The notes under the pieces were generated by a model. That model saw only the letters and a program-made list of their open reading frames with translations, searched no databases and was not told where the DNA came from. Both the position numbers and the translations under genes were made by a program. Below are positions 1 to 64,000 of a DNA stretch of 64,000 bases, piece after piece. How positions within the stretch are numbered: position 1 is the first letter of the stretch; each line of letters opens with the position of its first letter. The stretch is from contig NZ_PJJL01000068.1 of NCBI RefSeq assembly GCF_002929505.1, positions 1 to 64,000 on the forward strand, read 5' to 3'. This stretch comes from Cryobacterium sp. Y57 (GTDB taxonomy: Bacteria; Actinomycetota; Actinomycetes; Actinomycetales; Microbacteriaceae).

Positions 1-14
1 CGCACAATGCGCGC

Positions 15-52
15 AAAAAAGCGGCCAGACCTGCGATAACAGGCCCGGCCGC
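15..52 (-). terminator. Rho-independent terminator, minus strand
   Basis: An inverted repeat (GCGGCC...CCTG / CAGG...GGCCGC, 21-52) is followed on the minus strand by a run of six T (plus-strand A-run at 15-20). This is a classic intrinsic terminator for leftward transcription and probably ends the transcript of the zinc-ribbon gene at 284-604. Confidence 0.7.
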
Positions 53-104
53 ATCCATGTGCCAAAATAAACGAATTTCGACTCTGCGATTCTCGCGCGC
101 GCCG

Positions 105-207
105 GGCTACGCGGCTACGCGGCTACGCGGCTACGCGGCTACGCGGCTACGCGGCTACGCGGCTACGCGGCTACGCGGCTACGCGGCTACGCGGCTACGC
201 GGCTACG
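105..207. repeat. Tandem octamer repeat (GGCTACGC x12.9)
   Basis: Twelve perfect head-to-tail copies of the 8-bp unit GGCTACGC run from 105 to 200, with a thirteenth copy cut short at 207. The unit is not a multiple of three, so any reading frame through it would shift phase with copy number. It lies in the 3' flank of the zinc-ribbon gene, outside any gene I can support, between that gene and its terminator. Confidence 0.95.
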
Positions 208-283
208 GATTATGGGCGACGAGTATGGGCGTGCGAACGCACGCTACTGGCTTGATACGGCGACGTGGCGCGGGCGGGCTGGG

Positions 284-604
284 TCAGGAGTCGACGGGAG
301 GCCAGATGCCGTCGCATCCGCTTTGATCACAAGCGAACTGCCACGCATCCCCGTTGAGCACGACCTGCATCGGCATGAGACAGCGCACGCAGTTGGGCGG
401 GCCGAGCACGACCGTGTTGTCGCTGGCTAGTTCGGATTCGGTATAGGGCGGACCGCAGTAGACCAGCGAGCACGCATAGTTCTCGCAGCCATAGTCGTAG
501 GAGATGCCGTGCCAGGAGACCTGCATGGGGTCGTTACACTGCGGGCACAGCCGCGGCCGGGCCACGTCTTTCTTTTGAAAAACCCACGACACGTTGTCGT
601 CCAT
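284..604 (-). CDS. Small protein with two tandem zinc ribbons
   Basis: This 106-residue protein is made of two consecutive cysteine modules with identical geometry: C20-x2-C23-x16-C40-x4-C45 and C72-x2-C75-x16-C92-x4-C97. Both first knuckles are followed by P-M-Q-V or a close match, so the two halves are an internal duplication. Each module should bind one zinc ion. There is no signal peptide or membrane segment, so it should be cytosolic. I do not recognise a named family; a nucleic-acid or protein adaptor role is only a guess. It is transcribed leftwards towards the octamer repeat and the terminator at 15-52. The next upstream gene on the same strand (phosphatase, 777-1514) is 172 bp away. 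Confidence 0.75.
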   Translation of the reverse strand: MDDNVSWVFQKKDVARPRLCPQCNDPMQVSWHGISYDYGCENYACSLVYCGPPYTESELASDNTVVLGPPNCVRCLMPMQVVLNGDAWQFACDQSGCDGIWPPVDS

Positions 605-776
605 GAGGTGAGACTAGTCCTGCTAGTGGGAGCTCGGTATGGTTTTGCCAATTTGTGGAGAGCCGAGCGGTTCCTACTCCGGTCGACGTTCACACGTGCG
701 CAGACCGTGGGTGAGCGCAGGGGCATGTTGGCGCGGCTAGCATGGCTCGCGAAAATTTGCCCAGGTAACCGCGGCA

Positions 777-1514
777 TCAGACTCCTGCCGCGATGAGGGC
801 TGCCGTGATCGTGGTGACGGAGACATTGATGGCCGCCGCCGCACGGGCGTACACGGTCGTGGACTGCCGGTAGGGGTCATTGACGTCGTCAAGAGTGGGG
901 GGAATGGGCGAAGGGTGGAGTCCGCGGGTCAAGGCGACGTCGGCGATGAAGGCTGCGAAGTCGAGGGGTGGCGGGGCCTTGATGACGGGGGGCAGGAGTC
1001 TCATAAAGGTCTCGACAGGCTCGACCGCCGAGTTCTGGGCTGCGGAGCCGGCGCCGGCCGAGGCCGACGCGTCGACGCGAGCAGCCGGGGCTACCAGACG
1101 CGCAAACTGGTTGAGGGTGAAGGTGTAGCGGGTTGCCTTGGGCAGCATCGATACGACCTGACGACGGTGCTCTCTGGTGGCAGTCAGCACCAGGTCGGCA
1201 TCGGCGATGAACTCCTCGATGAGCTGCCGTGCTGCGTGCCTGGTGTGTGACGCACCATACTGCGACGCCAGCGCCGCTGCCTCGGGTGTCATGGCACTAC
1301 CGGTCATGGCTTGGGTTCCGGCACTGGTGATAACGGCGTCGATGCCTGCTGTGCGCAGGTTTTCGCGCAGTAGCAGCTCGGCCAGCGGTGACCGGCAGAT
1401 GTTGCCGGTGCAGACCATGAGAATACGGGGGGCGCGAGCGGGCGCGGCGCTCACGTGCACGGATGCAGCGTATGCGGCAGCGTTCAGGTCCCTGCTGGTC
1501 TGGGATTCGTTCAT
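777..1514 (-). CDS. Low-molecular-weight protein-tyrosine phosphatase family
   Basis: The phosphate-binding loop C35-T-G-N-I-C-R41 fits the CX5R(S/T) signature of low-molecular-weight tyrosine phosphatases, including bacterial Wzb/Etp types acting on exopolysaccharide kinases. Asp213 in V-N-D-P is a plausible general acid. At 245 residues it is longer than the usual 150-200. The excess is a low-complexity Ala/Ser/Pro insert at about 141-185, and part of that insert (V-E-P-V-E-T-F, 164-170) is encoded by a dispersed repeat sequence at 1008-1026. The neighbouring DUF4012 gene (1781-3589) also belongs to a family often seen with cell-surface polysaccharide genes, so a role in envelope polysaccharide control is a reasonable inference. 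Confidence 0.82.
   Translation of the reverse strand: MNESQTSRDLNAAAYAASVHVSAAPARAPRILMVCTGNICRSPLAELLLRENLRTAGIDAVITSAGTQAMTGSAMTPEAAALASQYGASHTRHAARQLIEEFIADADLVLTATREHRRQVVSMLPKATRYTFTLNQFARLVAPAARVDASASAGAGSAAQNSAVEPVETFMRLLPPVIKAPPPLDFAAFIADVALTRGLHPSPIPPTLDDVNDPYRQSTTVYARAAAAINVSVTTITAALIAAGV
1008..1026 (-). repeat. Dispersed-repeat-like sequence inside the phosphatase gene
   Basis: The 19-bp stretch GGTCTCGACAGGCTCGACC contains TCGA-CAGGC-TCGA dyad symmetry. On the minus strand it is read as V-E-P-V-E-T. From memory, closely similar sequences are dispersed in many Micrococcales genomes; I could not check this. Only one copy is seen in this window. Confidence 0.45.
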
Positions 1515-1780
1515 GTTTTGCTCTCGATCGGCCGGAGTTTGTGGGGCGATGACTTCGGGGCCGGAAACGTCACCGTCGGTGTGTCCATTTTCGTAGTGGC
1601 TTTAGCCGTCAGTACCGGCCTCTCAGCATCGGACTCGCAGCAGGCAGCGCGGTCATGACGGCGCCGCGAGCACGACCAGAAGTTTTCGAAGGTGAATCCC
1701 GTGTAGCGCGGTGGTACCGGATGGCTCTGCTCACCCAGGATCGCGGCGTTCTGCGATCGCTGTGGTCATTCGTGGCGATC

Positions 1781-3589
1781 CTAACAAGCGAATTCTAATG
1801 ATGCGGTGTCGTTGAGCACGATCAGTGGTGTGCTGCGCAGTTCGAGCTGGCCGGTGAAGGGTTTTGCGCCCAGCCAGTTGAAGCGCAGCACGGTGCTCTC
1901 GCCGGGTGCCAGTTCGATGCCGATCGAACTCACCGGATACCCGGCATCGGTAGCCGGATGATACGGCACTTCGACGCCGTCACGGGTGAGGCCGACGTTG
2001 TGCACCTCGGGGGTGCCGTAGCCCGCGACCATGGTCTTGATATTGCCGGGTGCTACACCGAAGGCGCCGCCACCGGTGACGTAGGCCGGGAGGCTGGTGG
2101 CGGCATCCGCTGGGGCAGTGTTGGTGAGGGTCACCTCGAACGCATACTGCGGGCGCCGGTCCTGGCGGCAGGTCTGCTGGCCGATAGCGGTCTGCACGTC
2201 GAGGTAGAGGTCTATTTTGGAGCCGGTTCCGTCGTTCAGGTAGAGCCCGAACCGGTTGGTCGTGTCGTCACTGACCGGTCTCGCGCCGGCCAGGGTGGTG
2301 TCGTTGAGAATCGTCTGCTCGGCTTCGTCGGCATTCCAGACCAGCACCCGGTTCTCGGCAGCGGCCCTGGCGAGCGCTACGATGAGCTTGGCCGGGTCAG
2401 CGTTGCCGCTTTTGACTACGGTGAACACGGCGTCGGCTGCGGCCGCGAAAAAGATGTCTTGCTGCTTCGGATCGTCATATCGCGCGTACACGTCACTCAG
2501 CAACAACCGCACGGCATTGTCGGCGTTGAGCTGGTCGCCCGTGGGGAGGGTGATCGGGCCGGTGGCTTTGAGCAGGTAGCTGAGCGCGACCGGGTCGATC
2601 GAAAGCACACCATTTGCTTCCAGTCCGAAGTCAAGGCGCCACATTTCGCGGGCGAGCTCACCGGTTTGCGCAAAGTCAGGGGCCATTGAGACGTTCTGAA
2701 TGAACTGCCCGGTGATGTCGCCGTAAATGCTGCGAATCTCCTCGCCGAGGGGCAGCACCGGAGCTGGGTATTGCGCAAAAGAGGTCGAGCTGGCCTGCTG
2801 GGTGAGTTCAATGCTGCCGTTATCAGTGTGGAGCAGCGCGAGCGCACCGGGGATGCCGCCGGTGGACCGCAGTTCGGCCGGGTTTTGGAACAGCAGGATG
2901 TAGTCGCGCGGCTCGGTGGCGCCGAGCATGGCCGGCAGCAGGGTCACTGCCCGGTTCATGCCGTCGAGCGTGGCCGAGGTTTCACCGGCGACGGTCTGCA
3001 GCCGGGTGACGGCACCGCGCACGACGTCGAGCACGTCGTTGGTCTCGATGGCTTTCACGTTCGTCACTGAGCGGGCCAGGGCTGCATCGGCAGCTGCTAC
3101 TGCCGGCTGCGCATCGAGCAGCGGTTGCAGGGCAATGGCGCCGTCGACGGGCTTGAAATCGGTCAGGTCGAGATTGCCGGCCAGCGCAGCCAGAGGGGTG
3201 ACGGCCCTCTGCGCAACGTCGTCGACGACCGCGGCGATTTGACGCACGGCCACGAGGTTGGAGCCGAGAAAGGGCAGCAGCTCGAACGTGCGCCAGACCG
3301 GGTCGCTCGTGCGTGACCGGGCGGTGGTGGCGTATCCGGCCAACTGTGCAGCGGTCCGGGCAGCAGCCTCACCGTCACCGGAGACGACTTGGTCGGTGAT
3401 TTTCTCGGCCAGCGGCACCGCAGCTTCGAGTGCGTCCTTGGCCTGCAGGCCACGAATACCCACCCAGGCGGTGGCCGCCACCACAATGACCAGCAGACCG
3501 AGCACCAGGAACCCCACGGTGGTGCGTGTTCGCGAGCGCTTCGGAGGCGTGGTCTGGGCCGCGTGAGAAGAGGACATGGCCATATTCAA
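1781..3589 (-). CDS. DUF4012 membrane-anchored protein
   Basis: A 602-residue protein with one N-terminal membrane segment (about residues 24-44) after a short basic cytosolic tail, then a large presumably extracytoplasmic domain. The motif F-Q-N-P-A-E-L-R-S-T-G-G at 234-245 is typical of the DUF4012 family, found in actinobacterial surface-polysaccharide loci. The biochemical role of the family is unknown. A Lys/Arg-rich N-terminus before the membrane segment supports an N-in, C-out topology. It is transcribed in the same direction as the phosphatase 267 bp downstream, with no terminator visible between them. The start is the ATG at 3589; a second ATG four codons later would also work. Confidence 0.85.
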   Translation of the reverse strand: MNMAMSSSHAAQTTPPKRSRTRTTVGFLVLGLLVIVVAATAWVGIRGLQAKDALEAAVPLAEKITDQVVSGDGEAAARTAAQLAGYATTARSRTSDPVWRTFELLPFLGSNLVAVRQIAAVVDDVAQRAVTPLAALAGNLDLTDFKPVDGAIALQPLLDAQPAVAAADAALARSVTNVKAIETNDVLDVVRGAVTRLQTVAGETSATLDGMNRAVTLLPAMLGATEPRDYILLFQNPAELRSTGGIPGALALLHTDNGSIELTQQASSTSFAQYPAPVLPLGEEIRSIYGDITGQFIQNVSMAPDFAQTGELAREMWRLDFGLEANGVLSIDPVALSYLLKATGPITLPTGDQLNADNAVRLLLSDVYARYDDPKQQDIFFAAAADAVFTVVKSGNADPAKLIVALARAAAENRVLVWNADEAEQTILNDTTLAGARPVSDDTTNRFGLYLNDGTGSKIDLYLDVQTAIGQQTCRQDRRPQYAFEVTLTNTAPADAATSLPAYVTGGGAFGVAPGNIKTMVAGYGTPEVHNVGLTRDGVEVPYHPATDAGYPVSSIGIELAPGESTVLRFNWLGAKPFTGQLELRSTPLIVLNDTASLEFAC

Positions 3590-3954
3590 GCAGACCTCGG
3601 ATGTCGGCTACGGCTTAACGCGCGCGCCGGTGCGGCATCCGTTTCGCTGGCTTCCGGGCGGAGCGCTGGCGCGATCATCGCGGACCTGACTTTCATCGGC
3701 CTCGTGATCGAGCCTGCCTTAGTGATTTTCTGACGATATGCGTGCTGGCCATGCGCTAGCAGCCTCACACCGATCTAACTGTCCCTAGAATTGGGTCTGG
3801 GTTATAGCTAACTAAGCGAAATACTTTGCGTCGGAGTTCACTAGGCTCAGCAGCATATGGAAATTGTAGTTCCCGTTTTGGGAAGGAAACCCGTGGTTGT
3901 ATGCGATTCGGCCTGCCGTTCGCATTCGCCGATGAACCAACGCGAGGCACAATA
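3590..3954. other. Intergenic region between divergent genes
   Basis: The DUF4012 gene runs left and the DUF7882 gene runs right from this 365-bp gap, so both promoters should lie here. The base composition is visibly more AT-rich from about 3770 to 3900. I see no convincing coding frame, RNA gene or strong inverted repeat. Confidence 0.5.
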
Positions 3955-4284
3955 ATGGGCAAGTTGACGTATGACTCAAGTATCACCGTCGAGTTCGATG
4001 ACCGAGTACTCGCGCACATTCAACTCGTGGTCGGCGCCAAGCTGCGCCGCGGCGAATCGTTCTATTTCTCCTGGCGCGACGACCCCCCCGTCGGGGGAGG
4101 CCGCAGCACTGTTTGGATGCACCCCGGCATTTCCTTGGCCTATAAGTACTTCGGCAGCAAGGTGCCGGCACTCAACCGCGACTGGGTTGAGGCGCTGTCG
4201 CTCTCGGCCAACTCCGCGACCGGCCTGCAGGTGATGGCGGAACCGGCGCAACGCACCCCCCTAGCGCTGCGCCCCGGCGGTTAG
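3955..4284 (+). CDS. DUF7882 family protein
   Basis: A 109-residue protein beginning M-G-K-L-T-Y-D-S and containing F-D-D-R-V-L-A-H, R-R-G-E-S-F-Y-F-S-W and a W-M-H-P core. This is the pattern of the small DUF7882 family common in Microbacteriaceae, which databases long mislabelled as ATP-dependent DNA ligase. There is no ligase active-site motif here. The ATG at 3955 is chosen because GAGG at 3944-3947 sits 7 bases upstream and family homology begins there; an in-frame extension back to 3826 is not protein-like. The C-terminal tail (A-E-P-A-Q-R...R-P-G-G) is probably disordered. It stands alone, with about 270 bp of apparently empty DNA before the thymidine kinase stop. Function unknown. Confidence 0.8.
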   Translation: MGKLTYDSSITVEFDDRVLAHIQLVVGAKLRRGESFYFSWRDDPPVGGGRSTVWMHPGISLAYKYFGSKVPALNRDWVEALSLSANSATGLQVMAEPAQRTPLALRPGG

Positions 4285-4555
4285 TCTCACGTATTCCCCG
4301 GCTACTCCCGAGGAGCAGAACTCGCACAGTCACGCATCGCGTTGAATCGGGCGCGCCCTGTGTCCGTCGTTGAAAGTGGTCGCGCTAATTCAAGTTCTCA
4401 GGGGTACGACGCAAGGGGCCTGCGCATTGGCCGCACAGACCGCGAGCACCACACGCTCGCGCTATGTGCGGCGTCAACACGGTCTGGGTCGACGTCACTC
4501 GTAATTGTTGAACCGTCCGAGAAGCGCGATCATGAGAACGAGCGCTCCACCGGCC

Positions 4556-5185
4556 TTATTCGGGCGCTGGTCGGCTGCGATTGTTCAGCACGCCGTGGCT
4601 CTCATCGAGGTAACAACTGCCGCAGAGTGACTCGTAGGTGACTTCTTCGCCATCGATAGCCACCTGGTCGCCGTCGAATACGAAGACGCCGTCGATCTTG
4701 CGACCGTTGAACACGGCCTTGCGCCCGCAGCGGCAGATAGTTTTGAGTTCTTCGAGGCTATGAGAAACTTCGAGCAGGCGGCGACTGCCGGGAAAAGCGA
4801 CGGTCTGAAAGTCCGTGCGGATACCGTAGGCCAACACGGGCACGTTCTCCAAAATAGCGATGCGCAGCAGGTCATCGACCTGGGTTTCGGTTAGAAACTG
4901 AGCCTCGTCGAGCAGCAGCGCACTCACGTCCCGGCCGGATCTGTGCAGAACCTGCGCGCGGTGCTGCTCGAACGCGGCGTACGCATCCGTCTCGGGGGTG
5001 AGCAGAAAATCGACGGTTCTGGTGACACCGAGGCGAGAGAGGATGCCGCGGTCGCCCTTGGTATCGACGCTCGGCTTGGCCAGCAGCACATGGTGGCCGC
5101 GTTCCTCGTAGTTATAGGCCGCCTGAAGCATGGACGTGCTTTTGCCGCTGTTCATGGCGCCGTATCGAAAGTACAGTTTTGCCAT
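4556..5185 (-). CDS. tdk: Thymidine kinase
   Basis: ATP-dependent phosphorylation of thymidine to dTMP in the salvage pathway. The 209-residue protein has the type II thymidine kinase layout: P-loop G-A-M-N-S-G-K-S (9-16), Walker B and catalytic D-E-A-Q-F (93-97), and a structural zinc site formed by C151-x-C153 and C188-x2-C191. The ATG shares its A with the TAA stop of the upstream membrane protein (TAATG), so translation should be coupled. It is the last gene of a three-gene leftward operon with two sensor-like membrane proteins, an unusual partnership for tdk. Confidence 0.95.
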   Translation of the reverse strand: MAKLYFRYGAMNSGKSTSMLQAAYNYEERGHHVLLAKPSVDTKGDRGILSRLGVTRTVDFLLTPETDAYAAFEQHRAQVLHRSGRDVSALLLDEAQFLTETQVDDLLRIAILENVPVLAYGIRTDFQTVAFPGSRRLLEVSHSLEELKTICRCGRKAVFNGRKIDGVFVFDGDQVAIDGEEVTYESLCGSCYLDESHGVLNNRSRPAPE

Positions 5186-6591
5186 TATTTAATGCCTTTG
5201 ATCGTGGTGCGTTCAGCATTGAATTTTAGCGTGAGCAGCGCCTGCCGACTGGTCACCCGCACCCGCGTGAACACGGCGCGCAACACGCTCAGGTACGGGC
5301 GCAGGGCACGGCGGCGCTGGTGCGGCGGCAGTGAGGTTACGACCTGGATGGTGATGGTGTCTACGTCGCGGTCGTCGCGGCGGGGTTGCATCTGGGAATG
5401 CAGCTGCGCTTGGGCACGCGCCTGGGTGCGGGCCTGCGCGGACGCCTGCTCCTGGGCGGCGGTGACGATGGCGATGGTCGTGGTGTCGGTAGCCGGCGTG
5501 GGAAGAGCTCCGCGCAGTCCGAAGGCCTGGGTGACCTGGGCGGTGTCGGTCGGGGCGGCGCCGGATCCGTCGATCTGCACGACGAGGCTGGTCGGGTCGA
5601 ATCCTTTGAGAGTGCACAGCGCCACGATCATGGCACCAGCGGCGGCGCGCTGGTCGGAGTCGAAAGCGGTCGCTCGACGGTCGGGGTCGGCGATGACGCA
5701 GAGCGGGTCGAGGCCGCGATCGGTAAGGCCGATGCGTTCGCGTGCGATGAGGTCGTCGAGCCAGGTGTGGTCGACCTCGGCTACGAGCACCCGCCGCACC
5801 TGGAAGGCGAGGGAGCGCGCGCGTTTGATGTCGGCGGCAGTGAGTTCTTGCCGACCGAGGACGTCGGCGAAAAAGGGGAGTACATCGGCGCCGAGATTGG
5901 TCAGGCGATGGTCCACCACCTCGTGCGCGAGGGGGCCGCGGCTCTCTTCCGTGCGCGCGCGGATGGCGCGGCGGGCATCCGTCTGCCAGCGGTGAATGGA
6001 GTTGACGACTTGTCGAGAGTATGCGGCGGAGGCCAGGGCGGGCGCGAGCACCTGCGTCATAGCGATGATGGCGAACAAAACGGGCGGCGTCTGCACACCG
6101 AGAAACGGTGACTGAACCAGGGCCGTGATGCCCACTACCGTGGCGGACGAGCCGCCGAGCACGAGGATCTCTTTCCACGGCCGGAACGGCGCGAGGGCCA
6201 AGAGCAGCAGGCCGAGTCCGATCGGGGCAAAGTCGTCCTGGATCATGCCGTTGAACTGCCAGGTACTCGCCGCGGCGAGCAGGTGCGCAGCAAGCCCCAG
6301 GGCCACGATCACGATGGCGCGGATACGGGTGAATGGGGCCAGGTCGGGACGAGCCGCCCAGACGAGCACGGCGGCCGCGATCATGAGTACACCAACGGAC
6401 ACCACCGCAAGCTCTATGAGCTGAATCTCATGCATGCGCGAGATCGTCGCGGCGACGGCGTAGGTGACGACGATGGCCGAGACAACCGGAGCGAGCGGCC
6501 AGGCGGCCAGGCCTCCGATCGGGTCGAGCCGCTGCTGAGAAGCGGATGCCGGCGCCCGCGGCCGACGCGGAGTGGGGGTCGCGCGGGTCAT
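5185..6591 (-). CDS. Membrane protein partner of the sensor-like protein
   Basis: A 468-residue protein with about six hydrophobic segments in the first half (from the P-I-G-G-L-A-A-W region onward), then a soluble domain with L-A-H-E-V-V-D-H-R-L-T-N-L resembling the helical dimerisation region of a sensor, and a basic Gln/Ala-rich C-terminal stretch. I see no HATPase motifs, so it is not a kinase by itself. The start is set at the ATG at 6591 because it overlaps the stop of the upstream gene as ATGA; longer readings run into Arg-rich out-of-frame sequence. Its own stop overlaps the tdk start. It probably forms a complex with the product of 6588-7841. Confidence 0.75.
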   Translation of the reverse strand: MTRATPTPRRPRAPASASQQRLDPIGGLAAWPLAPVVSAIVVTYAVAATISRMHEIQLIELAVVSVGVLMIAAAVLVWAARPDLAPFTRIRAIVIVALGLAAHLLAAASTWQFNGMIQDDFAPIGLGLLLLALAPFRPWKEILVLGGSSATVVGITALVQSPFLGVQTPPVLFAIIAMTQVLAPALASAAYSRQVVNSIHRWQTDARRAIRARTEESRGPLAHEVVDHRLTNLGADVLPFFADVLGRQELTAADIKRARSLAFQVRRVLVAEVDHTWLDDLIARERIGLTDRGLDPLCVIADPDRRATAFDSDQRAAAGAMIVALCTLKGFDPTSLVVQIDGSGAAPTDTAQVTQAFGLRGALPTPATDTTTIAIVTAAQEQASAQARTQARAQAQLHSQMQPRRDDRDVDTITIQVVTSLPPHQRRRALRPYLSVLRAVFTRVRVTSRQALLTLKFNAERTTIKGIK

Positions 6592-7841
6592 GCGGCGGGC
6601 CGTTTGACGCGGTTCGGCCGATCCTGGGGCTGTATTGGTGCCGCCGGCACCGTCAGGCGCACGTTCGTGCCGGCGCCGGGTCTGCTCCAGATCAAGACGG
6701 ATCCGCCGAGTTGTTCGATACGGCGCCGCACGGACTGGCGGATACCGAGGCGGTCGGACGCGGATTCCGATTCGGTGAAGCCGCGGCCCGCATCCGTTAT
6801 AAGAAGTGAAATAGTGCTCAGGTCGGATTCGACGGCAACCTCGGCGGAGGCGACGCCAGCGTGCAGGATGACGTTGACGAGGCAATGCTGTACGGCGAGG
6901 CCGACGTCGCGGTCGCTTTCGGCGTCGAGGCGGGCGAGGGCGTCGCGGTCACCGGTGACCTCGACGACGAGTCCGCGGTCACGGCTCCGTTCGATAGCGG
7001 TGTACACGGCGCTGGAGAGCCAGGCGTCGCTGGGTGACTTCTGGGTGTCAGTCGGTTGCAGGGCAGTCGTGGTGCGGGCGTCGATGTCGGTGAGCCAGTT
7101 AGTGTCGTGCAGGGTGGTCAGCGTGTATTTGAGGCTCGCGGTGAGGCCCGGTGAGAGCGCTCCGGGCTCGGCGAGCGACAGCGCGACGAGCTGAGCCACC
7201 GTCGTGTCGTTGAGTAAGGCAATAGCGCGGGTATCGAGGGCATCACGCAGCTGCCGGTTGGCGCCGTCTTGCACTGCGCGGTGGATCGCAGGCTGGGCGG
7301 CGTTGCTGGCCCGACGGTCGATTCCGGCGAGCACCATGGCGCCGACCAACACGAGGTAGGTAGACAGGGTGAACAGATCGGGCCGGTAGGGCACGGTGGT
7401 GGTGAGAATGGCAAGGAAAGCGGAGGCCTCGGCGAGAATGAAGGCGGCGGTGCTCCAGAGCACGCCGCCGATAGCGGTGATTCCGGCGCCGCCGACCATG
7501 ACGAGTGCCATCTTGGGCATGGCAACGAGGAACATATTCGACGCTGGGAATGCATCTGGGACGCCGAGCACGGTCGTGGTGAAGACGTAGACGCCGAGGG
7601 TTCCCACGACCAGGTAGGCGACCGCGAATGCAATGCGGCGGTGCCGGGTGAACAGCACGAGCAGGGCGCCCATGGCCACGATGACCCCGACTGTCACCCA
7701 AAGTTCGGGACTGTGCAGACTAAGAATGGCAACCGAGACGACTGCGGCCATAAGACAGGTCAGCGCAAACCAGTGTGCGGCCCGCGCGAGGGCGCGCGCG
7801 AGCGTCAGCTGGACCAGGTGGCCGGGTAACCCTAGAGACAT
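6588..7841 (-). CDS. Histidine-kinase-like membrane protein lacking the phosphoacceptor His
   Basis: A 417-residue protein with six or so membrane segments (about 25-175) and a C-terminal HATPase_c domain. The ATP-binding boxes are recognisable: an N-box-like V-N-V-I-L-H-A, D-A-G-R-G-F (G1), L-G-I-R-Q-S-V (G2) and G-A-G-T-N-V-R-L (G3). In the dimerisation helix, where NarL-type kinases read L-H-D-T, this protein has L-N211-D-T, so the usual phosphoacceptor histidine is replaced by asparagine. A GGGGGA ribosome site precedes the ATG. No response regulator is adjacent. It is the first gene of the operon with its membrane partner and tdk; the output of the system is unknown. Confidence 0.8.
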   Translation of the reverse strand: MSLGLPGHLVQLTLARALARAAHWFALTCLMAAVVSVAILSLHSPELWVTVGVIVAMGALLVLFTRHRRIAFAVAYLVVGTLGVYVFTTTVLGVPDAFPASNMFLVAMPKMALVMVGGAGITAIGGVLWSTAAFILAEASAFLAILTTTVPYRPDLFTLSTYLVLVGAMVLAGIDRRASNAAQPAIHRAVQDGANRQLRDALDTRAIALLNDTTVAQLVALSLAEPGALSPGLTASLKYTLTTLHDTNWLTDIDARTTTALQPTDTQKSPSDAWLSSAVYTAIERSRDRGLVVEVTGDRDALARLDAESDRDVGLAVQHCLVNVILHAGVASAEVAVESDLSTISLLITDAGRGFTESESASDRLGIRQSVRRRIEQLGGSVLIWSRPGAGTNVRLTVPAAPIQPQDRPNRVKRPAA

Positions 7842-7866
7842 ATTTCCCCCAGGTTAAGTATGCCAC

Positions 7867-7940
7867 CGGGGTGGGCGGTGGTTGAGCGGGGGTGGTTCTG
7901 GGGCGGTTGGGGCTGGCGTGGTTGGGGCGGCGGTTGGGGC
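7867..7940 (+). other. G-run cluster (possible G-quadruplex)
   Basis: Upstream of the leftward kinase-like gene, the plus strand carries at least seven runs of three to five G within 74 bases (for example 7868-7871, 7873-7875, 7888-7892, 7900-7903, 7909-7912, 7924-7927, 7936-7939). It includes two copies of CGGTTGGGGCTGGCG. The stretch could form a quadruplex on the template strand of that operon's promoter region. Confidence 0.45.
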
Positions 7941-7964
7941 TGGCGCTTGCGGCATCCGCTCGCC

Positions 7965-8030
7965 GGGCCCACGTCATGACCCCGGGCCCAGTTTCTAAGC
8001 TGGGCCCACGGTCCGGGCCCGGGCCCCGTC
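7965..8030. repeat. GC-rich palindromic repeat, copy 1
   Basis: A 66-bp block, nearly identical to the block 148 bp downstream (8113-8178). Its core is an inverted repeat GGGCCCAGTTT - CT - AAGCTGGGCCC (10 of 11 arm positions pair), flanked by CCGGGCCCGGGCCCC. It lies between the radical SAM gene end (8042) and the kinase-like gene start (7841), where it could act as a leftward terminator although no T-run follows. Confidence 0.85.
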
Positions 8031-8041
8031 CCGGAACGGAG

Positions 8042-9277
8042 TCAGAACAGGGTCGGCGTCAGATCGAGCGGCAGCTCCGCCGCGATCAGCGATCGGGGCG
8101 CGTCCGCAGCGCGGGCCCACGTTATGGCCCCGGGCCCAGTTTCTAAGCTGGGCCCACGGCCCGGGCCCGGGCCCCGTCCACTTGGCGCGGCCGGCACACT
8201 TGGCGCGGCCGGCACACGGAGCGCGGCCAGGAGCGGCGCGGGCGTGCGCGACCCTGACGTCGGCATCCGCTCTGGGGAGGCCGGAAGAGCACTCGACCGC
8301 AGGCCACCGGTGGCTGGGTCGACGATTCCACGCTCCAGGCCGTGCGCACGAATGAGGGGTTTGATGCGGGCGGCGAGCCAAGTGCGGTACTCCTTGGGCG
8401 CGTATTGGCCGCCGGCGTAGAGTTCCCGATAACGGCCAACGAGTTCCGGATGCTCGCGCGTCAGCCACAGCAGATACCAGTCTTTGACGGCCGGTTTGAG
8501 GTTGAGCCCCGAGTAGAGCACGCTCGTGGCGCCGGCGGCCTTGGCCCGCCGCAGGGCCTCGTCGAGGTGGGCGCGGGTGTCGGTGAGAAAGGGCAAAATC
8601 GGCATGAGAAAGACGCCGCAGTCGAGTCCGCGTTCGCGAACCGCGGTGACCGTGGCCAGGCGCGCCTTGGTGGTGGGGGTTCCGGGCTCGACCGATTGCT
8701 GCAACTCGTCATCGTAGATCGCGATCGACATGGCCAGGTCCACCGGAACGTGTTCGCTCGCCTCCACGAGCAGGTCGAGGTCGCGGCGCAGCAGCGTGCC
8801 TTTGGTGAGAATGGAGATGGGCGTCTTGCTGTCGGCGAGGGCCGTAATGATGCCGGGCATGAGGCGGTAGCGTCCCTCCGCGCGTTGGTAAGGGTCGGTG
8901 TTGGTGCCAAGAGCCACTGGATGCCGGCCCCACGTCGGCTTGGCGAGTTCTTTCCTCAAGACCTCGGCCACGTTGACCTTCACGATGATCTCGCTGTCGA
9001 AATCTTTGCCGGCGTCGAGGTCGAGGTATTGGTGCGTGGTGCGCGCAAAGCAGTAGGTGCAGGCGTGTGAACAGCCGCGGTAGGGGTTGATCGTGTAGCC
9101 GAACGGCATCGTGCTCTGGCCGGGAACATGGTTGAGCGCCGACTTGCACAGGATCTCGTGGAACGTGATTCCCGCGAACTCGGGCGTCTGCACGCTGCGC
9201 ACGAGGTTGTTCAGTCGGGCGAGACCCGGCAGCGCACCGACTTGTTCGGTCTGTAATTCTTGTGAGCTCCACCGCAT
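8042..9277 (-). CDS. Rv2578c-family radical SAM protein
   Basis: A [4Fe-4S]/S-adenosylmethionine enzyme. The cluster motif C-S-H-A-C-T-Y-C (CX3CX2C) follows the family hallmark I-N-P-Y-R-G. The protein belongs to the actinobacterial Rv2578c group (related to spore photoproduct lyase-like elongator-type radical SAM proteins); its substrate is unknown. The start is placed at M-R-W (9277) because family proteins begin M-R-W-x-x-Q; a start six codons earlier is possible. Family members are about 340 residues, but this one has 411: the last 65-70 residues are Pro/Gly/Ala-rich and are encoded by a duplicated 18-mer (8179-8214) and a copy of the GC palindrome (8113-8178). A possible LexA site lies just upstream. 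Confidence 0.88.
   Translation of the reverse strand: MRWSSQELQTEQVGALPGLARLNNLVRSVQTPEFAGITFHEILCKSALNHVPGQSTMPFGYTINPYRGCSHACTYCFARTTHQYLDLDAGKDFDSEIIVKVNVAEVLRKELAKPTWGRHPVALGTNTDPYQRAEGRYRLMPGIITALADSKTPISILTKGTLLRRDLDLLVEASEHVPVDLAMSIAIYDDELQQSVEPGTPTTKARLATVTAVRERGLDCGVFLMPILPFLTDTRAHLDEALRRAKAAGATSVLYSGLNLKPAVKDWYLLWLTREHPELVGRYRELYAGGQYAPKEYRTWLAARIKPLIRAHGLERGIVDPATGGLRSSALPASPERMPTSGSRTPAPLLAALRVPAAPSVPAAPSGRGPGPGRGPSLETGPGAITWARAADAPRSLIAAELPLDLTPTLF
8113..8178. repeat. GC-rich palindromic repeat, copy 2 (inside radical SAM gene)
   Basis: Second copy of the 66-bp block at 7965-8030, differing at only a few positions and keeping the same TTCTAA centre. It is read in frame as part of the C-terminal extension of the radical SAM protein (G-R-G-P-G-P-G-R-G-P). 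Confidence 0.85.
8179..8214. repeat. Direct repeat of 18 bp, two copies
   Basis: CACTTGGCGCGGCCGGCA occurs twice in tandem and encodes V-P-A-A-P-S twice in the C-terminal extension of the radical SAM protein. Confidence 0.85.
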
Positions 9278-9285
9278 GCATCCAG

Positions 9286-9301
9286 TCGAACACAAGTACT
9301 A
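9286..9301. promoter_or_regulatory. Possible degenerate LexA/SOS box
   Basis: TCGAAC-ACAA-GTACTA matches the actinobacterial SOS consensus TCGAAC-N4-GTTCGA at 10 of 12 defined positions; the left half is perfect. It lies 9 bp upstream of the radical SAM start. One degenerate half lowers confidence. Confidence 0.35.
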
Positions 9302-9543
9302 GTCAAGTGCAAGTGCAACGCAATATATTCGGACTGAAACGAATGCCGGCGGCCGCCCCGCGCGCGCTGCTTCTTCGCGGCACTCGTCCGAGAAGCGGGT
9401 ACCTCTAACACGGGGTGCCGTGAGTTGCAACGAGTGCCGCGAGGCCTGACGTGCGGTGCGACCCGCGAGACGGGGGTGGTGCCGCATCCGTGCTCGGGTG
9501 ATTCGCACTACGCTTCGGGCAGGCGCACTGAGAGGGGATTCGG

Positions 9544-10653
9544 ATTACTCGGTTACGACGCAGCGACCCGACCCGACCTGGGTATTCCCGGCGGCGAGCG
9601 GGCACGGGGTTCAGCTATCGCGATCCGTCGGGCCAACAAATCACCGACCCGGAGCTGCGGCAGCGGTTCGCGGCCCTCGCTATCCCTCCAGCGTGGAACG
9701 ACGTCTGGATCTCGCCGCACCCGAACGGTCATATCCAGGCGATCGGTATCGATGCCGCCGAGCGCCGCCAGTACATCTACCACCCGGCCTGGCGTGAACA
9801 GAAGGACCGCCTCAAGTTCGAGCGCGCGCTGCAGTTGGCCTCCTCTTTGCCGCGGGTGCGCGGCCAGGTCACCCGTGAGTTGCGCGGCGACGGCCCGCCG
9901 CGCATCCGGGCACTCGCCGCGGCATTTCGCATGCTCGACCTGGCCTCACTGCGCATCGGCAGCGAGCGCTACGCCGACACCTACGGCAGCCACGGACTCT
10001 CGACCCTGCTCTGCTCGCACGTCACGGTGCGCGGTGACGAGGTCAGGCTTGATTTCCCGGCCAAGAGCGGGCAGCAGTTCGAGGGCGTGATAACGGATGC
10101 CGACCTCGCCACCTACCTGCGTGCCCGACTGCGCGAACGGCCGGCCGCACCCCTGCTGTCCTGGGTGTTGGATGACATCGAGGACGTCGTCTCGGCCGCC
10201 GACATCAACGATTTCATCAGGGAACGCACCGGCGGCGAGTTCACCGCAAAGGACTTTCGTACGCTGCGAGGCACGATCGCTGCCGCGCAGAGCCTCGCTC
10301 AGAGCTTGACAGAGAGTCTGGCGGCGAGCGAGCGACCGGCCGGGCCAGCTGCTAGAAGGTCGACCGGTGGGGCGGGTTCCGATGGCGTGCCCGCCTCGTT
10401 GGCTGCGCCCCCGGCATCCGCTGCGCGGCCACCACGCGCGGCCACGCGCAGCCGACGCTCCGATGACCGCGCCATCGCCGAAGCGATGCGGCAGGCCGCC
10501 GATGCGCTCGGCAATACGCCGGCGATCGCCCGCACGAGTTATGTCGATCCGCGCGTCGTGGATCTGTTTCGTGCGGGTGAAACCATCGACCCGGCCAGCC
10601 GGGTATCGGTCGAAACAGCCCTGCGCGCACTTCTGCTCGGCGACACGGAGTGA
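9544..10653 (+). CDS. DNA topoisomerase IB, apparent ATT start
   Basis: A poxvirus-like type IB topoisomerase of about 369 residues that nicks and rejoins one DNA strand through a 3'-phosphotyrosine. Seen in order: the N-terminal I-P-P-A-W-N-D-V-W-I-S-P-H-P-N-G-H-I-Q core, R-I-G-S-E-R-Y-A, F-T-A-K-D-F-R-T near the catalytic site, and S-Y333-V-D-P-R-V-V holding the nucleophilic tyrosine. Family homology starts about 97 codons before the first ATG, GTG or TTG in frame (the TTG at 9835). The open frame back to the TGA at 9529 has none of those codons. ATT at 9544 begins I-T-R-L-R-R-S-D-P, where family members have M-x-R-L-R-R, and AGAGGGG sits 6 bases upstream. ATT initiation is therefore the best reading. 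A sequencing error is the alternative. Confidence 0.85.
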   Translation: MTRLRRSDPTRPGYSRRRAGTGFSYRDPSGQQITDPELRQRFAALAIPPAWNDVWISPHPNGHIQAIGIDAAERRQYIYHPAWREQKDRLKFERALQLASSLPRVRGQVTRELRGDGPPRIRALAAAFRMLDLASLRIGSERYADTYGSHGLSTLLCSHVTVRGDEVRLDFPAKSGQQFEGVITDADLATYLRARLRERPAAPLLSWVLDDIEDVVSAADINDFIRERTGGEFTAKDFRTLRGTIAAAQSLAQSLTESLAASERPAGPAARRSTGGAGSDGVPASLAAPPASAARPPRAATRSRRSDDRAIAEAMRQAADALGNTPAIARTSYVDPRVVDLFRAGETIDPASRVSVETALRALLLGDTE

Positions 10654-10759
10654 GCAAAAAAAGTCACCCGGCACATTGTCACGCCGGCAGCGCGAGCCAA
10701 TTTCAGTGGATGTCCCCCGTTCGGGGTATAACTTAAACGTCGCCGATCGAGGCGCAGCT

Positions 10760-11310
<551 letters not shown>

Positions 11311-11314
<4 letters not shown>

Positions 11315-11592
11315 AAGGCAAATTCCTGTTCCTCGCCGGCACCGCAACGGGCTTTGTGCTCGGATCCAAGGCTGGCCGCCAGGCCTACGACCGCCTGAGC
11401 GCGAAAGCCCACCGGCTCTGGGGCGACCCCACCACACAGAAGGTTATCTCGCAGGCCGAGACCATCGCACGAGACGCGGCATCCGTGGCGCAGACCAAGG
11501 TGAGCGATCTGCTGGATCGCACGGAGGCATCCGTCAAGAAAGAAGAGTCCAGGACCAGTTCGAAAGAGGATGACGGGGGCCACGTCATATAG
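11311..11592 (+). CDS. YtxH-like small membrane-associated protein
   Basis: A 93-residue protein with an N-terminal hydrophobic glycine-rich segment (K-F-L-F-L-A-G-T-A-T-G-F-V-L-G, about 4-18) followed by a basic G-R-Q-A-Y-D-R-L and an amphipathic helical region ending in a charged tail. This is the layout of YtxH-domain proteins, which are short membrane-anchored stress-associated proteins of unclear function. It overlaps the acidic protein stop by ATGA. The two proteins have opposite charge in their soluble parts, so a complex is possible but only inferred. Confidence 0.72.
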
Positions 11593-11620
11593 ACCACCCG
11601 CGGAGTCGGCGGCCATGGGG

Positions 11621-11734
11621 ACTCTGTGCCGGTACACGGGCCTCTGTGCCGGACAAGGGCTCTCTGCCGGTACACCGCCTCTCTGCCGGACACAGGCTCT
11701 GTGGCGGTACGCGGGCTCCGTGCTGGTACACGGG
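11621..11734. repeat. Degenerate 18-20-bp tandem repeat, six units
   Basis: Six consecutive units of the pattern CTCTGTGCCGGTACACGGG: 11621-11640, 11641-11659, 11660-11678, 11679-11696, 11697-11715 and 11716-11734. They have diverged by several substitutions each. The array starts just after the YtxH-like gene. No supported gene crosses it. Confidence 0.85.
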
Positions 11735-12229
11735 CAAGGGCGTCGTGTCGCACGGGCCGTCGCGTCGGCCACTTCGCTGTGCGTGAACCGACCGGCTGGG
11801 CTGGCTGCGATGCTACTGGAGCCGCCGGTGCGCCTCGCACCAGAAAACTAGCCCGGGCCCGGTCGAACGAGGAGTAACCCACCTTGTCGTGCGCACTCCG
11901 AGCTTCGTCACCTCGAAGGCTCCCCCGCTCTGCTGGATGACTCCCCGCAGGGCGTCCGGGTCGCTGTCAGAACTTTCGCACCCACCATTCGGTCGGTGCG
12001 AGTTGAAGGATGCCGAGCTGCGATACGCGCAGGTTTCCGCATCCGAAACGCCAATGTTCGGGTGCACTTGCCGCCTCCGGACCGTTCTGAGCCTCAAGTA
12101 GATATCAGCTCGTAGACATCAGCTGGCCTTGATCACAGGGTTGACAGGACGCTCCTACAAAAACTCTGACGTCACTTCAAGGCACCACCTGCGCATGACT
12201 CCGGCACAGCCCTCCGGGCAACTTCTCTC
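11735..12229. other. Gene-free stretch
   Basis: About 500 bp without a gene I can support. Open frames here are short and lack ribosome sites or protein-like composition. It holds GCCCGGGCCCGG at about 11850 and separates the variable repeat array from the inverted-repeat element. Confidence 0.5.
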
Positions 12230-12330
12230 AGGCGCATAACTCCTGCAATTCGTTCGAGGCACGACGAGGCTTCCGCGTGATCACGCAGGAGCCCACGTAG
12301 CGGCACGCAGATTGCAGGAGTTATGCGCCT
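12230..12330. repeat. Inverted-repeat-bounded element, copy 1
   Basis: The left arm AGGCGCATAACTCCTGCAAT (12230-12249) and its exact reverse complement (12311-12330) enclose 61 bp. The interior includes the perfect palindrome GCGTGATCACGC at 12275-12286. A second element with the same 15-bp arm core and exactly the same core spacing lies at 47508-47600. Each arm reads outward as GCAGGAGTTATG. Confidence 0.9.
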
Positions 12331-12331
12331 C

Positions 12332-12373
12332 GCCAGCCGACCAGCCAGCCAGCCGACCAGCCAGCCGAGCAGA
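12332..12373. repeat. Short 16-bp direct repeat
   Basis: CAGCCGACCAGCCAGC occurs twice in tandem, followed by a partial third copy, immediately right of the inverted-repeat element. Confidence 0.7.
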
Positions 12374-12457
12374 CGCCCAACAGCAGCCGAGCAGAGACCG
12401 GGCAGTAGCCACGTAGGCGAAAGCCACGTGGGTGCCCACCCGGCCGGCGCCGGATGG

Positions 12458-13936
12458 CTAGTTGCTCAGGTGCAGGACCTCAGCGGTGGCGGCCAGCGAC
12501 GCCGCGGCCGCGGCCGGGTCGTCGGAGAGTTTGGTGCCGTAACTCGGGATCATCTGACGTATACGCGGCTTCCAGCCCTCGATGCGGTCGGGGAAACAGC
12601 GGGCCAGCAGGTCCACCATGATCGGCGCGGCCGTCGAGGCTCCCGGCGAGGCGCCGAGCAGGCCGGCGATCGACCCGTCAGCGGACGTGATGACCTCGGT
12701 GCCGAACTGCAGCACCCCGCCGAGCTTGGCGTCGTGCTTCATGACCTGCACGCGTTGGCCGGCCGTGATGAGCTCCCAGTCGCCAGAGACCGCAGTGGGA
12801 ATGAACTCGCGCAGGGCCTTGAGCTTGGCGTTTCGCGAGGCGAATACCTCGCCGAGAAGGTATTTCATCAAGTCGAAGTTGTGACGTGCGACGGCGAGCA
12901 TGGGGCCGAGGTTGTGCGTACGAATCGAGAACGGCAGGTCGAACCAGGTGCTTGTCTTCAAAAACTTCGGGCTGAAACCGGCGTACGGGCCGAACAACAG
13001 CGACATTTCGCCGTCGACCATTCGGGTATCGAGGTGCGGCACCGACATGGGCGGCGCGCCCTTGGCTGCCTTGCCATATACCTTGGCCTGGTGCTGGGCG
13101 ACGAGCTTTGGATTCGTGGTGCGCAAAAACTGGCCGCTGATCGGAAACCCGCCGAAACCCTTGATCTCGGGGATTCCGCTCTGCTGCAGCAATGCCAGGG
13201 CTCCACCGCCGGCGCCGACGAAGACGAAGCGGGCGTTGATGCTGGTGCGGGTCTGGCCGACTTGGCGCAACAGTTTGAGGTTCCAGGTGCCATCCGCTTT
13301 GTGCTTGAGACCGACGACCTGCTCGTTCATGTGCATCGTGACCCCCTGCTGTTCGAGGGTGTCAAACATGAACCGGGTGAGGGCGCCGAAGTCCACGTCG
13401 GTTCCGCTCACGATGCGCGTCGCGGCAATCTTCTGGCCGGCCGGGCGCTTGCGGGTGAGCAGGGGCGTCCACGTACCGATCTTCGCGGCGTCGTCGCTGA
13501 ACTCCATGCCGGAGAACAACGGCTGGGTGGCCAGCACGGCGTGACGTTTGCGCAGGTACTCCACGTTGGCTTTGCCGTGCACAAAAGTCATATGCGGGGT
13601 GGAGTTGATGAACTTGTCCGGCTCCGGCAGGGCGCCGATGGAAACGAGGTGAGCCCACAGCTGGCGGCTGATCTGAAACTGCTCGTTGATGACGACAGCC
13701 TTGTCGGCCGTGACCGAACCGTCGGGTGCCTGCGGCATGTAGTTGAGCTCGCACAGGCCAGCGTGGCCGGTGCCGGCGTTGTTCCACGGGTTCGAGCTTT
13801 CCTGGGCAAGTTCGCCGAGACGCTCGTACACCTCGATGCGCCAGTCGGGCTGCAACTCCTTCAGCAGTATGCCGAGGGTGGCGCTCATGATGCCCCCACC
13901 AATGAGGACTACGTCGACGGTTCCCGAAGAATTCAC
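12458..13936 (-). CDS. mqo: Malate:quinone oxidoreductase
   Basis: An FAD-dependent peripheral membrane enzyme that oxidises malate to oxaloacetate and passes electrons to the quinone pool; it can replace or supplement malate dehydrogenase in the TCA cycle. The 492-residue protein has the FAD-binding G-G-G-I-M-S-A-T near the N-terminus, the conserved S-S-N-P-W-N-N-A-G-T-G-H-A-G-L-C-E-L block, F-V-G-A-G-G-G-A-L, and L-L-G-A-S-P-G-A-S near the end, all typical of Mqo. Length is normal. It is monocistronic, divergent from the response regulator at 14231, with a 294-bp gap between them. Confidence 0.96.
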   Translation of the reverse strand: MNSSGTVDVVLIGGGIMSATLGILLKELQPDWRIEVYERLGELAQESSNPWNNAGTGHAGLCELNYMPQAPDGSVTADKAVVINEQFQISRQLWAHLVSIGALPEPDKFINSTPHMTFVHGKANVEYLRKRHAVLATQPLFSGMEFSDDAAKIGTWTPLLTRKRPAGQKIAATRIVSGTDVDFGALTRFMFDTLEQQGVTMHMNEQVVGLKHKADGTWNLKLLRQVGQTRTSINARFVFVGAGGGALALLQQSGIPEIKGFGGFPISGQFLRTTNPKLVAQHQAKVYGKAAKGAPPMSVPHLDTRMVDGEMSLLFGPYAGFSPKFLKTSTWFDLPFSIRTHNLGPMLAVARHNFDLMKYLLGEVFASRNAKLKALREFIPTAVSGDWELITAGQRVQVMKHDAKLGGVLQFGTEVITSADGSIAGLLGASPGASTAAPIMVDLLARCFPDRIEGWKPRIRQMIPSYGTKLSDDPAAAAASLAATAEVLHLSN

Positions 13937-14230
13937 ACTGTTGAGTGTATCGCTGCGAGCGGATGCGCCCTACCGTGCCGCCCAGCCCCGCGGCGGCCCA
14001 CACCTATCGGCGAGCGGGCGCATTGAGGCACCCGTGGGTCGCGCAGTACCGTTCCACGGCTACTTTCACGACGCAGCGCACACCGAGGTCGATCACCGGC
14101 CAGCGCCCACCCCGTGCCGGCAGCGGGGAGAACGTCGCAGTGATTTTCGGCCAGGATCGGAACGGTCTGGTTATTAACGCAATAAGTCACCTCGGTGAGG
14201 ATCTGCCGACTTAACGGGATACTGGAGTGC

Positions 14231-15193
14231 ATGTTGTCAGAAAAACCCGAGCAGCGCGTCGCCGTCATCATCGAAGACGACGCAGACATTCGTAACCTGC
14301 TGGAGGCCGTGCTCACCCAGGCCGGGTTCGAGACAATCGCCGCGAGCAACGGCCTCGACGGTATCGCCGCGGTACGCGCCTACGATCCGATCGTCACGAC
14401 CCTCGATGTGAGCATGCCCGGTATGGACGGCTTCGAAACGGCCAAGCGTATCCGCGCGTTCAGCCCTACCTACCTCGTCATGCTCACCGCCCGTGACGAC
14501 GAAATTGACACCCTCCAGGGCCTCGATGCCGGCGCTGACGACTACCTGACCAAACCGTTTCGCCCACGGGAACTGCGGGCCCGCATCGAAGCAATGTTGC
14601 GACGCCCTCGCCACACCATCACCGCGGCTACCGTCGTCCCGCCCGCCGCCGCAGTGCACGCCGTGCCCGCGCCGGTAGCGGCCCGGACAGGGGCGGTGGT
14701 GGCCGACCCACTGATCGCTGCGCCCACCAGCACGAGCTTGACCAGCGCTGTGCCAAGTGACCCCCCTCGTGACTCGGTATTTCGACAGACCCACGTCGCA
14801 TCCGCTCCTACCTTCGCTCCGGCCGAAGACGCCGCGAGCCCGCTGCGCGGCGCCACACCACGAAATGGTTGGTTTGAACACAACGACCTGCGCCTGAATC
14901 CCGAGGAACGCCTCGTGCAATTGGCCGGCACTCAACTCGAACTGACCCGCACGGAGTTCGAACTGCTCGCCGCCCTGCTCGAATCACAGCGGCGGGTGCG
15001 CAGCAAGAACGACCTCGCCCTGCTGCTGCGCGGCGAGGCCTACGCGAGCGCCTACCCGGTGAACGAGGCCGATCGGCGCGCGGTTGAAGTGCACATGGGC
15101 AACCTGCGTCGCAAACTCGGTGACAGCAGCACGACACCGCACTGGCTGGAAACCGTGCGGGGCGTTGGCTATCGCCTGGCAGCCGAGAAGTAG
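14231..15193 (+). CDS. OmpR/PhoB-type response regulator with long linker
   Basis: A 320-residue transcriptional regulator. The receiver domain has the acidic pair E15-D16-D17, the phosphoacceptor D59 in T-L-D-V-S-M-P-G-M-D-G, and Y-L-T-K-P-F. The C-terminal winged helix contains L-T-R-T-E-F-E-L-L, V-E-V-H-M-G-N-L-R-R-K-L and V-R-G-V-G-Y-R-L. Between them is an Ala/Pro/Thr-rich linker of about 90 residues, far longer than usual. The ATG at 14231 follows CTGGAG closely; TTG at 14234 would give better spacing, and a longer reading from 14195 is less likely. It converges on the Hpt-like gene, and the histidine kinase at 16900-18531 is the natural partner. Confidence 0.9.
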   Translation: MLSEKPEQRVAVIIEDDADIRNLLEAVLTQAGFETIAASNGLDGIAAVRAYDPIVTTLDVSMPGMDGFETAKRIRAFSPTYLVMLTARDDEIDTLQGLDAGADDYLTKPFRPRELRARIEAMLRRPRHTITAATVVPPAAAVHAVPAPVAARTGAVVADPLIAAPTSTSLTSAVPSDPPRDSVFRQTHVASAPTFAPAEDAASPLRGATPRNGWFEHNDLRLNPEERLVQLAGTQLELTRTEFELLAALLESQRRVRSKNDLALLLRGEAYASAYPVNEADRRAVEVHMGNLRRKLGDSSTTPHWLETVRGVGYRLAAEK

Positions 15194-15210
15194 TGCGACG
15201 AGACGCAAGC

Positions 15211-15231
15211 GCCGGGCCACATCTGGCCGGC
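15211..15231. terminator. Possible bidirectional terminator hairpin
   Basis: GCCGGGCC-ACATCT-GGCCGGC forms an imperfect hairpin in the gap between the convergent response regulator and Hpt-like genes. No T-run follows. Confidence 0.35.
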
Positions 15232-15240
15232 TGAAGCAAT

Positions 15241-15600
15241 CTAACGCGCGATATACCGCGACAGCGCCAAGCAGGTATCTGTGGCCACAGCGGTGAGAAG
15301 GGGCAATTGCTGTCGGCACCCGGGCAGGTCCTGGTTCTTCAGGGTGCGGTGCAAAAGGCCCGCAGTGTTTTCGAGACGCACGGCTCCCAGCATTTGGCTG
15401 CTCGAGCGGATGCTCAGCAACACAATGTCGGCAGCCTCGAGGTCTGCTGCAGCCAGGGCGGCGCACAAGCGCAACTCCCGGTTGTGCCAGAGATCGAGAA
15501 AATCGTTCACAAACCGGTTTTGTACAGCGGCGTCCCCGCCGAGATCACTTCTCAGCCGCAGCAATGTGGCCGGGTCGACCAGCGAACTCATGCCGGGCAT
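15241..15600 (-). CDS. Hpt-like protein lacking the phosphoacceptor histidine
   Basis: A 119-residue all-helical protein that aligns with histidine phosphotransfer domains, including the L-E-A-A-D...S-S-S-x-M-L-G-A-x-R-L-E core. Where active Hpt domains have A-H-S-L-K-G-S-S, this protein reads L61-L62-S-I-R-S-S-S, so the phosphorylated His is a Leu. It may be a binding-only domain that competes for receiver domains rather than a phosphorelay carrier; that is inference. It is the last gene of a leftward group with a degenerate GGDEF protein, a histidine kinase and a GGDEF-EAL protein. Start is 15600 or the ATG at 15591. Confidence 0.65.
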   Translation of the reverse strand: MPGMSSLVDPATLLRLRSDLGGDAAVQNRFVNDFLDLWHNRELRLCAALAAADLEAADIVLLSIRSSSQMLGAVRLENTAGLLHRTLKNQDLPGCRQQLPLLTAVATDTCLALSRYIAR

Positions 15601-15695
15601 CCGCTGGTCGCGGTGGCAGAATTCATCGGCACGGTCACGCGTATCACTCTGACAGATCTGGGTGTATTTCGGGGCTGCTTCGCGTCAAGATCTGA

Positions 15696-16877
15696 TCAAG
15701 ATCCGTCGTGGCCGGTCGCGGCGAGTTCGACGGCGATGTCGTTACCGCCGCGCGCCTTGACGGTTTCTATGGCCGTGTTGACTGCGATGCTCAGCGCGGT
15801 CAGCGCATAGCCGTGGTCGAATGTGTCGGCAATACCAAAACTCGCGGTCAGTCGAATCAGGGAAGCCTCCTTCAACGGTTCGTCGACAAGGGTCGCCTGC
15901 ATGCGTTCCGCAACCGCGCGGGCTTCGGCCGCCGACCCGGCGCCGACGAGCACCAGAAACCGCCCGCTGGCAGGGTGCCCGATGATCGACAGCACCGGAG
16001 CACTTGCACGTAGTTTCGAGGCGAACGCGGCGATCGCCTCGTCGCCGGCCACCCGGCCGAAGGCAACGTTGATTTCCGGCAGGTTGTCGATATCGGCACC
16101 GATCACGGCGAGCCCCACGCCCGCATTTCTCGCACGACTCAGATGGTCGGTGGCCGCCTGCCCGAAGGCGGCAGCCGACAGCACACCCGCCGCCGAGTGG
16201 ATGCCGTCGGTCAGGTCACCGACGGCACTGCCCGGCATGTGCTGCGCGCGCAGGGCGGAAACGGCGATGGTCAGCAGCACCACGACACACAGGCTGAGCG
16301 CCGTGGTGTTGGCCGTGTTGAAATAGGTCAGGAACAGCGCCCCGGTCTCCCCGTCCACGGTGAAGACGATGGAGCGAGCCGTAGCCGCCGCTGCAGTGAC
16401 CCACAGGGCCACGGCCAGAATCTGTCCGCTCAGGTTGCGGCGCATACGCCCGCGCACGGCTTCGAGTGCACCGAGCAGGCACAGGACCGCCACAGCAATC
16501 CACAATTCTGCGGCGCCGGCCCAGCGGCCGGCGGATTCTCCGTGCAGCAGCGTTGCGGCGAGCACAAGAACGCTGATCGCGCCGACCACCCACAAGCAGC
16601 CACGGCTGCGCCGGTTGTACCGCCGGAGCCCGGCCCACAGCGACCCGACGGCGATCGTCAACGATACGTTCGCGACAACGATGGCCCACCAGATCAGCTG
16701 GCCGGTCGCGGAAGCGTCGTGCGCAATGGTGACGACCATGGCGGCGATGAAGCCCAAGCTCCAAATGCGGCCGACGGAATCGGTGCGATGGAACGCAGTG
16801 TTCAGAATGAAGGACACCCCACACAGCGCGACGATCACTCCGTTCATGACGAGCAGAGTCAGTGTGTCCAGGTTCAT
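15696..16877 (-). CDS. Membrane protein with degenerate GGDEF domain
   Basis: A 393-residue protein with about seven membrane segments (roughly the first 220 residues) and a C-terminal GGDEF-fold domain. D-I-D-N-L-P-E-I-N and G-R-V-A-G-D-E-A-I match the diguanylate cyclase substrate regions, but the signature loop reads A-S-G-R-F instead of G-G-D-E-F. The domain is therefore probably not a cyclase and may bind nucleotide or act as a sensor. The start at 16877 (M-N-L-D-T-L) begins just before the first membrane helix and follows an AGGGGTAGGGG stretch; a longer reading is basic and unlikely. It lies just downstream of the histidine kinase (16900-18531). Confidence 0.72.
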   Translation of the reverse strand: MNLDTLTLLVMNGVIVALCGVSFILNTAFHRTDSVGRIWSLGFIAAMVVTIAHDASATGQLIWWAIVVANVSLTIAVGSLWAGLRRYNRRSRGCLWVVGAISVLVLAATLLHGESAGRWAGAAELWIAVAVLCLLGALEAVRGRMRRNLSGQILAVALWVTAAAATARSIVFTVDGETGALFLTYFNTANTTALSLCVVVLLTIAVSALRAQHMPGSAVGDLTDGIHSAAGVLSAAAFGQAATDHLSRARNAGVGLAVIGADIDNLPEINVAFGRVAGDEAIAAFASKLRASAPVLSIIGHPASGRFLVLVGAGSAAEARAVAERMQATLVDEPLKEASLIRLTASFGIADTFDHGYALTALSIAVNTAIETVKARGGNDIAVELAATGHDGS

Positions 16878-16899
16878 GCCCCTACCCCTTGATTGCCGT

Positions 16900-18531
16900 T
16901 CATGATGTGCGCGGTAACGTCGCGATGGCGCTGGTGCCCTTGCCAAGCTCGGATTCGAGCCTCAGGTCTCCCCCATGCTGGCGGCAAATGTCCCGGCTGA
17001 TACTCAGTCCGAGTCCAGTGCCGTGGACGCTTGACCCGCGCACCGAATCGGCACGGTAGAACCGATCGAACAGGTTCAGCTGCTCGCCCGGGGACATCCC
17101 CCGGCCGGTGTCGGTCACGCGCAGCTCGATCTGGGCATCGGAATCGAGCAGGGTCACGTCGATGCGTCCGGATGCGACGTTGTACTTGATCGCGTTCGAG
17201 AACAGGTTGTCGATCACCTGGCGCAGGCGAAAGGCATCCGCGTGCAGTCGCACGGTCGGCAGCGCCGAGAGTACGAACGTGATGTCGCGCTCGGCGGCGG
17301 CCGGCCGCAGCGATTCAATGGCGTCGGTGATGATCACCGACAGGTCACAGGGGGCCGGGATCATCGCCAGCTCGTGCTTGGCCGCGGCGGCCGTTGCCAG
17401 CAGGTCGGCGACGAGAGCCAGCAATCGGTCGGAGTTCTTCGACGCCACTTCGAGCATGCGCCGGGTCGACGGATCGAGGGTGTCATCGTCGAGGGCCAGC
17501 TCGAGATACCCCATGATCGAGGTCAGCGGCGTACGCAATTCGTGCGAAACGGATGCCACCAGGTCGTCGCGCGCTTTGATCGCGCGCAGTTCGACGGTGA
17601 CGTCCCGCGCGACCAGGACACCGCCGTCGTAGTTGTTGTTTTCGTCGAGAATAGGGCGCGCGGAGACGAGCACGGCGGTCTGCTGCGTGCCCTGTTCCCC
17701 CAACCAAACCGTCACGCGGTCGACCGTTTCGCCGCGCATCGCTTGTCGGAACGGCCGATCCCGCTCGGCCAGGGGGGTGACCTGGTCCTCGTGGTACACG
17801 TCGATAGAGCCGAGCTGGCCTTCTTTCACCCCGAACCGGGAGAACATTTCACGCTGGGCGCGGTTGATGAGGTTCGGCTTGGCGTCGCGGTCGAATCCGA
17901 CGACGCCGAAGTCGATGGCGTTGAAGATCTCGTCGAGGGTGCGCTCCTCTCGGCGCGAGCGACGCAGGGCTCCTTCGAACAAAATGGACTGCTGGGTGAG
18001 CAACACCCGCTGCGCTGCGGCACGTTTCGTGGTCGTGTGGGTCGTGGCGGCGACAAAGCCCAGCACGATGGTCACAACGGCTAATCGCGGAATCTCACTG
18101 CTCGACAGTGCCTCGGTCCGAAACAGGCCGGCCGCCCACAGCATCGCGGAGGTGAACACCACGCCACCAAGAGCACCCCGACCACCAAAGTGCGTCGACA
18201 ACCAGATGATGGGAAAAACAAGCAGAAACGTCGTTCCGAGCAGCGGCTCGCCTTCCCGGGCGATCACCAGCCCGACCAGGTCGACGACTGGTAGAACGAT
18301 GATCCATTTTTTGTCGAGACGTCGCCAGGGCACCCCCGCCGCGACCGCGGTGGCGACAAAGATAATGAGGATACCGGCCAGAAACAGCTGGTTGGTGAAG
18401 AGGTCGATGTTGAGCATCCCCGACACCGCGACCAGGAGAAGGGTCGACGAACCGACCAGCAGCTGGGAGAGAAAAACGGAACGTTCGACCCGATAGCGAA
18501 GCGCTCGTTCGGGTCGTGGGCGGCTGTGAAT
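16900..18531 (-). CDS. Membrane PAS histidine kinase, apparent ATT start in TAATT overlap
   Basis: A sensor kinase with an N-terminal membrane domain (about six to seven helices), a PAS-like domain, a HisKA domain (S-V-S-H-E-L-R-T-P, His330 from the long start) and a HATPase_c domain (N-L-F-S-N-A-I-K-Y, D-T-G-R-G-M, G-T-G-L-G-L). The first standard start codon in frame is GTG at 18426. The frame stays open upstream and encodes R-A-L-R-Y-R-V-E-R-S-V-F then a hydrophobic segment that completes the first membrane helix. ATT at 18531-18529 shares its A with the TAA stop of the upstream gene (TAATT), mirroring TAATG couplings elsewhere in the window. That start gives 543 residues; the GTG start gives 508. 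The likely cognate regulator is at 14231. Confidence 0.85.
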   Translation of the reverse strand: MHSRPRPERALRYRVERSVFLSQLLVGSSTLLLVAVSGMLNIDLFTNQLFLAGILIIFVATAVAAGVPWRRLDKKWIIVLPVVDLVGLVIAREGEPLLGTTFLLVFPIIWLSTHFGGRGALGGVVFTSAMLWAAGLFRTEALSSSEIPRLAVVTIVLGFVAATTHTTTKRAAAQRVLLTQQSILFEGALRRSRREERTLDEIFNAIDFGVVGFDRDAKPNLINRAQREMFSRFGVKEGQLGSIDVYHEDQVTPLAERDRPFRQAMRGETVDRVTVWLGEQGTQQTAVLVSARPILDENNNYDGGVLVARDVTVELRAIKARDDLVASVSHELRTPLTSIMGYLELALDDDTLDPSTRRMLEVASKNSDRLLALVADLLATAAAAKHELAMIPAPCDLSVIITDAIESLRPAAAERDITFVLSALPTVRLHADAFRLRQVIDNLFSNAIKYNVASGRIDVTLLDSDAQIELRVTDTGRGMSPGEQLNLFDRFYRADSVRGSSVHGTGLGLSISRDICRQHGGDLRLESELGKGTSAIATLPRTS

Positions 18532-20924
18532 TATGACGGTGTCACCGTCGCATGCGGCGTAATCGGCGCGAGCGCGGGGCTCGCCGAGGCCGGTAGTACG
18601 GCCTTCGCCCCAAATTCATCGAGCCGGTCAACGGTTTCGGTGAACCCCTTCGGTACACCGAAGTGAAAACCCTGGGCGCTGCGAATGCCGAGCCGCGCCA
18701 GCTCCCCGGCCATGTATTCGTTCTCCACACCCTCAACGATCATCGAGTACTCGAGCTTGTCGCCGAAACTTTGCAGTGCGGTGAGCACTTCACGCTGGCG
18801 CACGTCGGCGAGGTCATCGACCAGGCTGCGATCAATCTTGAGAATGTCCATCGGCACTCGAACGAGCGAATCGACCGAGGAATCTTCGGAGCCGTAGTCA
18901 TCGAGTGCGATCAGAATACCCACCTCGCGCAGCCGATCAGCCTGCTCTCGAATCTGCGCCGAGACCCGCGCCGCCGAACGTTCGTTGAGCTCGAGGCATA
19001 GCAAAATCTCGGGGTAGCGACTGTTCAGGTTTTCTGCGAAGACGCCGAGTCGTTCCGGCGCCAGCTGTTCGGCCTCAACGTTGACGGTGATGCAGATGAT
19101 GCCGGGTTCGACGAGTCGAAATTCGGCGGCCGCGGCCATGGCCTTCTCGGCAACCTGCCGGGTCAGCTTGTCGAACCGGCCCAGGCTCTTGGCCTTTTCC
19201 ACCAGCGACGGCGGTGAGATCGCGCCCAACTCCGGGTCGACGTAGCGCAGCAACGCCTCAAACGCCCAAATACGGCCGGTGACGAGGCTGACGATGGGTT
19301 GATAGGCCAATTGCAACTGGTTTTCGTCGATAGCACGAGCAACCGTGGCGTTGAGCCGTGAGGAGCGGTGGCCAGACACGTTGATGCTCGCCACACCGTC
19401 GGTGCTGCCGCGGCGGCGCCTTTTCTTGACCATGAGCATGCTGTGGTCAGCGTCGTGAACGAGCGCGGCGATATCCGTTTCGATGACAGCGGAGAACGCC
19501 ACGCCGATGCTGAGGCTGGGCGTGAAGCTCTCGGTGCCGACAGCGAGCGGCGCCGCGGATGCCCTGAGGATCGTTTGGGCGATGGCCGTGGCTTCGTCGA
19601 GGGTGGCCAGGCGGGTGAGGATGATGACAAATTCGTCGCCGCCGACCCGCGCGACGACATCGTGCGGACGCACAGCCTGGCGCAGTCGTTGGCCGAGAAC
19701 CCGCAGCACCTCGTCACCCACCTGGTGCCCGCAGGTGTCGTTGAGACGTTTGAAATCGTCAAGGTCCATGAACAATACGGCGATGGCTTCGGTGTCGCTG
19801 CGGGTGCTGTTGATGGTGTCCAGGGCCTCCTGGAAGGCGCCATAGTTGGGCAGGCCGGTGAGCGGGTCGGTGTTGGCTTTCGCGGTGAGTCCGGCCACAT
19901 TCTGCCGGGCTTTTCCGGCCAGTTCAGCGGTGGCAGCAAGGGCTTGCAACGCGTGCCGGTCGACGCCGGAGAACGCGCCATCCATCGGGTCACGACGGGC
20001 CACCAAAAACTGAGGTTCTCCGGGGGTGAACGTGACCGGGACACCGATGGCACCGGCCTCGGCGGGGCCAGGCTGCAGGGCGATGGACTGCACACCGACC
20101 GCGGCCGCCGCCGTCTGGCAGAGGGCATCCGCGAGGCTGTCCACGCTGCGTGTGCCGCTGAGGATGCTGCTGCCGACCACGAGACCGTTCAGCCTCCCTC
20201 GCATATTCCACGCGGAGCGCACAACAATGACGATCACGGCCGCCGCGAGACTCCCCAGGAGCGTGCCGACCGCGGTTTGGATGCTGGTGCGACCTTCTCC
20301 AGGAGTGGGTAAGCCGGCGCTAATCCAGTGGACCGAGAACATAGTCAACGCGGCAACGGTAACCAGCAGCGCAGCCAGTCGCACCGGCGAGACGAATAGA
20401 CGGCCGCCGCGGTCTGCTGGGGCGTTGAGCAGGTGCATTCTGACGACTTCGAGCGCCAATACGAACAACACATATCCAGCAGATGCCGCGGCTGCGGCTG
20501 GCAGCGCGGCCGCGCCGAACTGACCGAGAAGCCAATCGATCAGAAAGTAGACCATGCAGCCGACACCGGCGAGGCCCGAGCTGTAGACGGCCACTGTGAT
20601 GCGACGGGACTCCAGCAACCGCAGGAGGAGAATTCCACACATCACGACGCCGATGATGGCCTGCCCGGGCAGTACCGGAACGAGCGCGGGAACGGCGAGA
20701 ATCGGCAGGCTGACGACGGGCGTTCGATGACGCACACTGCCCACTCGAATCCAAGCCAATTCCAGGGCGGCAACGCACAGGATTCCGCTCACCGCAGCGG
20801 CGATTCTGGTGCCAGGATCAGCCAGAACGGCAACGATTGCGCCCGAGATGAACGCCACAGCCGCGACCGTGAACATGCCTAAAGAGACGCGCTGCAGCAC
20901 GCCCGACACCCCAGTTCGAGTCAC
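18531..20924 (-). CDS. GGDEF-EAL c-di-GMP turnover protein
   Basis: A 797-residue membrane protein: eight or so N-terminal helices (to about residue 240), a GAF-like linker region, a GGDEF domain with an intact G-G-D-E-F at 428-432 and an RxxD product-inhibition site at 419-422, then an EAL domain (F-E-A-L-L-R-Y, N-V-E-A-E, D-D-Y-G, E-G-V-E). Both catalytic signatures look intact, so it could make and break cyclic di-GMP. The start is uncertain: GTG at 20924 (V-T-R-T-G-V) puts the first helix at a normal distance, whereas the frame extends to 21032 with a basic leader. Its TAA stop overlaps the histidine kinase start, indicating a shared transcript. Confidence 0.9.
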   Translation of the reverse strand: MTRTGVSGVLQRVSLGMFTVAAVAFISGAIVAVLADPGTRIAAAVSGILCVAALELAWIRVGSVRHRTPVVSLPILAVPALVPVLPGQAIIGVVMCGILLLRLLESRRITVAVYSSGLAGVGCMVYFLIDWLLGQFGAAALPAAAAASAGYVLFVLALEVVRMHLLNAPADRGGRLFVSPVRLAALLVTVAALTMFSVHWISAGLPTPGEGRTSIQTAVGTLLGSLAAAVIVIVVRSAWNMRGRLNGLVVGSSILSGTRSVDSLADALCQTAAAAVGVQSIALQPGPAEAGAIGVPVTFTPGEPQFLVARRDPMDGAFSGVDRHALQALAATAELAGKARQNVAGLTAKANTDPLTGLPNYGAFQEALDTINSTRSDTEAIAVLFMDLDDFKRLNDTCGHQVGDEVLRVLGQRLRQAVRPHDVVARVGGDEFVIILTRLATLDEATAIAQTILRASAAPLAVGTESFTPSLSIGVAFSAVIETDIAALVHDADHSMLMVKKRRRRGSTDGVASINVSGHRSSRLNATVARAIDENQLQLAYQPIVSLVTGRIWAFEALLRYVDPELGAISPPSLVEKAKSLGRFDKLTRQVAEKAMAAAAEFRLVEPGIICITVNVEAEQLAPERLGVFAENLNSRYPEILLCLELNERSAARVSAQIREQADRLREVGILIALDDYGSEDSSVDSLVRVPMDILKIDRSLVDDLADVRQREVLTALQSFGDKLEYSMIVEGVENEYMAGELARLGIRSAQGFHFGVPKGFTETVDRLDEFGAKAVLPASASPALAPITPHATVTPS

Positions 20925-21061
20925 GCGGTCAAAGCCTACGCGACTTGTCGTGGAACGCGCGCACGGGACGGGATTTGATCGCGGTCGTTGGTTGGGCTGT
21001 GGTGACAAACGGCGTTCAGATTTCGGGCGCACCAGCGAAAGCGGGCCCGCGCGCGTCGAGG

Positions 21062-22141
<1,080 letters not shown>

Positions 22142-22184
22142 CTAACGTTGTTCGCCCTCACGGGCACTTCATGCTGTCGAGGGG

Positions 22185-23462
22185 CTAGCGGCCGGAGCCA
22201 CCGTGCACGACGGCCTCGATCTCGCCGTCGAGCCCGAACGCAGTGTGCACCACGCGGAGGGCTTCGTTGATGGTGTCGGCCCGGGTGACCACCGAGATGC
22301 GGATCTCACTCGTGGAGATCATCTCGATGTTGATTCCGGACTCGTAGAGGGCCTCGAATAGTTTCGCCGATACGCCGGTATTGGTGCGCATGCCACCGCC
22401 GACCAGGGCGAGCTTGGCGATCTGGTCGTCGTATTGCAGGCTCGCGAAACCGATGAGCTCCTTCTCGTTGGTCAGCGCGGTGAGTACCCGCTCCCCTTCC
22501 GACTTAGGCAGCGTGAACGAGATGTCGGTGAGCCCGGTGGCGGCAGCCGACACGTTCTGCACGATCATGTCGACGTTGGCGTTGGTGCGCGCGACGATCT
22601 TGAAGATGAGCGCGGCCTTGCCGGGGATGTCGGGCACACCGACCACGGTGACCTTCGCCTCGCTCAGGTCAGCGGCGATTCCGGCGATGATTGGCTCTTC
22701 CACGATTTCTCCTTTTTCTCGCGCGGTCACGGCGTTGTACACGATGGTGCCGGTGTTGTTGTTGAACGAGGAGCGCACGTGGAGCGTGACGCCGTGGCGG
22801 CGCGCATATTCCACAGCGCGAATATACAGAACCTTGGCCCCGGCAGCGGCGAGTTCCAGCATCTCTTCGCTCGTGACGCGCTCGAGTTTGCGAGCGCGGG
22901 GAACGACGCGCGGATCTGCTGTGAAGACGCCATCGACATCGGTGTAGATCTCGCAGATGTCGGCGCCGAGGGCAGCGGCGAGAGCGACGGCGGTGGTGTC
23001 GGACCCCCCGCGTCCGAGGGTGGTGATGTCTTTGGTGTCGCGGTTGAAACCCTGGAAACCGGCAACGATGGCGACGGCGCCCTCGTCGAGCGCCGAGCGG
23101 ATACGCCCCGGTGTGACGTCGACGATACGCGCGGAACCGTGCCGGGCATCCGTGATCATGCCGGCCTGGCTTCCGGTGAAGGAGCGTGCGTCGTAGCCGA
23201 GGCTTTTGATGGCCATCGCGAGCAGCGCCATCGAGATGCGTTCACCGGCCGTGAGCAGCATATCGAGTTCACGCGGGGCGGGCAGCGGGGTGACCTGATG
23301 GGCGAGGTCGAGCAGTTCGTCGGTACTGTCGCCCATCGCCGAGACGGCGACGACGACCTCATTTCCAGCCCTGCGGGTGTCGACGATGCGCTTGGCGACC
23401 CTCTTGATACTTTCGGCATCGGCGACGGATGACCCGCCGAACTTCTGCACGATCAAGCTCAT
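22185..23462 (-). CDS. lysC: Aspartokinase
   Basis: Phosphorylates aspartate, the committed step of the aspartate amino-acid family. The 425-residue protein starts with the substrate/ATP motif V-Q-K-F-G-G-S-S-V and carries F-T-G-S-Q-A-G and G-R-G-G-S-D-T-T-A in the kinase domain, with two ACT domains at the C-terminus expected to confer feedback inhibition by lysine and threonine. In this family an internal start often gives a separate ACT-only beta subunit; a Met-rich candidate was not obvious to me. It leads the ask-asd operon. Confidence 0.96.
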   Translation of the reverse strand: MSLIVQKFGGSSVADAESIKRVAKRIVDTRRAGNEVVVAVSAMGDSTDELLDLAHQVTPLPAPRELDMLLTAGERISMALLAMAIKSLGYDARSFTGSQAGMITDARHGSARIVDVTPGRIRSALDEGAVAIVAGFQGFNRDTKDITTLGRGGSDTTAVALAAALGADICEIYTDVDGVFTADPRVVPRARKLERVTSEEMLELAAAGAKVLYIRAVEYARRHGVTLHVRSSFNNNTGTIVYNAVTAREKGEIVEEPIIAGIAADLSEAKVTVVGVPDIPGKAALIFKIVARTNANVDMIVQNVSAAATGLTDISFTLPKSEGERVLTALTNEKELIGFASLQYDDQIAKLALVGGGMRTNTGVSAKLFEALYESGINIEMISTSEIRISVVTRADTINEALRVVHTAFGLDGEIEAVVHGGSGR

Positions 23463-23589
23463 GTGACTCCTGAAATGGGGGTTTGCGGGCCGATGATGCG
23501 CGCCCCGTCCAAGGTCCCATCCTAAATGCTGGCGCTCGGGGACGGTGCCATGTGACGCTGCGCTGCTTTGCGGACCGCGGCGGAAGTGG

Positions 23590-24189
23590 CTAGTGCGAGA
23601 CCTCGCGGCGACCCTCGAAGGCGCGGCCGAGGGTGACCTCGTCGGCGTACTCGAGGTCGCCGCCCACCGGAAGACCGGAGGCGAGGCGGGTCACCTTGAT
23701 CTCGAGAGTTGTGAGCAGGCGCGACAGGTAGGTCGCGGTGGCCTCCCCCTCGAGGTTCGGGTCGGTCGCGATGATAACCTCCTGCACCGTGTTATCGGCG
23801 AGACGCTGCATCAGCTGGCGGATGCGCAGGTCGTCGGGGCCGACGCCGTCGATCGGGCTGATGGCACCGCCGAGCACGTGGTACAGCCCCTTGAACTCGC
23901 GGGTACGTTCTATTGCTACGACGTCTTTGGCCTCTTCAACCACGCAGATCGACGTGGGCTTGCGACGTGGGTCGCGGCAGATTAGACAGGTGGGCTGCTC
24001 GGAAACATTGCCACAAATTTCACAGAATCGCACCTTGTCGCGCACCTCGAGCAGCACGTTCGCCAGCCGGGTCACGTCGAACTTCTCAGTCTGCAGAATG
24101 TGGAATGCGATGCGCTGGGCGGACTTTGGTCCGATGCCCGGAAGCTGGCCGAGCTCGTCGATCAGTTCCTGAACGATGCCTTCATACAT
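23590..24189 (-). CDS. recR: Recombination protein RecR
   Basis: RecR acts with RecF and RecO to load RecA at single-strand gaps. The 199-residue protein has the helix-hairpin-helix [11 protein letters not shown], the four-Cys zinc finger C56-x2-C59-x8-C68-x2-C71, and a Toprim domain ([17 protein letters not shown]). It begins 3 bp after the dnaX stop, so the two are surely co-transcribed. The ybaB gene that separates dnaX and recR in many bacteria is absent here. Confidence 0.97.
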
Positions 24190-24192
24190 GGT

Positions 24193-26874
24193 CTAGTAGT
24201 CGTTTCTGGTTCGGGGTGCCGCGGTGTACGGCTGCTCTTCGATGAAGGTGGCGCCGAGTATCTCGCGCACGACGGCTTCGCCGTAGCGCTGCTTCGCTGC
24301 GAACGACGGCGCCCGCGATGGATCTTTTGGGGCGCCGCGCTGGCCGGCGTTCGGGTGCTGCCGCCCACGCTGCGCGCTGGTCTGCACGGCGTTGGTCTGC
24401 ACGGCGTTGGTCTGCACGGCGTTGGTCTGCACGGCGTTGGTCTGGACAGGTGATGCCTCAGCCTGCCCCGCGTAGTTCGGCACACGTTCGTCGGCGGGAG
24501 CGTCCATCTCGGGGGGAACGTCGTCATCGAACGGTGGTGGTACATCGTCAAACGGCGGCTCGTCGTGACGCGGCGGCGCGGCGAACGGCGCAGCAAACGG
24601 CGCAGCAGCCGAGGCGTCAGGCACTACGGAGTTCGCAGCCCGGGAAGTGGCAACTGAGGACACAACTGAGGACGCAACTGAGGTCGCTGACGAGGACGAC
24701 GAGGCCGACACCGGGGCAGTCGTTGAAACCGGCGCAGCGGCGTCGGCCGTGGCGTCTGTTGTCTCGTCGGCGATAACGGGCAATGCCGGACCATTGGGCG
24801 AACCGGGAATGGCCACGGTGGCCCACCCACTGGTCGATGCGGTGACCGGTGACGCGCCTGCGCCCGGCGACGCTACCGCGCGCGCAGCAGCGGCCGGAAC
24901 GGACGCCGTGCGCGGGGTAGCACCAGCCCCACGTGCAGTCGGTGTGGCTTTAGTCGGTATGGCTGCACGGGATGCCGCCGAAACCATAGCCCCTGGATCT
25001 GGCTCAGCCGCTTCGAACGCATCAGCCGCGGGTGCTGCACTTACGGTTGATTCGAGTGCGGGGTTCGCTGGCGCAGGCTCCGCGGCGGCGGTCGGCGAGG
25101 CGCCGGACGACGCGCTGGGCGAGGAGGTCTCCCGGCTCGCTTCGACGCGCGCGATGAACTTGACCCGCAGGCCGAGCACAGCCACGATCGCCGTGCGCAG
25201 AAAATCACTGGTTCCCATTCCGGGAACCTTTTGCTGCTTGAAGCTCTCGACGTCGGCTTGGCTCGGGAACGAGAGGGCGAGCACATCGCCGTTCAGACCG
25301 AGCACCTGAGCGGTGTAGACGACGAGCCACGCCGTGGTCTTCTCGTTCTTGACGGCTTCGAGAATCTCCGGCCAGGCATCCTTGAGCTGCTGCAGAGTGA
25401 CCGGGGCGCCGGGGGCGATAGCGGGGCGGTCAGTGGGGCGGTCAGCCTGCGTTCCCGAAATGGCAGACTCGGCTACCGGTTGTGGAGACAGGATCGGCGC
25501 CGAGGCTGCGGGCGCGGAGGATGGCGACGCTGGGGAGGCGGGCAGTATGCCCCGTGCGGCGGTCTTGGCGGGCTCGACCAGCGGTGCGGGCGCGGAGGAG
25601 GCGTGCACCGAAGGAGGCGCGACAGCCGCGCCCGAGGCAGGCGGCACAGATGCCGCGGAATTCGCCGAGCCACCAACGGCGGGCGCCGCAGCAACACCGT
25701 CGACGCCGATGCGACGCTCGAGGCGCTCGACCCGAGCCAAAGCGCCGCGGTTCGTGTCATCGGTCGCGGGAATCAGGGCGCGCGCGATCATGAGCTCGAG
25801 GTGCAGGCGCGGCGAGGTGGCCCCGCTCATCTCGGTGAGCGCGGCGTTGAGAATATCGGCGGTCCGCGAGAGTTCGGCCGTCCCAAAAGCGGCGGCCTGC
25901 ACGCTCATGCGCTCGAGTTCGTCTTGCGGCACTCCGCGCAGCACGGCCGCGGCCCCGGCGACGCTCGTGGCCGCGACGATAATGAGGTCGCGCATGCGTT
26001 CCAGCAGGTCTTCGACGAACCGGCGCGGATCTTGCCCGGTCTGGATGACCCGGTCGACCGCATCGAACGCGGCGGCGGGATCGCGGGCGCCGATGGCCTC
26101 AACGGCTTCGTCGAGCAGGGACGCACTCGTGTAGCCCAGCAGTGCCACGGCGCGCTCATACTCAATGGACTGCCCGTCAGACCCGGCCATGAGCTGGTCC
26201 AGGAGCGAAAGAGTGTCGCGCGGCGAGCCGCCGCCAGCGCGCACGACGAGTGGCAGCACCCCGGGGGCAACGACCATCTTTTCGGTGTCGCACATCTGCT
26301 GCACGTATTCGAGCATCGGCCCCGGCGGCACCAGCCGGAACGGATAGTGATGGGTGCGCGAGCGGATGGTGCCGATCACCTTTTCGGGTTCGGTGGTCGC
26401 AAAAATGAACTTCACGTGTTCCGGCGGCTCTTCGACGATCTTGAGCAGCGCGTTGAAGCCCTGCGGCGTGACCATGTGCGCCTCGTCGAGGATGAAGATC
26501 TTGTAGCGGTCGCGAGCCGGCGCGAAAATAGCGCGCTCACGAATATCGCGGGCGTCGTCGACACCGTTGTGGCTGGCCGCGTCGATCTCGACGACATCGA
26601 GGGAGCCTCCACCGTCGCGGGCGAGTTCCACACAGCTCGGGCAGACACCGCAGGGAGTGTCGGTCGGACCCTCGGCGCAGTTCAGGCAACGAGCCAGGAT
26701 GCGCGCCGACGTGGTCTTGCCACAGCCACGCGGACCGCTGAACAGATAGGCGTGATTCACCCGGTTGGTGCGAAGCGCCGTCATCAACGGATCGGTCACT
26801 TGGGACTGGCCGATCATCTCGGCAAAGGTCTCTGGCCGATAGCGGCGATACAGGGCGGTAACCACGTTCTCCAT
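24193..26874 (-). CDS. dnaX: DNA polymerase III subunit gamma/tau
   Basis: Clamp-loader ATPase of the replicative polymerase. From the ATG at 26874 the 893-residue protein begins M-E-N-V-V-T-A-L-Y-R-R-Y-R-P; Walker A is G-P-R-G-C-G-K-T (47-54), the zinc site is formed by C66, C75, C78 and C81, and D-E-A-H-M is Walker B. After about residue 380 comes a long Ala/Pro/Ser-rich region containing a domain similar to the tau C-terminal part. Near the end there are four perfect 15-bp repeats encoding V-Q-T-N-A. I see no A-rich slippery sequence for a gamma-producing frameshift. It is followed directly by recR. Confidence 0.95.
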   Translation of the reverse strand: MENVVTALYRRYRPETFAEMIGQSQVTDPLMTALRTNRVNHAYLFSGPRGCGKTTSARILARCLNCAEGPTDTPCGVCPSCVELARDGGGSLDVVEIDAASHNGVDDARDIRERAIFAPARDRYKIFILDEAHMVTPQGFNALLKIVEEPPEHVKFIFATTEPEKVIGTIRSRTHHYPFRLVPPGPMLEYVQQMCDTEKMVVAPGVLPLVVRAGGGSPRDTLSLLDQLMAGSDGQSIEYERAVALLGYTSASLLDEAVEAIGARDPAAAFDAVDRVIQTGQDPRRFVEDLLERMRDLIIVAATSVAGAAAVLRGVPQDELERMSVQAAAFGTAELSRTADILNAALTEMSGATSPRLHLELMIARALIPATDDTNRGALARVERLERRIGVDGVAAAPAVGGSANSAASVPPASGAAVAPPSVHASSAPAPLVEPAKTAARGILPASPASPSSAPAASAPILSPQPVAESAISGTQADRPTDRPAIAPGAPVTLQQLKDAWPEILEAVKNEKTTAWLVVYTAQVLGLNGDVLALSFPSQADVESFKQQKVPGMGTSDFLRTAIVAVLGLRVKFIARVEASRETSSPSASSGASPTAAAEPAPANPALESTVSAAPAADAFEAAEPDPGAMVSAASRAAIPTKATPTARGAGATPRTASVPAAAARAVASPGAGASPVTASTSGWATVAIPGSPNGPALPVIADETTDATADAAAPVSTTAPVSASSSSSATSVASSVVSSVATSRAANSVVPDASAAAPFAAPFAAPPRHDEPPFDDVPPPFDDDVPPEMDAPADERVPNYAGQAEASPVQTNAVQTNAVQTNAVQTNAVQTSAQRGRQHPNAGQRGAPKDPSRAPSFAAKQRYGEAVVREILGATFIEEQPYTAAPRTRNDY
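24379..24438 (-). repeat. 15-bp tandem repeat in dnaX (x4)
   Basis: Four perfect tandem copies of GGTCTGCACGGCGTT encode V-Q-T-N-A repeats in the disordered C-terminal part of the gamma/tau subunit. Unit length is a multiple of three, so copy-number change would be tolerated. Confidence 0.95.
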
Positions 26875-26972
26875 GGTACTTGCCCGCACCGACACTCGCC
26901 CGCGCTCGCGCCCTTGACTGTTCTGCGCCCGCGCGTCAATCCGGTCGATCCAGAACAGGGCCCTCGAGCGGG

Positions 26973-28223
26973 CTAACCCACCGTCGCCAAGGTCTGGCGG
27001 GCGATCTCAAGCTCTTCGTTGGTGGGAATCACCAGTACGGTGACCGCGGAATCGTCGGCGCTGATGACGCGCGCGCCCCGTTCGGCGGCCTTGTTGCGCT
27101 CAGGATCGATGCGGATACCCAGCGCCTCCAGCCCGGCAAGTGACCGTTCGCGCACGAGCGGCGCGTTCTCCCCGACACCGGCCGTGAACGAAATCACATC
27201 GAGCCGGCCGAGCTGCGCGTAGTACGCCCCGAGATAGCCCTTGATTCGGTGCACATACACGTCGATCGCCAGTTGCGACGGCCCGTCACCGGCCGTTGCG
27301 GCTTCCAGGACGTCGCGCAGATCGCCGCGTCCGGTGAGACCGAGCAGCCCGCTCCCGCGGTTGAGCAGGGTGTCGAGGTCATCGAAGTCGAGTCCGGCTC
27401 TGCGGTGCAGGTGAAAAAGCACGCCGGGGTCGATATCACCGGAGCGGGTGCCCATGACGAGTCCCTCGAGCGGCGTCATACCCATGCTGGTCTCGACCGA
27501 ACGGCCGCCGGCGACCGCGCAGACCGAGCCTCCGTTGCCCAGGTGCAGCACGATCTGGTTGAGTTCCGTCACCGGGCGCGCGAGAAAGTTGGCCGCCTCG
27601 CGGGCCACGAATCCGTGGCTCGTGCCGTGAAAGCCATAGCGACGAATGCGAAAACGCTCGGCCAGATCGGCATTGATCGCGTAGGTGAACGCCTCCGGAG
27701 GCAACGTCTGGTGAAACGCCGTATCGAAGATGGCCACGTGCGGCACATCCGCGAAGGCTTCACCGGCCGCGACGATGCCCTGCAGCGCGCCCGGATTGTG
27801 CAGCGGCGCGAGCCCGGACAAATCATCGATGTCACGCTCGACCTGCGGCGTCACTAGGGTCGGCTCGTGAAAGCGCGCTCCGCCGTGCACGACCCGGTGC
27901 CCGACCGCGACCGGCGCGTGGGCCGCGAGCGATGGCCCGTGGGTCGCGAACGCCGCGAGCATCACGGCAAATCCGGCCGTGTGGTCGGGAATGGGCAGCT
28001 CACGCTGCCATTTCTGATCGGCGGATGCTGAAACCGGTGTTTTCGACGCGGCGTCCGCCTCCGCGGTCGTTGCCGCCACCCCGGCGACAGAGTGTGCGGC
28101 GGCGCCCATGAGCTCACCGATGCGCTCGACCAGACCACTCGCCAACGTGGTCTCGGTGTCCATTTCGATCAGCTGATATTTGAACGAGCTCGAGCCGGAG
28201 TTGACGACGAGAACCGCAGTCAC
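26973..28223 (-). CDS. ackA: Acetate kinase
   Basis: Converts acetyl phosphate and ADP to acetate and ATP, or the reverse. The 416-residue protein opens with V-L-V-V-N-S-G-S-S-S-F-K-Y and carries V-G-H-R-V-V-H-G-G, F-D-T-A-F-H, H-L-G-N-G-G-S and F-T-A-G-V-G-E-N, all signatures of the AckA family. Its start overlaps the pta stop as ATGA. Together with pta and the phosphoketolase just upstream it forms the final step of a leftward acetyl-phosphate cluster. Confidence 0.97.
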   Translation of the reverse strand: MTAVLVVNSGSSSFKYQLIEMDTETTLASGLVERIGELMGAAAHSVAGVAATTAEADAASKTPVSASADQKWQRELPIPDHTAGFAVMLAAFATHGPSLAAHAPVAVGHRVVHGGARFHEPTLVTPQVERDIDDLSGLAPLHNPGALQGIVAAGEAFADVPHVAIFDTAFHQTLPPEAFTYAINADLAERFRIRRYGFHGTSHGFVAREAANFLARPVTELNQIVLHLGNGGSVCAVAGGRSVETSMGMTPLEGLVMGTRSGDIDPGVLFHLHRRAGLDFDDLDTLLNRGSGLLGLTGRGDLRDVLEAATAGDGPSQLAIDVYVHRIKGYLGAYYAQLGRLDVISFTAGVGENAPLVRERSLAGLEALGIRIDPERNKAAERGARVISADDSAVTVLVIPTNEELEIARQTLATVG

Positions 28224-30457
28224 CGAGTTGCTCCGGCGGGTGTGGCATCCACGACCGGCATGCTCCGCGCGCCGCTGTCCGAAGCGGAGGCAAGCCCGGC
28301 CGCCTGGATGGCCGTGATTGCGACGGTGTTGACGATGTCCTGCACCAGCGCGCCGCGCGACAGGTCGTTAATCGCCTTGCGCAGGCCCTGCAGCACAGGG
28401 CCGATCGCGACGGCGCCAGCACTGCGCTGCACCGCCTTGTAGGTGTTGTTGCCGGTGTTGAGGTCGGGAAAGATGAACACAGTGGCGCGACCGGCCACGC
28501 TGGAACCGGGCATCTTGGTGGCGGCGACCGCGGCATCCGCTGCTGCATCGTACTGGATCGGACCTTCGACCAGCAGGTCGGGCCGGCGTTCGCGCACGAG
28601 GGCGGTGGCGGCGCGTACCTTCTCGACGTCGGCGCCCTCGCCGGAACTGCCGGTGGAGTACGACAGCATGGCGATTCGCGGTTCGATGCCGAACTGCACC
28701 GCCGTCGCCGCAGCGGAGATAGCAATGTCGGCGAGTTGCTCGGCCGTGGGCACCGGAATGACGGCGCAGTCACCATAGACCAGCACGCGGTCGGCGAGGG
28801 CCATGAGGAACACGCTCGACACGACTCCGACACCGGTCTGGGTCTTGATGATCTCGAAGCTCGGCCGGATGGTGTGCGCGGTGGTGTGGGTGGCCCCGGA
28901 GACCATGCCGTCGGCGAGACCCTGCTGCACCATCATGGTACCGAAGTAGCTCACGTCGGTGACGGTCTCGTTGGCCTGGTCGAGCGTGATGCCCTTGTGG
29001 GCGCGCAACTGCATATATTCCTGCGCGAATTTGATGCGCAGCAGGTCGTCGTAGGGGCTCACGACGTGGGCCTTGGAGATGTCGAGGCCCAGGCCGATGG
29101 CGCGCGAGCGCACCTCGAATTCCTCGCCGAGGATGGTCAGTTCGACCACATCGCGGGCCAGCAGGGTGGCAGCGGCGCGCAGCACGCGGTCGTCCTCCCC
29201 CTCGGGCAGCACGATGTGCTGGCGGTTCTGCCGGGCCCGTTCCAGCAGCGTGTACTCGAACATGAGCGGGGTGACGACCTCGGCCCGGCTCACATCGAGC
29301 CGATCGAGCAGTGCGGCCGCGTCGACGTGCGTTTCGAACAGGGCCAGCGCCGTGTCGTGCTTGCGTTGCGAGTCGGCGGCGAGCCGTCCTCGGGTGCGGG
29401 TGATGCGCATGGTCGTGTCGTAGGAACCGAGCGACGTCCGAATGATCGGCAGCGATGGGGCGAAGCCCTCCATCAGCTGCTGGATAGCGTCGGGGAGTTC
29501 GAAGCCGCCGTTGAGCACGATGCCGGCGATCGACGGGAACGTTGCGGAGGCGTTGGCGAGCAGCACGGCCAGCAGCACGTCCTCACGGTCGCCAGGCACG
29601 ACGACGACAGCGCCTTCGATCAGTCGCGGCAGCACGTTGACCATCGACATGGCCGCCACGACGACGCCGAGTGCCTCACGGGCTAGCAGCACCGGGTCGC
29701 CCTTGATCAGGGTGCCATCGGTCGCCTCCATGATGCTCTGCATGCTCGGTGCGACAAGGTAGGGGTCTTCGGGAATAGCCCAGATCGGTACGCCGAAGGC
29801 TCCGCCCGAGCGCGCCGGCTGGGCGTTGGTCGTGGCGCGCACCGACTGGATAATCTCGGTCAGGGCCATTTCGTCGGCGCGGTTGACGATGATCGCCAAA
29901 ATGGATGCGTGTTCGTCGCGCAATTCCGCTAGCGCCACGTCGGTCTGCTGACTGATGTCCATGGCGGAGCGGGCGTCGCTCTGGCCGAGGCGTTCACCCT
30001 CGCCGGGGCCGACACGGCCGCCGAGCACAAGCAGTACCGGGGCGCCGAGATTCGCGGCGATGCGGGCATTGAAGGCGAGTTCGGTGGGGCTGCCGACGTC
30101 GGTGTAGTCGCTGCCGATGACGACGACCGTGTCGCAGTGGGCTTCAATCGCCTTGTAGCGCGCAACGATACGGGCCAGGGCCGCGTCGGGGTCGGTGTTG
30201 ACGTCGTCGTAACTGACGCCGATGCTCTGCTCGTAGGTTTGCCCGGCAGCGGCGCCGGGTCCGGCGTTGGCCTGCAGGTGGCGAAGCAGCAGCTCGACGA
30301 CATAGTCGGGTTCGGTTGCGGTGCGGGCAACAGGGCGGAACACGCCGACCCGCTCCACCAGGTGGGTGAGCGTGTCGAGTACGCCGAGAGCGATTGACGA
30401 TTTGCCGGTATTGCCTTCGGCGCTGGTGATATAGATGCTTCGAGCCACGTTGTCCAT
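28220..30457 (-). CDS. pta: Phosphate acetyltransferase (long form)
   Basis: Interconverts acetyl-CoA and acetyl phosphate. The 745-residue protein is the long type: an N-terminal BioD-like P-loop domain (T-S-A-E-G-N-T-G-K-S-S), a central DRTGG-type regulatory domain, and a C-terminal catalytic domain with H-I-V-L-P-E-G-E-D-D-R, V-S-G-A-T-H-T-T and M-L-S-Y-S-T-G-S-S-G. It lies 32 bp downstream of the phosphoketolase stop and overlaps ackA, so the three genes are probably one transcript. Confidence 0.97.
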   Translation of the reverse strand: MDNVARSIYITSAEGNTGKSSIALGVLDTLTHLVERVGVFRPVARTATEPDYVVELLLRHLQANAGPGAAAGQTYEQSIGVSYDDVNTDPDAALARIVARYKAIEAHCDTVVVIGSDYTDVGSPTELAFNARIAANLGAPVLLVLGGRVGPGEGERLGQSDARSAMDISQQTDVALAELRDEHASILAIIVNRADEMALTEIIQSVRATTNAQPARSGGAFGVPIWAIPEDPYLVAPSMQSIMEATDGTLIKGDPVLLAREALGVVVAAMSMVNVLPRLIEGAVVVVPGDREDVLLAVLLANASATFPSIAGIVLNGGFELPDAIQQLMEGFAPSLPIIRTSLGSYDTTMRITRTRGRLAADSQRKHDTALALFETHVDAAALLDRLDVSRAEVVTPLMFEYTLLERARQNRQHIVLPEGEDDRVLRAAATLLARDVVELTILGEEFEVRSRAIGLGLDISKAHVVSPYDDLLRIKFAQEYMQLRAHKGITLDQANETVTDVSYFGTMMVQQGLADGMVSGATHTTAHTIRPSFEIIKTQTGVGVVSSVFLMALADRVLVYGDCAVIPVPTAEQLADIAISAAATAVQFGIEPRIAMLSYSTGSSGEGADVEKVRAATALVRERRPDLLVEGPIQYDAAADAAVAATKMPGSSVAGRATVFIFPDLNTGNNTYKAVQRSAGAVAIGPVLQGLRKAINDLSRGALVQDIVNTVAITAIQAAGLASASDSGARSMPVVDATPAGATR

Positions 30458-30489
30458 TCAAGCGTATCTGGGGTGTGAGTGTGTTCCAG

Positions 30490-32958
30490 CTAGATGTTGT
30501 CGCTGCCGGTTTGGTCGGCGCGCGGCGCGGCATCCGTCTTCGACCAGGACCAGTCGGTGACCGCTGGCAGGTCCTCGCCGAAGTCCCGGGTGTACTGGCG
30601 CGCAGCCAGGCGGGCGTCCTGCATCTGCTGCCGGAGCAGGCCGGCGCGGGCGGCGAGGCCGGGGGTGCGGTCGATGACGTCCATGACGAGGTGGTACCGG
30701 TCGAGGTCGTTGAGCATGACCATGTCGAACGGGGTCGTCGTGGTGCCGTTCTCCTTGTAGCCGCGAGCGTGCAGGTTCTCGTGGCCGTGGCGCTTGTAGG
30801 TGAGCCGATGAATCAGCCACGGGTAACCGTGATAGGCGAAAATAATGGGCTTGTCGGGCGTGAACACGGCGTCGAAGGCGCTGTCGCTCAGGCCGTGCGG
30901 ATGGTCGTCCTCACTCTGCAAGCGCATCAGGTCGACGACGTTCACGACCCGCAGCTTGAGATTCGGCAGATTCTCGCGCAGAATCTCGGCGGCGGCGAGC
31001 ACCTCGATGGTCGGCACATCGCCGGCCGCGACGAGCACGACATCGGGCTCCTGACCGGCAATTTCAGTGCCCGCCCAGTCGAAGATGCCCAGCCCCCGGG
31101 TGCAATGGGCGACGGCCTCGGTCATGGTGAGCAGGTTCGGCGCTGGCTGCTTGCCGGCCACGACCACGTTGACATAGTCGACGCTGCGCAGGCAGTGGTC
31201 GTAGGTGCTCAGCAGCGTGTTCGCGTCAAAGGGCAGGTAGACCCGCACCACGTCGGCGCTCTTATTGACGACGTGGTCGATGAATCCGGGGTCCTGGTGG
31301 CTGAAGCCATTGTGATCCTGCCGCCAGACATGCGAGCTGAGCAGGTAATTCAGGCTCGCGATCGGCGCCCGCCACGAAATATCGGCGGTCACCTTGAGCC
31401 ATTTGGCGTGCTGGTTGAACATCGAGTCGACGATGTGGATAAAGGCTTCGTAGCAGTTATACAGCCCGTGCCGCCCGGTGAGCAGGTAACCCTCGAGCCA
31501 CCCCTGGCACTGGTGCTCGCTCAGCACCTCCATGACCCGGCCGGCGCGCGCCAGGTTGGTATCGCCGGGCTTCATCTCGGCGTTCCACTGCTTATCGGTC
31601 ACCTCGTAGACCGGCGGGGCCAGCCGGTTCGAAGCGGTTTCATCCGGCCCGAAGATGCGAAAGTTGTCGGGATTCAAGCGGATGACTTCGGCCAGGTAGC
31701 CGCCCAGCACCCGCGTGGCCTCATCAACCGTTGCGCCCGGCTCTGGCACGTCGACGGCGAAATCGCGAAAGTCGGGCAGGTGCAGGTCGCGGCGCAGGAG
31801 TCCGCCGTTGGCGACCGGGTTGGCGCTCATGCGCAGGGGGCCGACCGGGGCGAGAGCTCGGATGTGTGCGACGGGAGCACCGGTCGCGTCGAACAGTTCT
31901 GCGGGACGGTAGGAGAGCATCCACTTTTCGAGCAGGGCCGTGTGCTCCGGGGTGTCACGGGCGTTGGCGAGCGGAACCTGATGCGCCCGCCAGGTGTTCT
32001 CCACCTGCACGCCATCGATGAGGGCGGGACAGGTCCAGCCCTTGGGAGTGCGCAGGATGATCATCGGCCAGCGCGGGCGGGTGAAATCCTCGTTGTTCTT
32101 ATCGGCCTTCGCCGCGGCTGCCTTGATCTCGGCAATCTGGTTGAGTACGAGATCGAGGGTCTCGGCCATACGGGCGTGCACGAGCAGCGGATCTTCGCCG
32201 TCGAAGCCGCCGGAGACGATGTATGGAGTGTGACCGTATCCGCGCATAAGATCGAGCAGCTCGTCTTCGGGGATGCGCGCGAGCACGGTGGGGTTGGCGA
32301 TCTTGTACCCGTTGAGGTGCAAAATAGGCAACACGACGCCGTCCTGAATCGGGTCGATGAACTTGTTGGAATGCCAGCTGGTGGCGAGCGGCCCGGTTTC
32401 AGCCTCGCCGTCGCCCACCACCGCGGCCACGAGCAGGTTGGGATTGTCGAATGCGGCCCCGTAGGCGTGGCTGAGGGCGTAGCCGAGTTCGCCGCCCTCG
32501 TGAATGGATCCGGGGAGTTCGGGCGAGGCATGGCTGGGGATTCCGCCGGGAAAGGAGAACTGGCGAAACAGCTTCTGCACGCCGCGGGCGTTCTGTTCGA
32601 TGTCGGCGTAGACCTCGGTGTAGGTGCCGTCAAGGTAGGCGTTGGCGACCATTCCGGGGCCGCCGTGGCCCGGGCCGGTGATATAGATGGTGCTCTGGCT
32701 GCGTTCCTGAATGGCGCGGTTCAGGTGCGCATAGAGAAAGTTGAGGCCGGGCGTTGTGCCCCAGTGCCCGAGCAGTCGCGGTTTGACGTGGTCGCGGGTG
32801 AGGGGCTCGGTCAGCAGGGCGTTGCCGAGCAGGTAGATCTGGCCGACGGCCAAATAATTCGCGGCACGCCACCAGGCGTCGATACTCGCGAGGGCCTCCG
32901 GGCTAAGCGGTGCGGGTGCACGCGAAGGCCAGGTCATGGTGCCGGAATCATGGATCAT
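30490..32958 (-). CDS. xfp: Phosphoketolase
   Basis: A thiamine-diphosphate enzyme that cleaves xylulose 5-phosphate (and often fructose 6-phosphate) with phosphate to acetyl phosphate plus an aldose phosphate. The 822-residue protein has [33 protein letters not shown] and H-Q-D-P-G-F characteristic of the XFP family. The start at 32958 (M-I-H-D-S-G-T-M-T) follows GGAGGA; an upstream extension is poor. With pta and ackA it forms a bifid-shunt-like route to acetate and ATP. A LysR gene diverges from it 171 bp away. Confidence 0.96.
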
Positions 32959-33081
32959 CGGTCCTCCGCATCGTCTCGCGGCCACGCAGCCGCGCTTCTT
33001 CCATCCTATTCAGCCTTGCTCGTGCCTCAAGTGCCAAAGGTCCCGTAGGCCGCGGAGGCGTCCACCCCCTGGCGACAGTCC

Positions 33082-33093
33082 AGTAGATCTACT
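33082..33093. promoter_or_regulatory. Palindromic candidate operator between xfp and LysR gene
   Basis: AGTAGATCTACT is a perfect 12-bp palindrome 36 bp upstream of the LysR start in the 171-bp divergent gap. Position and symmetry suit a LysR-type autoregulatory site that could also control xfp. Confidence 0.4.
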
Positions 33094-33129
33094 TCTGAAC
33101 GCAAGCTAATCCAGTCATAAGATCGTTCA

Positions 33130-34038
33130 ATGGAACTGCGTCAACTTGAACACTTCGTTACGGTCGCCGAGGAACGTCACTTCACCCGTGCCGCTGACCT
33201 CTTACAGATCTCGCAGTCCGGCCTCTCGGCTTCGATTCGCGCCCTCGAAGGTGAACTCGGGATGTCGCTTTTCGCCCGCAGCACTCGACGGGTCGAACTG
33301 ACCGCGGCCGGACAGGCGCTTCTGGCAGACGCCCTGCGCACGCTGGCCAGCGCCGCCGCGGCGCAGAATGCGGTCGCGGCCGTTCGCGGCGTCATGCGTG
33401 GCCGGCTCACCGTCGGGGCCGAACCGTGCGCCGGCGCAATCGACCTGCCCGCCGAGCTGGCGCAGTTCCGCACGGTCAACCGTGGTGTCGAGGTCAGACT
33501 GCGCTACGCGGGTTCGGTCGACCTCATCGAGAGCGTCGCAAGCGGGCGAGCGGATATCGCGGTCGTCGTCGAAACCGGTCCCACCCCGCCCGGGGTTACC
33601 CTGCACGAGCTCGGCACGCAGAGGCTCGTCGTACTGGCCCACCCCGACCATCCGCTGGCCGGCCGATCCTCGATCACCCTGGAGTCTTTGCGCACCGAGT
33701 CGCTGATCGGTTTTCAGTCCGGTTGGGCCGCGCACGTGCTCGCCCGACGGGCCTGTGCGGCAGCCGGATTCGACTATCGGGCGGCGATGGAGGTCAACGA
33801 CGTGCATCCTCTACTGGATCTGGTGGGCTACAACCTCGGTGTCGCCATTGTTCCGGCGAGCTTCGCCGCCAAGCGTCCCGAAACCCTGCGCACGATCGAA
33901 CTGCCCGGCGGCCTGCCGACGTGGAGTGTCGCGGTCGCCGTTTCCGACGAGCCGAGCCCGGCCGCCAGAGCGTTTTTGGATCAGCTCTTGACAAACGTGG
34001 CGGTTCAGGTTCCGGGCAGTTCGGTCGACGCCAGCTGA
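33130..34038 (+). CDS. LysR-family transcriptional regulator
   Basis: A 302-residue regulator: the N-terminal winged HTH (M-E-L-R-Q-L-E-H-F-V-T-V-A-E-E-R-H-F-T-R-A-A, then S-Q-S-G-L-S-A-S-I) is intact, and residues from about 90 form the type 2 periplasmic-binding-like effector domain. It diverges from the phosphoketolase gene, the usual LysR arrangement with a controlled target, so regulation of the xfp-pta-ackA cluster is likely but not shown. Its stop lies inside an inverted repeat that may be a terminator. Confidence 0.92.
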   Translation: MELRQLEHFVTVAEERHFTRAADLLQISQSGLSASIRALEGELGMSLFARSTRRVELTAAGQALLADALRTLASAAAAQNAVAAVRGVMRGRLTVGAEPCAGAIDLPAELAQFRTVNRGVEVRLRYAGSVDLIESVASGRADIAVVVETGPTPPGVTLHELGTQRLVVLAHPDHPLAGRSSITLESLRTESLIGFQSGWAAHVLARRACAAAGFDYRAAMEVNDVHPLLDLVGYNLGVAIVPASFAAKRPETLRTIELPGGLPTWSVAVAVSDEPSPAARAFLDQLLTNVAVQVPGSSVDAS

Positions 34039-34047
34039 ACCGCCACG
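33996..34047. terminator. Inverted repeat across the LysR stop codon
   Basis: CGTGGCGGTTCAG (33996-34008) and its exact reverse complement (34035-34047) are separated by 26 bases; the TGA stop lies in the right arm. It sits at a convergent gene boundary and could terminate in both directions, although the loop is long and no T-run follows. Confidence 0.4.
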
Positions 34048-34061
34048 CTTATTGCTGGCTG

Positions 34062-35066
34062 CTAAGCCCGCGTCCTCGCCGCGTCAATAAGCGCCTCGAA
34101 GCTGCGCTCGAGGTCCTCGTCTCTGATTTGCGCGTCGGGGTGTGCGTCGAACCAGCGGATGGTGTCGCGCGCGCCCTGCGCGAGCGGGGTGGTGCAGACA
34201 AAATCGGGCACGAGCGCCTTGATCTTGCTGTTGTCGAAGATGACGGAATGTGCCTTGTCGCCGAGCAGTGCCGGGCCGAGATGCGGCACCGCAGCCGCGA
34301 TGGTCTCCGACGCCACGTGCACCAGCTCGGGCAGTGGCACGCCCGCTGCCTCGGCGTACAGCTCGTAGACCTTATTCCACGCCAGAAATTCGTCAGAGGT
34401 GATGGTGAAACTGTCGCCGATGGCCTGCGGCAGGCCGAACAGCCCAACAAAAGCTTTGGCGAAGTCCGTGCTGTGCGTGAGGGTCCAGAGCGAGGTGCCG
34501 TCACCGTGCACCAGCACGGGGCGACCGGCGCGCATGCTGACGATGTCACTCCACCCGCCGGTGAGCGGGATCGCGGTCTGGTCGTAGGTGTGCGAGGGGC
34601 GCACGATCGTGACCGGGAATCCCTGCTCGCGGTAGGCCGCGACCAACAAGTCTTCGCAGGCAATCTTGTCCCTCGAGTACTGCGAGTAGGGGTTGCGAAG
34701 CGGCGTGGATTCCAGAATGGGCAGTCGAGTCGGCGGCTTCTGGTAGGCCGACGCCGAGCTGATGAAGACGAACTGGCCCGTGCGTCCCGAGAACAGCTCG
34801 ATATCGGCCGCCACGTGCTCAGCTGTGAAAGCTACGAAGTCCACGACGACATCGAAGGTTCGCTTGCCCACGGCAGCCCGGATCGAGGCCGGGTTGCGCC
34901 CGTCTGCCGTGAGCACCTCTACACCGGCGGGAACCGGGCGCTGGGTTGTCGTCGCCCGGTTCAGCACCGTGAGACGGTGCCCGGTCGCGACCGCACGTGC
35001 GGCGGCGGCAGCGCTGATCACGCCGGTGCCGCCGATGAACAAGACGTCGAGCCCGCGCATCACCAT
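34062..35066 (-). CDS. NAD-dependent epimerase/dehydratase family protein
   Basis: A 334-residue extended short-chain dehydrogenase. The Rossmann loop is F-I-G-G-T-G-V-I and the sequence F-I-S-S-A-S-A-Y is the strand before the active site. The expected Y-x3-K is modified to Y-S-R-D-K (S-Q-Y-S-R-D-K), and a D-F-A-K-A-F block lies in the substrate half. The substrate cannot be told from sequence; sugar nucleotides or isoflavone-reductase-like substrates are both possible. It overlaps the stop of the aldo/keto reductase gene by a few bases, so the two share a leftward transcript. Confidence 0.82.
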   Translation of the reverse strand: MVMRGLDVLFIGGTGVISAAAAARAVATGHRLTVLNRATTTQRPVPAGVEVLTADGRNPASIRAAVGKRTFDVVVDFVAFTAEHVAADIELFSGRTGQFVFISSASAYQKPPTRLPILESTPLRNPYSQYSRDKIACEDLLVAAYREQGFPVTIVRPSHTYDQTAIPLTGGWSDIVSMRAGRPVLVHGDGTSLWTLTHSTDFAKAFVGLFGLPQAIGDSFTITSDEFLAWNKVYELYAEAAGVPLPELVHVASETIAAAVPHLGPALLGDKAHSVIFDNSKIKALVPDFVCTTPLAQGARDTIRWFDAHPDAQIRDEDLERSFEALIDAARTRA

Positions 35067-36031
35067 GCGTAGTCTTCCGGAGCGCTTTTCTTGCCGGGAA
35101 AGATCTCGTCGAGGCGGGCCAGTGCCGACGTGTCGAGTTTCACATCGAGGGCGCGGATACCCGCAGCCAGCTGGTCCTGCGTGCGTGGACCGATGATCGG
35201 GGCGGTGACGCCGTTCTGGTGCAGCAGCCAGGCGAGCGCGACGTCGCCGGGTTCGTGGCCGAGTTCGGCGGCGAAGTCTTCGTACTTCTCGATCGCGTCG
35301 CGGTGAGTCGCGAGGGCGTGCACGGCTTGGTCGGAAAGGCGACGCTTTCCGTCTCGTTGCTGGCGGAGGACTCCGCCGAGCAGTCCGCCCTGCAGGGGGG
35401 ACCAGGCGATGACGCCGATACCGTTGGCCTGTGCGGCCGGCAGTACTTCGAGCTCGATATCACGGGTGATCAGGTTGTAGATGGACTGCTCGCTGATCAG
35501 CCCGGTGAAATTACGTCGACGCGCTTCGGCCTGGGCCGTGGCAATGTGCCAGCCGGCAAAGTTGCTGCTGCCGGCGTAGAGGATCTTCCCCTGCGCAACG
35601 GCCGTCTCCATGGCCTGCCAGATCTCGTCCCACGGGGTGCTGCGGTCGATGTGGTGAAACTGGTACACGTCGATGTAGTCGGTCTTGAGCCGGGTGAGGC
35701 TCGCGTCGAGGGCGCGGCGGATGTTCAGGGCCGAGAGCTTGCCGTTGTTTGGCCAGTCGGTCATGTCACCGTAGAGCTTGGTGGCGAGCACGGTCTTCTC
35801 GCGGCGCTCGCCGCCCTGGGCGAACCAGTCGCCGACGATCTTCTCGGTCGCGCCGTGCCCGAGGTGACCGCCGTAGACGTTCGCGGTGTCGACATAGTTG
35901 ATTCCCGCGGTCTGGGCGGCGTCCAAAATGGCGAACGATTCGGAGGGGTCCGTTTCCGGGCCGAAGTTCATGGTGCCGAGGCAGAGGCGAGAAACCTTGA
36001 GGCCGGAGCGGCCCAGTTGGGTGTATTCCAT
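35060..36031 (-). CDS. Aldo/keto reductase
   Basis: An NADPH-dependent TIM-barrel oxidoreductase of 323 residues. The hallmark motifs are G-L-K-V-S-R-L-C-L-G-T-M-N-F-G, D-T-A-N-V-Y-G with the catalytic Asp and Tyr, the Lys in V-L-A-T-K, and D-V-Y-Q-F-H-H-I-D. The start at 36031 (M-E-Y-T-Q-L-G-R-S-G) matches the family N-terminus; a 14-codon extension is possible. It is first of a pair with the epimerase-like gene. Substrate unknown. Confidence 0.92.
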   Translation of the reverse strand: MEYTQLGRSGLKVSRLCLGTMNFGPETDPSESFAILDAAQTAGINYVDTANVYGGHLGHGATEKIVGDWFAQGGERREKTVLATKLYGDMTDWPNNGKLSALNIRRALDASLTRLKTDYIDVYQFHHIDRSTPWDEIWQAMETAVAQGKILYAGSSNFAGWHIATAQAEARRRNFTGLISEQSIYNLITRDIELEVLPAAQANGIGVIAWSPLQGGLLGGVLRQQRDGKRRLSDQAVHALATHRDAIEKYEDFAAELGHEPGDVALAWLLHQNGVTAPIIGPRTQDQLAAGIRALDVKLDTSALARLDEIFPGKKSAPEDYAW

Positions 36032-36173
36032 ATCTTTAGGTTGGCCGCGCATCGGTCGACTGTCCAACAGCACCTACGGATACCACTGTGCACCTGCGCT
36101 TCTCAATCGAGAACGACTCCCCAGCCGTCTCGGCACACGGGTACCGCCCTGGTTGTCCCCGCGCTTCCCCGGA

Positions 36174-36269
36174 TAAAAAAGACTCCTCGCGCACCCGCCA
36201 GAGCCCGGTTACCCTTGCTACGTTTCCGTCCTGGGGGAATTGGCCAAGGTGGCGCCACGCGAGGAGCCG
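36174..36269 (-). ncRNA. ffs: Small SRP RNA (4.5S) with terminator
   Basis: On the minus strand the RNA has a terminal stem CTCCTCGCG (36266-36258) pairing perfectly with CGCGAGGAG (36191-36183). The apical domain has CCCCCAGG, then a stem ACG-GAAA-CGT with a GNRA tetraloop, then AGCAAGGG. The C-A-G-G / A-G-C-A pair around a GNRA loop is the conserved Ffh-binding domain of signal recognition particle RNA. A T-run (plus-strand A-run at 36175-36180) follows directly and terminates transcription. In actinobacteria this gene often sits near dnaX and tRNA-Ser; here dnaX is 9 kb away. Confidence 0.92.
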
Positions 36270-36275
36270 AATCTT

Positions 36276-36305
36276 AGTTTAGGGTACGACGTGGGGCGTG
36301 GCCAA
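36276..36305 (-). promoter_or_regulatory. Promoter of the SRP RNA gene
   Basis: TTGGCC (36305-36300) and TAAACT (36281-36276) are separated by 18 bp on the minus strand and lie 7 bp before the predicted 5' end of the RNA. Confidence 0.6.
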
Positions 36306-36392
36306 CCGAGCGCGGTCTGGGCCGGTGGCGGCAGCATCCGCTGGAAACAGGTAAGATTCTCTGGTGCCGTTGCTTTACTGGAACGGCGGCCA

Positions 36393-36480
36393 GGAGAATT
36401 CGCCTAGTGGCCTATGGCGCACGCTTGGAAAGCGTGTTGGGTGAAAGCCCTCGGGGGTTCGAATCCCCCATTCTCCGCCA
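36393..36480 (+). tRNA. tRNA-Ser (anticodon GGA)
   Basis: An 88-nt type II tRNA with acceptor GGAGAAT/ATTCTCC, a D-arm, anticodon stem CACGC/GCGTG with loop TTGGAAA (anticodon GGA at 36427-36429, reads TCC/TCT), a long variable arm TGGG...CCCT, T-arm GGGGG-TTCGAAT-CCCCC, discriminator G and an encoded CCA. Two further copies of its 3' end follow immediately. Confidence 0.98.
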
Positions 36481-36602
36481 GATAAGCAAACCGCAGCGTG
36501 TTGGGTGACGCACAGCCCCATTTGCGGGGTTCGAATCCCCCATTCTCCGCCAGATCAGCACACCGCCCCACTTACGGGGTTCGAATCCCCCGTTCTCCGC
36601 CA
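36454..36602 (+). repeat. Tandem copies of the tRNA-Ser 3' end (attachment-site-like)
   Basis: The 27-nt tRNA 3' end starting GGGGTTCGAATCCCCC and ending in CCGCCA occurs at 36454-36480 (in the tRNA), 36526-36552 (identical) and 36576-36602 (one change). Each is followed by GAT[A/C]AGCA. Copy 2 is preceded by AGCGTGTTGGGTGA, also tRNA-derived, and a similar fragment follows copy 3. Such arrays arise from repeated integration and loss of elements that use a tRNA 3' end as attB. Confidence 0.85.
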
Positions 36603-36637
36603 GATCAGCAAACGCAGCGTGCTGGGTGACGCGCAGG

Positions 36638-37150
36638 TCAGGCGTCGGCGCGATCGGCGAGACCGCGCACAAAGGCGGCCTGGCCAGCGTGCTGCAGGTC
36701 GTCGGAGAGCACACTTGCCAGGCGCACACCGACCGTGACGGCGGGAGTCCAGGACTCGTCGACGACCCGCTCCAGGTCCGCTTCGCTCAGACCGGCTAGA
36801 TAGGCGAGGGTCGCGGTGTGCACGGCGTCGTAATAGCCGCCGAGCAGGTCGGCGTCGGCTCGAACGGCGGCGACTTCGGCCGAGGTGAAGCCATAGCCGA
36901 TCCTCGTCGGCTCGAACGGCAGGTCGAATCGTTCGGCCCACCCCTGCCCGGTGTAGACCTGCTCGCTGCCCGCGAGGTCGGCGATGTGGTCGTCTTGCAG
37001 GCGGGACAGGTGCCAGATGAGCCAGGCGATCGTGTTAGCGTCGGCATCCGCTCGATGCGTGAGGGTGGTGACGGTCGCGTTTTTCAGGGTCGCAGCTACG
37101 TATCCCTGGATACGGGAAAACTCTTCGATGAGCAGTTCGGACGGGGTCAT
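36638..37150 (-). CDS. DinB-superfamily (mycothiol-dependent type) protein
   Basis: A 170-residue four-helix-bundle protein. His residues in T-H-R-A-D, I-W-H-L-S-R and D-D-L-Q-H-A-G-Q are placed like the metal ligands of DinB/DUF664 enzymes, which in actinobacteria include mycothiol-dependent transferases and isomerases. The ATG at 37150 follows a strong AAGGAG site; longer readings are low-complexity and basic. It ends 36 bp from the third tRNA-Ser end copy, so it may have arrived with, or border, the integration site. Confidence 0.8.
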   Translation of the reverse strand: MTPSELLIEEFSRIQGYVAATLKNATVTTLTHRADADANTIAWLIWHLSRLQDDHIADLAGSEQVYTGQGWAERFDLPFEPTRIGYGFTSAEVAAVRADADLLGGYYDAVHTATLAYLAGLSEADLERVVDESWTPAVTVGVRLASVLSDDLQHAGQAAFVRGLADRADA

Positions 37151-37187
37151 GGCTCTCCTTAGTCGTTCTGCCACCGTACCCCCGCGC

Positions 37188-37442
37188 TTAGCCGCGATCC
37201 TGCCGGGACTCAGACGCATCCGCTGAACCGCGGGTTGTCGCCACCTCCGACGACACCAGAGCCTGGGCGATCTGCACGATATCTTGAGAGGAGAGCGCCC
37301 TGCGGGCGATGTTATTGCTACGCTCCGACCGGACGTGTCCAGCCACGATGGCCACAATCCCGAAATCGCGCAGGTCATCGATTCCGGCCGAACGCAGTCT
37401 TGTGTTGTTTACGTGGCGTAAGCGTAAAACTTCGTGCCTCGA
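37188..37442 (-). pseudogene. Possible gene remnant in frame after a stop codon
   Basis: Directly after the TGA of the small zinc-ribbon-like gene (37445-37443) the same frame stays open for 84 codons to a TAA at 37190-37188. The downstream part has strongly GC-rich third positions and protein-like sequence (A-G-I-D-D-L-R-D-F-G-I-V-A-I-V-A-G-H). The upstream part (R-L-R-H-V-N-N-T-R-L-R-S-A-G) faintly resembles the L-R-H...T-R-L...A-G box of tyrosine recombinases, which would fit the adjacent tRNA attachment-like array. It has no start codon of its own. It could also be the truncated end of an unrelated gene, or chance. Confidence 0.3.
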
Positions 37443-37802
37443 TCAGCGCTGCGGTCCACCGAGCACGCGCTGCCGCGTCAGGTCGAGTCCGAGGGCAACG
37501 ACGCGCGCCGAGAGGCCCTCGGGCCCTTCGGCGCGCGCCCGCACCTCGAGCGCGTGCTGCAGCACCGACGCACTTCGCACGGGGAGCGCGCGCCAGAGGT
37601 CAGCAACGGTGTGGCATAACGAGATCGAGCCGGTGGCGCTGGTCACCGACCATCCCGCGGCGAGCGCCGAGATGCGGGGTGCGCCGGGCACGCCGGCACA
37701 CACGGCGGACACCGTTTGCGCCACCAGGATGCGATTTCTGAGGGTGTGTTCGTTGCCCATCACCGGGTCGGGGTAGACCGTCGTGCCGCATGCTCCGCAC
37801 AT
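37443..37802 (-). CDS. Hypothetical protein with N-terminal CGAC knuckle
   Basis: A 119-residue protein starting M-C-G-A-C-G-T-T-V-Y-P-D-P-V-M-G. The C2-x2-C5 pair at the extreme N-terminus looks like half of a zinc ribbon, but no second pair is evident (single Cys residues only), so zinc binding would need a dimer. The rest contains I-L-V-A-Q-T-V-S-A-V-C and C-H-T-V-A-D-L-W-R. AGGA lies 9 bases upstream of the ATG. I think it is a conserved Microbacteriaceae protein of unknown role. It ends at a TGA after which the frame stays open for 84 more codons, so it may itself be truncated. It is the last gene after the SDR pair. Confidence 0.6.
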   Translation of the reverse strand: MCGACGTTVYPDPVMGNEHTLRNRILVAQTVSAVCAGVPGAPRISALAAGWSVTSATGSISLCHTVADLWRALPVRSASVLQHALEVRARAEGPEGLSARVVALGLDLTRQRVLGGPQR

Positions 37803-37833
37803 TTTTGGTTCCTGACTGACCTGACGGTCCGAG

Positions 37834-38556
37834 TTACTGCATCACGTCGCCGGAGTTGGGCCCGAGGGTCTGCCCCACATAGAGGTTTCCTCCCGGCTCA
37901 CTCGCAAGCAGCAGCGCCGTCGGGGCGACTTCGGCCGCAACGCCGAACCGCCCAAGCGGCAATTCGGCGCGCTTGGCACTCTTCCAATCTTCGGAGATGC
38001 CCTGCACGAGCGGGGTCTCGATCGGGCCGGGAGCGATGCTGTTGACGAGCACGTTGTCGCTGGCAACTTCAAGCGCCAGCGATTTAGTCAGAGCCACAAC
38101 CCCGGCCTTGGCCGCCGAATAGTGGCTCAGGCCGGTGCCACCCTTGATGGCGAGCTGGGAGGCGATATTGATGATGCGGCCCCATTTCTGTTGACGCATC
38201 TCCCCCACCACCTCCCGGCAACACAGGAACACCCCGGTGAGGTCGACCGAGAGAGTCTCGTTCCACATGGCGAGTGTCATGTCTTGCAGTGGCGACTCGG
38301 TGAGCAAGCCGGCGCTGTTCACCAGGACGTCGATGGTGCCAAGCCGTTGGCGAGCGGTCGCGAAGGCCGCGCGCACGCTGTCCTCCTGCGACACGTCGAC
38401 GTTGATCGCGTCACTGTCCGTGCCCGCGCGATCGAGTACGACCACGCGGTCGCCGTTGGCGACAAATGCTTCGGCGATCGCCCGCCCGATTCCGCTACTG
38501 CCGCCGGTGACGACGACTCCGCGGCCGGTGGACGCGCGATGCTGCTGCACGGTCAT
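37834..38556 (-). CDS. Short-chain dehydrogenase/reductase (SDR) 1
   Basis: A classical SDR of 240 residues: cofactor loop T-G-G-S-S-G-I-G, N-S-A-G, and active site Y-S-A-A-K with the preceding Ser in I-N-I-A-S. An Asp (V-V-V-L-D-R) after the second strand suggests NAD(H). It belongs to the FabG-like group, so the substrate cannot be read from sequence. It is the fifth gene of the LacI-controlled leftward operon, 13 bp after the second SDR. Confidence 0.9.
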   Translation of the reverse strand: MTVQQHRASTGRGVVVTGGSSGIGRAIAEAFVANGDRVVVLDRAGTDSDAINVDVSQEDSVRAAFATARQRLGTIDVLVNSAGLLTESPLQDMTLAMWNETLSVDLTGVFLCCREVVGEMRQQKWGRIINIASQLAIKGGTGLSHYSAAKAGVVALTKSLALEVASDNVLVNSIAPGPIETPLVQGISEDWKSAKRAELPLGRFGVAAEVAPTALLLASEPGGNLYVGQTLGPNSGDVMQ

Positions 38557-38569
38557 TTCTGTTCCATTT

Positions 38570-39334
38570 CTAAGCGCGCATTTTCACGGTGAGTCCGCCG
38601 TCAACGATAAGGGACTGCCCGGTGACGTACCCGGCCTGCGACGACGTGAGAAACGCGATGACGCTGGCCACTTCTGCCGGTGTCCCCACGCGACCCCAGG
38701 GGATGTCCTTTCCGGCTCGGGCCAGGCCGTCCGGTCCCAGCGAATTTACCGGGTCGAGTGACTGCGGAGTTTCGATGAGTCCGGGAATGACCGCATTGGC
38801 CCGAATGCCCTGCGGCCCCAGTTCGACAGCCACACTGCGAATCAGACCGAGCACGCCGGCTTTCGCCGCAGCGTAGTGAGCATGACCTTCCCACCCGTAG
38901 ACCGCGCCGGCGATCGAGGAGACCGCCACCATGGCGCCGCCCTCGGTCATGCGTTCGGCTCCGGCACGCAGTGTGCGCAGCACACCGGTGAGATCGACAT
39001 CGAGCATGTCGGTCCACCGGGCATCCGTCATGTCGAGAAGCGAAGAATGACGCAAAATGCCCGCGTTGGCCACGGCGTAGTCGAGACGGCCGTACTCGTC
39101 AACCGCTCGTTGGGCGAAAGCGTCAACGGATGCCGTGCTGCGCACGTCGACCTCGTGCACGACGGCTTCACCACCGGCATCGCGCACCGACCGCAGTGTT
39201 TCCTGCGGGTCGTGCGGGTCACCCGGAAACGTGCCGATGACGCTGCGCACCCCCTGGCCGGCATAGTGCACGGCGAGGGCCCGACCGATGCCGCTGGCGG
39301 CTCCGGTAATTATCGCGACGCGGGCTTCAGACAC
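38570..39334 (-). CDS. Short-chain dehydrogenase/reductase (SDR) 2
   Basis: A 254-residue classical SDR with [17 protein letters not shown] and the active-site Y-A-A-A-K. A G-T-F-P-G-D-P insertion lies where the cofactor-specificity residue usually is. The start overlaps the end of the transporter gene by 8 bp. Two tandem SDRs in one catabolic operon suggest two successive or alternative alcohol/ketone steps on the transported compound. Confidence 0.9.
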
Positions 39335-40733
39335 GCTGGGCTTTCAACTCGTTTTCCGGTACGACAGCGAGCGGAGCTTCTGCCATGGGCTTGGCGGCGA
39401 ACATGAGCACACCCGAGATGAGAATGCCGAGGGCACCGACCCAGAGCGCAGCGGTTCCCGTGTTGGCTCCGGCGGCGACGGCGGTGAACAGCGCGCCGCC
39501 GATAACGATGCCGGGCTGGCTCATCGCGCCGATGAACGCCGTGCCGGTGGCGCGGCAGCTCACCGGGTAGCACTCGGCCATGAAGTACTGAATAGCCGCG
39601 TACGGGCCCACGAGAAAGAACAGGCCGGCGCCGAAGCTCGCGACGATGGTCACGGGGCTGTTCGCGAGGGGGCTCAACATGATGGTGAAGGCGACCGATG
39701 CGAGGATCCAGCCGCTGATGATGGTGCGCTTGCGACCGATCTTGTCGCCGAGCCACCCGTGAAACACGTAGCCGAAGTAGGCCAGGGCGTTGATGACAAT
39801 GAGCATCCAGAAGGCATCGGAGAGTTCGACGCCCTTGGCGTTCTTGAGTACGGAACTGCCCAGAATGCTGAAGATCATGATGCCAAAGAAGTTGAAGATC
39901 CAGGCGAGTGAGAACACGATCGTGTTCCGGCGCAGCTTCGGCTCCCAGATGAGCTTGAGTGGTGCGGTCGAGGAGTGCTCGACGCCATACGACCCGGCGA
40001 GCAGGTGGGCTTCTTCGGTGCGCCCGGCCTTCTCGAGTCGGGTGAGTTCACTGTGCAGTTCGAACTGGGGAGTTTCTTTGAGCTTGCGTGCGATGGCCCA
40101 GACGATGAGCGCTGCGGGGATGGTGGCCATCAAGTACAGGGCACGCCAGCCGAGGGTCGGAAGAAAGGCCAGGGCGAGCGCACTGGCGAGCAGAAAGCCG
40201 AGCGGCCAGCCACCCTGGATGAAGGAGTAGCTCAGACCCGGGCGCTTGCGCTTCTTCTCGTCTTCGGTGACCTGGTAGACCTCGTTCATGTAGGTCGCGT
40301 TGACGGCCTGCTCGGAGAACCCCAGACCGCCAAATGACCGAACGATCACAAGCAACCCGCTGCTGAGGAAGGCCATTCCGGTGGGGATGATGGCGGTGAG
40401 GCCGGAGACGATGGCCGTGCCACCGACGGTGACCATCATGCCCTTGCGTCGTCCGAGGCGGTCGATGACCGGGCCGACGCCGAAGCAGACGATCGCGGTG
40501 CCCACGGCGATCCAGGTGTTGATCGCGTAGGCTTCGGGCGCAGTCCAGCCGAAGGATTCCTGCATGGCGGGAAGGAGCGTGCCGAACAGTCCGTAGTCGA
40601 AGACGGCAACGGTCCAGGCCAACAGCGCCAGAATCGTGGCGGTGCGGGTCTGCTTCACGGTGAAGGCGGGAAAGCGACGTTTCTCGTTGACGGTCGCCGC
40701 CGTGAGATCGAGGGTGGGAGATTTCAGTTTCAT
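39327..40733 (-). CDS. MFS transporter, sugar/organic-acid type
   Basis: A 468-residue permease with 12 predicted membrane helices and the MFS motif D-R-L-G-R-R-K-G in the first loop, plus D-K-I-G-R-K-R in the matching second-half loop. It resembles aromatic-acid/sialate-type metabolite:proton symporters. The ATG at 40733 overlaps the deacetylase-like stop as ATGA; upstream reading is out-of-frame-like. It presumably imports the substrate handled by the neighbouring hydrolases and SDRs. Confidence 0.92.
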
Positions 40734-41620
40734 GCGGAGGGAACCTTTCGGGGGGAACGGGCGAGGAACGAATCTGCAATCTGGTCGAAGGTGTTCCAGC
40801 TGACGCCTTCGTAGGAGTTGAAATATTCGATGAGGCGCTCGAGCATGAGGAGCACCTGCGGTCGTCCGGAGACGTCGGGGTGGATCGTCATCGTGAAGAC
40901 GGCCTGATCCATTTCGCGGTAGACCCAGTCGAACTGGTCTTTCCACATCTGCTCGATATCGCGCGGATTCACGAAACCGTGTGAGTTCGGGGCGGCCTTG
41001 ATGAACATCATCGGCGGCAGGTCATCGAGGTACCAGTTGGCGGGAATCTCCACCAGATCGGTCTCGACGCCGCGCACGAGCGGCTCCATCCAGGTCTGGG
41101 CGTTCTTTGCGTAGTCGATCTTTTTCCAGCTGTCACCGACACGCACGTAGTACGGCTCGAAGTCGTTGTGCATGAGCGAGTGGTCATACTTGATGCCGCG
41201 TTCGAGCAGGATTTCGTTCGTCACCGTCGAGAATTCCCACCACGGGGCGACATACCCGGTGGGGCGGTGGCCCGAGACGTTTTCGATCAGTTCGATGGAT
41301 CGGTCCAGGATCGTGGTCTCCTGTTCGCGGGTCATCGCGATCGGGTTCTCGTGGGAGTAGCCGTGCACGCCCATCTCGTGGCCCGCGGCAACGATCATGC
41401 GGGTGAGCTCGGGAAAGGTCTCGATGGAGTGCCCGGGAACGAACCAGGTGGTGGGCAGGTCGTACTTGTCGAACAGGCGGATAAGACGCGGCCCACCGAC
41501 CTCACCGCTGAACATGCCGCGAGAGATGTCGCACGGGGAATCTTCGCCGCCGTAGGAACCGAGCATGCCGGCGACAGCGTCGACGTCTACTCCAAATGCA
41601 ATCTGGATATCTTTTTTCAT
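40730..41620 (-). CDS. NodB-fold hydrolase of the HpPgdA / cyclic-imide-hydrolase group
   Basis: A 296-residue polysaccharide-deacetylase-fold enzyme. [26 protein letters not shown] and [11 protein letters not shown] closely follow the Helicobacter PgdA (HP0310) subgroup, with metal residues Asp, His and His. This subgroup is related to PuuE allantoinase and to microbial cyclic imide hydrolases rather than to secreted chitin deacetylases. There is no signal peptide, so it is cytosolic and unlikely to act on peptidoglycan. Next to an asparaginase-like amidase, opening of a cyclic imide to a half-amide is a plausible but unproven reaction. Start at 41620 follows AAAGG. Confidence 0.82.
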
Positions 41621-41639
41621 ATCTGTGCCTTTCGTTGCA

Positions 41640-42677
41640 CTAACAAATTTGGGTGGACTCGACGATGGCTGCCCCGTACCGGGCAAACGCGTCGGCGATC
41701 TCGTCATGGTTGCGATCGAGCTGCAGCAGAAGGCTGAGCAGAATCAGCGATTGTGAGGGCCGCAGCAGGCCAGTGGGGATGGCACCGGCCGCGACGAGGT
41801 CTCGTCCCCCGCCGGCGCCGTAGACCGGGATGACCGGGCCGGCGCTCACCCGGGTGCTCGTCACCACCACGGTGCCGGCCGCGGTGGCGGCGGTGACGGC
41901 GGCGCACAGGGCGGGGTTGCCGTTGCCGCTTCCCGTTGCTTGCAACACGATTCCGCTGGCCCCGGCAGCCACGGATGCCTGCAGCAGGATTCCGTCCGCC
42001 CCCGGATAGGCAGACACCACGTCGACGCGTCTGGCCTGACGGGGAGGGAGGGGCGGGAGCGGGAGCGGGGGCATCCGCTCGTTATGGCGGGTGATGACGA
42101 CGTCACCGGCGGCGGTCACAAAACCGGCCGAGCCGAAGTCGGGGTTGGTGAAGGCCGAGAGCGCGAAGGTCTGTGCTTTGCGCACGCCGCGGGCGGGGAA
42201 TATCTCGCCGGCGAAAACGATCAACACGCCGAGGCCTGCTGCCGCAGGTGATCCAGCGACCGCGATGGCATCGGCGAGGTTGCCAGGACCGTCGGGGTCG
42301 GCGGCGTCGGCGGATTTCTGCGCCCCGGTGAAGACCACCGGGCTCACGTGGTCGTGGGTGAGGTCGGCCAGGTAGGCGGTCTCTTCCATCGTGTCAGTGC
42401 CGTGCGTGACGACGACCCCCCGCACCGATGGGTCGGCGAGGGCAATCTTGATCTGCGCGCAGATCGCGATCATGTCGACGAGAGTGAGTAGGTAGGAGCC
42501 CTCACAGGCGACGTCGACGACCCGCACGGGGTAGGCCGGGGCTGTGGCCAGACCGCAGAGAATTTGCGCACCGGCGTCGGCGGCAACCGCGGCACCGCCT
42601 TCCGCAGAGCGGGCGCGCGACGAGATTGTTCCACCGGTCGCCAGCAACACCACGTGGGTGCCGGCACGATTCGTCAT
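41640..42677 (-). CDS. Asparaginase-family amidohydrolase
   Basis: A 345-residue protein with both catalytic threonine motifs of bacterial L-asparaginases: A-T-G-G-T-I-S near the N-terminus and [13 protein letters not shown]. It lacks a signal peptide, so it is a cytosolic type. In this operon it could hydrolyse asparagine itself or the amide of a related half-amide made by the next enzyme. CGGAG precedes the ATG at 42677. First gene of the leftward operon; the LacI operator at 42698-42713 lies just upstream of its ribosome site. Confidence 0.9.
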
Positions 42678-42697
42678 TATTTTCTCCGGGGGTCGGT

Positions 42698-42713
42698 ACC
42701 CAAACGATTGGGT
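42698..42713. promoter_or_regulatory. LacI-type operator 1
   Basis: ACCCAAACGATTGGGT is the exact reverse complement of the site at 42786-42801. It has outer arms ACCCAA/TTGGGT around a CG centre, as expected for LacI-family operators. It lies 20 bp before the asparaginase-like start, so repressor bound here should block the leftward operon. Confidence 0.85.
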
Positions 42714-42733
42714 TTCTTGATGTAAGAGTAGAT

Positions 42734-42747
42734 ACCCAATGTTTCGG
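42734..42747. promoter_or_regulatory. Possible third, degenerate LacI operator
   Basis: ACCCAATGTTTCGG matches the left arm of the two strong operators perfectly and the right arm partly. It is off-phase relative to them and may be weak or chance. Confidence 0.4.
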
Positions 42748-42785
42748 CCGACTGCACGCGTCATTGCGGGTATGTAACGCTCATT

Positions 42786-42801
42786 ACCCAATCGTTTGGG
42801 T
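42786..42801. promoter_or_regulatory. LacI-type operator 2, overlapping the regulator promoter
   Basis: ACCCAATCGTTTGGGT, 88 bp from operator 1 (centre to centre). Its last six bases TTGGGT (42796-42801) also form a -35-like hexamer, followed after 16 bp by TATAGA (42818-42823). This implies autorepression of the LacI gene, and the spacing allows DNA looping between the two operators. Confidence 0.85.
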
Positions 42802-42891
42802 AGTGAGGTTGTAAAACTATAGAATGAGATCGACAGGCAAGTCAAGCTTCGTATCCGGCTTTCTCGGGTCACGGAAACTGGAGACAGCGAC

Positions 42892-43929
42892 ATGACAGGC
42901 ATCGGACCGGGGTCCGTCACCCTAAAAGATCTGGCCGCCGAACTCGGCCTGCACCCGTCGACCGTGTCACGGATCCTGCATGGGAAAGCTGAGACGGCAC
43001 GCGGTGCCGCCGCGCCGGTCACGGCCCAACGTGTGCGTGACCTCGCCAAGAAGGTGGGCTACTCCCCCGACCCCCAGGCCACGAGCCTGCGCACGCGGCG
43101 CACGCATCTTCTCGGAGTTATCGTTCCGCGTCTTTCCGACCTCGTGCTTGCGGTTATGTACGAAGGAATCGACGAGGCAGCCGACGACGCCAACTACTCC
43201 ACATTCGTCATGAACTCTCGTGACGATACATCGATACAGCGGCACAAAATGGAAATCATGCTGTCTCGACGGGTAGACGGCCTCATCATCGGTGACGCGC
43301 ACCTTGACGGCAATATTCTCGACGAGCTCGCCGAACGCAAGGTGCCGTTCGTGCTCATGAACCGCGCCATTGCCGGTTTTGCATCAGCCACCTGCGATGA
43401 CACCCTGGGCGGAGCTCTGGTGGCGCAGCACCTGTGGGACCAGGGCCACCGCGATGTTTCCATCATCGCTGGTGAACCCTACGCCAGTACTGGAGTCGAT
43501 CGCACGCACGGCTTCGTCTCCCGGTTTCGCGCGCTCGGTGGAACAATCCCTGAGAGCGCCATCGTGTGGTCGCGCTTCGACACATTGGGCGGGCACACCG
43601 CAGCAAATAGCATTCTGCGAGACACAGATCGTCGCCCCAGCGCGATCTTCGCGGTCAACGACTTCGCAGCCATCGGCGCTATGGGCGCGGCAAATTCTCA
43701 CGGATTACACGTGGGCCGCGATCTGGCAATTGTCGGATTCAATGACACGTCGCTGGCCGCGCAACTGCCTATCGCGCTGTCATCGGTGCACTCGCCGATG
43801 CACGACATCGGCCGGGTCGCCGTGAAGTTGCTCCTCGGCGTGCTGAACGGAGACGCCGTGGAGTCGATCAAACTTCTTCCTGTTTTATGCGTGCGAGACA
43901 GCAGTGATTTCACCTGGGCGGCGGGGTAA
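42892..43929 (+). CDS. LacI-family transcriptional repressor
   Basis: A 345-residue regulator. The N-terminal HTH (V-T-L-K-D-L-A-A-E-L-G-L-H-P-S-T-V-S-R-I-L) and hinge are followed by a periplasmic-binding-like effector domain with L-L-G-V-I-V-P, G-L-I-I-G, and V-G-F-N-D-T. About 14 residues (K-A-E-T-A-R-G-A-A-A-P-V) are inserted after the recognition helix region, longer than usual. It diverges from the asparaginase/hydrolase/MFS/SDR operon and has two perfect operators in the shared gap, so it almost certainly controls both directions. The inducer is unknown. Confidence 0.95.
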   Translation: MTGIGPGSVTLKDLAAELGLHPSTVSRILHGKAETARGAAAPVTAQRVRDLAKKVGYSPDPQATSLRTRRTHLLGVIVPRLSDLVLAVMYEGIDEAADDANYSTFVMNSRDDTSIQRHKMEIMLSRRVDGLIIGDAHLDGNILDELAERKVPFVLMNRAIAGFASATCDDTLGGALVAQHLWDQGHRDVSIIAGEPYASTGVDRTHGFVSRFRALGGTIPESAIVWSRFDTLGGHTAANSILRDTDRRPSAIFAVNDFAAIGAMGAANSHGLHVGRDLAIVGFNDTSLAAQLPIALSSVHSPMHDIGRVAVKLLLGVLNGDAVESIKLLPVLCVRDSSDFTWAAG

Positions 43930-44071
43930 AAGACGGTTACTGCCCGAAAATGCTGCGGCTCCCCCGGGTACTTGGTTGGTGCAGGTCACAGTTGACGCTC
44001 CCTGGCACATCATCGCGAAATACCCTTTTTCTCAGCGTTGCGCGCCGTCCCTGGTGCCCGGAATGTACACG

Positions 44072-45226
44072 TCAGCGACGGTAGGCACTCACATCGGTGG
44101 CCTTGACCGAAAGCCAGACCGTCGAGCCCACCTGCAGGCCGAGGTCGGCAACCGCGGCCGGGGTCAGCTCCGCGATGACCTCCGGGTCGCCGCTCGTGCG
44201 CAGTCGCACTCCGCCCGTGCCCGGCTCAATGCTCCTCACCCGGGCCGACCAGACGTTGCGGGGACTCGCGTGATGGGGCCGTTCCGTGTGCACGACGACG
44301 GATGCCGGGCGAAAGACTGCCGCGACGGGCGCGGGGGCTGCGGGCGCGGGGGTCCCGGAGCCGGGGGCCTCTCTGGCGGGGGTTGCGGGTGACAGGGCCG
44401 CGGCATCCGCTGGGCGCACCCAGAACGTGCGGCCGTCTGGGGCGACGACCGCGCCGTCCTGCGCGGTACCCACCACAAGATTGACGCCGGCGAGGGCCGC
44501 GACGAAGGGGTTCTGCGGGGCCGCGAGCACCGCTGCGGTCGTGCCTTCGTCGATGAGTGCACCGTGGTGCAGCACGGCGACGCGGTCGGCGAGCACGACG
44601 GCATCGACGATATCGTGGGTGACGATGATGGCGCTGGTGCCGGTTTCGGCAAGCTGCTCGCGGATGAGTTGACGGATGAACGGTGCTGTTTCCGCGTCGA
44701 GGGCGGCCATCGGCTCGTCGAGCAGGAGCACGCGCGGGCCGGCCGCGAGGGCGCGGGCGAGGGCGACGCGCTGCTGCTGTCCGCCGGAGAGGGCGCCCGG
44801 CAGGTTGCTGCCGAGGCCGGCCAGACCGACCCGGTCGAGCCATCGGTCGGCCTGCACCCGGGCCGACGCGGCGTTCAGTTGCGCTTCACCGACCCGGAGC
44901 GCGAAGGCCACGTTGGCGCGGGCGCTCAGGTGCGGAAAGAGCAGCGGCTCTTGTCCGAGCAGGCCGATCGCGCGATTCTCGGGTGCCACAAGCCGGCCGG
45001 GGGCGGTGAGAGTCGCGCCACCGAGGGTGACGGTTCCGGTATCGGGGGTGGCCAGTCCGGCGAGCAGATCGAGCACGGTCGACTTGCCTGAGCCGTTCGG
45101 GCCCAGGAGGGCCAGCACCTCGCCGGGCGCGAGCGTGAGTTGCACGTCGAGGGTGAACCCGCCTCGGGTGAGTTGGAGGTTCGCGGCGAGAAGTGCGGTG
45201 ACATCCTGGCGGAGGGTGGCGGTCAT
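44072..45226 (-). CDS. modC: Molybdate ABC transporter ATP-binding protein
   Basis: A 384-residue ATPase: Walker A G-P-N-G-S-G-K-S-T (42-50), signature L-S-G-G-Q (146-150), Walker B L-L-L-D-E-P (167-172) and the H-loop in V-T-H-D. The C-terminal part contains a TOBE/Mop-like molybdate-binding domain (R-V-R-S-I-E-P-G-T-G-G-V-R-L-R), separated by an Ala/Pro-rich linker. The start overlaps the modB stop as ATGA. Provides energy for molybdate uptake feeding the cofactor and nitrate reductase genes to the right. Confidence 0.93.
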   Translation of the reverse strand: MTATLRQDVTALLAANLQLTRGGFTLDVQLTLAPGEVLALLGPNGSGKSTVLDLLAGLATPDTGTVTLGGATLTAPGRLVAPENRAIGLLGQEPLLFPHLSARANVAFALRVGEAQLNAASARVQADRWLDRVGLAGLGSNLPGALSGGQQQRVALARALAAGPRVLLLDEPMAALDAETAPFIRQLIREQLAETGTSAIIVTHDIVDAVVLADRVAVLHHGALIDEGTTAAVLAAPQNPFVAALAGVNLVVGTAQDGAVVAPDGRTFWVRPADAAALSPATPAREAPGSGTPAPAAPAPVAAVFRPASVVVHTERPHHASPRNVWSARVRSIEPGTGGVRLRTSGDPEVIAELTPAAVADLGLQVGSTVWLSVKATDVSAYRR

Positions 45227-46005
45227 GAGAGCACGCTCGCCCGGCGGGTTCCGACCAGCACGAGGATGATCACCGCGACCGCTATGAGCAGCAACGACAG
45301 GGCCACGGCCTGGTCGGTCGTCACGCCCGAGCCGTTGAAGGCGGTGTAGATGGCGAGGGGCATGGTGCGGGTGACGCCGACGTGGTTACCGGCGAAGAGG
45401 GCGGTCGCACCGAATTCTCCGAGGGCGCGGGCAAAGCTCAAAACGGTCCCGGCGAGCAGTCCGGGGCCGACCAGCGGCAGCGTGATGAGCGCGAAGACCG
45501 TGCCGCGGCCGGCGCCGAGGGTCGCCGCGACGCGCTCATAGCGGATGCCGGCGGTGCGCAACGCCCCCTCGACCGCGATCACCAGGAACGGCAGGGCCAC
45601 GAAGGTTTGCGCAATGACCACCGCGGCCGTCGTGAATGGAATGCGCAGTCCGGCAAGTTCGAGGGTGTTGCCGAGTACGCCGCCGCGTCCAAGCAGGGAG
45701 AGCAGCGCGATGCCGCCGACGAGCGGCGGCAAGACGAGTGGCACGGTCACGAGCGCGCGTAATAAGCCGGCTGCACGCGGCTGAGACCGCGCGATGACGA
45801 CAGCCAGCGGCACGCCGAGCAGCAGGCAGAGCAGCGTCGAAACGGATGCCGTCACCAGCGACAAACCCAGCGGCTGCAGGGCCTCGGGTGAGAGCAGCAG
45901 GGCGGGCAGGGCAGGCCAGTCGACCTTGAGCAGGAGCCCGGCGAGCGGCAGCACGAGCAGGGCCAGGCCGATGCTCGCGGGTAAATAGAGCAGGCGCGGG
46001 ATCAC
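45223..46005 (-). CDS. modB: Molybdate ABC transporter permease
   Basis: A 260-residue inner-membrane permease with about six helices and the binding-protein-dependent transport signature around the E-G-A-L-R-T-A-G-I-R-Y-E-R-V-A-A-T-L-G-A-G region (the EAA loop that contacts ModC). The order modA-modB-modC is standard, but a 181-bp repeat-filled gap separates it from modA, which is unusual for this operon. It overlaps modC. Confidence 0.93.
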   Translation of the reverse strand: MIPRLLYLPASIGLALLVLPLAGLLLKVDWPALPALLLSPEALQPLGLSLVTASVSTLLCLLLGVPLAVVIARSQPRAAGLLRALVTVPLVLPPLVGGIALLSLLGRGGVLGNTLELAGLRIPFTTAAVVIAQTFVALPFLVIAVEGALRTAGIRYERVAATLGAGRGTVFALITLPLVGPGLLAGTVLSFARALGEFGATALFAGNHVGVTRTMPLAIYTAFNGSGVTTDQAVALSLLLIAVAVIILVLVGTRRASVLS

Positions 46006-46024
46006 GCGCGCCTCCTCCAGGATT

Positions 46025-46093
46025 CGGTCGCGGCTCCGGTCGCGGCTCCGGTCGCGGCTCCGGTCGCGGCTCCGGTCGCGGCTCCGGTCGCGG
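46025..46093. repeat. 12-bp tandem repeat (CGGTCGCGGCTC x5.75)
   Basis: Five perfect copies of CGGTCGCGGCTC and a partial sixth lie immediately upstream of the modB start. They are in the transcribed leader between modA and modB and would form GC-rich RNA near the modB ribosome site. Confidence 0.95.
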
Positions 46094-46100
46094 CCGGATT

Positions 46101-46160
46101 CCGGGCCCGGGCCCAGGCCCGGAACGGGGGCCCAGGTTCTAACCTAGGCCCCCGTTCACA
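46101..46160. repeat. GC-rich palindromic repeat, copy 3, between modA and modB
   Basis: A related member of the element at 7965-8178: CCGGGCCCGGGCCC, then the palindrome with arms AACGGGGGCCCAGGTT (46123-46138) and AACCTAGGCCCCCGTT (46141-46156). Fifteen of 16 positions pair around a CT dinucleotide. The TTCTAA centre and GGGCCCAG arm are shared with the other copies. In RNA it would be a very stable hairpin inside the mod transcript. Confidence 0.85.
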
Positions 46161-46186
46161 AGGTGGGCCCAGACGAACCAGAACCC

Positions 46187-46981
46187 TCACGGGGCAAGAA
46201 AGCCGTGGGCGGCGAGCACGGCCTGACCGGCCGGGGAAAGGACCAGGTCGACGAAGGCCTGGGCGGCCTCGGCGTGCGCGCTGTCGGCGACGACCGCGAT
46301 CGGATAGTGCCCGACGACCGCATCCGCTCCGGCCGGCGTCACGCCCTGGATGCGGTCGGGATTGGCGGCGACGTCCGTCGCGTAGACGAGGCCGGCATCC
46401 GCCTCGCCGCCGGCGATTTTGGTGACGACGGCCGTCACATTCTGTTCCTCGCTGGCGGGGCTCAGTGCGACGCCGGCTTTGGCGAGCAGGCTGGCGGATG
46501 CTGCGCCGCACGGGACCTGCACCGCGCACAGCACGGTGATCACGCCGGGTCGGACGAGATCTTTCAGAGTCTCGATCTTGAGCGGGTTGCCCGGGGCGAC
46601 CGCAATGCGCAGGGTGTTGCCGGCGAACAGCGTGGCGGGGCCGACCAGTGCTTCGTCGCCGAGCGGCTGCATATTCTTCTGGTCGGCACTGGCGAACACG
46701 TCGGCGGGGGCGCCGGCCGCGATCTGGGTAGCGAGGGTGGAGGATCCGTCGTAGGTGACCTGCACGTCGAAGGCCGGATTCTCATGTTCGAGCAGGGTGG
46801 CGAGCTCGTCGAAGGCGCCGGTCAGAGACGCGGCGGCGTAAACGCTGAGGGTCTGGGACGCCAGCCCCTGACCGGTCGGCTCATCAGTGTTCGAGGTGTT
46901 CGAGGTGTTCGAGGGTGCACAGCCGGTGAGGGCCAGGGCGAGCACGGCCAAGACGGCGAAGGCCTGCGGGAGGCGGCTCAT
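46187..46981 (-). CDS. modA: Molybdate-binding lipoprotein
   Basis: A 264-residue periplasmic-type solute-binding protein with a lipoprotein signal peptide ending in the lipobox L-T-G-C (Cys21). Following residues include L-S-V-Y-A-A-A-S-L-T-G-A-F-D-E, the ModA signature for oxyanion binding, and V-T-Y-D-G-S-S-T-L-A-T-Q-I. It captures molybdate outside the membrane for ModBC. The start overlaps the upstream regulator stop by ATGA. Confidence 0.95.
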   Translation of the reverse strand: MSRLPQAFAVLAVLALALTGCAPSNTSNTSNTDEPTGQGLASQTLSVYAAASLTGAFDELATLLEHENPAFDVQVTYDGSSTLATQIAAGAPADVFASADQKNMQPLGDEALVGPATLFAGNTLRIAVAPGNPLKIETLKDLVRPGVITVLCAVQVPCGAASASLLAKAGVALSPASEEQNVTAVVTKIAGGEADAGLVYATDVAANPDRIQGVTPAGADAVVGHYPIAVVADSAHAEAAQAFVDLVLSPAGQAVLAAHGFLAP

Positions 46982-47382
46982 GGCATCCGTCCCGGAGTTT
47001 CGACGATCACGTTAGTGGCCTTGATCACGGCAACGCTGAGCGAGCCGATCTCGAGGCCGAGTTCGCGCACGGCCTCGCTCGACATGAGCGAAACCACGCG
47101 GTGCGGGCCACACTGCAGTTCGACCTGGGCCATGACCGTGTCCATGGTGATGGCGGTGACGATGCCGACGAATCGATTGCGGGCGCTGCGCCCCACGCTC
47201 GACGGGTCGGTCGGGGTGCTCGCCTGGTCGACCGCGAAGGCAGCGAGCGCGGTTCCGTCGACCGCGAGGCGACCGGTGGCGTCGGCATCCGCTGCGAGAC
47301 GGCCACCGTCGACCCAGCGTCGTACGGTGTCGTCACTGACGCCGAGCAGCTCGGCGGCCTCACTGATCCGATATTGCGTCAT
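46978..47382 (-). CDS. HTH-TOBE molybdate-responsive regulator/pterin-binding protein
   Basis: A 134-residue protein with an excisionase/MerR-like HTH at the N-terminus (Y-R-I-S-E-A-A-E-L-L-G-V-S-D-D-T-V-R-R-W-V-D-G-G-R-L) and a single TOBE/Mop domain at the C-terminus (A-R-N-R-F-V-G-I-V-T...V-I-K-A-T-N-V-I-V-E). The architecture suggests a compact one-domain analogue of ModE. It probably binds molybdate through Mop oligomers and regulates the mod operon of which it is the first gene. The ATG at 47382 is preferred; a GTG three codons upstream is possible. Confidence 0.85.
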   Translation of the reverse strand: MTQYRISEAAELLGVSDDTVRRWVDGGRLAADADATGRLAVDGTALAAFAVDQASTPTDPSSVGRSARNRFVGIVTAITMDTVMAQVELQCGPHRVVSLMSSEAVRELGLEIGSLSVAVIKATNVIVETPGRMP

Positions 47383-47422
47383 AAATGGCACGATAGCACC
47401 GCATGTGCGGTTTCAACCCATC

Positions 47423-47503
47423 CGGCTGGCCCCGAAACCTTTCCCAGCTGTCCCGGAAACCACGGCCGGCTGTCCCGGAAACCACTACCGGCTGTCCCGC
47501 GCC
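47423..47503. repeat. 22-bp tandem repeat (x3.7)
   Basis: Units 47423-47444, 47445-47466 and 47467-47488 and a partial unit 47489-47503 share the pattern CGGCTGTCCCGGAAACCACT with decreasing divergence towards the right. The array abuts the second inverted-repeat element and lies in the promoter gap of the mod operon. Confidence 0.85.
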
Positions 47504-47600
47504 AGGCGCATAACTCCTGCAAATTGCTCAGCCCGGCTGGTGCGAACCGCTCAAATAGGGGCAGAGTGACGGCGGCGGCGACAGATTGCAGGAGTTATGC
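47504..47600. repeat. Inverted-repeat-bounded element, copy 2
   Basis: GCATAACTCCTGCAA (47508-47522) and its exact reverse complement (47586-47600) enclose 63 bp. The same 15-bp arms at 12234-12248 and 12312-12326 also enclose exactly 63 bp. The interiors of the two elements match at only about one third of positions, including a central CCGC and a final CAGA at the same offsets. It lies between the divergent mod operon and moeB. Confidence 0.9.
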
Positions 47601-47676
47601 CTCTGGGCAGGGCGGTTCGGCTGCGCTCTTCCCCGAGCTGGTGGCCGCGGGGCCGCGCAGCGCCTAGCGTTAAGTC

Positions 47677-48978
47677 ATGGCTATTCCTCCCCTTGTCGAG
47701 CCCGTTGATCGGCTCACCGCCTCCGAAACCGTGCGTACCGCCCGCCAGCGTCGCCTCCCCCAGCTCAATGAACTCGGTCAGCGCCGCCTCGCCAACGCCC
47801 GGGTGCTCGTGCTCGGCGCCGGTGGCCTCGGCTCCCCCGCCCTGCTCTACCTCGCAGCGGCTGGCGTGGGCACCATCGGCATCGTCGACGATGACGACGT
47901 GGAGCCGAGTAATCTGCAGCGCCAGATCGTTCACGGGCAAGCGGATGTCGGCCATCCCAAGGTAGACAGCGCCGCGGAGCGCATCGCCGAGATCGCTCCG
48001 GAAACCACGATCGTCCGGCACTCCGAGCGTCTCGTCGCGAGCAACGCGGACGAGATCATCGGCGGCTACGACATCGTCATCGACGGCACCGACAACTTTC
48101 CGACCCGGTTTCGCGTCAACGACACCTGCGCGCGGCTGGGGTTACCGCTGGTGTGGGCATCCGTTTTGCGGTTCGATGCCCAGCTCTCGGTGTTCTGGGC
48201 CACTCCGCCGGCCGGCAGCGGCATCACCGGAGTGCACCTGCGCGACTTGTTCCCGACGCCACCGGCCGAGGGCGAGGTGCCCAACTGCGCCGACGCCGGT
48301 GTGCTGGGCGCGCTGTGCGGCCAGGTCGGGTCGCTCATGGCGACCGAAACCATCAAGCTCATCACGGGGATCGGCTCGCCCCTGATCGGTCGAGTGCTGG
48401 TGATCGACGCGCTATCGGGTCGGTTCAGCGAGATTCCGCTGCTCGGAACTGGCATTGCCGCCGAGCCGACCGCCGCCGAGATCGCCGCCGAGCGTTCAGC
48501 CGAGCTCGCCGAGGCGGCCATGAAGAGCACCCCCGAGGTCTCGAGCGTGGAACTTGTCCACCGCCTCACCGCGCAGAGCGCCGGCACCGATGATTTTCTC
48601 GTCGTGGACGTGCGCGAGCCAGATGAATTCGCCGAAAGCTCGATTCCAACGGCCCGGCTCTTGCCCATCGGTGAGCTTCTCACCGATGGGGCGCTCTCGG
48701 ACAGTGGCCGCGCCGCGCTGCCTCACGACACGCCGCTGATTCTGCATTGCCACGCCGGCGGCCGGGCGGCCCGCGCCGCGAACGCGCTGCGTGAGGCGGG
48801 ATTCACCGATGTTTCCGTGCTTAGCGGCGGGATCCTCGCCTGGGATGACCTCGTCACCGCCGGGGGCGCGTCGGGTATCGGCAGCCGCTGGGAGTTGCCA
48901 GAGCCCGTCCCGACTCGGCGGCACGCCTCGGCGGGCGACGACGCCGGCACCAGCGATCAGTCAGACAGTCTGGTCTAG
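47677..48978 (+). CDS. moeB: Molybdopterin-synthase adenylyltransferase with rhodanese domain
   Basis: A 433-residue MoeB/MoeZ-type protein. The ThiF/E1-like domain has G-A-G-G-L-G (47-52), D-D-D-D-V-E-P-S-N-L-Q-R-Q and a Cys in P-N-C-A-D-A-G-V-L-G. The C-terminal rhodanese domain has D-V-R-E-P-D-E-F and an active-site Cys in L-H-C-H-A-G-G-R. It adenylates the MoaD C-terminus and then transfers sulfur, forming the MoaD thiocarboxylate. MoeB zinc-binding CxxC pairs are not seen, as in MoeZ types. It heads the rightward cofactor operon. Confidence 0.93.
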   Translation: MAIPPLVEPVDRLTASETVRTARQRRLPQLNELGQRRLANARVLVLGAGGLGSPALLYLAAAGVGTIGIVDDDDVEPSNLQRQIVHGQADVGHPKVDSAAERIAEIAPETTIVRHSERLVASNADEIIGGYDIVIDGTDNFPTRFRVNDTCARLGLPLVWASVLRFDAQLSVFWATPPAGSGITGVHLRDLFPTPPAEGEVPNCADAGVLGALCGQVGSLMATETIKLITGIGSPLIGRVLVIDALSGRFSEIPLLGTGIAAEPTAAEIAAERSAELAEAAMKSTPEVSSVELVHRLTAQSAGTDDFLVVDVREPDEFAESSIPTARLLPIGELLTDGALSDSGRAALPHDTPLILHCHAGGRAARAANALREAGFTDVSVLSGGILAWDDLVTAGGASGIGSRWELPEPVPTRRHASAGDDAGTSDQSDSLV

Positions 48979-48981
48979 CCG

Positions 48982-50325
48982 GTGACCGACACCGAACGCA
49001 CACACGATCACACGCACACCGAGCGGGCGGATGCGTGCGCACCCGCCGCATCCGCACGCAGCGTTGCCGAGCAGCTCGCGATCGTGCTCGGCAGTGTCGA
49101 TCCCCTGTCGCCGGTGCGGGTCGGGCTCGACGAGGCCCGTGGGCTCGTATTGGCCGAAGACGTACTCACGGTGACCGACACGCCTCCCTTCGACAACTCC
49201 GCGATGGACGGCTACGCCGTTATCCGCGCTGATCTGCTCGAAGCATCCGCTCAGAACCCGATCACCCTGCCCGTCGTGGCTGACCTGGCTGCCGGCACGG
49301 ACCAGAACCCGCGCCTGGTACCCGGGCAGGTCGCGCGGATCATGACGGGCGCACCGATTCCCGACGGAGCGGATGCCGTCGTGCCGATCGAAGACACCGA
49401 CCAGGGCACCGAGCAGGTCACCATTCTTCAGTCGCCCAAGCCCGCCGCGCACGTACGCCGGGCCGGAGAAGATGCCCACGCCGGGGACCGGGTGCTGCGC
49501 GCGGGCAGCGTGCTCTGGCCCACCCGGGTCGCCGCAGCGGCGAGCGCCGGAACCAGCTCCGTACTCGTGCACCCCGCCCCTCGGGTGGCCGTCATCTCCA
49601 CCGGCAGCGAACTCGTCACTCCCGGCAGCCCGACGCGTCGCGGCCAGATTCCCGATTCCAACTCCTTTCTGCTGTCGGCGGCCGTCGCCGAGGCCGGTGG
49701 GATTCCGGTACGGATCGGCGCCGTGCCCGACGACGACGATGTGCTGCGTGCGGTGTTGACCGAGCTGGCCGGCCAGGTCGACGTGATCGTGCTCTCCGGC
49801 GGGGTGAGCGTCGGAGCGTACGACGTGGTCAAAGCCGTGCTCAAGCCGCTCGGCACCGTCGACTTCGGACCGGTCAAGATGCAACCCGGTAAGCCGCAGG
49901 GGTTCGGACGCTGGCCCGCCACCAACAGTGTGCCCGGACCGCTGATCTTCGCCCTGCCCGGCAACCCGGTCAGCGCCTACGTGTCCTTCGAGGTGTTCGT
50001 GCGACCCGCGCTGCGGCGTCTGCTCGGCCACGAGACCCTGCAGCGGCGCACCGTCACCGCTACGGCCGTCGATGGCTGGCGTTCCCCGCCCGGACGTGCC
50101 CAGTACATGCCCGTCATCCTCACGCACCGCACCGCCGACGCTGAGAGCACAGACGGCAGCACAAACGCCAGCACAAACAATTTCGAGGCACGCCCGGCTT
50201 CTCGCGGCGGGTCGGGTTCGCACCTCGTCGCCGGCCTCGCGCAGGCCAACGGGCTCGCCATCGTGCTCGAAGACACGACTCACATTCGCGGCGGCGACCT
50301 CATCACTGTCATGCTGACATCATGA
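48982..50325 (+). CDS. moeA: Molybdopterin molybdenumtransferase
   Basis: Inserts molybdate into adenylylated molybdopterin. The 447-residue protein has [30 protein letters not shown] and the central MoCF fold G-S-E-L-V...D-S-N-S-F-L-L, then G-G-V-S-V-G-A-Y-D. The start is GTG at 48982, 3 bp after the moeB stop; the N-terminus is His/Thr-rich. Its stop overlaps moaC as ATGA. Confidence 0.95.
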
Positions 50326-50831
50326 CGCACATCACCGACACGACCGGAGCGACCATGCCCGCACAGCTGTTCACCCACCTCGACTCGGCCGGACAGGCTC
50401 GTATGGTCGACGTGACCAACAAGGTTCCGACCGTGCGCAGCGCCACCGCCGCCGGTTTCGTGCGCTGCGGCGCGACAGTGATCGCCGCCCTCCGTGACGG
50501 CACCGCGCCCAAGGGCGACGTGCTCGCTGTGGCCCGTATCGCCGGAATCCAGGGCGCCAAAAAAACCGCCGACCTGCTGCCCCTGGCCCATGTGATCGGT
50601 GTGCACGGCGCCGTCGTCGACCTCGTCGTTGACGATGACGGCGTCAGCATCACCGCCACCGTGCGCACCGCCGACCGCACCGGCGTCGAAATGGAGGCGT
50701 TCACCGCCGTCACGGTCGCTGCCCTCGCGGTCGTCGATATGGTCAAGGGTCTCGATAAATCCGTCACGATTGAAAACGTGCGCCTCCTCGCCAAGAGCGG
50801 CGGCAAGAGCGGCGACTGGCTGCGCGCTTGA
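50322..50831 (+). CDS. moaC: Cyclic pyranopterin monophosphate synthase
   Basis: Second step of molybdopterin synthesis, forming cPMP from the MoaA product. The 169-residue protein has [33 protein letters not shown] and [10 protein letters not shown], matching the MoaC active site. The N-terminal 25 residues are longer than in Escherichia coli. Its radical SAM partner moaA is not in the window. Confidence 0.96.
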
Positions 50832-50970
50832 CCCGGCGCGATTCCGGCACATCCTTCGCGCAAAACGGATGCCCCGCCATCGTCACGGGCGCGCCCAGTT
50901 TCGGAAGCCGCTATCCCGGCTACCGGAGCGCGCACCGAAATCGGGCGCTCCCATCCGCTCGGCAGGCGAC

Positions 50971-51651
50971 ATGAGTGCCCCTGCAGGCGGCACTGTCGAT
51001 CTGCTCGTGCTCGCCGGCGGCCGCGGCCGCCGACTCGGCGGTGCACTCAAGCCCGCGGTCGAAGTGGCCGGGCGCACCCTGCTCTCCCGAGTTCTCGACG
51101 CCCGCCCGGTCGCCCGGAATGCCGTCGTCGTCGGCCCGCCCGCCGCCCGGCCCGCTGCCGGCGGCCGACCGGATGACGCCCTGGTCTGGGCCCTGGAGGA
51201 TCCTCCGTTCGGCGGCCCGGTGGCCGGCATCGCGGCTGGCCTCACCGCGCTTGCGGCGAACGCCGATGCACCCGCCGATTGGGTGCTCGTACTCGCCTGC
51301 GATCTGCCCTGGGGAGCGGATGCCGCCCGCCTGCTGGTCGCGGCAGCATCCGCTGCCGAGACCAGCGGCGAACAGACCGAGGGCGTGCACCTCACCGACG
51401 ACACCGGCCACGCCCAATGGCTGGCCGGGATTTACCGGGCGTCTGCCCTGCGCGCCGCCGTGGACCGACTGGGCGCTCACGTTAATGGTGCCAGCATGCG
51501 TGAGCTGCTCGCGGGACTCAACCTCATGGGACTACTCGACGAATCCGAAGCCGGCGCTGACGTGGACACGTGGGAAGATGTTGAGAGTAGCACCGCTCGC
51601 TTGACCGGTGCTCCGACAATTCAGCTCGACCAAAGGAGTGACCCCGAATGA
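50971..51651 (+). CDS. mobA: Molybdenum cofactor guanylyltransferase
   Basis: Transfers GMP from GTP to molybdopterin, giving the MGD form used by nitrate reductase. The 226-residue protein has the nucleotidyltransferase loop L-A-G-G-R-G-R-R-L-G-G (14-24) with a Lys in A-L-K-P, P-F-G-G-P-V-A-G-I and L-A-C-D-L-P-W. Start 50971 gives a normal N-terminus; the frame is open further upstream but the sequence there is basic and not family-like. The stop overlaps the next start by ATGA. Confidence 0.9.
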   Translation: MSAPAGGTVDLLVLAGGRGRRLGGALKPAVEVAGRTLLSRVLDARPVARNAVVVGPPAARPAAGGRPDDALVWALEDPPFGGPVAGIAAGLTALAANADAPADWVLVLACDLPWGADAARLLVAAASAAETSGEQTEGVHLTDDTGHAQWLAGIYRASALRAAVDRLGAHVNGASMRELLAGLNLMGLLDESEAGADVDTWEDVESSTARLTGAPTIQLDQRSDPE

Positions 51652-51920
51652 GCGCTACACCGTTGCCTCCCGAAGCGCTCGACGAGTGGCTCACAGCCCT
51701 CGCCGATCGGCTGCAGCTAGACCCGGCCGACGTGCCGGTAGGCGACCTGCTCGACGCCGCCCGCGACATTGCCCACAACGTGGCCCGGCCGGCCGCTCCC
51801 CTGAGCACCTTTCTGATCGGCCTCGCCGCCGCGAAGAACGGTGGAACGGGCACCGATATTGAAGCTGCCTGCGCCGCCGCGAGCGAACTCGCCCGCGACT
51901 GGGCACCCGAGAAGCTCTGA
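51648..51920 (+). CDS. DUF6457 protein
   Basis: A 90-residue helical protein (L-D-E-W-L-T-A-L-A-D-R-L, then D-I-A-H-N-V-A-R-P-A-A-P-L-S-T-F-L-I-G) of the actinobacterial DUF6457 family, which is found next to or fused to mobA. A helper role in guanylylation or cofactor transfer is inferred from this constant linkage. It overlaps mobA and moaD at both ends. Confidence 0.85.
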   Translation: MSATPLPPEALDEWLTALADRLQLDPADVPVGDLLDAARDIAHNVARPAAPLSTFLIGLAAAKNGGTGTDIEAACAAASELARDWAPEKL

Positions 51921-52159
51921 TGGCGACCCTGCGATTCTTTGCCGGCGCAGCCGAAGCCGCCCAGACTGACACGACCACGCTCGACGCTGGCACGATCGGC
52001 GAGCTCCGCGCCGAGCTCGGCGAGCGCTACGGCACCGAGTTCATGCGCGTACTCGGGCTGTGTTCCCTGCTGGTGAACGGCGCCCGCGCCGGCGATGACG
52101 CGGTTGCGCTTGCGCCCACCGACGCGGTCGACGTGCTCCCGCCCTTCGCCGGCGGCTGA
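51920..52159 (+). CDS. moaD: Molybdopterin synthase small subunit
   Basis: A 79-residue ubiquitin-fold sulfur carrier ending in F-A-G-G; the C-terminal glycine is thiocarboxylated by MoeB-rhodanese and delivers sulfur to MoaE-bound precursor. The start shares TGATG with the DUF6457 stop. It is the last gene of the rightward group, convergent with moaE. Confidence 0.93.
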   Translation: MATLRFFAGAAEAAQTDTTTLDAGTIGELRAELGERYGTEFMRVLGLCSLLVNGARAGDDAVALAPTDAVDVLPPFAGG

Positions 52160-52234
52160 TCACCCGGTTTGCCGAACGCGACTTCCAAGATGTGCCCCGT
52201 CGCTTCGGTCCTGGTCGTTCGTAACCGGTCGAAA

Positions 52235-52657
52235 CTATAAACCGACCCAGGAATGCGTTCCGTCAACCTCGTACTGCTTCTTCCAGATCGGAACCTCTGC
52301 TTTCACGGCCTCGACGAGACTCTCACAGGCCGCGAAGGCGTCGCCGCGGTGCGCGCTCGCCACGACCGCCACGAGGGCGAGGTCGCCGACCTCGAGGTGT
52401 CCGATACGGTGGCTGACCGCCAGCACCACCAGCGGATGCTTCCTCCGCACCCGGTCAGCGATCTCACCGATGATGCGCCCTGCATCGGGATGCGCACTGT
52501 AGTCGAGGCCCGTGACGCGGCCGGAAGCATCCGGATCGTGATCGCGCACCTGCCCGATAAACGTCACCACGGCGCCATGGGTCGCATCGGACACCGCCGA
52601 CAGATGCTCACCCACGTCGAGCAGCGACTCGGTGACCCGGGCGAAGCCGACGGACAT
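52235..52657 (-). CDS. moaE: Molybdopterin synthase large subunit
   Basis: A 140-residue protein that, with MoaD, converts cPMP to molybdopterin. Motifs: G-A-V-V-T-F-I-G-Q-V-R-D-H, H-R-I-G-H-L-E-V-G-D-L-A-L, A-H-R-G-D-A-F-A-A-C and the catalytic K-A-E-V-P-I-W-K-K-Q near the C-terminus. Its start overlaps the mog/moaB stop as TGATG. Convergent with moaD. Confidence 0.95.
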   Translation of the reverse strand: MSVGFARVTESLLDVGEHLSAVSDATHGAVVTFIGQVRDHDPDASGRVTGLDYSAHPDAGRIIGEIADRVRRKHPLVVLAVSHRIGHLEVGDLALVAVVASAHRGDAFAACESLVEAVKAEVPIWKKQYEVDGTHSWVGL

Positions 52658-53172
52658 CAGTGGTCCCCCCCGTCGAGCTGGTCGATGATGTGCCGCACGA
52701 GCGGCGCAAGAATGGCCACACCGTCGCGCACCGCGCCGGTGGAACCGGGCAGGTTCACGACCAACGCACCGTTGTTGCCGACCGAATCGGCGATACCGGC
52801 GATACCGCGGGACAACACAGCGGTGGGGATCGTCGCGGCGCTCAACGCGCGCATCCGCTCGGAGATTCCCGGCAGCATCGTGTGGATCACGGTCGTCGTG
52901 CCCTCGGGTGTGAGGTCGCGCGCCGACACGCCGGTGCCGCCGGTCGTCACGACGAGGCGGGCGCCATCGCCGAGCGCTGCCAGGATCGCTCCCGCCACAC
53001 TCTCGATGCCGTCGGGCACCACCCGCGGTGGCCCGCACGGAATTCCGACCTCCGCGAGTGCATCAACGGTGGCCGGCCCCGACCGGTCTTCGCGCTCCCC
53101 GCGCGACGAGCGATCAGACACGGTGATCACGACGGCCCCGAGTTCGGCACCAAGCTTGAGCTGAGTTTTCAC
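52657..53172 (-). CDS. mog: Molybdopterin adenylyltransferase (MogA/MoaB type)
   Basis: Adenylates molybdopterin before molybdenum insertion by MoeA. The 171-residue MoCF-fold protein has V-I-T-V-S-D-R-S-S-R-G, V-V-T-T-G-G-T-G-V-S-A-R-D-L-T-P-E and a G-S-T-G-A-V-R segment. Sequence alone does not settle whether it should be named mog or moaB. Leftward, ahead of moaE. Confidence 0.92.
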   Translation of the reverse strand: MKTQLKLGAELGAVVITVSDRSSRGEREDRSGPATVDALAEVGIPCGPPRVVPDGIESVAGAILAALGDGARLVVTTGGTGVSARDLTPEGTTTVIHTMLPGISERMRALSAATIPTAVLSRGIAGIADSVGNNGALVVNLPGSTGAVRDGVAILAPLVRHIIDQLDGGDH

Positions 53173-53332
53173 CGTTCTACACTACCGCGACGCAGCCCGA
53201 GCGGTCCGGCTACCGGCATGCGCTCTGGGCCGAATTCATTTATCACGGTGTTTGCGCGGTGCACGCCGAACGGCAAACGAACAGGCTGGTTACGCAGCGG
53301 GCCGTATGCCCGATAACCAGCCGAGGAAGCCC

Positions 53333-54658
53333 ATGTCAACCGTCTTACCACCACGCGTTACGTCCACGCTGAAGCCGGACCTCTCCAATTGGGATCCGGA
53401 ACACGACGAAACGTGGGATTCGCGCCTTGCCTGGCGCACCCTGTGGATCACGACTTTCAGCATGACCTTGGGCTTCGCGGCCTGGTACCTGGTCAGCGCT
53501 ATCGCCCCACGGCTCAACGACATCGGCTTCGACCTCGGCACCAGCCAGCTGTACTGGCTGGTCGCGCTGCCGGGCCTCGCCGCCGGCCTGCTGCGACTCA
53601 TCTTCATGTTTTTACCGCCGATTCTCGGCACCCGCGTACTCGTCGTCCTGTCGAGCGCCCTGCTGCTGCTGCCGATGATCGGCTGGACCCTCGTCGCCCG
53701 CGACGTTTCCACCCCCTACTGGGTGCTCCTGGCCCTCTCGTTCGCCGCGGGTATCGGCGGCGGCAGCTTCTCGGGGTTCATGGCGTCGACGAGCTATTTC
53801 TTTCCCAAGCGCCTGGCCGGAACAGCCCTGGGCCTGCAAGCGGGGCTCGGCAACTTCGGCATCGGGCTCATTCAGCTGCTCACTCCGTGGGTGGTCGGTT
53901 TCGGCCTTCTCGGCACTGCCGCCCTCACCCCGGAGAGCGACTCGAATGGTGAACTGGTCTGGCTGCACAACGGCGGACTCGTGCTCATCCCCTGGGTGAT
54001 CCTCGCGATCGTCCTCGCTCTCCTCTGTCTCAAGCGTGTGCCAATCAAGGCCAACTTCACCGAGCAGCTCGACATCTTCACGGTCAAGCACACCTGGATC
54101 ATGACCGCCATCTACCTGATGAGCTTCGGCGCATTCAGCGGCCTGGCCGCGCAGATGGGCTTGATCATTCTCAACGTGTACGGCGATTTTCCGGATGCTC
54201 CCAACCCGCTCGCTTTTGCCTTCATCGGCCCCGTCGTCGGCGCCCTCGTGCGCGCGGCCTCTGGCCCGCTCTGCGACCGGTTCGGCGGCGCCATCTTCAC
54301 CTTCATCGGCGGCGCAGGCATGGCCGTGGGCACCACCGTCACGGTATTCTTTCTCACCCCGACGAGCGTCGACGAGTTCCACGGCTTTCTCACCGGCATG
54401 ATCATCATCTTCTTCTTCTCCGGACTGGCCAATGCCGGAACGTTCAAGCAGATGCCGATGATCTTCCCCAAGCGGCAGGCCGGCGGAGCGATCGGCTGGA
54501 CCGCGGCGATTGCCGCCTTCGGACCGTTCATCGTGGGTATGGCCCTCACCGCCATGAGCCCGACCACCTTCTTCATCGGCTGCTCCGCCTTCTGCGTGGT
54601 CTGCACCGGACTGGCCTGGTTCTATTACGCGCGTCCCGGTGCCCCCAACCCGAGCTGA
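53333..54658 (+). CDS. narK: Nitrate/nitrite transporter, NarK type
   Basis: A 441-residue MFS permease with 12 helices. The conserved glycine-rich helices G-G-G-S-F-S-G-F-M-A-S-T and S-G-L-A-N-A-G-T-F-K-Q-M-P match the NarK nitrate signatures, and Arg residues in helices 2 and 8 regions (G-L-L-R-L-I-F; V-R-A-A-S-G-P-L) are the expected substrate ligands. GAGGAAG lies 5 bases before the ATG at 53333. It imports nitrate for the narGHJI enzyme encoded on the other strand and is followed by a strong terminator. Confidence 0.93.
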   Translation: MSTVLPPRVTSTLKPDLSNWDPEHDETWDSRLAWRTLWITTFSMTLGFAAWYLVSAIAPRLNDIGFDLGTSQLYWLVALPGLAAGLLRLIFMFLPPILGTRVLVVLSSALLLLPMIGWTLVARDVSTPYWVLLALSFAAGIGGGSFSGFMASTSYFFPKRLAGTALGLQAGLGNFGIGLIQLLTPWVVGFGLLGTAALTPESDSNGELVWLHNGGLVLIPWVILAIVLALLCLKRVPIKANFTEQLDIFTVKHTWIMTAIYLMSFGAFSGLAAQMGLIILNVYGDFPDAPNPLAFAFIGPVVGALVRAASGPLCDRFGGAIFTFIGGAGMAVGTTVTVFFLTPTSVDEFHGFLTGMIIIFFFSGLANAGTFKQMPMIFPKRQAGGAIGWTAAIAAFGPFIVGMALTAMSPTTFFIGCSAFCVVCTGLAWFYYARPGAPNPS

Positions 54659-54673
54659 CGCTCCCTCCATCGA

Positions 54674-54716
54674 CCCGAAGTCCCCTCCTCCTCCAGCGGG
54701 GGGCTTCGGGTTTTTT
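54674..54716 (+). terminator. Rho-independent terminator after narK
   Basis: CCCGAAGTCCCC pairs with GGGGGGCTTCGGG across a short loop and is followed by TTTTTT (54711-54716). Confidence 0.92.
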
Positions 54717-54756
54717 CCTGCCAGCAGGGGGTCATACTGAAATGAGGAGGTCACCG

Positions 54757-54894
54757 ATGGCCAAAAATGAAGAACCAGTAGGCGGCGACCCGGCCTGCTG
54801 GCTTGAACAGGTCTGCCCGGAGTGCGGCGCCTACGTCTCCGGCGAGTTGCCGGCCACCTGTTGGCGGTGCGACACGGTGCTCTCGCCGTCCTGA
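54757..54894 (+). CDS. 45-residue zinc-ribbon miniprotein
   Basis: A very short gene with a strong GAGGAGG ribosome site (54744-54750) 6 bases before the ATG. The product has two CxxC knuckles, C20-P-E-C23 and C35-W-R-C38, plus Cys14, so it should bind one zinc ion. There is no signal peptide. It follows the narK terminator by 40 bp and so needs its own promoter. Function is unknown; its setting among nitrate and molybdenum genes may be incidental. Confidence 0.75.
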   Translation: MAKNEEPVGGDPACWLEQVCPECGAYVSGELPATCWRCDTVLSPS

Positions 54895-55160
54895 CGGCGT
54901 GAACCGCGCATCCGTCAGCCCTTGTGTGAAGCGGATGCCGGCCCGTCGCCCACGCGGCCGGCGGTCGCATCGCGCGTGCCCGCGTGCATGCTGCGAGCTG
55001 TGGGCGGGCTGCGTGCGTGCGTGCAGCGTGCGTGCTGCGGACGCTGCGCACGAGGTGCAACACCCGCATCTAACACAGGGACCGCGCAACGCACCCCGCA
55101 AGCTTGGCACGCGCGGCGAGCTCGACCAACGGAATCGGCGGGGTCCACAGACGCATTCAG
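54895..55160. other. Gene-free stretch between small zinc-ribbon gene and symporter
   Basis: A low-complexity region with repeated TGCGTG and GCGTGC words (about 55008-55045). Open frames through it have biased composition and no ribosome sites; I support no gene here. Confidence 0.5.
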
Positions 55161-55185
55161 GCGCGGCCCGACATGCGGGCCGCGC
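55161..55185. terminator. Perfect GC hairpin downstream of symporter gene
   Basis: GCGCGGCCCG (55161-55170) and CGGGCCGCGC (55176-55185) form a 10-bp perfect stem with a 5-nt loop, 25 bp past the leftward symporter stop. No T-run follows. Confidence 0.55.
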
Positions 55186-55209
55186 TTGAAGTGCGTGTAC
55201 TCGGAACGG

Positions 55210-56622
55210 TTAGACGCGCGTCTCGGACAGTTCAGACGGCGCGGGCTCCGCTACGTCGTCCGTAAAGGGCTGCGAGGTTCGCGGGGCGTTGTACAGCGTC
55301 TCCTCCAGGATTCCCTGGCGCTTGGCCACGATCGTCGGCACGAGCGCCTGACCGGCCACGTTCACGGCGGTGCGGCCCATGTCGATGAGCGGATCGATGG
55401 CCAGCAGAAGGCCGACCCCGGCCAGCGGCAGACCCAGCGTTGACAGGGTCAGCGTCAGCATGACGACGGCGCCCGTGGTGCCGGCCGTGGCGGCCGAACC
55501 CAGTACGGATACGAGAACGATGAGCAGGTACTGGGTGAGGTCCAGCTGAATTCCGAAGAACTGGGCCACAAAGATGGCGGCGACGGCGGGGTAGATAGCC
55601 GCGCAACCATCCATCTTGGTCGTCGCCCCGAGGGGAACAGCGAAGGATGCATATCCGCGCGGTACGCCCATGCTGCGTTCCGTGACGCGCTGCGTCAGCG
55701 GAAGAGTGCCGATGGATGAGCGCGACACGAAGCCCAGCTGAACAGCCGGCCAGACGCCGGAGTAGTACTGCCTGACGGAGAGACCGTGAGACTTGATCAG
55801 TACCGGGTAGACCACGAACAGTACCAGGATCAGGCCAACGTAGATGGTGGCTGCGAACTTGCCCAGCGAACCCATCGTGTCCCACCCGTAGACCGCGACG
55901 GCATTACCGATCAGGCCGATCGTGCCGAGCGGCGCGATGCGAATAATCCACCACAGCACCTTTTGAATGACCGCCAGAGCTGACGCGTTGAGGTTCAGGA
56001 ATGGCTCGGCGGCTTTGCCCACCTTCAACGCTGCAATTCCCACCACGATGGCGATGACTAGAATCTGCAGCACGTTGAAGCTGACGGTGGTGCTGGCGAT
56101 GCCGTCAACGACGGAGGTATTGGCGCCGAGTCCGAGGAAGTTCTTCGGGAAGAGTCCGGTCAAAAATGCCCACCAGTCTCCGGTCTTGCCGGTGTATTCG
56201 GCGTTATCGGCAATACCGGTGCCGGCCCCCGGTCGCACCAGCACGCCCAGTCCGATGCCGATCAGAACGGCAATCAATGCGGTGATGGCAAACCAGAGCA
56301 GAGTGTTCCACGCCAGCTTCGCCGCGTTGGACACTGCGCGCAGGTTCGCGATGGAGCTGACCACGGCCGTGAAGATGAGCGGTACGACGGCAGCTTGCAG
56401 TAGCGAGACGTAGCTTGACCCGATGATTTTCAGGGTCGCACCGAGACCGTTGGGATTCGCTTCGGTACTGCCGGTGTATTTGGCCAGCAGTCCGAGGCCG
56501 AGACCGATGATGAGCGCCGCGATGATCTGAACGCCGAACGAGCGCACCCATTTGGGAAATCTGCTGCCGTGGGTACTGACGGGAACTACTGAAGTCACTG
56601 GTTCGACACTTCCTATTGTCAT
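55210..56622 (-). CDS. Dicarboxylate/amino acid:cation symporter
   Basis: A 470-residue DAACS-family transporter related to GltP/DctA. Typical features are an eight-helix layout, the serine-rich hairpin S-R-S-S-I-G-T-L-P, G-A-T-T-K-M-D-G-C-A-A-I-Y and the second hairpin region S-A-A-T-A-G-T-T-G, followed by I-D-P-L-I-D-M-G-R-T-A-V-N-V. It imports glutamate, aspartate or C4-dicarboxylates with sodium or protons. In the N-X-D substrate motif region this protein reads M-G-R-T-A-V-N-V-A-G. The start at 56622 has a poor ribosome site; longer readings look non-coding. Electron-donor uptake for nitrate respiration is a possible link. Confidence 0.9.
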   Translation of the reverse strand: MTIGSVEPVTSVVPVSTHGSRFPKWVRSFGVQIIAALIIGLGLGLLAKYTGSTEANPNGLGATLKIIGSSYVSLLQAAVVPLIFTAVVSSIANLRAVSNAAKLAWNTLLWFAITALIAVLIGIGLGVLVRPGAGTGIADNAEYTGKTGDWWAFLTGLFPKNFLGLGANTSVVDGIASTTVSFNVLQILVIAIVVGIAALKVGKAAEPFLNLNASALAVIQKVLWWIIRIAPLGTIGLIGNAVAVYGWDTMGSLGKFAATIYVGLILVLFVVYPVLIKSHGLSVRQYYSGVWPAVQLGFVSRSSIGTLPLTQRVTERSMGVPRGYASFAVPLGATTKMDGCAAIYPAVAAIFVAQFFGIQLDLTQYLLIVLVSVLGSAATAGTTGAVVMLTLTLSTLGLPLAGVGLLLAIDPLIDMGRTAVNVAGQALVPTIVAKRQGILEETLYNAPRTSQPFTDDVAEPAPSELSETRV

Positions 56623-56755
56623 TCGTAAGTCACACTGGCGCCCCTGTCCCGCGCAACGGAGCCCCTTGAGAGTCCACCGCCGCGTGCAGGCGCCCTTAGC
56701 CCCAAGGCTGAAAGGGGGCACAGTATTCCTTCACGCGGTAAGTGACCTGCTGCGG

Positions 56756-57109
56756 CTACTTCTCCTGCAGGTATTCGGCGAGCACCCGCGCATGGTTCAC
56801 CCGTGGGTCCTTTGCTCCATAGACCAAGGTCGTCACGCCGGCCGCGGCGAGCGCGCGCAGCTGCACGACGGCCGCCTGGGTCTCGGTAGTGCCGTCGAGT
56901 TCGGCGCGATAGCGCACGGCGAACTCGTCCATGCGCTTCGGGTCGTGCTTCCACCAGGTGCGGAGCTTGGGTGACGGCGCGATCTCTTTCAGCCACTCAT
57001 CGAGGTCGGCGCTCTCCTTGGAGACACCGCGCGGCCAGAGTCGATCAACCAGCACCCGGCATCCATCAGAAGCGGATGCCGCCTCATACGCCCTCTTGAT
57101 CCGCACCAT
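56756..57109 (-). CDS. DUF488 family protein
   Basis: A 117-residue protein with the family signatures R-V-L-V-D-R-L-W-P-R-G-V-S-K, L-D-E-W-L-K-E-I-A-P-S, L-R-T-W-W-K-H-D and L-V-Y-G-A-K-D. DUF488 proteins are of unknown function; members next to nar genes are seen elsewhere. It starts 9 bp after the narI stop and may be the last gene of the nar transcript. Confidence 0.9.
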   Translation of the reverse strand: MVRIKRAYEAASASDGCRVLVDRLWPRGVSKESADLDEWLKEIAPSPKLRTWWKHDPKRMDEFAVRYRAELDGTTETQAAVVQLRALAAAGVTTLVYGAKDPRVNHARVLAEYLQEK

Positions 57110-57118
57110 GAAAACAGA

Positions 57119-57877
57119 CTACTTTCTGGAGCGCTCCAGCGGGCGCTCGCTTTTCTCCCAGCCCCGGTGGGGCGCCCGCGAACCGGCGCCTCGCGGGTCG
57201 TCGCGGGAACGGTAGACCACGTAGGGACGCACGAGGTAGCCGAGCGGCGCCGAGAACACATGCACCAGTCGGGTGAACGGCCAGAGCAGGAACAGCATCG
57301 TGGCCGTCAGCACGTGCAGTTGAAAGAAGAACGGCACGTCGCTCATCAGCGACGGGTCGGGCTGCAGGCTATACAGTGAGCGGATCCAGGGGGAGATCGA
57401 CCCGCGATAGTCGTAGCCGCCGCCAAAGATTTGATACAGCACGGTCGCCGTCGTGCCAAAGGTGATCGTACCGGCCAGGAACACGTACATGACTTTGTCC
57501 ATTACCGTCGTGACCAGCAGTACCCGTTTGGTCAGGCGGCGGCGGTAGATCAAAATGGCGAGCCCGGAGACGGTGAGTACGGCGGCGAAGCTGCCCAGCC
57601 AGGTTGCACCGAGGTGGTATATGTGCTCGGTCACGCCGAAGAATTCCAGCCACGGCTTGGGAATGAACAGGCCGACGACATGCCCGCCGATCACCATGAG
57701 AATGCCATAGTGAAACATGGGTGAACCCCAGCGCAGCAGGCGGTTCTCGTAGGTCTGACTGGATCGCGAGGTCCAGCCGAACTGGTCATAGCGGTAGCGC
57801 AACAGGTGCCCCACCACGAAAACGCCCGTCGCGGCGTAGGGAAAAGCGACCCAGAGCAGGTAATCCCAGGCGGTCAT
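57119..57877 (-). CDS. narI: Respiratory nitrate reductase gamma subunit
   Basis: Membrane cytochrome b subunit that oxidises quinol and passes electrons to NarH. The 252-residue protein has five hydrophobic helices, with paired His residues in V-V-G-H-L-L, G-G-H-V-V-G and F-Q-L-H-V-L / R-L-V-H-V-F that fit the two heme b ligand sets, and the family block W-A-S-like T-S-R-S-S-Q. Start overlaps narJ by ATGA. Confidence 0.95.
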   Translation of the reverse strand: MTAWDYLLWVAFPYAATGVFVVGHLLRYRYDQFGWTSRSSQTYENRLLRWGSPMFHYGILMVIGGHVVGLFIPKPWLEFFGVTEHIYHLGATWLGSFAAVLTVSGLAILIYRRRLTKRVLLVTTVMDKVMYVFLAGTITFGTTATVLYQIFGGGYDYRGSISPWIRSLYSLQPDPSLMSDVPFFFQLHVLTATMLFLLWPFTRLVHVFSAPLGYLVRPYVVYRSRDDPRGAGSRAPHRGWEKSERPLERSRK

Positions 57878-58599
57878 ACTCTCACATCTTCGTTCGCGTG
57901 CGCGGAAAACGGCTTCAAATTGCCGAGGTAGGTCATGCCGACCGTCTCGGTCGGCGGCCCCTCATTGACCAGGTTGAGGTAGCGTTCGCGGGTCTCGTCG
58001 TCGATCACGGGCAACGACAGGCACACCGCCCCCACCAGGTGCGCGTAGGGACTGTCGAACTTTTCGAGCGCCGAGCGCAACACTTCGATGCCGTCGCGGT
58101 GCGCGGCGAGCAGTTCTTGCGCGATCGGCGAATCGGAAAGCGCTGAGAATTCCAGCACCATCGGCAGGTAGTCGGGCAGTTCATCGGCATCCACCTGCCA
58201 GCCCGCCGCCCGGTAGGCCTCGACGAACCGCACGAGCGCCATACCGCGGCGGCGGGTATCGCCGGCGGCGTAGTAGGTGAGGTACGGGCAACATTTGCGT
58301 TTCAGGTCGAAAATCGCAGTGAAGTGCGTTTCGAGCTCCTGCTGGCTGAGCGTGTTGACCGCGGTGAAAAATGCTTGGAAACTGCGGCGCAGTTCACCGG
58401 GCAGATCCGCAACGGATGCCTCCACCAACGAAAACTGCGCCCGCCGCTCGGGCGCGGGGTAGTCGAGCAGAATCGACGCCGCCATGTGCGCGACCACTCC
58501 TTGCACGGGCGTCAGCGGAACGGCCGCAAGCGCCCGCGGGGCCGTCTTGGGCGCCCGAAAGCCGAAATTCATCCGTGCGCCCAGGGTGCCGACGTTCAC
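57874..58599 (-). CDS. narJ: Nitrate reductase assembly chaperone
   Basis: A 241-residue TorD/NarJ-family chaperone that holds NarG for molybdenum cofactor insertion. L-D-Y-P, L-E-T-H-F-T-A-I-F-D-L-K-R-K-C-C-P-Y-L-T-Y-Y and G-D-T-R-R-R-G-M-A-L are its conserved blocks. The start is GTG at 58599, overlapping the narH stop as GTGA; an internal ATG (M-N-F-G-F) is an alternative. Confidence 0.95.
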   Translation of the reverse strand: MNVGTLGARMNFGFRAPKTAPRALAAVPLTPVQGVVAHMAASILLDYPAPERRAQFSLVEASVADLPGELRRSFQAFFTAVNTLSQQELETHFTAIFDLKRKCCPYLTYYAAGDTRRRGMALVRFVEAYRAAGWQVDADELPDYLPMVLEFSALSDSPIAQELLAAHRDGIEVLRSALEKFDSPYAHLVGAVCLSLPVIDDETRERYLNLVNEGPPTETVGMTYLGNLKPFSAHANEDVRV

Positions 58600-60263
58600 G
58601 CGGGGCTCCCGGCATCCGCTATCGGCGGGAACATGCCCTGGGGCGCTCCGTTACCGTTCCAGTTGAGCAGGTTGACCCGGCCCGGGGTGGTCGGCGCGGT
58701 CGCACTCGGACGCCCGGTCATCTGGTTGTAGTTGTCGACGGTGGCACCGAGTGGCATACCCACGGTGTTGCCGTATGGGCCACTGTGCCCGGCAGAGCCG
58801 GGCCCGCCCATGCCGGGGCCGCCGTCGGCGTCGAGCGAGCAACCGAGCTCTTCAAGCTCACGCGCGGTCTCGACGTGGGCCTTGGGAATGACATAGCGGT
58901 CTTCGTACTTGGCAATTGCGAGCAGCCGGTACATGGCCTGAATGGTCTCGCCGGTCATGCCCACCGCGTTCGGAATGCGCTCGTCAGGCTCGTTGCCGAG
59001 GTTGATATCGCGCATATAGGCGCGCATCGCGGCGAGCTTGCGCAGCGACAGCTCCACCGGAACCACGTCGCCGGCCGAGAACAGCCCGGCGAGGTATTCC
59101 ACCGGGATGCGCAGCTTGTCGATCGCGGCGAACAGGGTGCGGGCGTCTTCCCCGTCGCTGCCCGAGTTGCTGACGACATCGACCACGGGCGAGAGCGGGG
59201 GGATGTACCAGACCATGGGCATGGTGCGGTATTCCGGGTGCAGCGGCAGGGCGATCTCGTACTCGGAGATGAGCTTGTAGATGGGGCTGTTCTGGGCCGC
59301 TTCGATCCAGTCGTCAGCCATGCCCTCTGCCTTGGCAGCGGCGATGACCTCGGGGTCGAACGGGTCGAGAAAGCAGGCGCGTTGGGCGTCGAGCAGGTCC
59401 TGATCGTTTGCGATCGAGGCCGCGGCGAGCACCGCGTCAGCGTCGTAGAGCATGAGGCCCAGGTAACGCAGGCGTCCGACGCAGGTTTCGGAGCAGATGG
59501 TGGGCTTGCCCTGCTCGATCAGTGGGTAGCAGAGCGTGCACTTCTCGGCCTTGCCCGTTTTGTGGTTGAAGTACACCTTCTTATAGGGGCAGGCGGAGAC
59601 GCACATGCGCCAGCCGCGGCATCCGTCTTCGTCCACGAGCACGATGCCGTCTTCTTCACGCTTGTACATGGCGCCGGAGGGGCAGGCCGCCACGCAGGCG
59701 GGGTTGAGGCAGTGCTCGCAGATGCGCGGCAGGTAGAACATGAAGGTCTCTTCGAACTCCATCTTCACGTGCTCGCTCATCGTGGCGAGAATCGGGTCCT
59801 GCGCGGCAGTTTCCTGCGAGCCGCCCAGGTTGTCGTCCCAGTTGCCCGACCATTTGATGTCCATGTCCTGGCCGGTCAAAAGCGACTTCGGGCGGGCGAC
59901 CGGGCTTTGCGTGCCGGCCGGGGCGGTGGTGAGCATGTCGTAGTCGTAGGTCCACGGCTCGTAATAGTCGTCGATTTGCGGCAGGTTGGGGTTGTTGAAA
60001 ATCTGCGAGAGCTTCTTCAACCTCCCGCCGACCTTCAGCTGCAGGCGACCGCGACTGTTACGCACCCAGCCGCCCTTCCACTTCTCCTGGTTCTCGTACT
60101 CGCGCGGGTAGCCGATGCCGGGCCGCGTCTCCACATTGTTGAACCAGGCGTACTCCACACCGGTGCGGTTGGTCCACACCTGCTTGCAGGTGACGGAGCA
60201 GGTGTGACACCCGATGCACTTGTCGAGGTTCATAATCATCGACATCTGGGCCATGACACGCAT
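58596..60263 (-). CDS. narH: Respiratory nitrate reductase beta subunit
   Basis: Iron-sulfur electron-transfer subunit of 555 residues. Four Cys groups are visible: C-I-G-C-H-T-C-S-V-T-C, C-E-H-C-L-N-P-A-C-V-A-A-C-P, C-R-G-W-R-M-C-V-S-A-C-P and C-T-L-C. The Trp in C-R-G-W-R-M-C marks the [3Fe-4S] centre of NarH. The C-terminal 60 residues are Gly/Pro-rich. The start at 60263 shares its A with the narG TAA stop (TAATG); an ATG three codons later is possible. Confidence 0.97.
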   Translation of the reverse strand: MRVMAQMSMIMNLDKCIGCHTCSVTCKQVWTNRTGVEYAWFNNVETRPGIGYPREYENQEKWKGGWVRNSRGRLQLKVGGRLKKLSQIFNNPNLPQIDDYYEPWTYDYDMLTTAPAGTQSPVARPKSLLTGQDMDIKWSGNWDDNLGGSQETAAQDPILATMSEHVKMEFEETFMFYLPRICEHCLNPACVAACPSGAMYKREEDGIVLVDEDGCRGWRMCVSACPYKKVYFNHKTGKAEKCTLCYPLIEQGKPTICSETCVGRLRYLGLMLYDADAVLAAASIANDQDLLDAQRACFLDPFDPEVIAAAKAEGMADDWIEAAQNSPIYKLISEYEIALPLHPEYRTMPMVWYIPPLSPVVDVVSNSGSDGEDARTLFAAIDKLRIPVEYLAGLFSAGDVVPVELSLRKLAAMRAYMRDINLGNEPDERIPNAVGMTGETIQAMYRLLAIAKYEDRYVIPKAHVETARELEELGCSLDADGGPGMGGPGSAGHSGPYGNTVGMPLGATVDNYNQMTGRPSATAPTTPGRVNLLNWNGNGAPQGMFPPIADAGSPA

Positions 60264-63200
60264 TAGTAGTCCACTTTCTGGCTGCGACGACGAATCACGG
60301 TGACCTCGTCGCGTTGGTTCCCGGTTGGGCCGAGGTAGTTGAAGGCGAAGGACAGCTGGGCGTAGCCGCCGATCAGGTGGCTGGGTTTCAAGAGGATGCG
60401 GGTCAGCGCGTTGTTGGTGCCGCCGCGCATACCGCTGGTTTCGGCGACCGGCACGTTGATGGTGCGGTCCTTCGCGTGGTACATGTACACCGTGCCTTCC
60501 GGCATGCGGTGCGAGACGATCGCCCTCGCCACGACGACGCCGTTGCGGTTGTACGACTCGATCCACTCGTTGTCGCGCACGCCGATCTTGTCGGCGTCCT
60601 GCGGGCTCATCCAGATGGTCGGCCCGCCGCGAGAGAGCGAGAGCATGAGCAGGTTGTCCTGGTATTCGGAGTGGATCGACCACTTCGAGTGCGGGGTCAG
60701 ATAGCGCACGGCGACCTCCGCGTGACCTGCGGCTCCGGTCACCCCGGCACTTGAGACGCTGGTCGCGCCGACGATCGAATCGTCGAACAGGCGGTGCATG
60801 TCCAGCGGCGGCCGAAAGATGGGGAGTTGCTCGCCGAGCTCGATCATCCAGTCGTGGTCGAGGTAGAAGTGCTGGCGACCGGTGAGGGTATGCCAGGGCT
60901 TCAGGTGCTCGACGTTGATGGTGAAAGCGCTGTAGCGGCGACCACCGTGCTCGGAACCCGACCACTCCGGGGAGGTAAGCACCGGAACCGGCGCTCCCTG
61001 CACATCCGGGTAGCTGAATCGGCGGCCCTCGTTGTCGCTGGCCAGTTGGGCGAGCTTGACGCCGGTGCGTTCCTCGAGCTGGCGAAAACCCTGGGTGCCG
61101 AGGCGGCCGTTGGTGGTGCCGGACAGTGCCAGCACCATTTCGCAGGCGTGGATCGCCGTCGACAGGCGCGGACGGCCGGCGGCTGGCCCGCTGGGCACCA
61201 GGCCATTCTTCTTGCCGAGGTAGGCGACCTCCACGTCGGGGTTGAATTTCACCCCTTTGGTGACCATGCCGAGCTTCGCGGTGAGCGGGCCGAGCGCGCC
61301 GAGCTGCGCGGCAAAGGCCGGATAGTCGCGTTCGACAACGACGAGCCTCGGCATGGTGACCCCGGGAATGAGCGGCTGGTCGCTGAGCACAATACCGTGC
61401 GGCGTGGCCATGCCGTCGGGGGTGTCGTGCTGCAGCGGAGCGGCGACGAGGTCTTTCCGCACGCCCAGGTGCGTCACCGACATTTCGGAGATTTTCGCGG
61501 CGAGCACGTGAAAGATGTCGAAGTCGGTCTTGGCCTGCCACGGCGGAGCGATCGCGGGGTTGAACGAGTGGATGAACGGATGCATGTCCGTCGTTGAGAG
61601 ATCGTTCTTCTCGTACCAGGTGGCCGGGGGCAACACCACGTCACTGTAAATAGTCGTCGACGTCATGCGGAAGTCGCTCGTGACCATCAGGTCGAGCTTG
61701 CCCTCCGGCGCGCTCTCATGCCATTTCATGGTTTTCGGACGGCGAGCCGGCATCGATTCGACGGCGCGCACAGCGGAGGGCGCCCCGAGCAGGTGCTTGA
61801 GAAAATACTCGTTGCCCTTGCCGGAAGAGCCGAGCACGTTGGCCCGCCACACCACGAGCACGCGGGGAAAGTTCTCGGGGGCGTCGGGGTCTTCGCAGGA
61901 GAACTCGAGCGAGCCGTCCCGGAGCGAATCGACCACGTATTCCGCTGGCGCTTGGCCCGCGGCTGCGGCGTCGTCGACGAGGTCGAGCGAGTTGCGGTTG
62001 AAGGTGGGGTAGCTGGGCATCCAGCCGCGTTTGGCCGAGTCGACCATGGTGTCCGCGGTGGTGCGTCCCGTGAATATGCCGGCGCCGAGCGGGCTTGCCA
62101 GGGTGTCGGCGCTGAGTCCGTCGTAGCGCCACTGGTCGGTGGCGAGGTAGAAGAAGCCGGTGCCGATCATCTGGCGCGGCGGTCGTACCCAGTCCAGGCC
62201 GAAGGCGTATTGGCCGTATCCGGTGAGGGGGCGCACCTTTTCCTGGCCGACATAGTGGGCCCAGCCGCCGCCGTTGACGCCCTGGCAGCCGGTCATGGTG
62301 GTGAGTGCGAGAAAGGCGCGGTAGATGGTGTCGGAGTGGAACCAGTGGTTGGTGCCGGCGCCCATCAGAATCATCGAACGACCCTGTGAGTCCTCGGCAT
62401 TCTGCGCGAACTCGCGGCCGATGCGCGCGGCGGCCTGCCACGGCACCGAGGTGATCTCTTCCTGCCAGGCAGGGGTGCCGGGCGTCGTCGCGTCGTCGTA
62501 CCCGGTGGGCCACACGCCCGGCAGGCCGGGACGACCGACGGCGTACTGGGCGAGCAGCAGGTCGAACACGGTCGTCACAAGCACGCCGGCGACGAGGCGT
62601 ACCGGTACGCCGCGGCGCACGATACCGGCCGCTCCAGCGTGCTGTTCACCGGCATTATCTGCGCCCGGCGTGACGTCGAAGCGGGGCAGGTCGATTGCGA
62701 CGGTGGCACCGTCGTAATCGGGGGCATCCGCTATCGAGAGCAGCGGATCGCGGCCCTCGAGGTCGAGGTTCCAGGTGCCCTTGTCGGCCTCGCTGAACCG
62801 GTGGCCGATCGAACCGTTCGGCACGAACGGTTCGGCGTTTTCGTCGAGCATGAGGGTTTTGAAGGCAGCGCTCGACACCGATGCGTCGGTGCCGGGCAGC
62901 GCGTCAGCCGTCAGGAACTTGCCGGGAACCCAGGCATCCTGGCGCGGGGTGAGTGCGATCAGGTAGGAGGAGTCGCTGAACTTCTTCATATAGTCAACGA
63001 AACACGGGGTGCGCCGGTCGACCAGAAATTCCTTTAGCACGACGTGCCCCATGGCGAGCGCGAGGGCGCCGTCGGTGCCGGGGTGCACGGCAAGCCACTC
63101 GTCGGCGAACTTGGAGTTGTCGGCATAGTCGGGCGAGACCGTGATGACTTTCTGGCCGCGGTAACGGGCTTCCACCATGAAGTGGGCATCGGGGGTGCGG

Positions 63201-64000
63201 GTAACGGGAACGTTGGAGCCCCACATGATCAGGTAGCTCGAGTTCCACCAGTCGGCCGATTCGGGAACGTCGGTCTGGTCGCCGAACACCTGTGGGCTCG
63301 CCACCGGCAGGTCGGCGTACCAGTCGTAGAACGAGAGCATGGTGCCACCGAGCAGCGAGATGAAGCGGTTGCCAACGCCCTGGGACACGATCGACATGGC
63401 CGGAATCGGGCTGAAACCGGCAATCCGGTCCGGGCCGTATTTCTTGATGGTGTGCACGTGTGCGGCGGCGACGATTTCGGCGGCCTCATCCCAGCTGGCA
63501 CGCACCAGTCCGCCCTGCCCGCGGGCACTCTTGTACTGGCGGGCGGTCTCGGGGTTATCGGTGATCTCCGCCCAGGCGAGCACCGGGTCGCCTAGACGGG
63601 CCTTCGCTTCGCGATAGAGGTTCAGCAGTACACCGCGCACGTACGGGTAGCGCACCCGGGTCGGCGAGTAGGTGTACCAACTGAAAGCGGCGCCGCGGGG
63701 GCAACCGCGCGGTTCGTATTCGGGGCTGTCCGGGCCGACACTGGGATAGTCGGTCTGTTGGGTTTCCCAGGTGATGATGCCGTCTTTGACGTACACCTTC
63801 CACGAGCAGCTGCCGGTGCAGTTCACGCCGTGGGTGGACCGCACCTCTTTATCGTGGGTCCACCGGTCACGGTAGAACGTGTCGGCGGCGCGGCCGCCGT
63901 TCTTGAACACGCTGCGCAGGTCTTCGCTGGTTTCGCCGCGGCGCAGAAAGCGGCCGAGCTTGATCAAAGAGTCGGCGACCGGGCCGTCGGTGCCGGGCTT
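60263..64000 (-). CDS. narG: Respiratory nitrate reductase alpha subunit (5' end beyond window)
   Basis: Catalytic molybdo-bis-MGD subunit reducing nitrate to nitrite. About 1245 residues are present; the frame is open at the right edge, where it reads K-P-G-T-D-G-P-V-A-D-S-L, so the first few codons lie outside. Near the N-terminus H-G-V-N-C-T-G-S-C-S-W-K and E-P-R-G-C-P-R-G-A supply the His/Cys ligands of the [4Fe-4S] cluster. W-G-S-N-V-P-V-T-R-T-P-D-A and Y-R-G-Q-K are cofactor-binding blocks. There is no twin-arginine signal, so the active site faces the cytoplasm. First of narGHJI in the window; the promoter lies beyond 64000. Confidence 0.97.
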   Translation of the reverse strand, partial: KPGTDGPVADSLIKLGRFLRRGETSEDLRSVFKNGGRAADTFYRDRWTHDKEVRSTHGVNCTGSCSWKVYVKDGIITWETQQTDYPSVGPDSPEYEPRGCPRGAAFSWYTYSPTRVRYPYVRGVLLNLYREAKARLGDPVLAWAEITDNPETARQYKSARGQGGLVRASWDEAAEIVAAAHVHTIKKYGPDRIAGFSPIPAMSIVSQGVGNRFISLLGGTMLSFYDWYADLPVASPQVFGDQTDVPESADWWNSSYLIMWGSNVPVTRTPDAHFMVEARYRGQKVITVSPDYADNSKFADEWLAVHPGTDGALALAMGHVVLKEFLVDRRTPCFVDYMKKFSDSSYLIALTPRQDAWVPGKFLTADALPGTDASVSSAAFKTLMLDENAEPFVPNGSIGHRFSEADKGTWNLDLEGRDPLLSIADAPDYDGATVAIDLPRFDVTPGADNAGEQHAGAAGIVRRGVPVRLVAGVLVTTVFDLLLAQYAVGRPGLPGVWPTGYDDATTPGTPAWQEEITSVPWQAAARIGREFAQNAEDSQGRSMILMGAGTNHWFHSDTIYRAFLALTTMTGCQGVNGGGWAHYVGQEKVRPLTGYGQYAFGLDWVRPPRQMIGTGFFYLATDQWRYDGLSADTLASPLGAGIFTGRTTADTMVDSAKRGWMPSYPTFNRNSLDLVDDAAAAGQAPAEYVVDSLRDGSLEFSCEDPDAPENFPRVLVVWRANVLGSSGKGNEYFLKHLLGAPSAVRAVESMPARRPKTMKWHESAPEGKLDLMVTSDFRMTSTTIYSDVVLPPATWYEKNDLSTTDMHPFIHSFNPAIAPPWQAKTDFDIFHVLAAKISEMSVTHLGVRKDLVAAPLQHDTPDGMATPHGIVLSDQPLIPGVTMPRLVVVERDYPAFAAQLGALGPLTAKLGMVTKGVKFNPDVEVAYLGKKNGLVPSGPAAGRPRLSTAIHACEMVLALSGTTNGRLGTQGFRQLEERTGVKLAQLASDNEGRRFSYPDVQGAPVPVLTSPEWSGSEHGGRRYSAFTINVEHLKPWHTLTGRQHFYLDHDWMIELGEQLPIFRPPLDMHRLFDDSIVGATSVSSAGVTGAAGHAEVAVRYLTPHSKWSIHSEYQDNLLMLSLSRGGPTIWMSPQDADKIGVRDNEWIESYNRNGVVVARAIVSHRMPEGTVYMYHAKDRTINVPVAETSGMRGGTNNALTRILLKPSHLIGGYAQLSFAFNYLGPTGNQRDEVTVIRRRSQKVDY

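Follow-up and report, generated by a model that had tools for sequence, protein, structure and literature searches.

REPINs and their RAYT genes are the described system that most resembles the one reported here. According to the available portion of PMC3116915, a REPIN has two conserved inverted ends and a less conserved spacer of set length, lies outside genes, and the RAYT gene is flanked by its own elements; excerpts on REPIN/RAYT also place a GTAG or CGTC tag on the small palindromes. AbiEi is described in part of PMC7319586 as binding inverted repeats and is proposed there to bend DNA. The lengths of Paramecium internal eliminated sequences follow the helical repeat, which the excerpted text of PMC3464196 reads as end-to-end looping.

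The elements analyzed here occur in a window of 64,000 nucleotides from Cryobacterium sp. Y57 and share with REPIN/RAYT the inverted conserved ends, the less conserved spacer of set length, the dispersal outside genes and a single-copy partner gene flanked by its own elements. In contrast to RAYT, a Y1/HUH tyrosine transposase, the flanked gene encodes an AbiEi-like and a Vsr-like part; the arm CATAACTCCTGCAA carries neither a GTAG nor a CGTC tag; the 90/91-bp elements of Cryobacterium lack the hairpin covariation that is present in the 54-bp elements of genome G1025; and Cryobacterium lengths move in helical steps, with spacers nearly unrelated between copies. Since enzyme, tags and, in Cryobacterium, hairpin do not fit, we regard the system as a REPIN/RAYT-like kind assembled from unrelated parts rather than as a member, and a class of its own is possibly deserved. 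The AbiEi antitoxins (6y8q; Rv2827c, 1zel) share the fold of the N-terminal two-thirds of the partner protein, where this region is joined to a predicted nuclease and goes with a dispersed element family, whereas Vsr and I-Bth0305I share the fold of its C-terminal domain, together with the DUF559/REase_MTES_1575 family match, and differ in that the predicted nuclease is here an AbiEi-like fusion tied to an element family. Paramecium eliminated sequences are likewise short and of helically spaced length, but they are eukaryotic and excised by a domesticated piggyBac transposase, and serve as an analogy only. MITEs, too, are short non-coding inverted-repeat elements; here, however, the interiors are not shared and target duplication was not seen in the cases inspected. 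No earlier description of the gene–element pairing was found in literature titles and abstracts, a coverage outside which most subscription journals fall.

Two copies lie in the window. In copy 1 (12230..12330), the left arm at 12234..12248 on the forward strand and the right arm at 12312..12326 on the reverse strand match the 15-base sequence GCATAACTCCTGCAA and its reverse complement exactly, and the perfect arms reach 20 bases (12230-12249/12311-12330). Copy 2 (47508..47600) carries equally exact arms at 47508..47522 (forward) and 47586..47600 (reverse), which are perfect over 15 bases only. Both show the geometry given in the earlier note, 63 bp between the arms and 93 bp overall, and both measure 91 bp from CATAAC to GTTATG. 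The interiors are identical at 23 of 63 positions, close to the claimed one third, and each holds the family centre in its middle, CCGCGTGATCACGCAGG at 12273..12289 in copy 1 and CCGCTCAAATAGGGG at 47547..47561 in copy 2. Of the two interior matches pointed out earlier, CCGC sits inside the motif at the centre of the 90-bp class. The CAGA coincidence is weak, since (C)AAA commonly precedes the right arm and CAGA is among its variants. Five arm matches with three or fewer mismatches were counted in the window, against a mean of 0.66 and a maximum of 3 in shuffles. Copy 1 has orthologous copies in G009, G020, G010 and G433 and none at that place in G036 and G018. At the place of copy 2, each of the seven further genomes in the syntenic set has an element, and it is absent or different in other genomes. 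Copy 1 is directly adjoined by tandem repeats of 12 and 16 bp (12332-12394), and copy 2 by a 22-bp tandem repeat of 3.5 copies (47422-47499), whose number and sequence vary between species at the same place.

That these two might be the only copies, and recent duplicates, is refuted by the source genome G000 (4.01 Mb, 73 contigs), in which 34 perfect matches to the 15-base arm were counted. The stretches fetched from it yield 28 paired elements, a count in which pairs with more degenerate arms may be missed; 26 of them measure 90 or 91 bp (CATAAC to GTTATG), one 79 bp and one 92 bp. Nor does spacing vary widely; where other copies differ, the difference is almost always close to one turn of the helix. 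The conserved ends and length and the drifting middle that the earlier note had described are borne out, as is the presence of many copies with set spacing. Of 60 relatives, counting G000 itself, 20 have exact-arm pairs; all 20 are Cryobacterium, the genus to which 37 of the 60 belong, and an order-wide sample of 396 genomes has the pattern only in its three Cryobacterium genomes. Among the matches listed in a scan of named genomes (at least 80 rows), nearly all are Cryobacterium; those from elsewhere come from a Rhodoglobus MAG (two rows), a Microbacteriaceae MAG (three), Lacisediminihabitans profunda (one) and a Bacteroidetes MAG (one). With a looser core, 1 to 31 pairs are present in 47 of 57 Cryobacterium genomes. 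A 100-bp arm pair also stands at L172 7753-7848, in a MAG labelled Bacteroidetes.

Gene context was assigned with a crude gene caller and places 157 of 179 elements between genes, a count that mixes in elements from other genera or a Bacteroidetes record. Of these intergenic elements, partly orthologous copies and so not independent, 59 lie in convergent, 77 in tandem and 21 in divergent gaps, against 108, 238 and 122 gaps longer than 90 bp (p 1.5e-4). The elements are enriched in convergent gaps and rarer in divergent ones, a placement that lends no support to the idea that the arms act as ribosome sites.

The partner gene of the source genome lies at G000:C66:56242-57180, on another contig than the window, and is surrounded by three elements. 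It is the sole DUF559 match and the sole protein match in G000; the A1 profile, built from 62 homologs, has three matches in this genome, two of them not shown. Pfam places DUF559 over its cut-off and REase_MTES_1575 and AbiEi_4 just under theirs. In an AlphaFold2 model with a mean pLDDT of 92, residues 196-296 align with 3hrl (Z 13.2), I-Bth0305I (Z 13.0) and Vsr (Z 10.8), residues 5-193 with AbiEi 6y8q (Z 8.4, rmsd 5.0 over 176; Foldseek E 3.3e-5), and the N-terminal two-thirds with Rv2827c (1zel; Z 6.2, rmsd 5.6 over 166). By this model, the protein is an AbiEi-like DNA-binding region (about 5-193) followed by a predicted Vsr/homing-endonuclease-like PD-(D/E)XK domain (about 196-296). Ten columns are invariant in the 62 homologs, including E201, Q218, D228, E238, D240, H245, D254 and R270, and we take the conserved acidic and histidine residues to correspond to the named PD-(D/E)XK catalytic motif. 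With Z about 6 to 8, Holliday resolvases, TnsA and VRR_NUC also match the fold; these matches were set aside, as they may reflect the shared core only. Homologs are encoded in 53 of 57 Cryobacterium genomes, in 138 of 199 genomes of the family and, by profile, in 159 of the 396 genomes sampled across the phylum.

At 62 of 77 homolog loci, an inverted repeat measuring 60-111 bp lies within about 600 bp, on both sides at 39, while the control rate elsewhere is 0.044 per 600 bp; no repeat is nearby at the other 15. These loci were chosen by protein likeness, 50 from Cryobacterium and 27 from other genera, with a few broken genes included. The arms go with the gene lineage, being CATAACTCCTGCAA in lineage A, GTGGCTAA(C/T)TCAGGA in B, GTTCCGAATTCAGGAG in C1, and others elsewhere. 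Arm likeness rises with protein likeness (Mantel rho 0.61 over 58 loci, with 0 of 999 permutations as high), also among pairs under 45% identity (rho 0.29). In count tests that ignore the relatedness of the genomes, A elements have a median of 17 in the 22 genomes with an A gene vs 3 in the 35 without (p 1.2e-6), B elements a median of 9 in 15 genomes with a B gene vs 0 in 42 without (p 1.9e-6), and the two crossed comparisons of counts with the other family's gene give p 1 and 0.98. Some genomes have A-pattern pairs despite having no A gene (G438 with 15, G007 with 11, G433 and G018 with 10 each); G006 and G001 have the gene and 0 exact-pattern pairs, and the repeat next to the G001 gene carries altered arms.

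The partner gene often stands between two elements spaced about 1.1 kb apart (L071, L082, L134, L143, L198), which makes such pairs a quick means of locating it. A draw of 29 loci across the phylum, for which no background was measured, has a repeat at 15 loci and on both sides at 12; five of the 29 come from the same family, at least three of those already counted, and the 24 outside the family have a repeat at 11 and on both sides at nine. At six out-of-family loci (L386, L395, L401, L402, L406, L410), the same arm is recognizable by eye on both sides. On these sequence comparisons, the pairing of gene and elements is well supported.

The A-family arm is CATAACTCCTGCAA, and the element arm is also given as CATAACTCCTGCAAATT. 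In a set of 211 distinct elements from Cryobacterium alone, with no more than five arm mismatches in total and lengths of 68-106 bp allowed, lengths fall at 78-79 (20 elements), 82 (1), 85 (1), 88-92 (186) and 101-102 bp (3). The off-step lengths of 82 and 85 bp belong to G029, where just a fragment of the A gene is present, and to G433, which lacks it. The B family, with arms TAA(C/T)TCAGGA, has lengths of 75-76 (6), 85-88 (61) and 96-98 bp (8) among the at least 75 elements listed. Both families are quantised in the same steps, in helical register. At one site, the element is 90 bp long in two species, and in a third an 11-bp insert at its centre extends it to 101 bp. Elements of the 90-bp class share a centre of roughly CC(C/G)CGnAATTnCG(C/G)GG (51 dissimilar elements), and in the 79-bp class (13 dissimilar elements) A/T-rich and G/C-rich steps alternate with a period of about 10 bp, a pattern expected of bendable DNA.

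Complementarity between the two halves of the interior is 0.290 vs 0.296 expected in the 90-bp class (112 elements) and 0.279 vs 0.306 in the 91-bp class (61 elements), with a slight excess in the 79-bp class (0.400 vs 0.351, sd 0.028, 20 elements). In the 90- and 91-bp classes, the halves of an element thus pair no better than halves drawn from different elements. The lack of covariation in the 90/91-bp elements argues for phased duplex DNA and not RNA, and from these alignments the Cryobacterium element would hardly be a hairpin or an RNA stem. The structured RNA that the earlier note had considered loses ground also in that Rfam, at gathering thresholds, gives only an SRP RNA and a tRNA in the window and no match on its elements. 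Integron attC sites seem unlikely, the family being dispersed and its ends not fitting the attC consensus.

Taking these observations together, we propose, with a probability of about 0.6, that every copy is a miniature inverted-repeat element, that its two arms serve as half-sites of a cognate AbiEi-Vsr-type nuclease encoded outside the window, and that the system works like REPIN/RAYT. The gene–element pairing, the change of the arms with the gene lineage and the helical register of the lengths can be read from the sequences themselves, as can the much smaller change of arms than of interiors at inherited places. The protein would bind the two arms on the same face of the helix, folding the DNA between them into a tight loop; we infer this binding and looping because AbiEi proteins bind inverted repeats and from the helical-register argument made for Paramecium. 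Less securely, nuclease action in the complex might let the element be copied or moved, by which gene and elements would be maintained jointly in the manner of RAYTs and REPINs, though by an unrelated enzyme. The element family also fits the paired binding site or recombination module that had been suggested for the two window copies. Against spread driven by the nuclease stand the slow turnover in Cryobacterium, the fact that no target duplication was seen in the cases inspected, the elements in genomes without the gene, and G006 and G001, which have the gene but no exact-pattern pair. A wider generalization, to which we give somewhat less than even odds, is that of an unnamed, widespread actinobacterial system whose helical-step duplex elements are spread by an AbiEi-Vsr nuclease in which neither a DDE nor a HUH domain is recognised. 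Each gene lineage would have its own arm code, and the elements would take the form of a hairpin in one lineage and of a looped duplex in another.

If true, the REPIN-RAYT alliance is not a one-off, and an unrelated enzyme family has built the same partnership of gene and element. Genes annotated only by DUF559 or AbiEi domains would gain a role, and unannotated intergenic repeats an explanation. The length classes would amount to a natural experiment in helical twist for short loops of DNA, and the many gene–arm pairs would be material for decoding protein–DNA recognition.

Cryobacterium elements mostly keep their places between species. Across 99 equal-length orthologous pairs (of 150), a set that includes 17 elements from other genera or a Bacteroidetes record, divergence is 2.5% in the arms, 30% in the interiors and 14% in aligned flanks, the arm value being biased low because the elements were found by their arms. 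This stability, together with the arm–interior difference, would suit a host function, in which the protein binds the elements for regulation, insulation between genes or chromosome organisation, the elements are immobile and the nuclease acts elsewhere. AbiEi relatives bind inverted repeats as repressors, according to the part of PMC7319586 at hand, and helical register suits repression loops as well. We nevertheless consider this explanation unlikely, since the elements avoid divergent gaps and favour convergent ones (p 1.5e-4), their number ranges from 0 to 31 within the genus, whole units are absent in close relatives, and G1025 holds amplified copies.

One such absence concerns a G020 element that is missing as a whole unit in G010, where the flanks are 97% and 94% identical and no target duplication is evident. 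Empty sites among the fetched loci came to five cases, mostly uninformative, and syntenic blocks were compared instead; six absent sites inspected retain no pair of arm remnants, the best right arm having 6 to 7 mismatches. Interiors align poorly between orthologs of 90 and 79 bp (three pairs) and of 89 and 79 bp (two pairs), so that replacement is likely rather than an indel. The interiors of non-homologous copies are nearly unrelated, with 74 of 18,388 pairs scoring at least 15 vs 0 of 2,781 shuffles, and some of the 74 may be unrecognised orthologs. By eye, arm decay in genomes without the gene follows no clear pattern. At places without the element, G018 and G034 carry a different near-perfect palindrome with arms GAGAGCGCAAAAAGTGCCCG, perhaps another element family.

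In the genus g190, which belongs to another taxonomic family, elements with arms AGCAGACnCAAA were found in 40 of 60 genomes, up to 48 per genome. In G1050, the gene is enclosed by two of them 1 kb apart; three element pairs tried likewise in G1025 enclose no partner gene. Of the 48 elements of G1025, 20 were fetched, and 17 picked by eye for their like interior show a mean difference of 15% (range 4 to 26%) and stand at unrelated places. Their flanks share only short matches, and the similarity ends just outside the arms at CG, which is present on both sides in 17 of the 20 elements and is indistinguishable from the palindrome. No target duplication of more than four bases was seen in the 20 elements. 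The 54-bp elements of G1025 covary between their halves (0.828 vs 0.651, sd 0.026, 18 elements), and the g190 lineage may therefore use a hairpin. Cryobacterium copies are mostly inherited in place, and amplification looks recent in G1025, a single genome from a different genus.

Conflict systems are known to contain AbiEi and Vsr-like domains (PMC3710099), which would accommodate a defence or addiction module whose nuclease attacks incoming DNA and whose chromosomal elements hold, titrate or mark the nuclease. Only the domains speak for this here, and no partner homolog was found on 72,556 plasmid and 50,697 phage records at E 1e-5; we regard it as improbable. Ordinary MITEs of a DDE-type transposase, standing beside the nuclease gene by chance, would also be short, dispersed inverted repeats that are present or absent as units, yet the arms track the nuclease lineage, interiors differ between copies and target duplication is absent in the cases inspected (one Cryobacterium site, 20 G1025 elements), which makes this origin very improbable. 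A structured RNA or transcription terminator, for which the arms could pair in any single strand, convergent gaps are enriched and the G1025 54-bp elements covary, is the least credible of all, given lengths that step by helical turns, Cryobacterium 90-/91-bp interiors with no excess complementarity (slight in the 79-bp class) and no Rfam gathering-threshold match on the window elements.

The window holds several other repeats. An imperfect inverted repeat of 106 bp at 42697-42802, TACCCAAACGATTGGG ... CCCAATCGTTTGGGTA, is one of only four such in the window and could belong to a different element family. Near the end of a reading frame, at 33991-34052, lies a 62-bp inverted repeat that has unrelated arms and 16 paired positions and may be a terminator. 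The SRP RNA is located at 36175-36271, and just after the tRNA at 36393-36477 a 50-bp unit resembling a tRNA gene 3' end occurs twice (36511-36610). Near the start of the window, a perfect 8-bp tandem repeat, GGCTACGC, runs for 12.9 copies at 105-207.
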